Shown: piece by piece, positions 1 to 39,471 of the stretch
Position numbering within the stretch: position 1 is the stretch's first letter
Layout of the letters: the number at the start of each line of letters is the position of its first letter
Assembly: GCA_903933915.1 (NCBI GenBank)
Contig: CAIZLW010000026.1
Location: 1 to 39,471, forward strand
Direction of reading: 5' to 3'
DNA: 39,471 nucleotides
Source: an uncultured beta proteobacterium
GTDB lineage: Bacteria > Pseudomonadota > Gammaproteobacteria > Burkholderiales > SG8-41
Notes under the pieces: model-generated
Told to the model about the DNA's origin: nothing
Databases searched by the model: none
What the model saw: only the letters and a program-made list of their open reading frames with translations
Position numbers and translations under genes: made by a program

Positions 1-1320
1 GTGCCATTCTGACCACCTGCCAGTGGAATCTACAACCTTTAGGTATTTGTTGATGGCCTCAGCGAACGACGAAAGCGTCATTGGCTTCGGTGTTTGTCCA
101 ATTGGGACCGTCTCTATTGCGCTTAATAGGTATGGGTTAAACGTAACTCGGGAAATTAATTTAAGGCATTCGAATGCATCACGCATGACTGGAATGGCGG
201 GCCAAATATCGGCATTTTCTTTGTCTTTGATCTTCTGTTGTTTTGCATGGGTTCCAACGATTACATGAGTTCCATGAAGTGATTTGACGCAATCTTTTGT
301 AAAGCTTGTTAGGTCGCTGTAGCGAGCCCCTGTGTATAACCCAATCAATGTCATTGCGGCTCGCTGCACTCTGCTAATGTATTTGAAGTACTCTTGGGGT
401 GTTACCCCGTGTGATTTTTTAAAGTGACGCCTTTCGCCTTGTGACAACGTGCCCCTACTGCCTCGTCGAGAAGAGTACTCGCGGTCTTTAATTCGAATGG
501 ACTCATAATCGTTGAAGGCTGTCGCTCCATTAGATATTCGACCCGAAAATGTGTGAGTGGGAATCTTTTGCGAATTATCGATTGGTTGAATTCCATTGAA
601 GAGTAAAAACCCAGTCACGTCTCTACAGGCGTTGATTGAGAGAAGACGGAAAAGCTCTTTCGGCATTACCCGTTTGTAATCTGTGCGTTTATTGGGGTAT
701 TTAAATTCAAGGGTTGAAACGTCTTTGTCTGTCCACTTAAGTCTGGAACTCGGTAAAGCCCTCGACATCAGTGACGACGTAAGTGCCCTAAGTGATCCGC
801 TCAGTTGTGCTCCGTCTGCTCGATCAGACTCAATGAGCGCTTTACGTAGATCGCGCACGGATATGTCTGTAAGTGAGCGAATGGTTGACTTTTTGCTGTT
901 AAGCGAAGTGGCTACTTCTTGATGTCTTTGGTAAATTCTTGAAAATAAGAAAATCATCCCACGCAACATAACCACTACTGTTTGCGGCTTGATCGAATGA
1001 CTATTTGTTTTCCCGAAAGCAGAGGGAACTGTTAGGTAAAGATAGGCGAAGGTTTTAAGTTCCTGAATCATGGTTTGAGGAATGATTGTTTGTTGGCCGC
1101 GCCGTAATTTTTCTTGATTTCTTTCGGCGGAATATTTGGCCCAATCAATTCTCAGCCTTGATGCTGGTACGGAATTCAGTCGTATTATTTTATGATCGTT
1201 AAAATCCCACAGTTCATCACCAAAGCGTGAATTATTTGACACACGTTCGTCTGCTTTAATGACAATTGATTTTTTATTATATAAATCACTAAGGCGAAGG
1301 CTGCTGATCTTATTCCTCAC
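1..1320 (-). CDS. Third tyrosine recombinase of the trio, 3' end cut by window edge
   Basis: An open frame of 440 codons runs from a GTG at 1320 to the window edge without a stop. The GTG overlaps the stop of the upstream recombinase (GTGA), and a GAGGTG ribosome-binding site lies about 8 bases before it, which fixes the start. Around residues 326-337 the protein has a tyrosine-recombinase box I of the form TGARYSDL, with the catalytic arginine at about R333. The other catalytic residues (His, second Arg, Tyr) should lie in the missing part. The N-terminal 320 residues, probably the DNA-binding region, are not recognised in detail. It is probably translated by coupling with the gene before it. 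This is the position of ginC in GInt-type modules. Confidence 0.8.
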   Translation of the reverse strand, partial: MRNKISSLRLSDLYNKKSIVIKADERVSNNSRFGDELWDFNDHKIIRLNSVPASRLRIDWAKYSAERNQEKLRRGQQTIIPQTMIQELKTFAYLYLTVPSAFGKTNSHSIKPQTVVVMLRGMIFLFSRIYQRHQEVATSLNSKKSTIRSLTDISVRDLRKALIESDRADGAQLSGSLRALTSSLMSRALPSSRLKWTDKDVSTLEFKYPNKRTDYKRVMPKELFRLLSINACRDVTGFLLFNGIQPIDNSQKIPTHTFSGRISNGATAFNDYESIRIKDREYSSRRGSRGTLSQGERRHFKKSHGVTPQEYFKYISRVQRAAMTLIGLYTGARYSDLTSFTKDCVKSLHGTHVIVGTHAKQQKIKDKENADIWPAIPVMRDAFECLKLISRVTFNPYLLSAIETVPIGQTPKPMTLSSFAEAINKYLKVVDSTGRWSEWH

Positions 1321-3146
1321 TTCATCACACCTCGGTCAAGCAGTGGATCGACGATGATGTCCAGGGTCGTGCTCATCTCAATCGCCAACTGAATATCTTC
1401 GGAGCTAAACTGACTCGTCGTGGGATTGAGTAGATCATCAATCACGGCTAATGTTTGGTCGTAATGATTGCTGTTGGGTAGATTCTGAATGTTGTTGCTT
1501 TTGATCGAATGAATTTGATCGCGATAGGCGGCGAGAGATGGTAAATGTTCTTTCAATACGACAACGTTCTTGCAAAACAGGCACATATTAAATCTTGTGC
1601 ATGCTTGCCCTTCTACGTAATTTGCTGTTTTCTTAATCCGCTCGGGTGGATCGAAGACATTCTTGCAATCAGCAACCAGGCCTTTATAAAAGTGAATCGG
1701 CTGTATCTGATCTTTGCCATTTCTTTTGACATCCTTTATTTCGTCGGCATTTTCTCTGATTCTTTGGAGTGCCTCACTAACCGCTTTTCGGCCTGTTACG
1801 TCAAGGCGATTCATTGCCAAGTATTTAAAGGTCTGCTTTATCGACTTGTGGCGAGCAATCTGTTGAATCTCAAATAGATCTCTACCCTCTAATGCTAATT
1901 CCGTTAGCTTTGTTGATCTGAAGCGAACCAAGTTAAAGGCCAGAGGTTCGTGTTGATCATTCGTAAGCTTGTATTTCTCTACTATCCGTTTGCACCAAGA
2001 CGAGGTTTGCTTCTTGGTAATTGCGCAAATCTCTTTGTGCATTCTTGGCCCGGTAGACTCGTAAATAAAGAGATGATCTTTAAGTTCGTGATGTGCAGGT
2101 AATTGATCGCGAACTTTTTTAGTTAATCGTTTAATGGAAGTGATGACTCGCTCAACTCTTAAGGACTGTTTTCGCATTAGAGTACGTTGCTCTCGAGGAT
2201 CCAGCAGTGGCAGGTGGAGCTCTTTTTCACCTTGAGAACGTTCTTTCACGAAGGTCAAATAGGGCATTCCTGTCAACGGGTGAATCTCTTTAAGGCAGTC
2301 AACCCGGAGTTGTAGTAACGAGGAAGGATTTAGCCCGGTAAGAAATTGAAGCTCAATTGCGAGAGGCATTATCAGGTTCTCATCAATTAATGCTGCAACT
2401 CCCCAACGCCGATAAAGTTCGTGAAGTCCGCCGTGCAAATTTGTTGCTGATGTAAGGAAAGGCTTATGTTCTTTTTTTGCGGCTCCTGTTCCTATGATGG
2501 GGGTATTTTGGAGAACTTTTTCAAAGTACCACCGCATATTCGCTTCGACTCCCCATCCAAAACCACGTTTGCGTCCTAACTTTGGGCTCATCGTAGGATC
2601 CCGCCCGAGCTTTTGATCTTGAGATGTATAACCGGCAATAACTTTTCTGCAGTAAGTCAGTTCGGAAGCTATTGCATCCAGAATCTTTGCGGTTTCACTT
2701 TCTGAGTAGCTCTCATGTGCAGCTGTCTCACGGTATGCCGATCCCCATGCAGTCTCCTGGAGTGTGATTGAATCCAGCAGTCCATATGCGGCCGCCTCAA
2801 GCATTACTTGGCGTATGGCGCTGAAGTAACCCGTTAATGTGTGCGAGGCCAGTTTCAGTTCGCCTGAATCAATGCGGTCATCCAGTTCCTGCTTGAATCG
2901 GACCATGGCGAGTTCGTCCCACATCTGTGTCAAAAAATAGGGTTTTCGTCCATGAATTGCTTCGACGTGTGAAATAAAAAATGTCTTGGCCGACTTGTAG
3001 TTGCTTTTAGTGTCGGCGTTTTGTGCTCTATTACTTCGTTGATTAAATATCCACTCAACTTGAGCAAAGGGTTTGGCTTTTGTTGGAGCCGGAGGGCGGC
3101 CGTAATGTCTTGGATCCAGCGAAATAACTTTATTCTGATTTTTCAT
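1317..3146 (-). CDS. Second tyrosine recombinase of the trio, with altered catalytic residues
   Basis: This 609-residue protein has the C-terminal layout of a phage-integrase-type recombinase. A box I segment TGLNPSSLLQL lies at 270-280. A box II segment NLVRFR lies at 405-410, followed by ARHKS with H433 and FKYL with the presumed nucleophile Y442. At the usual box I arginine position there is N273, and at the usual box II histidine there is N405; R408, H433 and Y442 are kept. After the catalytic domain comes a cysteine group, C494 and C516-x5-C522-x2-C525, possibly a metal site, as in long TnpB-type recombinases of Tn554 relatives. The start ATG overlaps the previous stop (ATGA). The recombinase family is clear; whether this subunit is catalytic or structural is open. 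Confidence 0.88.
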   Translation of the reverse strand: MKNQNKVISLDPRHYGRPPAPTKAKPFAQVEWIFNQRSNRAQNADTKSNYKSAKTFFISHVEAIHGRKPYFLTQMWDELAMVRFKQELDDRIDSGELKLASHTLTGYFSAIRQVMLEAAAYGLLDSITLQETAWGSAYRETAAHESYSESETAKILDAIASELTYCRKVIAGYTSQDQKLGRDPTMSPKLGRKRGFGWGVEANMRWYFEKVLQNTPIIGTGAAKKEHKPFLTSATNLHGGLHELYRRWGVAALIDENLIMPLAIELQFLTGLNPSSLLQLRVDCLKEIHPLTGMPYLTFVKERSQGEKELHLPLLDPREQRTLMRKQSLRVERVITSIKRLTKKVRDQLPAHHELKDHLFIYESTGPRMHKEICAITKKQTSSWCKRIVEKYKLTNDQHEPLAFNLVRFRSTKLTELALEGRDLFEIQQIARHKSIKQTFKYLAMNRLDVTGRKAVSEALQRIRENADEIKDVKRNGKDQIQPIHFYKGLVADCKNVFDPPERIKKTANYVEGQACTRFNMCLFCKNVVVLKEHLPSLAAYRDQIHSIKSNNIQNLPNSNHYDQTLAVIDDLLNPTTSQFSSEDIQLAIEMSTTLDIIVDPLLDRGVMK

Positions 3147-4276
3147 TTTTTTCGCCCGATAACTATGACTTTGCGTTGCGACTTTTCTGGCAGGAAAGTG
3201 GCGTCTATTATTTTCTGAGCCTCCTCAAACCGATATCGAACCTCGTCTGGCCCTCTTGCCTCTGTCATCTGTTGAAGGACTGGTGCGGGGATGTGGGTAT
3301 AAATCTCTGTGGTTGCCAGTTTGCTATGCCCGAGTGCTCGCTGAAGTACTATTAAGTTGTCCAGAAGTGTCTTCCCGTGACCGCTTTTCATCACCGAGTA
3401 TGCAGTGCCATGCCTTAATCGATGCGCCGAGGCGGCTTTTAGTGAAGTTCTGTTTAAGGCGTCTGCAATTGATGCTTGAATAGCCTTTGTAGTTAAGGCC
3501 GTGCCGTATGTATTTAAGAAGGCTGGTTTTTCATTCTCAGGCCAGTCGTGATTTGTAAAGTAGGTGCGAGACTTAAAGTAGCGGTTGATGCGAATCAGCA
3601 TTGGTCTGGAGATGATCGTGTATCGCTCCTTGAATTCTTTCCCCCTCGCTTTACTTCCTCGAACAAATAGTGGGAAGTACATTAGGCTTGATGGATAGTG
3701 CTCAAAAACTGGCAGGTCGCTTTTTAGAACCCTTGGCACTTCTGAAGCTCGGAGGCCAGTGTCGTATATAAAATGAGCTACCAGTCGCTGGGCCTCCCAA
3801 TGCATCCCTTTCAGTAGTTCTATTACCTGATCTAAAGTCAGGTAGCGCGGCATTCGTAATTGTGGGCGCGGTGTTCGATACGTGATGTTTGTGTAAAGAG
3901 CACGTTCACGAACTCGACCTGATTCTTCAGTGGATAGCCAGTCAGTGAACTGCTTTAACAGGACTTCATACCCGCGTATGGTTGATGCGCCCAGCCCGCG
4001 GGCGCTGCAGGCACGATAGAACTCATCCATTACAGGCAGTCCCAGAGCGCGAACAGCCTCGTCTACTCGGTATTGACCGAATACCGGGTGATCTTCCAGG
4101 AATGAGCAGAAGTCTCTTAACCTACGTGCGTACAAATCAAGCGTGGCTTGACTGCGCTGACGGGGTGAGCGCTCTAAGCTTTGGATGAAATTCGTCGGAA
4201 GCGTAGCAACACGTTCCGATTCATCCAACAGCAAGTAAGAGGGGCGTTTGCTTTTCGTTGAGCGGTGAATGTCCAA
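3143..4276 (-). CDS. First tyrosine recombinase of the trio
   Basis: A 377-residue site-specific recombinase with a complete catalytic set: R176 in TGLRASE, H285 and R288 in HRLRH, H317 in LGHS and the tyrosine nucleophile Y326 in TTEIYTH. The N-terminal 130 residues look like a SAM-like core-binding domain ([12 protein letters not shown], then [15 protein letters not shown]). The only usable start is TTG at 4276, since an in-frame TAA lies directly before it and no ATG or GTG follows within the conserved N-terminus. The ribosome-binding site is weak. The start lies inside the 3' tail of the chimeric thyA frame, which ends at 4221, so coupling to thyA' translation is possible. It corresponds to ginA/tnpA in related modules. 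Confidence 0.92.
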
Positions 4277-4381
4277 TTAGACTCGCAATGTCGAATTTGA
4301 TTGAACATTTATACAATAATAAAGAAGCAATTAAAACAAGCTGATTCAAAAAAACCTCCATGAGATCCCTGTATTGAGCAT
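4269..4381. repeat. Subterminal repeats at the element end, likely recombinase-binding sites
   Basis: Three related 9-mers lie between the junction and the first recombinase. ATGTCCAAT is at 4269-4277, ATTGAACAT at 4300-4308 and ATTGAGCAT at 4373-4381. The first two form an imperfect inverted pair with a 22-base spacer; the third repeats the second in direct orientation, differing by one base. The first copy overlaps the recombinase start codon, so binding there could also repress the operon. The thyA side of the junction carries GGAACAT at 4403-4409, which resembles the same motif. The function as arm-type or core sites is inferred. Confidence 0.5.
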
Positions 4382-4401
4382 TTCTATAACAGTGGCATAA
4401 A

Positions 4402-4916
4402 AGGAACATGTCGGCACTGCGCTGATAGAGCTGGCAGGACAGTTTGCCGTCGGCGACATAGAACTGGAAAAACGCATGGCAGGGCATCAGTGCCATTTTG
4501 TCGAGGTCGGCGACATTCCACGCCGAAACGATCATGCGGCGCGAATCGGGATTCGTTTTCAGTTGCTGCAATACCTGGCTGATCTGGTCGATGTGACCGC
4601 CATTGGCCGTGGGCCACGAGCGCCACTGGTAGCCATAAACCGGGCCGAGGTCGCCATCCGCTTTGGCCCATTCATTCCAGATCGAGACGCCGTGGTCCTT
4701 CAGGTATTTGACGTTGGTGTCGCCCTGCAGAAACCACAGCAGTTCATGGATGATCGACTTCAGGTGTACCTTCTTGGTGGTCATCAGCGGAAAGCCGGCG
4801 TTCAGGTCGAAGCGCAGTTGAGCGCCGAACACTGAAATCGTGCCGGTGCCGGTGCGGTCGGATTTGCGGGTGCCCGTTTCGAGCACATGGCGCAGGAGGT
4901 CGTGGTAGGGGCGCAT
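4402..4916 (-). pseudogene. thyA: thyA thymidylate synthase, 5' part only, disrupted by the element
   Basis: Thymidylate synthase methylates dUMP to dTMP using methylenetetrahydrofolate. The first 172 residues are clearly ThyA: DRTGTGT near 20, the [14 protein letters not shown] block near 55-68, GPVYGYQWR near 91, SAWNV near 131, catalytic C146 in [11 protein letters not shown], and QRSADMF at 165-171. The family protein is about 264 residues. The frame then changes to unrelated sequence and ends at 4221, giving a foreign tail of about 60 residues. The missing third holds the asparagine that reads the dUMP base and the His/Tyr phosphate-site pair, so the product should be inactive. The start at 4916 matches the E. 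coli protein; the longer upstream frame has no similarity. The rest of thyA probably lies beyond the other end of the element. Confidence 0.93.
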
Positions 4917-4956
4917 GGAAGGCGGAGGTCGCTGGGGTCGGTTGAATATGGCGGCG

Positions 4957-4965
4957 ATTTTAGCA
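4957..4965 (-). promoter_or_regulatory. Candidate extended -10 promoter of thyA, now upstream of the recombinase operon
   Basis: On the minus strand the bases read TGCTAAAAT, an extended -10 element (TGn followed by TAAAAT), about 40 bases before the thyA start. No convincing -35 is visible, which an extended -10 can tolerate. Since thyA and the recombinases are co-directional and no terminator is visible between them, this promoter could also drive the recombinase genes. Confidence 0.4.
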
Positions 4966-4985
4966 GGCCGCGCGGCGGTCGCCGC

Positions 4986-4991
4986 TATAAT
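4986..4991 (+). promoter_or_regulatory. Candidate -10 box of the aminopeptidase gene
   Basis: A perfect TATAAT lies 30 bases before the ATG at 5022, in the 105-base divergent gap between thyA and the aminopeptidase. The -35 region 16-18 bases upstream is GC-rich and does not match the consensus, so an activator or weak promoter is possible. Confidence 0.4.
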
Positions 4992-5021
4992 CACCGGCAC
5001 TTCAATCCATGGATTTCCGCG

Positions 5022-6479
5022 ATGCTTGCCCGACTGTCTGCCCGTTCCGAATCGCCCGCTGCCCGAGAGCTGAAAAAAATCAGCCATCTGCTGATCATCG
5101 CGCCGGCCGGCATTGCGCTGCCGACTTTACCGCTGCACGAGGTGCTGGCGAAAACCCTGGCGCGCCGGCGCAAGAAAATGACTGATCTGCTCAAAGGGGC
5201 CATCACCGCGGAAACAGCGGAGGGCGCGCTAGTGTCATGGGTGACGCCGGATGTAGCGCAATCGGCGTTCGAGCAGCACACGCTGCTGCGCAAGGCGGTC
5301 AGCGCGCTGCTGGCCGAGCAACCCGAAACATTGACCATCGTGGTCACTGGGGCGGCATCGGTCCGGCACGAGCTGGCCGAGCGCGCGGTTTATGTGACCT
5401 GGATCAACGGCATTGCCCTGCCGCAACGCAAGAAAAAATCCGATCAGAAAACGCTGAAAACCATAGCCCTTTTTGGTCATCGGCCGACCGATGGTTTTGC
5501 GCAGGCGCGCGCCGCGGCGGAAGGCAATGTGTTGTGCCGCGAACTGACCGTGCTGCCGCCGAATGAGCTGACGCCCGGCGCCTACCGCAAACGTCTGGCT
5601 GCGCTGGCGAAGACGCAGGGCTGGGTTCGCGAGGAATACGATTTCAAAAAGCTCAAGCGCATGGGCGCCGGTGCGTTCTGCGCGGTGGCGCAAGGCAGCG
5701 ACGTGCCGGATGCCGCCATCGTGCGCCTGCGTTACCGGCCGCGTGGCGCGAATAAAACCGTGGCGCTGGTGGGCAAGGGCATCTGCTTTGATACCGGTGG
5801 CCACAACCTGAAGCCGGCGCGTTACATGAACGGCATGCACGAAGACATGAACGGTTCCGCTGTGGCGTTGGGCATACTCATGGCGGCGACCGCGGCGAAA
5901 CTGAAGGTCAACATCGACTGCTGGCTGGCGCTGGCGCAGAACCACATCGGGCCGCGCGCGTACAAGCAGAACGACATCGTCACCTCGCTGAACGGCACCA
6001 CGATCGAGATCGTCCATACCGACGCCGAAGGTCGCATGGTGCTGGCCGACACGCTGACGCTGGCGGCGCGCGCCAAGCCCGATGTGATGGTTGATTTCGC
6101 GACACTGACCGGCTCCATGCATGTCGCGCTGGGCAGTCGTTACAGCGGGATTTTTGCGACCAATGATGAACTGGCGCAGTTTGCCCTGCAGGCGGGTGTT
6201 GCGTCCGGTGAGCGCTTGTGTGCGTTCCCGATGGATGAGGATTACGACAGCGCGCTCGACAGCACGGTGGCCGACGTCAAGCAGTGCACGCTGTACGGCG
6301 AGGCCGACCATATTCTTGCGGCGCGACTGCTGCAACGCTTCACCGACAACACGCCGTGGATCCACATGGACCTGTCGGCGCACGGCTGCAAGGGCGGACT
6401 GGGGGCGGTGGCGACGGACTGCACCGGCTTTGGTGTGGCCTGGGGCAAGCTGTTCCTTGCCGGCTATGAACGGGATTAG
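5022..6479 (+). CDS. M17 leucyl aminopeptidase family protein
   Basis: A cytosolic metallopeptidase of the PepA family that removes N-terminal residues from peptides using two metal ions. The product has 485 residues from the ATG at 5022. The C-terminal catalytic domain shows [16 protein letters not shown] (metal-binding Lys and Asp), EDMNGSA (Asp ligand) and [14 protein letters not shown], the family signature NTDAEGR with His for the first Asn. The N-terminal 170 residues are the variable M17 domain. Longer in-frame starts back to 4887 would overlap the divergent thyA gene and its promoter and encode non-conserved, Arg/Gly-rich sequence, so they are rejected. It is divergent from thyA and convergent with the small gene at 6507. 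The family is sure; the exact peptide specificity is not. Confidence 0.92.
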
Positions 6480-6506
6480 CGACGAGGCGAAGCAGATTCC
6501 TCGGAA

Positions 6507-6704
6507 CTACCTTTTTTTGTCCCACACGTAACGCACCAGTCTTTGCCAGCGGTTCTGCGGTTGCTTCAGCGCATTGGGACCGCGACTGAGCTGGTCCCGC
6601 GCGTGGCTTTTTTTCACCAGTTCGTGCAGCTCACGCATGTTCATGCCGCCAGGGCCCTTGATCTGTTCCGGGTCGGTTTTGTCGGGATCGGGTTTGTCGC
6701 TCAT
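6507..6704 (-). CDS. Small conserved hypothetical protein
   Basis: A 65-residue, charged, soluble protein with an Asp/Pro/Lys-rich N-terminus (DKPDPDKTDPEQ), a central MNMRELHELVKKSH helix and a basic, Trp-containing C-terminus (NRWQRLVRYVWDKK). No domain is recognised. An AAGAG ribosome-binding site lies 6 bases before the ATG, and base composition is host-like. The gene is convergent with the aminopeptidase (27-base gap) and divergent from aroC (80-base gap), leaving room for its own promoter. It is more likely a real gene than a shadow because no other gene overlaps it, but no function can be given. Confidence 0.6.
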   Translation of the reverse strand: MSDKPDPDKTDPEQIKGPGGMNMRELHELVKKSHARDQLSRGPNALKQPQNRWQRLVRYVWDKKR

Positions 6705-6784
6705 GCGCTTACTCTTTTCACCCCGTCGGGGGCGGTGACGGCTATGTTAAACTTCGTGCTTGATTTTAATGGAGTTTTTACCTC

Positions 6785-7948
6785 ATGTCGGGCAGCACGC
6801 TGGGTACCCTGTTCTGTGTCACTTCCTTTGGTGAATCCCATGGGCCGGCGATCGGCTGTGTGGTGGACGGCTGCCCGCCGGGTCTGGCGCTGAGCGAAGC
6901 CGACATTCAGCTCGAACTCGACCGCCGCAAGCCCGGCACCTCGCGCCATGTCACGCAGCGCCGCGAGGAAGATAAAGTCGAAATCCTCTCCGGTGTGTTC
7001 GAAGGCAAAACCACCGGTACGCCGATTGGTTTGCTGATTCGCAATACCGATGCGAAAAGCAAGGACTACTCGAAAATCGCGAACCTGTTCCGACCGGGGC
7101 ATGCCGACTACACCTACTGGCAGAAGTACGGCATCCGCGATTATCGCGGTGGTGGTCGCCAGTCGGCGCGCGAAACAGCGGTGCGGGTGGCGGCCGGTGC
7201 GATTGCCAAAAAATGGTTGCATGAAAAGTACGGCACGGTGATCCGCGGCTATATGTCGCAGCTCGGACCGGTGGAGATTCCCTTCGTCACTTGGGATGAA
7301 GTCGGCAACAATCCCTTCTTCGCGCCGAATGCGCAGATCGTCGATGAACTCGAAACCTTCATGGACAAGCTGCGCAAGTCCGGCGATTCGGTCGGTGCAA
7401 AAATCACCACGGTCGCCACTGGTGTGCCGGTGGGGCTGGGCGAGCCGGTGTACGGCAAGCTCGATGCCGACATTGCCTGGAACATGATGAGCATCAACGC
7501 GGTGAAGGGCGTCGAGATCGGCGCCGGCTTTGCGTCGATCAGCCAGCGCGGCACCGAACATTCGGATGAAATGACGCCCCAGGGTTTTGTCAGCAACAAT
7601 GCCGGTGGCGTGCTCGGCGGCATTTCGACCGGACAGGACCTCATCGTCAATGTTGCGGTGAAGCCGACCTCGAGCATTCGTCTGGCGCGTCACACCATCG
7701 ACACCGCGGGCAATGCGGCGATGATCGAAACCCATGGCCGTCATGATCCCTGTGTCGGCATCCGCGCGACGCCGATCTGTGAAGCGATGCTGGCGCTGAC
7801 GCTGATGGATCACGCCTTGCGCCATCGTGCGCAGAACGCTGATGTGAACACTGGCACGCCGGCGATTGCGGCGCAGGCGCCGCAATCGGTGATCGACCAG
7901 CTGCGGGCAGCGGCGGCTGCGGAAAATCCGGATCCCGACGAAGCCTGA
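6785..7948 (+). CDS. aroC: Chorismate synthase
   Basis: Makes chorismate from 5-enolpyruvylshikimate 3-phosphate, using reduced FMN, as the last step of the shikimate pathway that feeds the trp genes further along this window. The 387-residue product shows all family signatures: GESHGPAIG at 16-24, RPGHADY near 106, [17 protein letters not shown] near 117-133 and a C-terminal [15 protein letters not shown] block. The length is slightly above the usual 360 because of a C-terminal extension ending in PDPDEA. The ATG at 6785 is followed by the conserved N-terminus [15 protein letters not shown]. It stands alone between a divergent small gene and an MFS gene 73 bases downstream. Confidence 0.97.
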
Positions 7949-8021
7949 GAGACAGTCTAAAAAGTCGTTTAAAAACAAATATTTACAGGATGCCGCGTGC
8001 CGTCAGGCGCGGTGCCGCACC

Positions 8022-9161
8022 GTGGCCCGGCCGATCCACCTCAACCTCTCCGCGTTCTACTTTTTCTACTTCGCCTATCTCGGCGCCTTCGCGCCGTTTT
8101 TTGCACTGTATCTGACGTCGGTCGGCATGACTGCCGTTGAAATCGGCGTGCTGATGGCGCTGCCGCAGCTGACGCGCATTCTGGCGCCGCATCTGTGGGG
8201 CTGGCTGGCGGATCACACCGGGCGGCGTATCGGTGTGGTGCGGATTTCCGGTGCTGCCGGGATGATCGCTTTTCTCGGCGTGTTCACCGGTGACAGTTTT
8301 GCGCTGCTGTTCGTCGTGCTGTTCGCGATGATGTTTTTCTGGAGCGCAGCCTTGCCGCTGGTGGAGGCGACGACGCTGTCCAAGCTCGGTGACGATACTG
8401 CGCGCTATGGCCGCATCCGCGTCTGGGGTTCGGTGGGTTTTATCGCCGCAGTGGTTGCTGTCGGTTATCTGATCGACGCGACCGGTGCGCATTCGGTGCT
8501 GTGGGTGATTGCCGGGTTGATGGCGGGCATGTTGCTGCTGTCGTTCACGCTCGCCGAAGCACGACCGGAGCCGCATGAGAGTGATGATTTGCCGGTGTGG
8601 CAGATCGTGCGCAAACCGGCGGTGCTGGCAGTGATCGGCGCGTCCGCATTGATGGCGGCGGCACACGGACCGTACTACACCTTCTACACCATTCATCTGG
8701 TCGACCATGGCTACAGCAAGTCAGCCGCGGGCTGGCTGTGGGCGCTGGGCGTGATCTGCGAAATCGGCATTTTCATCTGGATGTCGCGGCTGTACCGTGC
8801 GTTCACGTTGCGCAGCATTCTGATCGCCAGCACCTTGCTCGCGGCACTGCGGTTTGTGGTGATCGGTTGGGGCGCTGACAGCATTGTGCTGCTGCTCGCG
8901 GCACAGACTTTGCATGCGGCGAGTTTTGGTTCCTTCCATGCGGCGGCCATCGGTGTCGTGCACAAACTGTTCCGCGGCCGCCATCAGGCGCGCGGACAGG
9001 CCATTTACGGTAGCCTGGCTTATGGGCTGGGTGGCACCGCGGGCGGACTGGCCAGCGGTTATGCCTGGGGTGGGCTGGGGCCGGCGCTGACATTTACGCT
9101 GGCGGCAGGCTGTGGTCTGTTGGCGACGGCTGTATTGTGGCGCTGGCTGGGTGAGGGTTGA
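8022..9161 (+). CDS. MFS transporter, HcaT / nucleoside-symporter-like group
   Basis: A 379-residue integral membrane protein with about twelve hydrophobic segments and the MFS loop 2-3 motif in the form GWLADHTGRRIG near residues 62-73. The N-terminus (FYFFYFAYLGAFAPFFALYL) and overall layout resemble the MFS_1-like group that includes the 3-phenylpropionate transporter HcaT. The substrate cannot be told from the sequence. The start is GTG at 8022; the ATG at 7990 is in another frame. The gene lies between aroC and leuC on the same strand but with gaps of 73 and 100 bases, so it may be its own transcription unit. Confidence 0.85.
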   Translation: MARPIHLNLSAFYFFYFAYLGAFAPFFALYLTSVGMTAVEIGVLMALPQLTRILAPHLWGWLADHTGRRIGVVRISGAAGMIAFLGVFTGDSFALLFVVLFAMMFFWSAALPLVEATTLSKLGDDTARYGRIRVWGSVGFIAAVVAVGYLIDATGAHSVLWVIAGLMAGMLLLSFTLAEARPEPHESDDLPVWQIVRKPAVLAVIGASALMAAAHGPYYTFYTIHLVDHGYSKSAAGWLWALGVICEIGIFIWMSRLYRAFTLRSILIASTLLAALRFVVIGWGADSIVLLLAAQTLHAASFGSFHAAAIGVVHKLFRGRHQARGQAIYGSLAYGLGGTAGGLASGYAWGGLGPALTFTLAAGCGLLATAVLWRWLGEG

Positions 9162-9261
9162 TCCGAGCCTTTCAAGGTGTGAACCCGCGCATATGGTGGG
9201 TGCCGGCCCTGTGAGATAATCTGCCGTTTCAGTGGCTTGGACAACTTAACTGGTAATTCTC

Positions 9262-10680
9262 ATGGCAGGCAAGACCTTATACGACAGGCTTTGGGAGAGT
9301 CATCTTGTTCGCGAAGAAGCGGACGGGACGGCGCTGATCTACATCGACCGCCATCTGGTGCATGAAGTCACCAGCCCGCAGGCCTACGAGGGGCTGAAGC
9401 TGGCGGGGCGCCCGGTCTGGCGCGTCGATTCCGTGGTGGCCACGGCCGATCACAACACGCCGACCCGCAACTGGGATCGCGGCCTCGACGGCATCACCGA
9501 TTCGGTGTCGCGCATTCAGGTCGAGACGCTGGACAAGAACATCAAGGAATTCAAGGCCAAGATCTATTTCCCGTTTCTCGACAAGAAACAGGGCATCGTG
9601 CATGTGATCGGGCCCGAGAACGGCGCGACGCTGCCGGGCATGACAGTGGTTTGCGGCGATTCGCACACCAGCACGCATGGCGCCTGTGCGGCACTGGCCT
9701 TCGGCATTGGCACCAGCGAAGTCGAGCACGTGCTGGCGACGCAGTGCATGGTGATGAAAAAATCGAAGGCGATGCAGATCGTCGTCGAAGGCAAACTCGG
9801 ACCCGGTGTGACCGGCAAGGATGTCGCGCTGGCGATCATTGGCCATATCGGCACTGCCGGCGGTACCGGCCACGCGGTGGAATTCTCCGGCAGCGCGATC
9901 CGCGGGCTGTCGATGGAAGGCCGCATGACCCTGTGCAATATGGCGATCGAAGCGGGCGCGCGCGCCGGCATGGTCGCGGTCGACGACAAGACCGTTGATT
10001 ACTTCAAAGGCCGTCTGTTCGCCCCCACCGGTGCACTATGGGACAAGGCTGCGGCCTACTGGCGCACGCTGGTCAGCGACCCGGACGCGAAGTTCGACAA
10101 GGTGATCACGATGAAGGCGGAAGACATCGTGCCGCAGGTGACCTGGGGCACGTCGCCCGAGATGGTCACCAGTGTTGACGGCAAGGTGCCGGATCCGGAA
10201 AAGGAAACCAATCCGGTGAAGCGCGAAGGTTATGCGCGCGCGCTGAAATACATGGATCTCAAACCGAACACGCCGATCCGTGACATCAAGCTCGACAAGG
10301 TGTTCATCGGTTCGTGCACTAATTCGCGCATTGAAGATCTGCGCGCCGCGGCCGCCGTGGCCAAAGGTCGCAAGGTCGCAGCCAACATCATGCTGGCGAT
10401 GGTGGTGCCGGGCTCCGGTCAGGTGAAGGCGCAGGCGGAACAGGAAGGACTGGACAAGATTTTCCTTGAAGCCGGTTTTGAATGGCGCGAACCGGGTTGT
10501 TCGATGTGTCTGGGCATGAATGAAGATCAGCTGAGCCCGGGTGAACGTTGTGCCTCGACATCGAACCGCAATTTTGAAGGCCGCCAGGGCGCCGGCGGCA
10601 GGACGCATCTGGTCAGTCCGGCCATGGCCGCGGCTGCGGCGGTGGCTGGTCATTTTGTCGATGTTCGCGAATTAACCTGA
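9262..10680 (+). CDS. leuC: 3-isopropylmalate dehydratase large subunit
   Basis: Isomerises 2-isopropylmalate to 3-isopropylmalate together with LeuD, in leucine synthesis. The 472-residue product has the aconitase-family iron-sulfur cysteines in [16 protein letters not shown] near residue 350 and GCSMCLGMN near 413-421, and the substrate-binding [22 protein letters not shown] near 130. The length is normal and the N-terminus ([13 protein letters not shown]) is typical. It heads a block with an entericidin-like gene, leuD and leuB. A GATAAT at 9215-9220 is a possible -10, without a clear -35. Confidence 0.97.
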
Positions 10681-10700
10681 AACTCAAAAAGGAGATCCTC

Positions 10701-10820
10701 ATGAAACGCGTAATCACGTTGTTGGCGGTAGTGCTGGTGCTGGCTGGTTGCAATACCGTGGCAGGTGTCGGCAAGGATGTTGAAAAGGCCGGCGAGGCCA
10801 TCCAGAAATCCACGAAGTAA
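10701..10820 (+). CDS. Entericidin A/B-like small lipoprotein
   Basis: A 39-residue open frame between leuC and leuD. It starts with ATG, eleven bases after an AAAAAGGAG ribosome-binding site that is one of the best in the window. The N-terminus [17 protein letters not shown] is a lipoprotein signal with an LAGC lipobox, so Cys17 should be lipidated. The mature part, [18 protein letters not shown], matches the entericidin pattern (short amphipathic helix with GxGKD). Entericidins are membrane lipoproteins linked to stress or programmed lysis in enteric bacteria; the role in betaproteobacteria is not established here. The stop is one base before the leuD start, so it is co-transcribed and probably translationally coupled with leuD. 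Confidence 0.85.
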
Positions 10821-10821
10821 T

Positions 10822-11460
10822 ATGGATAAATTTGTCCGCCAGGAGGGGTTGGTCGCGCCGCTGGATCGCGCCAACGTTGATACCGACGCGATCATTCCCA
10901 AGCAGTTCCTGAAATCGATCAAGCGCACGGGCTTCGGCCCCAACCTGTTCGATGAATGGCGCTACCTCGACCGCGGCGAGCCGGATCGCGACAACGCCGG
11001 GCGTCCGCTGAATCCGGATTTTGTGCTGAATCGCCAGCGCTTCATCGGTGCGACGGTCATGCTCGCGCGCGAGAATTTTGGTTGCGGCTCGTCGCGCGAA
11101 CACGCGCCGTGGGCGCTGCTGCAGTTCGGCATCCAGACGATCATCGCGACGAGCTTTGCGGACATTTTCTACAACAACAGCCTGAAAAACGGCCTGTTAT
11201 TGATCAAATTGGATCCGCAGATCATCGACAAGCTGTTCAGTGAAACGGACGCCAACCCCGGATACCGGCTGGCAGTGGACCTTGAGCAACAGACAGTGAC
11301 CGCGCCGTCGGGTGAGAGCTATACCTTCGACATCGATCAGCATCGCAAACATTGCATGCTCAACGGTCTTGACGACATCGGCCTGACGCTGGCGCATGCT
11401 GGTGAAATCAAGGCGTTCGAGGCCAAACATCGCGAGCGCCAGCCCTGGCTGTTCGGTTGA
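10822..11460 (+). CDS. leuD: 3-isopropylmalate dehydratase small subunit
   Basis: The swivel-domain partner of LeuC in the isopropylmalate isomerase. The 212-residue product begins [30 protein letters not shown] in the usual way (split here as MDKFVRQEG and [13 protein letters not shown]), and carries [16 protein letters not shown] near residue 85, the conserved GSSRE loop. The length is normal. The start at 10822 is chosen over the in-frame start at 10765 because the latter lies within the lipoprotein gene and adds non-conserved residues. It is followed after 42 bases by leuB. Confidence 0.96.
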
Positions 11461-11502
11461 GCGGATTCACGCTGTACTTTTTTACGTTTTCCGGAATCAA
11501 AA

Positions 11503-12567
11503 ATGAAAATCGCAGTTCTTGCCGGCGACGGCATCGGTCCTGAAATTGTCGGCCAGGCATTGAAGGTGTTGCGCCGCCTGGCGGAAGACGGACTCAAGCT
11601 GGAATTCGAAGAAGCGCCGTTCGGCGGCGCCGGTTTTGATGCGCATGGTGATCCGCTGCCGCCGTCGACGCTGAAACTGGCCAAGGAAGCCGACGCCGTA
11701 TTGTGCGGTGCTGTTGGCGGCCCTAAATACGATGCGCTGCCACGCGCGCAGCGTCCGGAGCAGGGCATCCTGCGCATCCGCAAGGAACTCGGTTTGTTCG
11801 CCAATCTGCGTCCGGCGGTGCTGTATCCGGAATTGGTGCATGCATCGACGCTGAAGCCGGAGGTGGTGTCAGGGCTGGATCTGATGATCATCCGCGAACT
11901 GACCGGCGACATCTATTTCGGTGAGCCGCGCGGTCGTCGCGACAATGCGCGTGGCGAACGCGAAGGCTACGACACCATGCTGTACTCGGAGCCGGAAATC
12001 CGCCGTATTGCCGACGTCGGTTTTCAGACCGCGATGAAGCGCGGCAAGAAGCTGTGTTCGGTGGACAAGGAAAATGTTCTTGAGACCAGTCGCTTCTGGC
12101 GCGAGATCGTCAGCGATGTGGCGAAGAAATATCCCGAGGTTGCGCTGTCGCACATGTACGTCGACAACGCGGCGATGCAACTAGTGCGCAATCCCAAGCA
12201 GTTCGATGTGATCGTCACCGGCAACATCTTCGGCGACATCCTCTCCGACGAGGCGTCGATGCTCACCGGTTCGATCGGCATGCTGCCCTCGGCATCACTG
12301 AATTCCGGTGGCGGCGGACTGTACGAGCCGATTCACGGTTCGGCGCCGGATATTGCCGGCAAGAACATCGCCAATCCGCTGGCGACCATCCTTTCGACGG
12401 CGATGATGCTGCGCTATACCTTCAACAAGGATGAGTGGGCCTACCGGATTGAAGCGGCTGTGAAGAACGTCCTTGCCGCGGGCTACCGCACCCCGGATAT
12501 TGACGAGGCCGGCGCGAAAAAAGTCGGAACGGTTGAGATGGGCAATGCGGTGGTCGCTGCGCTGTGA
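11503..12567 (+). CDS. leuB: 3-isopropylmalate dehydrogenase
   Basis: NAD-dependent oxidative decarboxylation of 3-isopropylmalate, third step of leucine synthesis. The 354-residue product shows GDGIGPEIV at 8-16, the substrate-binding arginines around [15 protein letters not shown], the invariant [11 protein letters not shown]-type region, and the family signature [19 protein letters not shown] near 240. The length is normal. It ends 41 bases before asd, with an AT-rich inverted repeat in between. A second, more distant member of the same superfamily lies at 35639. Confidence 0.97.
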
Positions 12568-12569
12568 TC

Positions 12570-12597
12570 CAATATATAATGTAATATATTGTTTTTT
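12570..12597 (+). promoter_or_regulatory. AT-rich inverted repeat with T-tract between leuB and asd
   Basis: CAATATAT (12570-12577), a 6-base spacer AATGTA and ATATATTG (12584-12591) form a perfect 8-bp-arm dyad, followed by TTTTTT at 12592-12597. It may be a weak intrinsic terminator or attenuator, although the stem is almost all A-T, or an operator for a regulator of asd. It stands out strongly from the GC-rich surroundings. Confidence 0.45.
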
Positions 12598-12608
12598 AAG
12601 GTTTTTTC

Positions 12609-13766
12609 ATGAAGAAGGTCGGCATTATCGGTTGGCGGGGCATGGTCGGTTCGGTGCTCGTGGAGCGCATGCGCGCGGAACGCGACTTCGACCTGATTGC
12701 GCCGACGTTTTTTTCGACGTCGCAAGCCGGCGGTCGCGGGCCGGATATCGGCCGTGATGCTTGTGTTGTCGAGGATGCCAACAGCATTGCTGCGCTGACC
12801 CGGATGGACATCCTGATTTCCTGCCAAGGTGGTGATTACACCAACGCGATTTTTCCCAAACTGCGCAAAGCGGGTTGGGAAGGGTATTGGATTGATGCGG
12901 CCTCTGCGCTGCGCATGGAGTCCGATGCCGTGATCATCCTCGACCCGGTCAACCGCGACGTGATCGACGCGGCAATGGCGAAAGGCGTGAAGAATTACAT
13001 CGGCGGCAACTGCACAGTCAGCCTGATGCTGATGGCGATGGGCGGGTTGTTCAAGGCCGGACTGATCGAGTGGGTGACGGCGATGACTTATCAGGCGGCT
13101 TCGGGCGCCGGTGCCGCTAACATGCGTGAACTGATTGCGCAGATGGGGGCGGTGCATGCCGTCGCCAAACCGCTGCTCGACAATCCTTCGTCGGCGATTC
13201 TGGAACTGGACCGCGTTGTTGCGGACACACTGCGCAAAGGCGCGGTGCCGACCGAAAACTTTGGTCATCCGCTCGCTGGCAGCCTGCTGCCGTGGATCGA
13301 CAAGGATCTCGGCAATGGCCAGAGCAAGGAAGAATGGAAGGGCATGGCCGAGACCAACAAGATTCTCGGCCGCGAAACGAATCCGCTGCCTATTGATGGT
13401 GTTTGCGTGCGCATTGGCGCCATGCGCTGCCACAGCCAGGCGCTGACGGTAAAACTGAAGCGCGATGTACCGCTGCCGGAAATCGAACAGTTGCTCGCCA
13501 AAGCCAATGACTGGGTGAAGGTTATTCCGAATCAGCGTGACATCACTCTGCGTGAACTGACGCCGACGGCGGTGACCGGCACCTTGACGGTTCCGGTGGG
13601 TCGTTTGCGAAAGTTGCCGATGGGCGGGGAGTATCTGTCGGCGTTTACCGTTGGCGACCAGCTCCTTTGGGGGGCTGCCGAACCGTTACGCCGCATGCTG
13701 AGGATTGTCCTGGAGTCTGGTGCTGTGCCGCGTGGGTCATCGGTCAAGGTCGCGGCAAGCGCTTGA
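12609..13766 (+). CDS. asd: Aspartate-semialdehyde dehydrogenase
   Basis: Reduces aspartyl phosphate to aspartate semialdehyde, the branch to lysine, diaminopimelate, threonine and methionine. The 385-residue product has the N-terminal NADP-binding [10 protein letters not shown] at 8-17, the catalytic cysteine in [10 protein letters not shown] near residue 136, the [14 protein letters not shown] block, and [13 protein letters not shown] with the active-site histidine near 277. The length fits the gram-negative type. An AAGG ribosome-binding site precedes the ATG. It follows leuB after the AT-rich dyad, and fimV follows after 167 bases, which hold a possible TTGCAT/TAACTT promoter near 13877-13905. 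Confidence 0.97.
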
Positions 13767-13933
13767 TCCGGTGTTGTTCGGGGCGGTCTGCAAGGGTTTG
13801 CAGTGTTGCCAAAAAAGCTGAATTTCCTTTTAAAAATATGTGGTTGGGTGGCAACATTCGACATAGCCTTAGCTTGCATGGCTAACTGATTGATGCTAAC
13901 TTTGTTATCCCATAGAAAAACGATACGGGAGCC

Positions 13934-16408
13934 GTGGTGCGCACATTTACTTTAGGCAAAGCGCTGGTATTAGCGCTGCTGGTTGCACCAGTTTTGGCGC
14001 AAGCGGCTGGTTTGGGCCGGCTCACCGTCCAGTCAAATATCGGGCAACCGCTGAACGCGGAAATCGACCTGGTTTCCGTCCGCGGAGACGAAGCCTCCTC
14101 GCTGGTTGCACGCCTGGCATTGCCTGATGCGTATCAGCAATCCAATCTTCAGTACAACAACAGCCTGACGGGTCTTAAGCTGAGCGTCGAGAAGCGCGCC
14201 GACGGTCAGTATTTCATCAAGGTCGCAGGCAGCCGTCCGATCAATGAACCGTTCATCGATCTGCTCATTGAATTGACCGGTGGCGGCAACAAGCTGGTGC
14301 GCGAATACACCGCCTTGCTGGATCCCCCGGGTTATGGCCAGCAAGTTGCGGCAGCGCCTGCACCGGCCGTAGCGACCTCCCGACCGATTGCCGCACCAGC
14401 CGCCGCTCCGGCGGCGGCGCCGATCAAAGCGCCTGCGGCAAAATCCGCAGCAGCTCCGATTGCGGCGAGCGGGAAGACGCAGGAATACGGTCCGGTTGGC
14501 AAGGGTGAAACCTTGGGCAAAATTGCCGCCAGCCTCAAGCCCCAAGGTGTTTCACTCGAGCAGATGCTGGTCGGTTTGTATCGCAGTAATCCCGATGCCT
14601 TTATTCGCAACAACATGAATCTGGTGAAGTCCGGCAAGATTTTGCGAGTTCCCGATGCGCAGGAGTTGTCGGCGATCGCGCCGGGTGATGCAGCCAATGA
14701 GGTTCGTACCCAGGTGGCTGACTGGCGCGCCTATAGCGGCCGGGTGGCCGACAAGGTGGGTACTGCGCCTGAAGGCGGCAGCACCGCTCGCGGCCGTATT
14801 ACCGCCAAGGTTGATGATCCTGCCGTGTCCGCGTCCAAGGATGTTGTGAAGCTCTCCAAAGGGGAGCCGGGTAAGGGCGGCAAGGCACTGACTGGCGATG
14901 CCAAGTCGCGTGCGCTGCAGGAGGAACTGGTCGCGCGCAATAAGGCGCTGGCCGAGGCCAATGAGCGTATTGCGCAGCTAGAAAAGACCATCAAGGACAC
15001 GCAAAAGCTTGCCGAACTGAAGAGCCCGGGAATGGCGGCGGCGCAGCAGAAAGCCGAAGCCACCAAAGCCAAGCCTGAGCCGGCAAAAGCCGAAGTCAAA
15101 CCCGAACCGAAACCGGAAGCCAAACCTGAATCCGCTAAAGCGGAAGCTGCCAAGCTGGCTGAACCGGTGAAGCCGGAAGCGGCGCCGGCGACCAAGCCTG
15201 AGGCGGCTCTGGTTGAAGCAGCCAAGGATCCGAGCACCGCGGCGGCAACTCAGCCGGTTGCTGAAGCCAAGCCCGCGCCCAAGCCGGTCGCGCCGCCGCC
15301 GCCCGAGCCGGACATGATGGACATGGCCATGGACAACCTGCCGATCATCGGCGGTGGTCTGGGTGCGCTGGTGCTGGGTGGCCTGGGCTTTGCAGCCATG
15401 CGCCGCCGCCGCGCCCGTGCTGACGACGGTGATGACATCGAACCGGTGATGCCGGCCATGGCCGCTGCTGCCGCTGCATCGGCTGATGCGCCGGCTGGGG
15501 CAACTGATGCGGCAGCACCTGCTGCCGATGAGGTTGATCCGGTCGCCGAAGCCGAGGTTTATATCGCCTACGGTCGCGATGGCCAGGCCGAAGAAATTCT
15601 CAAAGAAGCCATGGGGCGCGATCCTTCCCGTGAAGACGTGCAGGTCAAACTGGCCGAGGTCTATGCCGCGCGCAAGGATGCTGCATCGTTTGGCGATGTG
15701 GCCGCTTCGCTCAATGCTTTGACCGGCGGCGCCGGGGGCAACTGGGTCAAGGTTGCTGCGCTGGGGTACGCGATGGATCCGGTGAATCCGCTGTATGAGG
15801 CCGGCAAGGACATTGCACCGGTTGCGACCGGCGGCGATACGGTTCTGGGTACCGATCTGGACTTTGATCTGGGCGGCGATGTTGCAGCAACGCCTGATAT
15901 CCCACTGGATGCCGATTCTGCCGGGCAGTCGACGGAATTGAGCGGCATGCAGGAAATGGCCGCTGCAGCTGATGCCGGCGTACCGCCGTCGGATCCGGTC
16001 ATGCCCGATTTCAACCTGGATGCCCCTGTACCGGATATCACTCTGGATGCGCCGCCTGTTGCCAGCGAACCGGATTCAATCGACTTCAACATCGACTTGC
16101 CGCCGCTGGATGTGCCGGCCGCCGAGCCCGAAGCTGCACCGACCGCCCCGGCCGCCGATGCCGGCCTGGATTTCAAGATTGATGTCGGTGATCTCAATAT
16201 CAATCTCGACGATACGTCGACCCAGACTGCGCCATCCGAAAGCAAGGACGGCCACTGGTATGACGTCCAGCAGAAATTCGACCTGGCCAAGGCTTATCAG
16301 GAAATGGGCGATAACGACGGCGCGCGCGAAATCCTGCAGGAAGTCATCAAGGAAGGCGATGCCGAACAGCAGGATCAGGCGCAGAAACTGCTCAGTTCAC
16401 TCGGCTAG
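13934..16408 (+). CDS. fimV: FimV/HubP-family polar peptidoglycan-binding protein
   Basis: An inner-membrane protein of the FimV family, which organises type IV pilus assembly and polar landmarks. In order, the 824 residues show a signal peptide to about 24, the FimV N-terminal domain (GLGRLTVQSNIGQPLNAEIDL), an Ala/Pro linker, a LysM-like domain around 185-245 (GKGETLGKIAASLK to GKILRVP), and a coiled coil near 330-360. Next come a Lys/Pro/Glu/Ala repeat region at 370-455, one membrane span near 472-490 followed by RRRRA, and acidic cytoplasmic repeats. It ends with the conserved FimV C-terminal TPR-like unit (FDLAKAYQEMGDNDGAREIL). The start may equally be the next GTG at 13937, which has better spacing to GGGAG at 13927-13931. 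It is followed by a strong terminator. Confidence 0.93.
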   Translation: MVRTFTLGKALVLALLVAPVLAQAAGLGRLTVQSNIGQPLNAEIDLVSVRGDEASSLVARLALPDAYQQSNLQYNNSLTGLKLSVEKRADGQYFIKVAGSRPINEPFIDLLIELTGGGNKLVREYTALLDPPGYGQQVAAAPAPAVATSRPIAAPAAAPAAAPIKAPAAKSAAAPIAASGKTQEYGPVGKGETLGKIAASLKPQGVSLEQMLVGLYRSNPDAFIRNNMNLVKSGKILRVPDAQELSAIAPGDAANEVRTQVADWRAYSGRVADKVGTAPEGGSTARGRITAKVDDPAVSASKDVVKLSKGEPGKGGKALTGDAKSRALQEELVARNKALAEANERIAQLEKTIKDTQKLAELKSPGMAAAQQKAEATKAKPEPAKAEVKPEPKPEAKPESAKAEAAKLAEPVKPEAAPATKPEAALVEAAKDPSTAAATQPVAEAKPAPKPVAPPPPEPDMMDMAMDNLPIIGGGLGALVLGGLGFAAMRRRRARADDGDDIEPVMPAMAAAAAASADAPAGATDAAAPAADEVDPVAEAEVYIAYGRDGQAEEILKEAMGRDPSREDVQVKLAEVYAARKDAASFGDVAASLNALTGGAGGNWVKVAALGYAMDPVNPLYEAGKDIAPVATGGDTVLGTDLDFDLGGDVAATPDIPLDADSAGQSTELSGMQEMAAAADAGVPPSDPVMPDFNLDAPVPDITLDAPPVASEPDSIDFNIDLPPLDVPAAEPEAAPTAPAADAGLDFKIDVGDLNINLDDTSTQTAPSESKDGHWYDVQQKFDLAKAYQEMGDNDGAREILQEVIKEGDAEQQDQAQKLLSSLG

Positions 16409-16431
16409 CCCGCAGTCGTGGCTTGATCGTC

Positions 16432-16466
16432 AACCGCGGCAGCGTTCCTGCCGCGGTTTCTTTTTT
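16432..16466 (+). terminator. Strong intrinsic terminator after fimV
   Basis: AACCGCGGCAG (16432-16442) and CTGCCGCGGTT (16448-16458) form a perfect 11-bp stem with a 5-base loop, followed by TCTTTTTT to 16466. It separates fimV from the truA-trp cluster and makes any truA start before it unlikely. Confidence 0.95.
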
Positions 16467-16487
16467 CAGCAACGCGCGATGGCGCGT

Positions 16488-16492
16488 AGGAG
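16488..16492 (+). promoter_or_regulatory. Ribosome-binding site that fixes the truA start
   Basis: AGGAG lies 8 bases before the TTG at 16501, directly before the conserved TruA N-terminus. The nearby ATG at 16494 is in the wrong frame. Confidence 0.75.
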
Positions 16493-16500
16493 CATGGCAC

Positions 16501-17298
16501 TTGCGATTGGCTCTGGGTATTGAATACGACGGCAGCGGTTTTTGCGGCTGGCAGACCCAGCCCGCAGGTTGCGCCGTGCAGGACCGGCTGGAAGCGGCGT
16601 GCGCGAGCATTGCCGGCGTGCCGGTCAGCACCATCTGCGCGGGTCGCACGGATGCGGGCGTGCACGCACTGGGGCAGGTTGTGCATTTTGACTGCGCCGC
16701 TGAACGTCCGCTCAGCGCCTGGGTGCGCGGCGTGAATGCTTTGCTTCCGCCGTCGGTCGCAGTGACCTGGGCGCAACCGGTCAGTGATGAATTCCATGCC
16801 CGATTCTCGGCGCGGGTGCGGACTTACCGTTACGTCCTGCTTAACGACGCGGTGCGTCCGGCCGCAGATCAGGGCAGGGTCGGCTGGTTTCATGCGCCGC
16901 TCGACGTCGAGCGCATGCGTGTGGCGGCGGCTTGTCTTGTTGGCGAACATGATTTCAGCGCCTTTCGTGCCGCGGAGTGCCAGGCGCAGTCGCCGGTACG
17001 CACGATGCATGCCATCACAGTCGCCGCCAGCGGGCCGTATGTGATTTTCGAATTTTCGGCAAACGCGTTTCTGCATCACATGATCCGCAACATCGTTGGC
17101 AGCCTGGTCTATGTCGGCAAGGGCAAGCATGTACCGCAATGGATGACAGAAGTGCTGCACGGGCGGGACCGTGCGCAGGCTGCGCCGACATTCGATGCTT
17201 CAGGCCTGTATTTGTTGCGCGTGGAGTATGAAAACAGCTGGGGGTTGCCGGCGCCGCGTTTGCGCGGACCGCACCTGGCGCATGCGACGGTGGAATGA
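16501..17298 (+). CDS. truA: tRNA pseudouridine(38-40) synthase
   Basis: Converts uridines 38-40 of the tRNA anticodon stem-loop to pseudouridine. With TTG at 16501 as start, the product has 265 residues and begins with the family block [18 protein letters not shown]. The catalytic aspartate is in [15 protein letters not shown] near residue 51. Further signatures are [16 protein letters not shown] and [13 protein letters not shown] near 205. The longer frame from 16423 is rejected because it crosses the fimV terminator and adds non-conserved residues. It is the first gene of a tight run, with trpF starting one base after its stop. Confidence 0.94.
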
Positions 17299-17299
17299 C

Positions 17300-17929
17300 A
17301 TGACTATGAATACCCGCATAAAAATCTGCGGCATCACCCGTGTCCAGGACGGACTCGCTGCAGCACGGCTGGGTGCGCATGCGATCGGGCTGGTGTTCTA
17401 TGATGCCAGTCCACGTGCAGTGGACGCGCAACAGGCGCGCAGCATTGTCGATATATTGCCGCCTTTTGTGACGACGGTCGGATTGTTCGTCAATGCCGAA
17501 GCCGGTGCCGTGCGTGAAACACTGGCAAATGTGCCATTGCAGCTATTGCAGTTTCACGGTGACGAAACGCCGGATTATTGTGCGGCATTCGGGGTGCCTT
17601 ACCTGAAGGCTGTCCGGGTAAGGCCAGGGGTCGATTTGTTACAATACGCCCGTGATTTCCGCACGGCACGGGGTTTGCTGCTTGATGCTTATGTTGAGGG
17701 TGTTCACGGCGGGACCGGCGCCACGTTTGACTGGTCCCTGATTCCGCAGTCTTTGCCGTTGCCGATCGTGCTGTCCGGCGGTCTGGATGCGGACAACGTT
17801 GCCGCGGCGGTGCGCGCAGTGCGACCGTGGGCCGTGGATGTGTCCAGCGGTGTGGAATCAGCAAAGGGCATCAAGGATGCCGCCAAAATGGAAGCTTTCA
17901 TGAACGGAGTGTGCGATGCGGGTGTATGA
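17300..17929 (+). CDS. trpF: Phosphoribosylanthranilate isomerase
   Basis: Amadori rearrangement of N-(5-phosphoribosyl)anthranilate in tryptophan synthesis. The 209-residue TIM barrel shows the catalytic cysteine in RIKICGITR at the N-terminus, LQFHGDETP near 75, the catalytic aspartate in [16 protein letters not shown] near 125, and the phosphate-binding [11 protein letters not shown] and DVSSGVE segments. The start ATG at 17300 follows the truA stop by one base; the ATG at 17306 is an alternative. The 3' end overlaps trpB by 14 bases, indicating translational coupling. Confidence 0.96.
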
Positions 17930-19115
17930 CTTGCCGGATGCCAAAGGTCATTTCGGACCTTATGGCGGCGTGTTCGTTTCCGAAACCCTGATCTCCGCGC
18001 TGGAGGATTTGAAGGCGGCGTATGCGCGCTTCAAGGATGATCCGACGTTCAAGGCGGAGTTCGCGTATGAACTCAAGCACTATGTTGGTCGCCCCAGCCC
18101 GATTTATCACGCCCGCCGCTGGTCGGAGCATTTCGGTGGTGCGCAGGTTTACCTGAAACGCGAAGATCTGAATCACACCGGCGCGCACAAGATCAACAAC
18201 GTCATCGGCCAGGCCCTGCTGGCGCGCCATCTCGGCAAGCCTCGGGTGATCGCTGAAACCGGCGCGGGTCAGCATGGCGTGGCAGCCGCAACCATTGCCG
18301 CGCGCTACGGCATGGAATGCGTGGTTTACATGGGCTCCGAAGACGTCAAGCGTCAGGCGCAGAATGTCTACCGGATGAAGTTGCTCGGCGCGACGGTGGT
18401 GCCGGTCGAATCCGGATCAAAGACGCTGAAAGATGCGTTGAACGAAGCGATGCGCGACTGGGTGACCAACGTCGAAAACACCTTTTACATCATCGGTACC
18501 GTAGCCGGACCGCATCCCTATCCGATGATGGTGCGCGATTTTCAGTCGGTAATCGGTCTCGAGGCGCGCGAGCAGATGCCGGAGATGACCGGGCGCCAGC
18601 CGGACGCCGTGCTCGCCTGTGTCGGCGGCGGTTCCAATGCCATCGGCATTTTTCATCCCTATATCGAATACGAGAACGTGCGCCTGATCGGCGTCGAGGC
18701 CGCAGGTTACGGTCTGGAAACCGGCAAGCATTCGGCGACGCTGTCCGCCGGTCGTTCCGGCGTACTTCACGGCAACCGTACCTATCTGCTACAGGACGAC
18801 AACGGCCAGATCATCGAGACACATTCGATTTCCGCGGGCCTCGATTATCCCGGCGTCGGTCCCGAACATGCGTGGCTGAAGGACAGCGGTCGTGCCGAGT
18901 ATGTCGCGGTCACCGATGATGAGGCGCTGGAAGCTTTTCACAAGCTGTGCCGGCTCGAGGGCATTATTCCTGCGCTGGAATCCAGTCATGCGCTGGCCTA
19001 TGCGGCGAAACTGGCGCCGCGCATGCGCAAGGACCAGATTCTGCTGATTAACCTTTCCGGTCGCGGTGACAAGGATATGCATACCGTTGCCGAAAAATCC
19101 GGGCTGAAGTTCTGA
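17916..19115 (+). CDS. trpB: Tryptophan synthase beta subunit
   Basis: Condenses indole with serine to form tryptophan, with PLP as cofactor. The 399-residue product has the PLP lysine in [19 protein letters not shown] near residue 90, the ETGAGQHG loop near 113, the glycine-rich phosphate cup [10 protein letters not shown] near 235 and the C-terminal LSGRGDKD. The length is normal. The N-terminus [15 protein letters not shown] is the usual one. It overlaps trpF and lies 29 bases before trpA, its channelling partner. Confidence 0.98.
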
Positions 19116-19144
19116 CCGGTTATCTCTGAACAAGAAATCATCCG

Positions 19145-19951
19145 ATGTCGCGCATTGCCGCCAGGTTTGAACGTCTCCAAAAAGAAGGCCGCAAGGCCTT
19201 GATCCCGTTTTTTACCGCGGGCGATCCCGATCGCGCCAGCTGCGTGCCGCTGATGCATGCGCTGGTGGCCGGCGGTGCCGACATCATCGAACTCGGTGTG
19301 CCGTTTTCGGATCCGATGGCCGACGGTCCGGTGATCCAGCGGTCCAGTGAACGTGCGTTGCTGCACGGCGTTTCGCTGCACGACGTGATCAACTGGGTCG
19401 CGGAGTTCCGCAAGACCGACAACGAGACGCCGGTGGTGCTGATGGGGTATGCCAATCCGGTTGAATCCATGGGCGTGGAAGCCTTCGCCAAGGTGGCCAA
19501 AGCCGCGGGGGTGGATGGCGCGCTGGTGGTTGATTACCCGCTGGAAGAGGCTGAAACCCTGGTGGGCACGCTGGATCGCGCCGGGCTCGACACCGTATTT
19601 CTGATTTCTCCGACGACGTCGGATGTGCGCCTGAAGCAGGTAGCGGCGCTGGGGCGCGGTTATCTGTATTACGTGTCGCTGAAAGGTGTGACCGGGGCGG
19701 CCAATATCGACATCGCCGATGTCTCGCGGCGTCTGGAACAGATCCGCAGTTATACCCGGCTACCGGTGGGCGTGGGTTTCGGCATTCGCGACGGTAAAAC
19801 AGCGCACGCTATTGCGCAGATCGCCGACGCCGTGGTGATCGGCAGCCGGCTGGTGCAGGAAATCGAGGCGGCGCCTGCTGATGCGGTGGCCAAGGTGCGC
19901 GTATTCATTGCGGATATCCGGGCGGCGATGGATGCCAGCAGGCCGGCATGA
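19145..19951 (+). CDS. trpA: Tryptophan synthase alpha subunit
   Basis: Cleaves indole-3-glycerol phosphate to indole, passed through a tunnel to TrpB. The 268-residue barrel has the catalytic Glu and Asp in [19 protein letters not shown] near 50-62, [12 protein letters not shown] near 102, and the phosphate site [12 protein letters not shown] near 215. The stop overlaps the accD start by 4 bases (ATGA), so trp and fatty-acid genes are translationally coupled, a common order in betaproteobacteria. Confidence 0.97.
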
Positions 19952-20820
19952 GCAGTTGGCTGCAAAAACTGCTGCCGCCGCGCATCAAGCGCGATTCCGG
20001 CGTGCCGAAAAAAGCGGTTCCCGAGGGATTGTGGAGCAAGTGCGATTCCTGTGAAGCCGTGCTCTACCGCACCGATCTCGAAAAAAACCTGTTTGTCTGT
20101 CCGAAATGCAGTCACCACAACCGGGTGTCCGCTCGCGAACGCCTCGACTGGCTGCTCGACATGGAAGGGCGCTACGAGATCGGCGTTGAAGTCACGCCCG
20201 TGGACAGCCTGAAATTCCGCGACAGCAAACGTTACCCCGACCGTCTGGCGGCAGCCCGCAACGACACTGGTGAAGAAGATGCGCTGGTGGTGATGCAGGG
20301 CGCGATCAAGGAAATCCAGGTCGTCACCGCGGCGTTCGAGTTCGGTTTTCTCGGCGGGTCCATGGGTTCGGTGGTCGGCGAGCGTTTTGTGCGCGGCGTG
20401 CAGGTCTGCGTCGAGCAGCGGCTGCCGTTCATCTGTTTTACCGCCACCGGCGGCGCGCGCATGCAGGAAGGCCTGTTCTCGCTGATGCAGATGGCCAAGA
20501 CCTGCGCCGCCCTGACGCGTCTGGCCGATGCGCGGCTGCCGTTCATCTCGGTGCTGACCGATCCGACCATGGGCGGTGTGTCCGCGAGTTTTGCGATGAT
20601 CGGTGACGTGGTCATCGCAGAACCCAATGCACTGATCGGTTTTGCCGGACCGCGGGTGATCGAACAGACCGTGCGCGAGACTCTGCCCGAGGGTTTTCAG
20701 CGTGCGGAGTTCCTGATGCAGAAGGGTGCGCTCGACATGATCGTCGACCGCCGGCAGATGCGCGACACGCTGGCGCGTCTGCTGACGCTGCTGCTCAAGC
20801 AGCCGGGTCCGGCGGCCTGA
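19948..20820 (+). CDS. accD: Acetyl-CoA carboxylase carboxyltransferase subunit beta
   Basis: With AccA, transfers the carboxyl group from biotin to acetyl-CoA, the committed step of fatty-acid synthesis. The 290-residue product has the N-terminal zinc ribbon C-x2-C-x16-C-x2-C ([13 protein letters not shown] and VCPKCSHH, residues about 31-56). It also has the crotonase-fold signatures [25 protein letters not shown] and [12 protein letters not shown]. The length is normal. It begins within the trpA stop and is followed after 58 bases by folC. Confidence 0.97.
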
Positions 20821-20878
20821 ATTTCCTTAAGCCCGCCATAGGGTCCGGCGGCCTCGAACGTACCCGAACCTGCAAGTC

Positions 20879-22159
20879 ATGACGAACCCGGAAATGTTGT
20901 CCGACTGGCTCGAATATATCGAGCGCCAGCATCCGCAGAGCATTGCGATGGGGCTGGAGCGGGTCAACGTCGTCCGCGACGCGCTGCACCTCAAGCCGGA
21001 TTTTCCGATCATTACTGTCGGCGGTACCAACGGCAAGGGTTCAGCCTGCCGTTTTCTCGAATCCATGCTGACACATGCCGGTTATCGCGCCGGTATCTAC
21101 ACATCTCCGCATCTGGTTCATTACAACGAGCGGGTGCGTATCGGCGGCCGTGATGCAGATGACGCCGATCTTGTTCGCGCTTTTGCCGCGGTCGAGACGG
21201 CGCGTGCAGCGGCGGGTGTTGCGTTGACCTATTTCGAGTTCGGCACGCTGGCCGCGGTGTGGCTGTTCATCGAGCGCAAAGTCGATGTGGCTGTGCTGGA
21301 GGTCGGACTGGGTGGTCGTCTTGATGCCGTGAATGTTTTTGATGCCGATGTGGCGCTGCTGATGAGTATCGGGCTCGATCACATGGAGTATCTCGGCGAT
21401 ACGCGGGAAACTGTTGGTGCCGAGAAGGCGCCGATTTTCCGTGCCGGCCGGCCCGCGATCTGCGCGGACCCTGAACCGCCAGCATCGGTGACTGCTTATG
21501 CGGAGAAGATCGGCGCGCACCTGCTGCTCATCGGTCGCGATTTCAGTTATGAGGCGCAACAGCAGCAGTGGCGTTACCGTGGACCGGGCGGCAACCGTCA
21601 CGGCCTGCCACCGCCGGCGTTGCGCGGTACTTTTCAGCTCGCCAACGCCAGTGCCTGCATCGCGGCGCTGGATTCGATACGCCAGCGTCTGCCGGTCAGT
21701 GCCGGCGATGTCCGCGCCGGTCTTGTGTCTGTCGAAAATCCCGGACGGTTTCAGGTATTGCCGGGACGGCCCGCAGTGATTCTGGATGTCGCCCACAATC
21801 CGCATGCGGCTGCTGCGCTGGTGCTGAATCTGGTGCAGATGACGGGTTACAAGGAGACATATGCCGTGTTTTCCATGCTGAGAGACAAGGATGTTGCCGG
21901 TGTCGTGCGCCTGTTGCGCGGCCATGTCGATCATTGGCTGGTGGCGCCACTGCAGGGGCCGCGGGGTATGAGCAGTGCGGAACTGGCGCAAACCCTGCGC
22001 GATGCCGATGTCAACGCCGACGTCACGATGTGCATAAACATTGCAGAAGCCTGTGATCATGCGTACCGGAGGGCAGGAGATGATGATAGAATTTTGGCCC
22101 TCGGATCGTTTCTTACCGTAGCCGCCGCGATGTCTGCACTTAACAATCGCCGGCCATAG
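20879..22159 (+). CDS. folC: Dihydrofolate synthase / folylpolyglutamate synthase
   Basis: An ATP-dependent ligase that adds glutamate to dihydropteroate and to folates. The 426-residue product carries the P-loop VGGTNGKGSACRFLE near residue 44, the YTSPHLVHYNERVRI block near 75, VGLGGRLDAVN near 143, and the Mur-ligase-type VILDVAHNPHAA near 300. It is part of the trpA-accD-folC-dedD-cvpA-purF run. The start ATG at 20879 is followed by LSDWLEYIERQHP, typical for the family. Confidence 0.96.
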   Translation: MTNPEMLSDWLEYIERQHPQSIAMGLERVNVVRDALHLKPDFPIITVGGTNGKGSACRFLESMLTHAGYRAGIYTSPHLVHYNERVRIGGRDADDADLVRAFAAVETARAAAGVALTYFEFGTLAAVWLFIERKVDVAVLEVGLGGRLDAVNVFDADVALLMSIGLDHMEYLGDTRETVGAEKAPIFRAGRPAICADPEPPASVTAYAEKIGAHLLLIGRDFSYEAQQQQWRYRGPGGNRHGLPPPALRGTFQLANASACIAALDSIRQRLPVSAGDVRAGLVSVENPGRFQVLPGRPAVILDVAHNPHAAAALVLNLVQMTGYKETYAVFSMLRDKDVAGVVRLLRGHVDHWLVAPLQGPRGMSSAELAQTLRDADVNADVTMCINIAEACDHAYRRAGDDDRILALGSFLTVAAAMSALNNRRP

Positions 22160-22209
22160 TAAAAATCGTTATTATTCAATAAATTACTTCGTTTACTGCG
22201 TATCAAAGC

Positions 22210-22944
22210 ATGGCGAGAAACGTTAGCGACGAAGAACTCGAGCTGAAAAAGCGCGCACGCCGCCGTCTGGTGGGTGCGATCGTCCTGGTCACTGCCGTGG
22301 CCGTTGTCCTGCCGATGGTTCTGGATTCGGAACCCAAGCCGGTCAGTCAGAACATCAATATCCAGATTCCTTCACCGGATGCCGGCGTGCTGTCCGCGTC
22401 GCCGACACCATTGAAGCCGGCCGATCCGGCAGCGATGCCGCTGAAAGCGGAAGCCAAACCTGAATCTGCAACCGAACCCCAAGCGGCGCCGGCGAAAGAA
22501 GTGAAGTCCGAACCCGCGGCCGTCGCCAAGCCCGAAGCGAAACCCGAAGTCAAAGCCGAGGCCAAGCCGCCCGAAGTCAAAGCGGAAGCCAAGGCTGAAC
22601 AGAAGGCCGAGCCGAAAGCTGAAGCCAAGGCCGAGCCCAAAGCCCAGGCAGCGGCCAAGTCCGAGCCGGCGGCAAAAGCAAAAGAAACCAAGGAGAAACC
22701 GAAAGCAGCCGCGACCGGCGGATTTGTCATCCAGGTCGCAGCGCTGTCGGATGCCGCCAAAGCCAAGGAACTGCAGGCCAAAATCGCAGGCGGCGGCATG
22801 AAGGCGTATACCGAAGTGGTTCAGACTTCGAAAGGTGCGGTGACGCGAGTGCGTGTCGGTCCGTACAACAGCCGTGAGGCTGCCGAGAAGGCGCGTCCGC
22901 AACTGCAGAAGCTGCAACTCGACGGCAAGGTTGTCCCCCGGTAA
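22210..22944 (+). CDS. dedD: DedD-like SPOR-domain cell-division protein
   Basis: A septal-ring protein: a bitopic inner-membrane protein whose SPOR domain binds denuded glycan strands. The 244 residues contain a charged cytoplasmic N-terminus (SDEELELKKRARRR), one membrane span near 22-38, a long linker of Lys/Pro/Glu/Ala repeats at about 78-168, and a C-terminal SPOR domain (FVIQVAALSDAAKAKELQ to VRVGPYNSREAAEKARPQL). The 50-base gap before it is AT-rich and could hold a promoter. It ends 2 bases before cvpA. Confidence 0.92.
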   Translation: MARNVSDEELELKKRARRRLVGAIVLVTAVAVVLPMVLDSEPKPVSQNINIQIPSPDAGVLSASPTPLKPADPAAMPLKAEAKPESATEPQAAPAKEVKSEPAAVAKPEAKPEVKAEAKPPEVKAEAKAEQKAEPKAEAKAEPKAQAAAKSEPAAKAKETKEKPKAAATGGFVIQVAALSDAAKAKELQAKIAGGGMKAYTEVVQTSKGAVTRVRVGPYNSREAAEKARPQLQKLQLDGKVVPR

Positions 22945-22946
22945 CG

Positions 22947-23438
22947 ATGACGCTGATCGACTATGTGGTGCTCGCCATCGTCGGTTTCTCTGTTCTGCTC
23001 AGCGTCCTCCGCGGTTTTATCCGTGAGCTGCTCGCGCTTGCCGCCTGGGCGATCGCATTTATTGTCGCCCGGCTATTCGGCGGCGACCTTGCGGCGATGA
23101 TGCCGGCGGAAATCCCCGGTGAGGAACTGCGCTGGGTCGCCGGCTTCACAACGTTGTTTCTGTCGGTGCTGCTGGCCATGAGTCTGGTCGCTGTCGCCGT
23201 GTCGCAGCTGGTCAAAAGTGCCGGCCTGAGCGTTGAAGACCGGGTTTTAGGCGCAATATTCGGAGTGGTGCGCGGAGTTGCGGTGGTGGTCGTGCTGACG
23301 CTGGTTGCGGGAGCCACGGCTCTGCCCAAACAGCCGGTGTGGCGCGAAGCGGCGCTGCGCCCGCTGCTTGAACTGGTGGCATTGGGCGTCAAAGGCTGGC
23401 TGCCGCCGGCGCTGGCGCAACATATCAAGTACGGCTGA
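22947..23438 (+). CDS. cvpA: CvpA family membrane protein
   Basis: A 163-residue inner-membrane protein with about four hydrophobic segments. It begins [20 protein letters not shown], the standard CvpA start, and has the following [17 protein letters not shown] segment. CvpA was named for colicin V production; its molecular role remains uncertain, and it commonly lies just before purF, as it does here with an 11-base gap. No unusual feature is seen. Confidence 0.93.
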
Positions 23439-23449
23439 GGAAACGCGCC

Positions 23450-24970
23450 ATGTGCGGAATTGTTGGAGTCGTCGCCCGTAGTCCCGTCAACCAGGTGTTG
23501 TATGACAGTCTGCTGGTATTGCAGCATCGCGGACAGGATGCTGCCGGCATCGTCACCGCTGATGGCGCCAGTTTTCACATGCACAAGGGCGGTGGCATGG
23601 TGCGCGATGTGTTCCGCACCCGCAATATGCGCAGCCTGGCCGGTCATGCCGGCATTGGGCATACCCGCTATCCGACCGCAGGCTCGGCCTGGTCGGCTGC
23701 GGAGTCACAACCGTTTTATGTCAACTCGCCCTTCGGCATCGTGCTGGGTCACAACGGCAATCTGACCAACTCTGATCAACTGAAGAATGACCTGTTCCGG
23801 CTGGACATGCGTCATGTCAACACGGAATCGGATTCCGAAGTGCTGCTCAACGTACTGGCGCACGAACTGGCGGCGAATACTTCCAACTACAAGCTTGATC
23901 CGGCGACGATTTTTGCCGCGGTGTCTGGCGTGCACCGGCGCTGCCGCGGCGCCTATGCCGTGGTGGCGATGATTGCCGGTTACGGACTGCTGGCGTTTCG
24001 GGATCCTTTTGGTATTCGCCCGCTGGTATTCGGCAAGACCGAAACTTCCGAAGGCACTGATTACCTGGTGGCTTCGGAAAGTGTGGCGCTCGACGGTCTC
24101 GGTTTTCAGCTGGTGCGCGACGTGGCGCCGGGTGAGGCGATTTTCATCGACCTTGATGGCAATTTTCACAGCCACCAATGCGCAGAAAATCCATCACTGA
24201 ACCCCTGCCTGTTCGAGTTTGTCTATCTGGCACGTCCGGATTCGGTGATCGATGGCATCTCGGTCTACGAGACGCGTTTGCGCATGGGCGAAAGCCTGGG
24301 CCGGAAAATTGAAAAGGACTTTGCCAACCTCGACATCGATGTGGTGATCCCGATCCCGGATTCGAGCCGGCCCTCGGCCATGCAGTTGTCGAACCATCTC
24401 AACCTGGGCTATCGCGAAGGCTTCATCAAGAACCGTTATATCGGTCGCACCTTCATCATGCCCGGGCAGGCGATACGCCGGAAATCGGTACGCCAGAAGC
24501 TCAACGCCATCGGCATGGAATTCCGCGGCAAAAACGTGCTGCTGGTCGATGACTCCATCGTACGCGGCACCACCAGCCGGGAAATCGTGCAGATGGCTCG
24601 TGACGCGGGCGCACGGAAGGTTTATTTCGCGTCAGCGGCGCCGCCGGTGCGTTACGCCAACGTTTACGGCATCGATATGCCGACCCGCGATGAGCTGATT
24701 GCCAGCGGCCGCTCCCACGAGGAAATTGCGCGCGAGATCGGTTGCGATGCGCTGATCTACCAGGAACTCGATGCGCTGATCGGCGACGTGCGCAGTGTCA
24801 ATCCCGCAGTCACCAATTTCGAAGCGTCGTGCTTCAGCGGCCAATACATCACCGGCGATGTGACCCAGGACTACCTGGATGGCGTCGAGGCCCAGCGCCG
24901 CGACGGCGCCAAGGCCGGCAAGACTGCTGCGGCGACCCAGCTCGACCTCGGGCTGGAACTCGTCGACTAA
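23450..24970 (+). CDS. purF: Amidophosphoribosyltransferase
   Basis: First committed step of purine synthesis: PRPP plus glutamine to phosphoribosylamine. The 506-residue product starts MCGIVGVV, so the nucleophile Cys2 is exposed after Met removal with no propeptide, as in the E. coli type. The glutaminase domain has [13 protein letters not shown] and GHNGNLTN. The phosphoribosyltransferase domain has the PRPP loop [17 protein letters not shown] near 364-380. It is the last of the truA-to-purF run; a PaiB-like gene follows 13 bases on. Confidence 0.97.
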
Positions 24971-24983
24971 GCCGGATCGCGCG

Positions 24984-25619
24984 ATGTATCAGGTGGGTGC
25001 CTTCCGCGAGGAACGCATCGACGTGATGCATGCGCTGATGCGCAGTCATCGTCTGGCCACCCTGGTGACCGTTCATGACGGGGTACCGGAGGCCAATCAT
25101 CTGCCGCTGCTGATCGATCCAGAACCCTCGCCCAACGGCACGCTGCACGGCCATGTGGCCCGGGCGAATCCGCTCTGGCGTCAGGCGGACGGCCAGGAAG
25201 TGCTGGTGATCTTTCAGGGGCCGCAGGCTTATGTGACGCCGTCGTGGTATCCGTCTAAACGCGAAACGGGGCAGGTGGTGCCGACCTGGAATTACGCGGT
25301 TGTGCATGCCCATGGGACGCTGGTCGTTCATGATGACCGCGAATGGCTGCGTGCGCTGGTAACGCGGCTGACCGATCAGCAGGAAGCCGGATTGCCGCAG
25401 CCCTGGCGTGTGGCTGACGCGCCTGCCGATTATCTGGAGCGCATGCTAGGTGCCATCGTCGGTATCGAAATTCCGCTGGCCCGGCTGTCTGGTAAATGGA
25501 AAGTCAGTCAGAACCGCACCGCAGCTGACCGTGCCGGCGTTGCCGAAGGTCTGGGTTCACAGGGCGATGCTCAGGCACAGGCCATGGCGGACCTTGTGGC
25601 AGGGAAGCGCCCGGTTTGA
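24984..25619 (+). CDS. PaiB-family FMN-binding protein
   Basis: A 211-residue protein matching the PaiB family (FMN-binding split-barrel fold; the Bacillus member was described as a negative regulator). The visible signatures are MYQVGAFREERIDVMHALMR at the start, GVPEANHLPLLID near 35, VIFQGPQAYVTPSWYPSK near 76-93, VVPTWNYAVVHAHG near 100 and the C-terminal LSGKWKVSQNR. The in-frame start at 24879 lies inside purF and is rejected. No DNA-binding domain is visible, so a regulatory role is only an inference from the family name; an enzymatic flavin role is as likely. Confidence 0.85.
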   Translation: MYQVGAFREERIDVMHALMRSHRLATLVTVHDGVPEANHLPLLIDPEPSPNGTLHGHVARANPLWRQADGQEVLVIFQGPQAYVTPSWYPSKRETGQVVPTWNYAVVHAHGTLVVHDDREWLRALVTRLTDQQEAGLPQPWRVADAPADYLERMLGAIVGIEIPLARLSGKWKVSQNRTAADRAGVAEGLGSQGDAQAQAMADLVAGKRPV

Positions 25620-25645
25620 CGCGGGCCGCGGGCCTGCGGTAGTCT
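25616..25645 (+). promoter_or_regulatory. Candidate promoter of the SAM-II riboswitch transcript
   Basis: TTGACG at 25616-25621 and TAGTCT at 25640-25645 are separated by 18 bases. The -35 overlaps the stop codon of the PaiB-like gene. The predicted transcription start at about 25651-25653 coincides with the first base pair of the riboswitch, which supports the call. Confidence 0.65.
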
Positions 25646-25649
25646 TCTG

Positions 25650-25702
25650 TTGCGCCGATTTGAAGAGCAGCTTGCGGGCGCGTTAAAAATGCAGCTAAAG
25701 CG
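25650..25702 (+). ncRNA. SAM-II riboswitch
   Basis: The 53 bases follow the SAM-II pattern: GCGCC (25652-25656), GATTT, then a loop with AGCTTGC (25669-25675). GGCGC (25677-25681), an A-rich linker TTAAAAAT and GCAGCTAAAG complete it. P1 pairs 25652-25656 with 25677-25681. The pseudoknot helix pairs AGCT(T)GC at 25669-25675 with GCAGCT at 25691-25696. Sequence and order agree closely with the metagenomic SAM-II aptamer of known structure. SAM binding should lower expression of the downstream Cys/Met enzyme. Confidence 0.92.
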
Positions 25703-25709
25703 ACGGAAG

Positions 25710-25742
25710 AACCCGGTCCGCGCTAGCTGGCCGGGTTTTTTT
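25710..25742 (+). terminator. Intrinsic terminator downstream of the SAM-II aptamer
   Basis: AACCCGG (25710-25716) pairs with CCGGGTT (25731-25737) around a 14-base loop, followed by an uninterrupted T run to 25742. It lies 8 bases after the aptamer and 18 bases before the next start codon. It may be the expression platform of the riboswitch, although SAM-II can also act on translation. Confidence 0.85.
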
Positions 25743-25760
25743 ATTTGATGGAGAAAGACC

Positions 25761-26990
25761 ATGAAAAACGGATTTACCACGAAGATCCTGCATTCCGATC
25801 TGGAGGCACCGATAGAGCATAATTCGGTGCTCAAGCCCATGCATACCGCCGTGGCCTTCGGTTATCCGGATGCGCGCGACCTGGTCAGGGTGTTCAAGGG
25901 CGAGATACCCGGTTACGCCTATGGGCGTCAGGGAAATCCCACCACGGCGGCGCTGGAATCCAAAATCAGCAAGATGGAGGATGGCATTGCGACGGCCTGT
26001 TTCTCGACGGGCATGGCGGCCATTGCCTCGGCCTTCATCGCGCTGCTGCGCGGCGGCGACCATGTGGTGTCGAGCTCGTTCCTGTTCGGCAATACCAACA
26101 GCCTGTTCGGAACCCTGGGGCAATTCGACTGCGACATCAGTTACGTCGATGCCACCCGTGTGGAGAACGTGGAAAAGGCGCTGCGGCCCAATACCCGGAT
26201 GGTGTTTGTGGAAACCATTGCCAATCCGCGTACCCAGATCGCTGACCTCGTGCGTATCGGCGAGTTGTGCGCGCGTCGCGGGATCATCTATTTTGTCGAC
26301 AACACGATGACCTCGCCTTATCTGTTCCGGCCAAAGCAGGTCAAGGCCAGTCTGGTGATCAATTCGCTGACCAAATACATCGGTGGCCATGGCAATGCGC
26401 TGGGCGGTGCGGTGACCGACACCGGGTTGTTCGACTGGAAGTCGTTCCCGAACATCTATGACAGCTACAAAACCGCCAATTCCGCCAATTGGGGCATTTT
26501 GCAAATCCGCAAAAAGGGACTGCGTGATGTCGGCGCCACGCTGGCAGCTGAAGCGGCGCACCGGCTGGCCATGGGCGCCGAGACGCTGGCGCTGCGCATG
26601 GAGCGGGCGTCCGCCAATTGCCTGCAGCTGGCCCGTTTTCTCGCCCAACATCCCAAGGTCACCAAAGTCTATTACCCCGGGCTCGAAGACCATCCGCAGC
26701 ACAAGCTTGCCGGCGAATTGTTCCGGACTTATGGTGCCTTGATGAGCATTGAGCTGGCCGACAACATCGACTGCCTCGATTTTCTCAACCGCCTGCAGTT
26801 GGTGATTTCCTCCAGCCATCTTGGCGACAACCGGACACTGGCGATCCCGGTAGCGCAGACGATCTATTGGGAGATGGGGCCGGAGCGGCGTGCCGAGATG
26901 GGCATTGCAGACTCGCTGATCCGGCTGTCGATCGGCATTGAGGATATCGACGACCTGATCGCGGACTTCACGCAGGCCCTGGCCGGCTAG
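25761..26990 (+). CDS. Cys/Met-metabolism PLP enzyme, cystathionine gamma-synthase / sulfhydrylase type
   Basis: A 409-residue fold-type I PLP enzyme of the family that includes cystathionine gamma-synthase, O-succinylhomoserine sulfhydrylase (MetZ) and methionine gamma-lyase. It shows YAYGRQGNPTTAALESKI near 53-70 (phosphate-site Tyr and Arg), FSTGMAAI near 84, FVDNTMTSPYLFRP near 178-191 with the PLP aspartate, and the PLP lysine in NSLTKYIGGHGNALGG near 206. The SAM-II riboswitch in front argues for methionine synthesis rather than breakdown. The place after purF is often taken by metZ in betaproteobacteria, but motif details differ from typical MetZ, so no symbol is given. Its TAG stop shares the CTAG at 26987-26990 with the convergent lpxH stop. 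Confidence 0.9.
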   Translation: MKNGFTTKILHSDLEAPIEHNSVLKPMHTAVAFGYPDARDLVRVFKGEIPGYAYGRQGNPTTAALESKISKMEDGIATACFSTGMAAIASAFIALLRGGDHVVSSSFLFGNTNSLFGTLGQFDCDISYVDATRVENVEKALRPNTRMVFVETIANPRTQIADLVRIGELCARRGIIYFVDNTMTSPYLFRPKQVKASLVINSLTKYIGGHGNALGGAVTDTGLFDWKSFPNIYDSYKTANSANWGILQIRKKGLRDVGATLAAEAAHRLAMGAETLALRMERASANCLQLARFLAQHPKVTKVYYPGLEDHPQHKLAGELFRTYGALMSIELADNIDCLDFLNRLQLVISSSHLGDNRTLAIPVAQTIYWEMGPERRAEMGIADSLIRLSIGIEDIDDLIADFTQALAG

Positions 26991-27706
26991 GCCGGAAGCG
27001 CAGAGCAGCCGGTGGCATCGCAGCGTAGGTAGCCGCCGGTTTCGTACCAGTCGCTGAGTACCCGGCGTTCGCAGGTGTGTCCGTCGACGGTATGCAGATG
27101 GTGCGCCGGACGGTGGGTGTGGCCATGAATGAGCCGCGGATAGCCATGCCGACGCAGCAGTTCCTCCACGGCGGCCGGTGCGACATCCATGACCGATTCC
27201 GTTTTTTGCTGCTTGCTGGCTTCGCTTTGCGCGCGCAGGCCAAGCATCTGTTCGCGGCGCGCCGCCAGTGGCTGGGCAAGAAATTTAGCCTGGTTTTCCG
27301 GGGCGCGGGCGTAGACGCGGAAACGCTGGTAGTCGACATCGTCGGTGCACAAGGCATCGCCGTGGGTCAGCAGCGTCGGAGTGCCGTATAGATCGACCAG
27401 TAGCGGATCGTCGAGCAGCACGGCATGGCAGCGGGCTGCAAAATCAGCGCCCATTAATACGTCTCGGTTGCCCCGCATCAAAAAGACTTTGGTGTTGGCG
27501 GTGGCCAGCGCGGTGAGTGCGCCGGAAACGATGCCGTTCAGCGGGTCTTCCAGATCGTCATCGCCCACCCAGTATTCGAACAGGTCGCCGAGGATGTAGA
27601 GCGCGGCGGCGCCGGGTGCGGTGTCACTGATGAAGCGCAGGAACTGATCGGTGATCTGCGGCCGTTCGGGCGCGAGATGCAGGTCTGATATGAACAGCGT
27701 GTGCAT
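26987..27706 (-). CDS. lpxH: UDP-2,3-diacylglucosamine diphosphatase
   Basis: Hydrolyses UDP-2,3-diacylglucosamine to lipid X in lipid A synthesis, at the inner face of the inner membrane. The 239-residue product has the calcineurin-type metal motifs FISDLHLAPERP at the N-terminus, LGDLFEYWVGDDD near 44, MRGNRDVLMG near 80, LTHGDALCTDD near 115 and HGHTHRPAHH near 195. The ATG at 27706 gives the conserved N-terminus; the upstream frame to 27868 overlaps ppiB. Its stop overlaps that of the convergent PLP-enzyme gene by 4 bases. Confidence 0.95.
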   Translation of the reverse strand: MHTLFISDLHLAPERPQITDQFLRFISDTAPGAAALYILGDLFEYWVGDDDLEDPLNGIVSGALTALATANTKVFLMRGNRDVLMGADFAARCHAVLLDDPLLVDLYGTPTLLTHGDALCTDDVDYQRFRVYARAPENQAKFLAQPLAARREQMLGLRAQSEASKQQKTESVMDVAPAAVEELLRRHGYPRLIHGHTHRPAHHLHTVDGHTCERRVLSDWYETGGYLRCDATGCSALPA

Positions 27707-27735
27707 GGGCGGCAGGGCGTTGCCGCCCCGCGAAT

Positions 27736-28227
27736 TCAGACGATTTCGGCTTTTTCGATGATGACGTCTTCCACCGGCACGTCCTGATGCATGCCGCGGC
27801 TGCCTGTCTTCACCGTGCGGATCTTGTCGACGACATCGGTGCCATCGACCACTTTGCCGAACACGCAATAACCCCAGCCCTGCGGCGTCGGTGCCGAGTG
27901 GTTGAGGAAGTCATTGTTGCCGACGTTGATGAAAAACTGCGCGCTGGCCGAATGCGGCTCCGAGGTGCGCGCCATTGCCACGGTGTACATGTCGTTCTTC
28001 AGGCCGTTGTTGGCTTCGTTCTGCACCGGATCGCGGGTCGGTTTTTGTTTCATGCCGGGCTCAAAGCCGCCACCCTGGACCATGAAACCGTCGATGACGC
28101 GGTGAAACACGGTGTTGGTGAAATGGCCGTCTTTGACGTACTGAATGAAATTGGCGGCGGTATCCGGAGCTTTGACGGCGTCGAGTTCCAGGGAAATGAT
28201 GCCGTGGTTGGTATGCAGCTTGATCAT
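27736..28227 (-). CDS. ppiB: Cytoplasmic cyclophilin peptidyl-prolyl isomerase
   Basis: Catalyses cis-trans isomerisation of prolyl bonds. The 163-residue product has no signal peptide. It has the cyclophilin core with [18 protein letters not shown] near 53-70 (catalytic Arg in FHRV), [17 protein letters not shown] near 100 and [11 protein letters not shown] near 127. The ATG at 28227 is preceded by AAGGA and gives the usual [16 protein letters not shown]; the longer frame to 28386 runs into ppiA. It follows ppiA by 25 bases and precedes lpxH by 29 bases, probably one transcript. Confidence 0.95.
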
Positions 28228-28252
28228 GATGGGGTGGTCCTTGTGGTGCGGG

Positions 28253-28843
28253 TTATTTGGTTTTGGCCGGTTTTTCCGGCGTATCGGGGAGCAATCGCGC
28301 GCGCTCGATGATGACAGGCTGGCGCGGCACGTTCTGGTGCGGGCCGACGGTAGCGGTCGGCACTTGAACGATTTTGGCGACCACATCCATGCCGGTGATC
28401 ACGCGGGCGAATACGGTATAGCCGTAACCTTTGTCATCGGGCGATTTGAAGTCGAGGAAATCGTTTTCAGCGACATTGATGAAAAACTGCGCCGTAGCGG
28501 AATGCGGGTCGGCGGTGCGTGCCATCGCCACCGTGCCAGTGGCGTTGCGCAAACCGTTTCCGGCCTCATTGCGGATCATCGGCCGCGTCTTTTTTTCCTG
28601 CATGCTGGGCGTGAAGCCGCCGCCCTGGACCATGAAGCCCGGGATCACGCGATGGAAAACGGTGCCGTCGTAGAAACCGTCCTTCACGTATTGCAGGAAA
28701 TTCTCGACGCTTTTTGGCGCGTTCTCGGGATAAAGCTCGAAGACAACGCTGCCCATCGTCGTTTTTATTTCGACTTTCGGGTTAGCGGCGCAAGCCGCAG
28801 TGGCGGCAATCAGGGTAAACAGGAGTGCGAATAAGCGGATCAT
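28253..28843 (-). CDS. ppiA: Periplasmic cyclophilin peptidyl-prolyl isomerase
   Basis: A 196-residue cyclophilin with an N-terminal signal peptide ([20 protein letters not shown], cleavage expected near residue 20), so it should act in the periplasm. Core motifs are [18 protein letters not shown] near 67, [17 protein letters not shown] near 117 and [11 protein letters not shown] near 142. The C-terminus ends in a Lys/Pro tail. It is paired with the cytoplasmic ppiB downstream. The 48-base AT-rich gap before it contains the palindrome AGTTATAACT (28866-28875) and may hold a promoter. Confidence 0.94.
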
Positions 28844-28891
28844 AATTTTACCATTAAAAACAATAAGTTATAACTACTTGGGGAGGGTGAA

Positions 28892-30160
28892 TCAGGCTGC
28901 GCCTTCATAAACAATGCGCCAGGCGCTGCCTTCGCGCTGCCAGTACTGGCGTTTACGCATCTTGTTGCCGACATTGCTGCTGGCGTAGTCCTGATCGAAG
29001 GTCACCACTGCCAGATCGTCATTACCCGGATACAGGAACATGCTGACCCGATCGACTTTGACTTTGATCCAGGATTTGCCGGCATTGACGCTGCGTTTCT
29101 GCTGCGCCCAAGCGGCCAGACCCTGTTTTCCGGCGGAGAACTTGCCTGAATAATGCTGGAGGTATTTGTCGGTGTCGCGGGTTTCCCAATCGGTGCGCCA
29201 GTGTTCCAGCGACCGGTTTAAGGCATCCCGCGTTTCCTGCCCGGCACCGGCTTCCACCCATTCTACCTTGGGCGAAATGATTACCGGCGTGACGCCGACC
29301 TGAACCTGTTTTGAAATGGTGACCAGGTCTTCATTGGTCAATGCCACGCAGCCATCACTGGCCTGGGGCGGGCGGCTGTAGGTGTCGTGCGGCACGCCGT
29401 GCAGCCAGATGCCGTGGCCGTTGCGGCCGAGACGCCGATCCCAGTCGTTCGGATAATTCAGCGGAAAAGCGCCGTCACCGTAGAGGCTGCTCTGGTTGCC
29501 GTAAGTCTTTACCAGATAATCGCGCTGCAGGTTGCCGGTGACATGGTAGACACCCAGCGGCGTTTTTTTGTCGCCTTCACGCAGTTTTTCGGTACCGTTG
29601 CGGCCGATGGTCGTGTAGTAGTCGGCGACGTAGCGCGGTTTGCCATTGTTGTTTTCGAAAACATACAGCGTGTATTTCGACGCGTCGACAACAAAGGCGT
29701 ATTTCTGATCCGGTTCCAGTTGCAGCAGATAACGCGGCACTTTGTCCACCGGCCGCTCCTGCTGATGCCTTACCAGCCGGGCAAGTGCTTCTGCGCGCAA
29801 GTCGGCGATGCGCTCCGCCGGCGCATCCGAGGCAGTGCCGATGCTGCTGATCGGACGCGCGCGTGCCATCAGTAGATCGCCGCGAATCAGATGGGCGAGC
29901 CTGAAGTTTGGATAATTTTCGAGTACCTTGTCGATCTCGGTCAGCGCCAGATCGAATCGTGAGCTGGTGATCGCGAGCAGTGTTTGCGCCAGCATGGTTT
30001 CCGGCGCGGCTAGCGCCTTGCCGTGCATGCCTGAACCGATGAAGCCGCCGGGAACAGAAGACAGCGGGCGGTTGCCCAGCGCAAGCGTGGTTGAGGAGGG
30101 CGTCAGCGCAGTGGCCAGCAGCGCAGTGGCCAGCGCGCAGCCGAGCAGCGGTCGCCTCAT
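28892..30160 (-). CDS. L,D-transpeptidase (YkuD domain) with NTF2-like Cds6 C-terminal domain
   Basis: A periplasmic peptidoglycan enzyme. From the ATG at 30160, which overlaps the upstream TPR gene's stop (ATGA), the product has 422 residues. It has a signal peptide or anchor to about 28, a linker, a YkuD domain at about 150-295 and a C-terminal NTF2/SnoaL-like domain at about 305-422. The catalytic motif is HGVPHDTY with ASDGCVAL: H254 and nucleophile C271. YkuD enzymes form 3-3 cross-links or attach proteins to peptidoglycan. The C-terminal domain (SLEHWRTDWETRDTDKYLQH) resembles that of the adjacent TPR protein. The ATG at 30190 is possible but less likely. Confidence 0.9.
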   Translation of the reverse strand: MRRPLLGCALATALLATALTPSSTTLALGNRPLSSVPGGFIGSGMHGKALAAPETMLAQTLLAITSSRFDLALTEIDKVLENYPNFRLAHLIRGDLLMARARPISSIGTASDAPAERIADLRAEALARLVRHQQERPVDKVPRYLLQLEPDQKYAFVVDASKYTLYVFENNNGKPRYVADYYTTIGRNGTEKLREGDKKTPLGVYHVTGNLQRDYLVKTYGNQSSLYGDGAFPLNYPNDWDRRLGRNGHGIWLHGVPHDTYSRPPQASDGCVALTNEDLVTISKQVQVGVTPVIISPKVEWVEAGAGQETRDALNRSLEHWRTDWETRDTDKYLQHYSGKFSAGKQGLAAWAQQKRSVNAGKSWIKVKVDRVSMFLYPGNDDLAVVTFDQDYASSNVGNKMRKRQYWQREGSAWRIVYEGAA

Positions 30161-31245
30161 CCGCCGACCAGTTCCTGCTGGATCAGCCATTGGTTACCCG
30201 ACTTGATCAGGATCAGCGTCTTGCCGGCCGAGGCCTTGAAGCTATTCGAGCGGTAATGCTGGCGGAAGCTGACGCTGGCCGTGTTCGAATCCTTGAACGT
30301 CACTTTTGGCGCTTCGACCTTGACCTCGATCTTGCGCGGCTTGGCGACGCGCGCGCGGCGTTCCGTTTCCCAGGCTTTGCGTGACTCGCCATCTGGCGTC
30401 TTGAAGTTCGGGGCGTAGCGTGCGAGATAGCCATCGACATCGTTGCTGGACCAGGAGACGGCCCAGCGCTCCACGGACTTGAGTACGGCCGCTTCTTCGC
30501 TGACCGGCGCGGCTTTGTCGGGTTCAGTGGCCGGTTCCTTCGCTGCCGGTTTCGCCGGCACGGCTTTGGCCGGTTCTTTTGCGGCGACGGCGGCTGCCGG
30601 CGTGACTGCTGCGACCGGTGCCGTTGACGCCGGCGCTGCCGCTGCCGGTTTCGCCGGTGTAGCGGCAGGGGCCGGTGCAGTCTTGGTTGTGACTTCGGTG
30701 CGGGCGGCGACTTTCGCCGGTCGCTGGCTGTTGGAGAACAGGTCCTTGATCAGGTTGAGCTTGGTCTGCGCTCCCTGATTACCCTTGTCCAGTTGCAGCG
30801 CCTTGTCATAGGCCTGGCTGGCCATCTTGGCGTAGATGTCGCCGAGGTTTTCATGCGCGGTGGCGTAACTGGGGTGGGTGCGGATCGCCATTTCCAGTGC
30901 TGCACGCGCCTTGTCGTATTGGCCTTGCGAGGCGTGCAGTACGGCGAGGTTGTTGTACGGTTCCGGCAGTTCGGGGTAGTCCTGCGTCAGCTCGGTGAAG
31001 ACCTTGATCGCATCCTGCGGCTTGTTCTGCTCGGTGAGCAGGATGCCGCGCAGGAAGCGGCCGCGGGCATCTTTGGGTTTGGTTTTCAGATACTGATCAA
31101 CACGCTCAAGCGCGCGATCCACCTGCCCCTGTTTCAGCAACTGCTGGGCTTCCTGCAGTTCGTCGGCCTGGGCGAATATGGGGGTTGCAAGCAGCAGGCA
31201 GATGGCGATTGCAGCGAGCCGCGCCGCGGCCAGTTTTTGGGTCAT
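30157..31245 (-). CDS. Exported TPR protein with NTF2-like (Cds6-type) C-terminal domain
   Basis: A 362-residue protein with a signal peptide (to about residue 26, ending IFAQA). TPR units follow at about 28-165 (LKQGQVDRALERVDQYL, PEPYNNLAVLHASQGQYDKA, YATAHENLGDIYAKMA). Then come an Ala/Pro/Lys/Thr linker at 180-250 and an NTF2/SnoaL-like domain at about 253-362 (SVERWAVSWSSNDVDGYLARY). The last domain resembles the C-terminus of the L,D-transpeptidase encoded immediately downstream with a 4-bp overlap. A shared role at the cell wall is inferred. The 208-base gap to divergent cysS has a TATGAT about 40 bases upstream of the start as a possible -10. Confidence 0.87.
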   Translation of the reverse strand: MTQKLAAARLAAIAICLLLATPIFAQADELQEAQQLLKQGQVDRALERVDQYLKTKPKDARGRFLRGILLTEQNKPQDAIKVFTELTQDYPELPEPYNNLAVLHASQGQYDKARAALEMAIRTHPSYATAHENLGDIYAKMASQAYDKALQLDKGNQGAQTKLNLIKDLFSNSQRPAKVAARTEVTTKTAPAPAATPAKPAAAAPASTAPVAAVTPAAAVAAKEPAKAVPAKPAAKEPATEPDKAAPVSEEAAVLKSVERWAVSWSSNDVDGYLARYAPNFKTPDGESRKAWETERRARVAKPRKIEVKVEAPKVTFKDSNTASVSFRQHYRSNSFKASAGKTLILIKSGNQWLIQQELVGG

Positions 31246-31453
31246 CGTGTTATTATTCCGGCGGTCGTTGTGGGCACAGGGATCATAGTCGAAGCAACGG
31301 CTTTAGTCCTTGAATTTTCTGGATTTTACCAAGAACAACCGCCAATTCAACCTTCTCTTGCAGAGGAGGCTCCCGGACCGCGGCCCGCATGCGCAAACGG
31401 GGTAGGCAGAACGCAGAATTAGTGCTCCCAAGCCGGAGTGCCTGAAGCCCAAA

Positions 31454-32827
31454 ATGCTCAAAATCTATAACACCCTTGCCCGGGACAAGCAGGAATTCAA
31501 GCCCATAGAGCCCGGCAAAGTCCGCATGTACGTCTGCGGCATGACGGTCTATGACTACTGCCACCTCGGACACGCCCGTGTGATGGTCATATTCGACGTC
31601 GTCCAGCGCTGGCTGCGCAACTCCGGTTATGACGTGACCTATGTGCGCAATATCACCGACATCGACGACAAGATCATCAGGCGCGCCCAGGAAAACAACG
31701 AGACCATGGGCCAGCTGACGGAACGCTTCATCCGCGCGATGGATGAGGATTCGGCAGCGCTCGGCGTGCAGAAACCCGACGTTGAACCGCGGGCGACGCA
31801 GTATGTGCCGGGCATGCTCGACATGATCACCTCACTGCAGCAGCGCGGCTACGCCTACCAGGCCACTGACGGCGATGTGAACTACGCCGTGCGCAAGTTC
31901 GACGGTTACGGCAAGTTGTCGGGCAAGTCGCTGGAAGACCTGCGCGCCGGTGAGCGTGTTGCAGTGGATGCGGCCAAGCAGGATCCGCTGGACTTCGTGT
32001 TGTGGAAACGCGCCAAGCCGGGTGAACCGTCATGGCCGTCACCCTGGGGTGCCGGCCGTCCCGGCTGGCACATCGAGTGCTCGGTGATGTCGGGCTCGCT
32101 GCTCGGCAAACAGTTCGATATTCACGGTGGCGGCCAGGACTTGCAGTTCCCCCACCATGAAAATGAAATTGCCCAGTCTGAGGGCGCGCACGGCTGCACC
32201 TTCGTCAACTACTGGATGCATAACGGCTTTGTCCGTGTCGACAACGAGAAGATGTCGAAGTCGCTGGGCAATTTCTTTACGGTGCGCGAGATTCTCGCCA
32301 AGTACGACGCGGAGGTGGTGCGCTTCTTCATCATCCGTGCTCAATACCGCAGTCCGCTGAATTATTCCGATGCCCATCTCGATGATGCGCGGCAGGGACT
32401 GAGCCGGCTTTATACCGCGCTGAAAGGCGTGCCGGCGGTTGCCGGTCCGGTCGACTGGACCCATCCGTATGCGGTGACGTTCCGCGATGCGATGAATGAT
32501 GATTTCAACACGCCGGAAGCCGTCGCGTTGCTGTTTGATCTGGCCAATGAACTCAATCGCACAAAGTCCGCGGCGACTGCGACGCTGCTGAAGTCGCTCG
32601 CAGCGATGCTGGGCTTGCTGCAGCGGGAGCCGGACGCCTTCCTGCAGGGTGGACCTGCTGGGGACGGTGAATGGACGCCGGCGCGCATTGAAGCTGAAAT
32701 TGTTGCGCGGGTTGAGGCCAAGAAAGCCAAAAACTTTGCCGAGGCGGATCGTATCCGCAAGGTGTTGCTGGAGGCGGGGATTGTGCTTGAGGATAGTGCC
32801 AAGGGGACGACCTGGCGGCGTAGCTGA
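31454..32827 (+). CDS. cysS: Cysteinyl-tRNA synthetase
   Basis: Charges tRNA-Cys. The 457-residue class I synthetase has the HIGH box as HLGHAR near residues 37-42 and the KMSKS loop in [11 protein letters not shown] near 265. The zinc ligands are in [11 protein letters not shown] near 28, HIECSVMSG near 208 and [11 protein letters not shown] near 233-243. The length is normal. It is divergent from the TPR/L,D-transpeptidase/cyclophilin group and is followed by a 329-base gap with a repeat hairpin. Confidence 0.97.
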
Positions 32828-33156
32828 TGATGTTTGGCCGGGGGCAGCCCGGCGGCTGGTTACTTTCTTTTGTGCGGCCAAAAGAAAGTAACCAAAGAAA
32901 ATGCCGCCCTGATTCGTCGCCCCTGCGGGGTGCCCTGCGGTTCTCGCCAGTCCAGGCGGCTGCCACCCAGGGTGACTTCCTTCGGGGCGCGCAACTCCCG
33001 CGATGGCTCGATGACTGTTGCGGCTGTGGGCGTGAGAAGCTGTTTACCAAGGAACTGCCTGCGCTGCTCGCGCAGTGCTCGCCGACAGCCCCCGGACTGG
33101 CTGCGATACTCGGCGACTCATAGGGGAGATTCGGTGCTGCGACGCGATCGGAATAA
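32828..33156. other. Intergenic stretch of 329 bases with a hairpin repeat and no convincing gene
   Basis: After the cysS stop the sequence holds a perfect hairpin (32858-32893), then about 230 GC-rich bases before the transporter start. Short frames cover it (up to 109 residues), but they overlap one another, read through the hairpin and have no recognisable domain or good ribosome-binding site. The stretch after the hairpin contains further partial inverted sequences (CCCCTGCGGGG near 32930-32940). It is best read as a dispersed non-coding repeat. A promoter for the transporter gene is not evident. Confidence 0.6.
32858..32893. repeat. Perfect 14-bp-arm palindromic repeat, REP-like
   Basis: GGTTACTTTCTTTT (32858-32871) and AAAAGAAAGTAACC (32880-32893) are exact inverted copies around GTGCGGCC. 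The same kind of TTACTTTCTTT/AAAGAAAGTAA hairpin recurs as a dispersed repeat in many proteobacterial genomes and is often mis-annotated as small proteins containing KESNQ or KKVTK. It may also end cysS transcription. Confidence 0.8.
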
Positions 33157-34407
33157 ATGGTGAATCCTGCTTTTCAAAGCGCTTTCGGCTTGATGGTGTT
33201 GCTCGCCATCGCCTGGGCGATCAGCGAAAACCGTCGCGCGGTGCCCTGGCGCATCGTGCTGCCCGGCGTTGCGCTGACGCTCCTGCTGGCGGTGCTGTTG
33301 CTGAAGGTGCCACCGGTGCAGCAGTTCTTTCTGGCACTGAATGAAGTATTGCTCGCGCTGGAGCGGGCGACACAGGCCGGCACCAGTCTGGTATTCGGAT
33401 ATCTTGGCGGTGCGCCGCTGCCGTTCGAAGCCAGACCTGCCACATCGACCTTCATTCTCGCGTTGCGCGCGCTGCCGTTGGTGCTGGTAGTCAGCGCGCT
33501 GTCGGCGCTGCTGTTTTACTGGCGGGTATTGCCGTGGCTGGTACGCCTGTTGTCTGCGGTGCTGGAAAAGACGCTGGGCATCGGCGGCGCGGTGGGGTTG
33601 TCGACGGCGGCGAACATTTTTATCGGCATGGTCGAGGCGCCGCTGGTGGTGCGGCCATACCTGGCGCGATTGTCCCGCGGCGAACTGTTCATCGTGATGA
33701 CCTGCGGTATGGCCGGCGTCGCGGGAACGGTGATGGTGTTGTATGCGAGCATTCTCGGGCCTGCGGTGCCCGATGCCATCGGCCATATTCTTGCAGCGTC
33801 AATCATTTCGGCGCCGGCAGCGATCGTGGTTGCGGCCCTGATGGTGCCGCCGCAAGGCGGTCCGACGCCGGCGCGACTGGATGTACCGTCGCCGGCACGC
33901 AGCGCGATGGATGCGGTGACCCGCGGTACCGTTGAGGGCCTGCAGCTGCTGCTGAACATCGTCGCCTTGCTGATCGTGCTGGTGGCGCTGGTGACGTTGG
34001 CCAATCTGGGGCTGGCCTTGCTGCCGGCCATTGATGGCGCGCCACTTTCGCTGGAGCGTGCGCTGGGTTTTGTAATGGCACCGCTGACCTGGCTGGCCGG
34101 TGTGCCATGGGCTGAGGCACAGGCTGCGGGTGCGCTGATGGGGGTGAAGACCGTGCTCAACGAATTCGTTGCCTATTTGCAACTGGCGCAGTTGCCGCCG
34201 GAAACACTGACACCGCGCAGCCGGGTGATCATGACCTATGCATTGTGCGGCTTTGCGAATTTCGGCAGTCTCGGCATCATGCTGGGCGGGCTGACGGCGA
34301 TGGTGCCGGAGCGGCGTGATGACATCGTGTCTCTGGGTATGCGCTCGATCGTGTCGGGCACACTGGCCACGCTGGTGACTGCAGCTGTTGTTGGCGTTGT
34401 TTTGTAA
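33157..34407 (+). CDS. Concentrative nucleoside transporter (NupC/CNT family)
   Basis: A 416-residue inner-membrane symporter for nucleosides with about nine or ten hydrophobic segments. CNT signatures are NIFIGMVEAPLVVRPYL near 154-170, RGELFIVMTCGMAGVAGTVM near 174, GVKTVLNEFVAYLQL near 328 and CGFANFGSLGIMLGGLTAMVPERR near 364-386, the last highly typical of NupC. The ion (H+ or Na+) cannot be decided. It stands alone: the 329-base repeat-bearing gap is upstream, and a 35-base AT-rich gap separates it from the enolase-superfamily gene. Confidence 0.93.
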   Translation: MVNPAFQSAFGLMVLLAIAWAISENRRAVPWRIVLPGVALTLLLAVLLLKVPPVQQFFLALNEVLLALERATQAGTSLVFGYLGGAPLPFEARPATSTFILALRALPLVLVVSALSALLFYWRVLPWLVRLLSAVLEKTLGIGGAVGLSTAANIFIGMVEAPLVVRPYLARLSRGELFIVMTCGMAGVAGTVMVLYASILGPAVPDAIGHILAASIISAPAAIVVAALMVPPQGGPTPARLDVPSPARSAMDAVTRGTVEGLQLLLNIVALLIVLVALVTLANLGLALLPAIDGAPLSLERALGFVMAPLTWLAGVPWAEAQAAGALMGVKTVLNEFVAYLQLAQLPPETLTPRSRVIMTYALCGFANFGSLGIMLGGLTAMVPERRDDIVSLGMRSIVSGTLATLVTAAVVGVVL

Positions 34408-34442
34408 GTATTTGTTTTTAAATAAAAAATTAAGGATTCGTA

Positions 34443-35594
34443 ATGACCTGTATTGCTTCCGTCAAAGCCCATGCTGTTTCCGCCAAACTCAAACACACGC
34501 TGTGGACCGCGCATGAAGAGTTGCACAGTTCCAGCGTGGTGCTGGTGGAAATCAAAACGGATGATGGCCTGACGGGCATCGGCCAGATCCACGGTTCGCC
34601 GCTGCAGGACATCTGCAAATACGTCGAGCTGCTCGGCGAAGTGGCGCGCGGCATGGACGCCACCGCGCAGATTGCGGTTTGGGAAAAACTGTTTTCGCTG
34701 ACCTCGCCGCGGGCGACCGGCATGGGCGGGCGCGATGGCCTGCCGCAGCCGCTGGCACGCGGCGACCGGCCGCAGATCATGGCGGCGATAGGCGGTATCG
34801 ACAGTGCATTGTGGGACATCAAGGGCAAGGCACTGGGTGTGCCGGTGTGGAAACTGCTGGGCGGCGACGGCAAGCCGCTGTTTTCTTACGCGACCGGCGG
34901 CTATTACGAGCTGGATGCGCCGCTGCATGTTTGCGCCGATGAGCTGGCGGATTTCGTCAAGCGCGGCTACAAGGCAGTGAAACTGAAAACGGCCGGGCTG
35001 AGCATCGAAAAGGAAGTGGAGCGCATCCGGCTGACGCGTGCGGCGATCGGTGATGATGTGCGGCTGATGCTCGACATGAATGCAGCGTACGATCTCGAGG
35101 ATTGCATCAAGTTTGCGCACGCGGTCGAGCCCTACGACATCTACTGGCTGGAAGAGCCGCTGCACTGGTACCTGCAGCCTGCCGATTTTGTGGTGCTGGC
35201 GAAGAATACGGTGATCCCGCTGGCGCATGGCGAACGCGAAATGACGCGTTTCACCGCGCGTGATTTCATTACCAGCGGCGCGCTGGGTTTCATGCAGTTC
35301 GATTCGACACGCTTTGCCGGCTTCACCGAATCGCTGCGCGTGAGTCATCTGGCCGAACAGCATGGCGTGCGCATTGCGCCGCATCTGGTACCGGAGGTCC
35401 ATGCCCATCTGATCTCGGCCTTCCCGCGACTGGGTTTCGGCGTCGAATCGCATGGCAACGCCGACCGCGACCCGCTGTGGTTCGAGTTGTTCACCGAACG
35501 TGCACAGGTCAAGGACGGCATGGTGCACCTGAATGATCTCCCGGGTTTCGGTTTTGAAATCGACTGGAAAACCGTCAAGAAATACGCGGCCTGA
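34443..35594 (+). CDS. Mandelate racemase / muconate-lactonizing enzyme family protein
   Basis: A 383-residue member of the enolase superfamily, which abstracts a proton alpha to a carboxylate with Mg2+. The barrel shows the KxK base motif in YKAVKLKTAG near 180, metal ligands in LMLDMNAAYD near 203 (Asp), YWLEEPLH near 234 (Glu) and HGEREMTRF near 262 (Glu), and a histidine in IAPHLVPEVHAHL near 312. The N-terminal capping domain is present. The substrate is likely a hydroxy acid or sugar acid, but the subfamily is not recognised. It precedes a dehydrogenase and a Bug binding protein, suggesting one catabolic unit. An AAGGA ribosome-binding site precedes the ATG. Confidence 0.9.
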   Translation: MTCIASVKAHAVSAKLKHTLWTAHEELHSSSVVLVEIKTDDGLTGIGQIHGSPLQDICKYVELLGEVARGMDATAQIAVWEKLFSLTSPRATGMGGRDGLPQPLARGDRPQIMAAIGGIDSALWDIKGKALGVPVWKLLGGDGKPLFSYATGGYYELDAPLHVCADELADFVKRGYKAVKLKTAGLSIEKEVERIRLTRAAIGDDVRLMLDMNAAYDLEDCIKFAHAVEPYDIYWLEEPLHWYLQPADFVVLAKNTVIPLAHGEREMTRFTARDFITSGALGFMQFDSTRFAGFTESLRVSHLAEQHGVRIAPHLVPEVHAHLISAFPRLGFGVESHGNADRDPLWFELFTERAQVKDGMVHLNDLPGFGFEIDWKTVKKYAA

Positions 35595-35638
35595 GCGGCA
35601 CGCTGTATAGTCTTCGCCACTGAATCCAGGGAGCAAGC

Positions 35639-36724
35639 ATGAATATCGTAGTCATGGCCGGTGACGACATCGGTCCGGAAATCATCGCCGCGGCGATGGC
35701 GGTGGTGAAAGCGGCGGATGCCGAGTTTTCGCTCGGCCTGCGTTTTACCGACATTGAGGTCGGCATGGTCAGCCATCGCAAGCACGGCACGACGTTGACC
35801 GACACGGCGTTGCAGGCCGCCATGGATGCCGACGGCGTCATCGTCGGTCCCTGCGGCATGACGGATTACCCGCCGCTGGCGCAGGGCGGCGTCAACATTC
35901 CCGGAACCATCCGCAAGCGCCTTGATCTGTACGCCAACCTGCGCCCGGCGCGCAGCCGTGCCGGCATGCCCGATGCGCGGCGCGGGCTGGATGCGCTGAT
36001 CGTCCGTGAAAACACCGAAGGTTTTTACTCCGATCGCACGATGTTCATGGGCAACGGCGAATTCATGCCGACCGAAGATGTGGCGCTTTCGGTGCGCAAG
36101 ATCACCCGCCAGGGCTCGCAGCGCATCGCCAGGGTGGCTTTTGAATATGCAGCACGGCGCAGTAAGCGTGTCACCGTGGTCGGCAAGCGCCATGTGCTGC
36201 AAATGACTGACGGCCTGTTCATGGCCCCCGCTTATGAGTTGGCGAAAGCGCGCGCCGACATCACGTTGCGCGAAATGGATATCGATGCCATGGCCGCTGA
36301 TATCTACACGCGGCCGGAGCGCCACGACGTGATCCTGATTTCCAATATGTTCGGCGACATTCTGTCGAATCTGGCGGTGGCACTGTCAGGCGGATTGGGG
36401 TTGGCTGCGGCGATCAACGCCGGCGACAAACACGCCATTGCCAATGCCGGCCACGGCTCGGCGCCGGACATTGCGGGTAAAGGGGTTGCAAACCCAAGTG
36501 GAATGATTCTGTCGGCCGGCATGCTGCTGGAATGGTTGGGCATCCGGCACAACAAGCCGGCATTCCAGCAGGCCTATCAGGCGATCCAGATCGCGGTCGA
36601 CGCGGCGCTGGCCGATGCCGATGTGCGCACCGGTGATCTTGGCGGTCGCGGCAATACCCGGGGTTTTGCCGAGGCGGTCGTCAAACAATTGCGCAGTAAA
36701 AAGGTACAGGCCGCCGTAGCCTGA
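35639..36724 (+). CDS. Isocitrate/isopropylmalate dehydrogenase family protein
   Basis: A 361-residue beta-decarboxylating dehydrogenase related to LeuB, isocitrate and tartrate dehydrogenases. It has AGDDIGPEII at 7-16, LDLYANLRPARS near 98, IVRENTEGFYSDR near 121-133, and the metal/NAD region SNMFGDILSNLAVALSGGLG near 224, then [17 protein letters not shown] near 272. The sequence differs clearly from the true leuB at 11503, so it probably acts on another 2-hydroxy acid or tartrate-like substrate. It lies between the enolase-superfamily gene (44-base gap) and the Bug protein gene (33-base gap). Confidence 0.92.
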   Translation: MNIVVMAGDDIGPEIIAAAMAVVKAADAEFSLGLRFTDIEVGMVSHRKHGTTLTDTALQAAMDADGVIVGPCGMTDYPPLAQGGVNIPGTIRKRLDLYANLRPARSRAGMPDARRGLDALIVRENTEGFYSDRTMFMGNGEFMPTEDVALSVRKITRQGSQRIARVAFEYAARRSKRVTVVGKRHVLQMTDGLFMAPAYELAKARADITLREMDIDAMAADIYTRPERHDVILISNMFGDILSNLAVALSGGLGLAAAINAGDKHAIANAGHGSAPDIAGKGVANPSGMILSAGMLLEWLGIRHNKPAFQQAYQAIQIAVDAALADADVRTGDLGGRGNTRGFAEAVVKQLRSKKVQAAVA

Positions 36725-36757
36725 GTCCTAAAAAACGATACACGGAGGAGGAGTCCC

Positions 36758-37717
36758 ATGAAACGTACCGTCTTTGCGTTGTCCGCGCTGGCTGCGGTTC
36801 TGAGTGCAGGCCAGGTTGCTGCACAGGCTTATCCGGTCAAATCGATCCGCTTTCTGGTGGGTTATGCGCCGGGCGGCGGCACTGACATCATGGCGCGCGT
36901 TGTCGGCGCCAAGCTGACCGAAAGTCTGGGTCAGCAGCTGATCGTCGACAACCGGCCGGGTGCGAATGCCAACCTCGCCGCGGAAATTGCATCGAAGGCG
37001 ACGCCCGACGGTTATACGGTGCTGTTTATTTCGGTGTCGCATGCGATCAGCAAGCCGCTGTATAAAAAACTGGGCTACGACCTGGTGCGCGATTTCACCC
37101 CGCTGATCAATGTATCGTCGGTGCCGATGTTCGTGGTGGTGCCGCCGTCATCGGCGCCGAAAAGCGTGGCCGACGTGATCGTGCTGGCCAAAAGCAAGCC
37201 GATCAACTACGCATCCTCGGGTGAAGGCAGTCCGGAGCATATCGCCGCCGAAATGTTCAAGGCGATGACCAAAACCAGCATGACCCATGTTTCGTACAAG
37301 GGCGGTGCGCCGTCGGCGCTGGCGCTGATTTCCGGCGAAGTGCAGCTCGGCTTCAATACCGCGCCGGTGGCCGTGCCGCACATCAAGTCCGGCAAAATGC
37401 GCGCCATTGCGGTGACCAGTGCCAAGCGCAACCCGGCACTGCCCGATGTGCCTACCGTTGCCGAGTCGGGCGTGCCCGGCTACGACATGATCAACTGGTA
37501 CGGCGCGGTGGTGCCGACGGGAACGCCGGCGTTCGCCATCAACCGTCTGAATGCCGATATCAACAAGGCGCTGCAGTTGCCGGATGTGCAGCAACGCCTC
37601 GCTGCGCTGGGTGCCGATCCGCTGGGTGGCAGCGCCGCCGAGTTCGACGCTTACATCAAGTCGGAAATCACCAAATACACCAAGGTCGTGCACGACGGGA
37701 AATTACAGCAGCAGTAA
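36758..37717 (+). CDS. Bug-family (tripartite tricarboxylate transport type) periplasmic binding protein
   Basis: A 319-residue exported solute-binding protein. The signal peptide ends near residue 23 (VAAQA), followed by YPVKSIRFLVGYAPGGGTDIMAR, here the typical start of the mature Bug domain (VGYAPGGGTD). Further signatures are IVDNRPGANANLAAE near 66, YKGGAPSALALISGEVQLGF near 185 and AVTSAKRNPALPDVPTVAESG near 215-235. Bug proteins bind carboxylates such as citrate, glutamate or aromatic acids. No TctA/TctB membrane genes are next to it, which is common for Bug proteins. The strong GGAGGAG before the ATG suggests high expression. It ends at a bidirectional terminator. Confidence 0.94.
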   Translation: MKRTVFALSALAAVLSAGQVAAQAYPVKSIRFLVGYAPGGGTDIMARVVGAKLTESLGQQLIVDNRPGANANLAAEIASKATPDGYTVLFISVSHAISKPLYKKLGYDLVRDFTPLINVSSVPMFVVVPPSSAPKSVADVIVLAKSKPINYASSGEGSPEHIAAEMFKAMTKTSMTHVSYKGGAPSALALISGEVQLGFNTAPVAVPHIKSGKMRAIAVTSAKRNPALPDVPTVAESGVPGYDMINWYGAVVPTGTPAFAINRLNADINKALQLPDVQQRLAALGADPLGGSAAEFDAYIKSEITKYTKVVHDGKLQQQ

Positions 37718-37729
37718 ACCGTCTGCGCG

Positions 37730-37759
37730 AAAAAAACCGGCGCATGCGCCGGCTTTTTT
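37730..37759. terminator. Bidirectional intrinsic terminator between the Bug gene and dnaJ
   Basis: CCGGCGCATGCGCCGG (37737-37752) is a perfect 16-base palindrome flanked by an A run on the left and TTTTTT (37754-37759) on the right. It therefore works as a stem with U-tail in both directions. It serves the two convergent transcripts. Confidence 0.95.
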
Positions 37760-37775
37760 ATGGATGCAGAGAGTG

Positions 37776-38903
37776 TTACTCGGCGAAAAACTCCTTGACC
37801 CGATCCATCCACGATTTCGCGCGGGGATTATGTCGCGCGGTATCCTTGCTGCTGATCGTTTCGAATTCCTGCAGCAGTTCTTTCTGGCGCGAAGTCAGGC
37901 TGACCGGGGTTTCGACGACGACATGGCACATCAGGTCGCCGTGTGTCGTTGAGCGCACGCCCTTGATACCCTTGCCGCGCAGCCGGAACACCTTGCTGCT
38001 CTGTGTTTCCGCAGGGATCTTGATCTTGGCGTAGCCGTCGAGCGTGGGGATTTCGATTTCGCCGCCCAGTGCCGCGGTGGTGAAGCTGATCGGCATTTCG
38101 CAATGCAGGTCGTTGTGATCCCGCGTGAACACGTTGTGCGGCTTGATCTGCATTACCACGTAGAGGTCGCCCGACGGCCCACCGTTGACGCCGGCTTCGC
38201 CTTCGCCCGACAGGCGAATGCGGTCACCTTCGTCGACGCCCGCAGGAATTTTGACTGCCAGCGTTTTTTGTTTCTTGACGCGGCCGCTGCCGGAACAGGG
38301 GCTGCAGGGGTTGGCCACCATCTTGCCGGTGCCGTGGCAGCGAGGGCAGGTCTGCTGGATCGAGAAAAAGCCCTGCTGCATGCGCACCTGGCCTTGACCG
38401 CCGCAGGTGGTGCAGGTGGTCGGCTGGGTGCCGGGTTTGGCACCGCTGCCCTTGCAGGTCTCGCATGCTTCCATTGCAGGAATTCGGATGCGCGTCTCGG
38501 TGCCGCGTGCCGCGTCTTCGAGGGAGATTTCGAGGTTGTAGCGGAGGTCGGCGCCGCGGTAGACCGTGGAGCGGCCACGACCGCCGCCACCGCCGCCGCC
38601 GCCGAAGATGTCGCCGAAGATGTCACCGAAGGCGTCGCCGAACCCGGCGCCTGCGCCGGCACCCGCGCCGGCCGAGGGGTCGACGCCGGCATGGCCGAAC
38701 TGGTCGTAGGCCGCGCGTTTCTGCGCATCCGTGAGGATTTCGTAGGCTTCCTTGGCTTCCTTGAAGTGTTCCTCGGCCTTGGGGTTGTCCGGATTACGGT
38801 CCGGATGCCACTTCATCGCGAGTTTGCGGTACGACTTTTTCATGTCGTCCTCGGAGGCGTCGCGATTGACGCCCAATACTTCGTAATAGTCTTTTTTTGC
38901 CAT
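37776..38903 (-). CDS. dnaJ: Chaperone protein DnaJ
   Basis: The J-domain co-chaperone that stimulates DnaK ATPase. The 375-residue type I protein has a J domain at 1-70 with the HPD triad in [12 protein letters not shown] Gly-rich linker follows, including a run of glycines near 100. Four CxxCxGxG zinc repeats lie near 147-205 ([32 protein letters not shown]), then the substrate-binding C-terminal domains. The start at 38903 is standard. It lies downstream of dnaK on the same strand with a 91-base structured gap, so the two are probably one heat-shock operon. Confidence 0.98.
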
Positions 38904-38931
38904 TTCGTTCCGTTACCCTGAATGCGCCAAA

Positions 38932-38972
38932 GGCGCAGGGTGCGGAGGATGGTTCCTCAACACCGCTGCGCC
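38932..38972 (-). promoter_or_regulatory. Hairpin in the dnaK-dnaJ intergenic region
   Basis: GGCGCAG (38932-38938), GGTG (38939-38942) and GAGGA (38945-38949) pair with TCCTC (38954-38958), CACC (38961-38964) and CTGCGCC (38966-38972). This gives 16 base pairs with one small internal loop and one bulge. No U-tail follows on the minus strand, so it is more likely an mRNA stability or processing element, or a partial attenuator between dnaK and dnaJ, than a full terminator. Confidence 0.55.
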
Positions 38973-38994
38973 CTGGCCGGGGAAGTAAAGTGGA

Positions 38995-39471
38995 TTACTT
39001 CTTGCCGTCTTTGACTTCCTCGAACTCGGCATCAACCACGTTGCCGTCATCTTTCTTGCCGGCATCGGCCTTGTTGGCATCGCTTTCACTGCCGCCGCCT
39101 GAAGCCGCGCCCTGGGCTTTCTGCATCTCTTCGCCCAACTTCTGCGCGGCTTGGGTCAGCGCCTGTGTTTTGGCTTCGATCGCGTCCTTGTCGTCGCCTT
39201 TTATCGCTTCTTCGGCGTCTTTCAGCGCGGCTTCGATCTTCGCCTTGTCGTCGGCGCCGATCTTGTCACCATACTCCGTCAGCGATTTTTTCACGCTGTG
39301 GATCATGGCGTCGCACTGGTTGCGGGTGTCGACCAGTTCGCGCAGTTTCTTGTCTTCCTCGGCATTGGCCTCGGCGTCCTTGACCATGCGCTGGATCTCT
39401 TCTTCCGAAAGACCGGAACTGGCCTGGATCTTGATCTTGTTTTCCTTGCCGGTCGCCTTGTCCTTGGCCGA
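38995..39471 (-). CDS. dnaK: Chaperone protein DnaK, C-terminal 158 residues only
   Basis: The Hsp70 chaperone, cut by the right window edge. The visible part starts in the substrate-binding domain ([13 protein letters not shown], then [14 protein letters not shown], a strongly conserved DnaK block). It continues through the helical lid ([15 protein letters not shown]) and the Ala/Gln-rich helix to the acidic disordered tail ending [14 protein letters not shown], the usual DnaK C-terminus. The frame is open to the edge. The ATG at 39387 is only an internal methionine. The gene is upstream of dnaJ. Confidence 0.97.

Follow-up and report, generated by a model that had tools for sequence, protein, structure and literature searches.

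A probable SE-like integrative element in a split thyA gene and a complete foreign thymidylate synthase in its relatives

The thyA gene of an uncultured beta proteobacterium is split by an integrated element, and in relatives of this element a complete foreign thymidylate synthase is linked to the recombinase trio; in two relatives no other full-length thymidylate synthase was found. With a probability of about 0.8, we read the insertion as an SE-like integrative element, site-specific in thyA, with a block made up of a recombinase, a degenerate recombinase, a further recombinase, a small protein and a complete foreign thymidylate synthase.

Split thyA and the recombinase trio in the window

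The window, i.e., the whole stretch of 39,471 nt that was analysed, is one whole contig (C26). Its first 4.4 kb hold three overlapping tyrosine-recombinase genes that read away from the split thyA. The features are as follows.

1..1320, minus strand: rec3, recombinase with the first Arg, 440 aa, C-terminal part lost at the contig end (Pfam Phage_integrase, 0.087)
1317..3146, minus strand: rec2, large recombinase-fold protein, 609 aa, Tfp-like, without the first Arg and the second-box His (Phage_integrase, 6.2e-5)
3143..4276, minus strand: rec1, tyrosine recombinase in which the R-HxxR-H-Y set is complete, 377 aa, TTG start (Phage_integrase, 8.3e-15)
4386..4402, minus strand: the element's left terminal arm, TTTTATGCCACTGTTAT, with an imperfect inverted partner at C94 14951-14965 (agreement at 9 of 12 positions, a level that 95 of 5000 shuffles attain)
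4402..4916, minus strand: 5' portion of the host's thyA with 171 complete codons, interrupted in codon 172 (PF00303, 9.4e-86; 3' part on C94; alignment to an intact relative)
4403..4408, minus strand: six-nucleotide spacer TGTTCC at the recombinase-side junction, the same as in the uninterrupted site of eight of nine relatives (TGTTTT in the ninth)

Similarity to ThyA spans PF00303 positions 2-192 (9.4e-86) and stops at 4402; bases up to 4403 agree with the uninterrupted site of relatives, so that an earlier note on this DNA was right to place the end of ThyA similarity at the end of the element. The same note let the recombinase operon begin exactly there, which holds for the element arm at 4402 but not for the first recombinase, whose start lies at 4276, 126 nt deeper in the element. 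The thyA reading frame continues past the junction and meets its stop at 4221, inside the element. On the far side, contig C94 of this genome holds the other element end, the 3' part of thyA (G000:C94:14667-14990) and cargo. Aligned to an intact relative, the two thyA parts meet at a single Leu codon, which bears out the claim of an element integrated inside thyA. The gene is whole in nine relatives, with folA adjoining in nine of nine and a pepA-like gene in eight of nine, and matching neighbours stand on C94 and C26. Insertion took place in the conserved ThyA segment S-A-D-M-F-L / G-V-P-F-N, near which, we presume, the phage T4 td intron site also lies.

Each neighbouring pair among the three recombinase ORFs shares 4 nt, ATGA in one case and GTGA in the other, as described before; the weak Phage_integrase match of the third (0.087) stands beside 4e-5 for its complete relative in the beta-proteobacterial locus L010. 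Complete rec3 relatives have 654 aa. Across 14 modules, rec2 always lacks the first Arg and the second-box His and keeps the last-box Tyr, and rec3 always has its first Arg, with the second-box His replaced in a plasmid member and an Agrobacterium control. The window's recombinases share 72, 58 and 45% identity with those of L010. Two scans of viral contigs found no viral relatives of the recombinases.

Complete islands and the carried thymidylate synthase

Two beta-proteobacterial MAGs (L010, L011) contain complete islands of 33.2 and 32.4 kb, inserted in the same thyA codon as the window's element. Genome G173 has an island of about 33.5 kb at a different thyA site and in reversed orientation, and the fourth relative is a trio on a P. 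putida plasmid (L034), outside thyA. All four have a complete set of the four core genes (active recombinase, Tfp, active recombinase, small protein), of which the window displays the first three, the third cut. The small fourth gene that the earlier note advised looking for was thus found in the complete islands of L010, L011 and G173.

In all four readable relatives, three in thyA and one on the plasmid, the trio is directly followed by the small gene and then by a full-length foreign thymidylate synthase; a homolog of the target gene is hence carried by three of three complete thyA-inserted islands. It is the only full-length PF00303 match found in the genomes of L010, L011 and G173. ThyX as a backup was rejected, none being found in G000, G001 and G002, i.e., the window's own genome and those of L010 and L011. 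The carried synthases of L010 and L011 are 92% identical with a dN/dS of 0.052, and that of L010 scores above the NCBI cut-off (619 vs 576 bits). The carried synthases form two unrelated lineages, both outside the host thyA clade. Compared with the 26-nt target, the four carried genes match over at most 15 positions in their best stretch, vs 19-26 in the nine host relatives; given this difference from the target sequence, the element would spare the carried gene. The earlier note expected the novel part in cargo outside the window: cargo does exist on C94, and the notable part is the relatives' full thymidylate synthase after the fourth gene.

For comparison, rec2 matched 25 plasmid records, from which we took the P. 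putida plasmid and ten control loci, leaving out the remaining fourteen. The controls comprise nine complete trios and one fragment (C. freundii) and are partly non-independent, two sphingomonad modules being alike; no synthase was found in any of the ten by annotation or by tblastn with three of the synthases. Conversely, plasmid synthases matched by that of L010 (Leaf58, Azospira, Variovorax, Methylibium) had no trio annotated in the stretches inspected, and E. coli genomes gave ordinary thyA matches only, none over more than 80% of the query. Separately, the P. putida plasmid member has a synthase although it is located outside thyA. We counted this against our best explanation, together with the rarity of members, the limited identity of the window's recombinases to those of L010, the synthase not found in the own assembly, the antisense block of G173 and a promoter scan that gave no match.

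Members of this element type are rare. A rec1 profile found 2 of 399 genomes of the order (the own genome and G173) and 2 of 399 of the family of G173 (G173 and G1215, the latter with a truncated rec1 and no synthase in the 16 kb inspected). With rec2, the count was 1 of 369 genomes of the class (the own genome) and 1 of 199 of the family of G001 (G001 itself).

The contig of the window ends inside rec3, just short of the synthase position, and the place of the synthase falls in an assembly gap; neither a synthase nor the end of rec3 was found in the own assembly. From its relatives, we infer that the window's element probably carries a synthase as well, in the part missing from the assembly. 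An island in thyA without a synthase, in a host living by salvage or on a gene absent from the assembly, seems unlikely to us. The own assembly, estimated at 100% completeness, yielded no full-length PF00303 match and no ThyX, and its recombinases are clearly divergent from those of L010, as such an island would have it; against this, the contig stops immediately before the synthase place, and the synthase stands right behind the small gene in all four readable relatives, two of which have recombinases only 27-32% identical to those of L010.

Family assignment and precedents

The earlier note compared the trio to GInt, RIT and Tn554 modules. The trio stands, with a small gene added, but the degenerate recombinase comes second, not third, so the SE order fits better than the GInt order, and the sizes do not fit RIT elements. 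The latter are described as having 34-bp inverted repeats and three recombinases that measure 315-410 aa and each contain the catalytic Tyr (PMC10214605); with 609 aa for rec2 and 654 aa for complete rec3 relatives, we rejected this assignment.

SE criteria in the published descriptions include a Tfp without the catalytic RHRY residues, imperfect terminal inverted repeats of 13-19 bp, and a strand-biased circle that leaves no empty site (PMC9345347, PMC10214605). SE-6283 and its relatives, strand-biased circularizing integrative elements (SEs), are described there with the same gene order, in which a degenerate recombinase stands between two active ones and a small protein follows, and with a six-nucleotide fingerprint. 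The window's element has TGTTCC at the near and TGGCGC at the far junction, i.e., the SE pattern of six host nucleotides on the intA side and six carried-in ones on the far side. In L010, L011 and G173, the two junctions have differing six-mers, which may follow the same pattern. Besides the 9 of 12 positions in the window's element, the best terminal 12-mers match at 9 (L010), 8 (L011), 10 (G173) and 12 (plasmid) positions, equalled by 90, 215, 7 and 0 of 5000 shuffles. Targets are few, as in SEs: L010, L011 and the window's element share one codon and G173 lies elsewhere in thyA. SE-6283 also has a coding-gene target (bcp) and carries a bcp homolog, its locus tag next after the small gene (PMC9345347), and a plasmid copy outside bcp is described (PMC9345347, PMC10214605), to which the P. 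putida plasmid member outside thyA can be compared. SE-6283 differs in its target gene and its gammaproteobacterial hosts, and we likened it by published description, not by sequence; the hosts of L010 and L011 (Betaproteobacteria, Dechloromonas) lie outside the SE host range as published, Gammaproteobacteria (PMC10214605).

We had at first assumed a GInt and dropped this, as rec2 is degenerate and rec3 keeps its first Arg in all 14 modules. That a GInt (ginABCD island) entered thyA by chance, with the synthase as ordinary cargo, appears quite unlikely. GInts do share three recombinases plus a small fourth gene, overlapping genes, large and variable cargo and a 6-nt staggered exchange (PMC5385486), and 33 kb is close to their median of 34.9 kb (PMC10214605). 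However, their degenerate recombinase is the third (GinC), and their authors, in the text cited, expect the target not to be completely inactivated (PMC5385486); moreover, the synthase has the same place in four of four members and is absent from ten of ten controls. An assembly or binning artefact, i.e., a chimeric join at 4402 or two mixed organisms, is conceivable, as the draft has 246 contigs and a contamination estimate of 7.19%, but was rejected as highly improbable, because the thyA parts meet at one codon, the pepA-thyA-folA order is kept and the identical junction codon on single contigs of two other, independent assemblies argues against a join.

Insertion into thyA is real, yet less singular a target than the earlier note held: Tn7360 and Tn7361a/b of Aeromonas are in print as lying inside thyA, with 6-bp direct repeats, but are described as integrative and mobilizable elements (PMC10229833). 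In the tmk islands known from Pseudomonas (P. putida KT2440, for example) and elsewhere, an essential gene of the dTMP pathway is split and a foreign enzyme was shown to replace it; close by are a pair of tyrosine recombinases, a TetR-like gene and an unknown protein. These islands differ in their target, tmk, and substitute, dNMPK, and are termed neither SE nor GInt in the cited text (PMC10653934). Tn554-type Tn552-II similarly brings in the att of its far end and has a gene resembling its target gene, for which a rescue role was suggested; it is unlike in being from Staphylococcus, with a 7-bp att and no essential target (PMC12486829). SE-6283 with bcp and the tmk islands are direct precedents for carrying a substitute of the split gene.

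Proposed mechanism and dependence on the island

We propose that the recombinases insert a circular copy at the conserved coding site and that the inserted element would not vacate it, as reported for SEs. The carried synthase, whose function is predicted, would then take over dTMP synthesis, so that insertion into an essential gene could be survived and a cell that lost the island afterwards would die. Where the block runs in the direction of thyA (window, L010, L011), the thyA promoter could serve the synthase, which closes the block; scanning 4000-5200 for promoter patterns gave no match. In G173, where the block is antisense to thyA, that promoter cannot serve it.

We offer a wider reading tentatively, at less than even odds: SE-type trio elements may keep a dedicated slot after the small gene for a working substitute of the destroyed gene, a toxin-free addiction, the slot being refilled from unrelated sources when target or site changes. 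As the element would stay in place when a copy of it leaves, the target would be lost for good, and loss of the island would mean thymineless death. The slot would hold two synthase lineages for thyA, and elsewhere bcp and probably, for tmk, dNMPK.

When a draft genome shows an essential gene in two parts, this can thus reflect a real insertion. The element type would break an essential gene and bring the replacement with it, at two thyA sites with two unrelated replacement enzymes. Together with SE-6283/bcp and the tmk islands, this suggests a rule by which such elements can settle in highly conserved coding sequences, and a way in which hosts may come to depend on an island without a toxin.

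A single thyA locus split by the element

The window spans all 39,471 bases of contig C26, one of 246 in a draft genome, and its first 4.4 kb carry three recombinase genes:

rec1: 3143-4276, minus strand
rec2: 1317-3146, minus strand
rec3: 1-1320, minus strand, open at the contig end

Neighbouring genes overlap by 4 nt, as the earlier note had described with correct coordinates, and the trio is transcribed away from thyA. The note also let the operon start exactly where ThyA similarity ends; this similarity does stop at 4402, but between this point and the rec1 start codon are 126 nt of element sequence. A search of the assembly for the end of rec3 gave no match.

A Pfam search found two thymidylate synthase pieces in this genome, one in the window (profile positions 2-192) and one on contig C94 (159-266), i.e., the thyA 3' part sought beyond the element is present. 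The C94 match extends upstream into element sequence, and the stop codon within it sits in this element portion. Aligned with thyA of an intact relative, one piece ends ...SADMF and the other starts GVPFN..., with one junction codon remaining. In nine relatives thyA was unbroken, adjoined by folA in all nine and by a pepA-like gene in eight; the same neighbours are found on C94 and C26. Since the pieces abut over one codon and their flanks match this order, we conclude that C26 and C94 are both sides of a single split thyA locus.

With rec1 as query, a scan of genome_contigs matched two loci, L010 and L011, in MAGs titled Betaproteobacteria and Dechloromonas (73% and 71% identity to the window's rec1). 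Both have thyA split at the window's codon, and the other end of these complete islands was found, with the thyA halves on a single contig, 33.2 and 32.4 kb apart. A survey of 399 genomes of the same order added G173, where a different thyA site (G-D-C-H / I-Y-S-N-H) holds an island of ~33.5 kb; the island is oriented in reverse, and rec1 lies close to the thyA 3' part, followed by folA. A further member resides on P. putida plasmid NZ_CP061724.1 (about 48100-76747; locus L034 from 11767), with 14-bp terminal repeats ~28.6 kb apart; no thyA fragment was found on this plasmid. Members were rare in this small survey.

Identity of rec1/rec2/rec3 to L010
L011: 85/81/82%
Window's own element: 72/58/45% (rec3 partial)
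G173: 32/31/27%
P. putida plasmid: 30/28/31%

A truncated rec1 remnant adjoining a radical-SAM-like gene, as judged by eye, was seen at G1215:C1:3700281-3700961 (L061); the 16 kb of sequence retrieved there contained no synthase.

A thymidylate synthase carried behind the recombinases

The small fourth gene suspected after the third recombinase is present directly after rec3 in L010, L011, G173 and the plasmid (142-168 aa); its product matched no Pfam family above cut-off. It is followed by a complete thymidylate synthase, of 330 aa in L010 and L011 (spacing 78 nt) and of 277 aa in G173 (16 nt) and the plasmid (4-nt overlap). The L010 synthase clears NCBI's thymidylate synthase cut-off (619 vs 576 bits), is alignable end to end with PDB 3v8h and is 92% identical to that of L011 (dN/dS 0.052). 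The carried synthase is the only full-length PF00303 match in the genomes of L010, L011 and G173, and no ThyX was found in the first two or in the window's genome. In the synthase tree, where the program flagged some long branches, the 330-aa and 277-aa pairs form two distinct clades, neither of them within the host thyA clade.

As controls we used ten plasmid loci matched by rec2, nine with a complete trio. None had a synthase by annotation or by tblastn with three carried synthases; the same tblastn recovered it in all four members. As the plasmid member shows, the synthase moves with the module outside thyA as well. A synthase is predicted for the window's own element; a search for it across the assembly matched nothing.

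In the genome of L010, the thyA 3' part (G001:C167 about 10041-10280, in L030) is without its usual C-terminal end and reads FEDFRLDHAGATSS. Such erosion is as expected if the gene is out of use.

Published work describes several related systems. SE-6283, a strand-biased circularizing integrative element (SE) that hits and carries bcp, has its pSEA1 plasmid copy outside bcp (PMC9345347). Tn552-II has a target-gene-like gene on board (PMC12486829). In the P. putida KT2440 tmk island, the carried dNMPK was shown to substitute for tmk; its neighbours are two tyrosine recombinases, an unknown protein and a TetR-like gene (PMC10653934). Tn7360/Tn7361 share insertion within thyA with the present islands and have 6-bp repeats (PMC10229833). 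Full-text searches on thyA/thymidylate and islands, in a collection that leaves out most subscription papers, yielded no paper that, judged mostly by title, reports thyA insertion together with a carried synthase.

Module type, junctions and cargo

SEs encode three recombinases, the first ordinary, the second degenerate and the third large, plus a small auxiliary protein, and their published hosts are Gammaproteobacteria (PMC10214605); GInt islands have the degenerate recombinase in third place (PMC10214605, PMC5385486). In 14/14 modules compared, rec2 has neither the first Arg nor the second-box His, and rec3 retains the first Arg. The gene order is therefore SE-like, with the degenerate protein second, in contrast to GInts. 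Because rec2, unlike in SEs, keeps the last Tyr, and because of the published SE host range, we call the module SE-like, from gene order, rather than a proven SE. Plasmids of alpha- and beta-proteobacteria (L063-L070, L072) likewise carry trios in which the degenerate protein is second; their hosts, including Novosphingobium, Sphingobium, Agrobacterium and Burkholderia, are beyond that range.

The uninterrupted site of relatives is GACA TGTTCC TCGGCGTG or a close variant (TGTTCC in 8/9). The window junction retains TGTTCC beside the element arm, and the C94 junction has TGGCGC. End six-mers also differ in L010 (TCTTTC / CATTTC), L011 (TCTTCC / CGGGAC) and G173 (CACATC / CACCTG), there known from the occupied site alone. 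This pattern is the SE rule, with six host nt at the intA side and six carried-in nt at the far side (PMC10214605). The terminal-arm match was moderately better than shuffled in the window's element, L010 and L011 (reached by 95, 90 and 215 of 5000 shuffles) and clearly above shuffles in G173 and the plasmid (7 and 0 of 5000).

Cargo differs between members. That of the window's element, expected beyond the window, was found on C94, and is listed here with that of the L010 island:

L026 (G000:C94) 15420-19947, right end: 972-aa UvrD-like helicase with PD-(D/E)XK nuclease domain
L026 (G000:C94) 15420-19947, right end: N6/N4 DNA methyltransferase, cut off by the contig end
L030 1859-14480 and L029 2906-5653, L010 island: large helicases and methyltransferase, defence-protein-like

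Both C94 proteins are similar to defence-library models. The L010 proteins match DpdE/DrmD, DruE, DrmMI and PDC-S28 models, and by these matches are possibly a mixed or new defence cluster. The L011 island carries a large helicase and, as assigned by visual inspection alone, a copper/metal efflux block; the plasmid member has arsenic, chromate and fluoride genes.

Proposed replacement of the host gene

We propose that rec1 and rec3, aided by rec2 and the small protein, would insert a circular copy at a conserved thyA coding site. The four carried genes match the 26-nt target in at most 15 positions in their best stretch vs 19-26 in nine host relatives, and the carried synthase gene should therefore escape targeting. 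In co-directional islands the whole block may be read from the thyA promoter; a pattern scan of 4000-5200 of the window found no promoter. The G173 block is antisense to thyA and therefore needs its own promoter. If an empty site never arises, as is the case for SEs, thyA would be permanently lost, the linked foreign synthase would sustain the cell, and the host would become dependent on the island.
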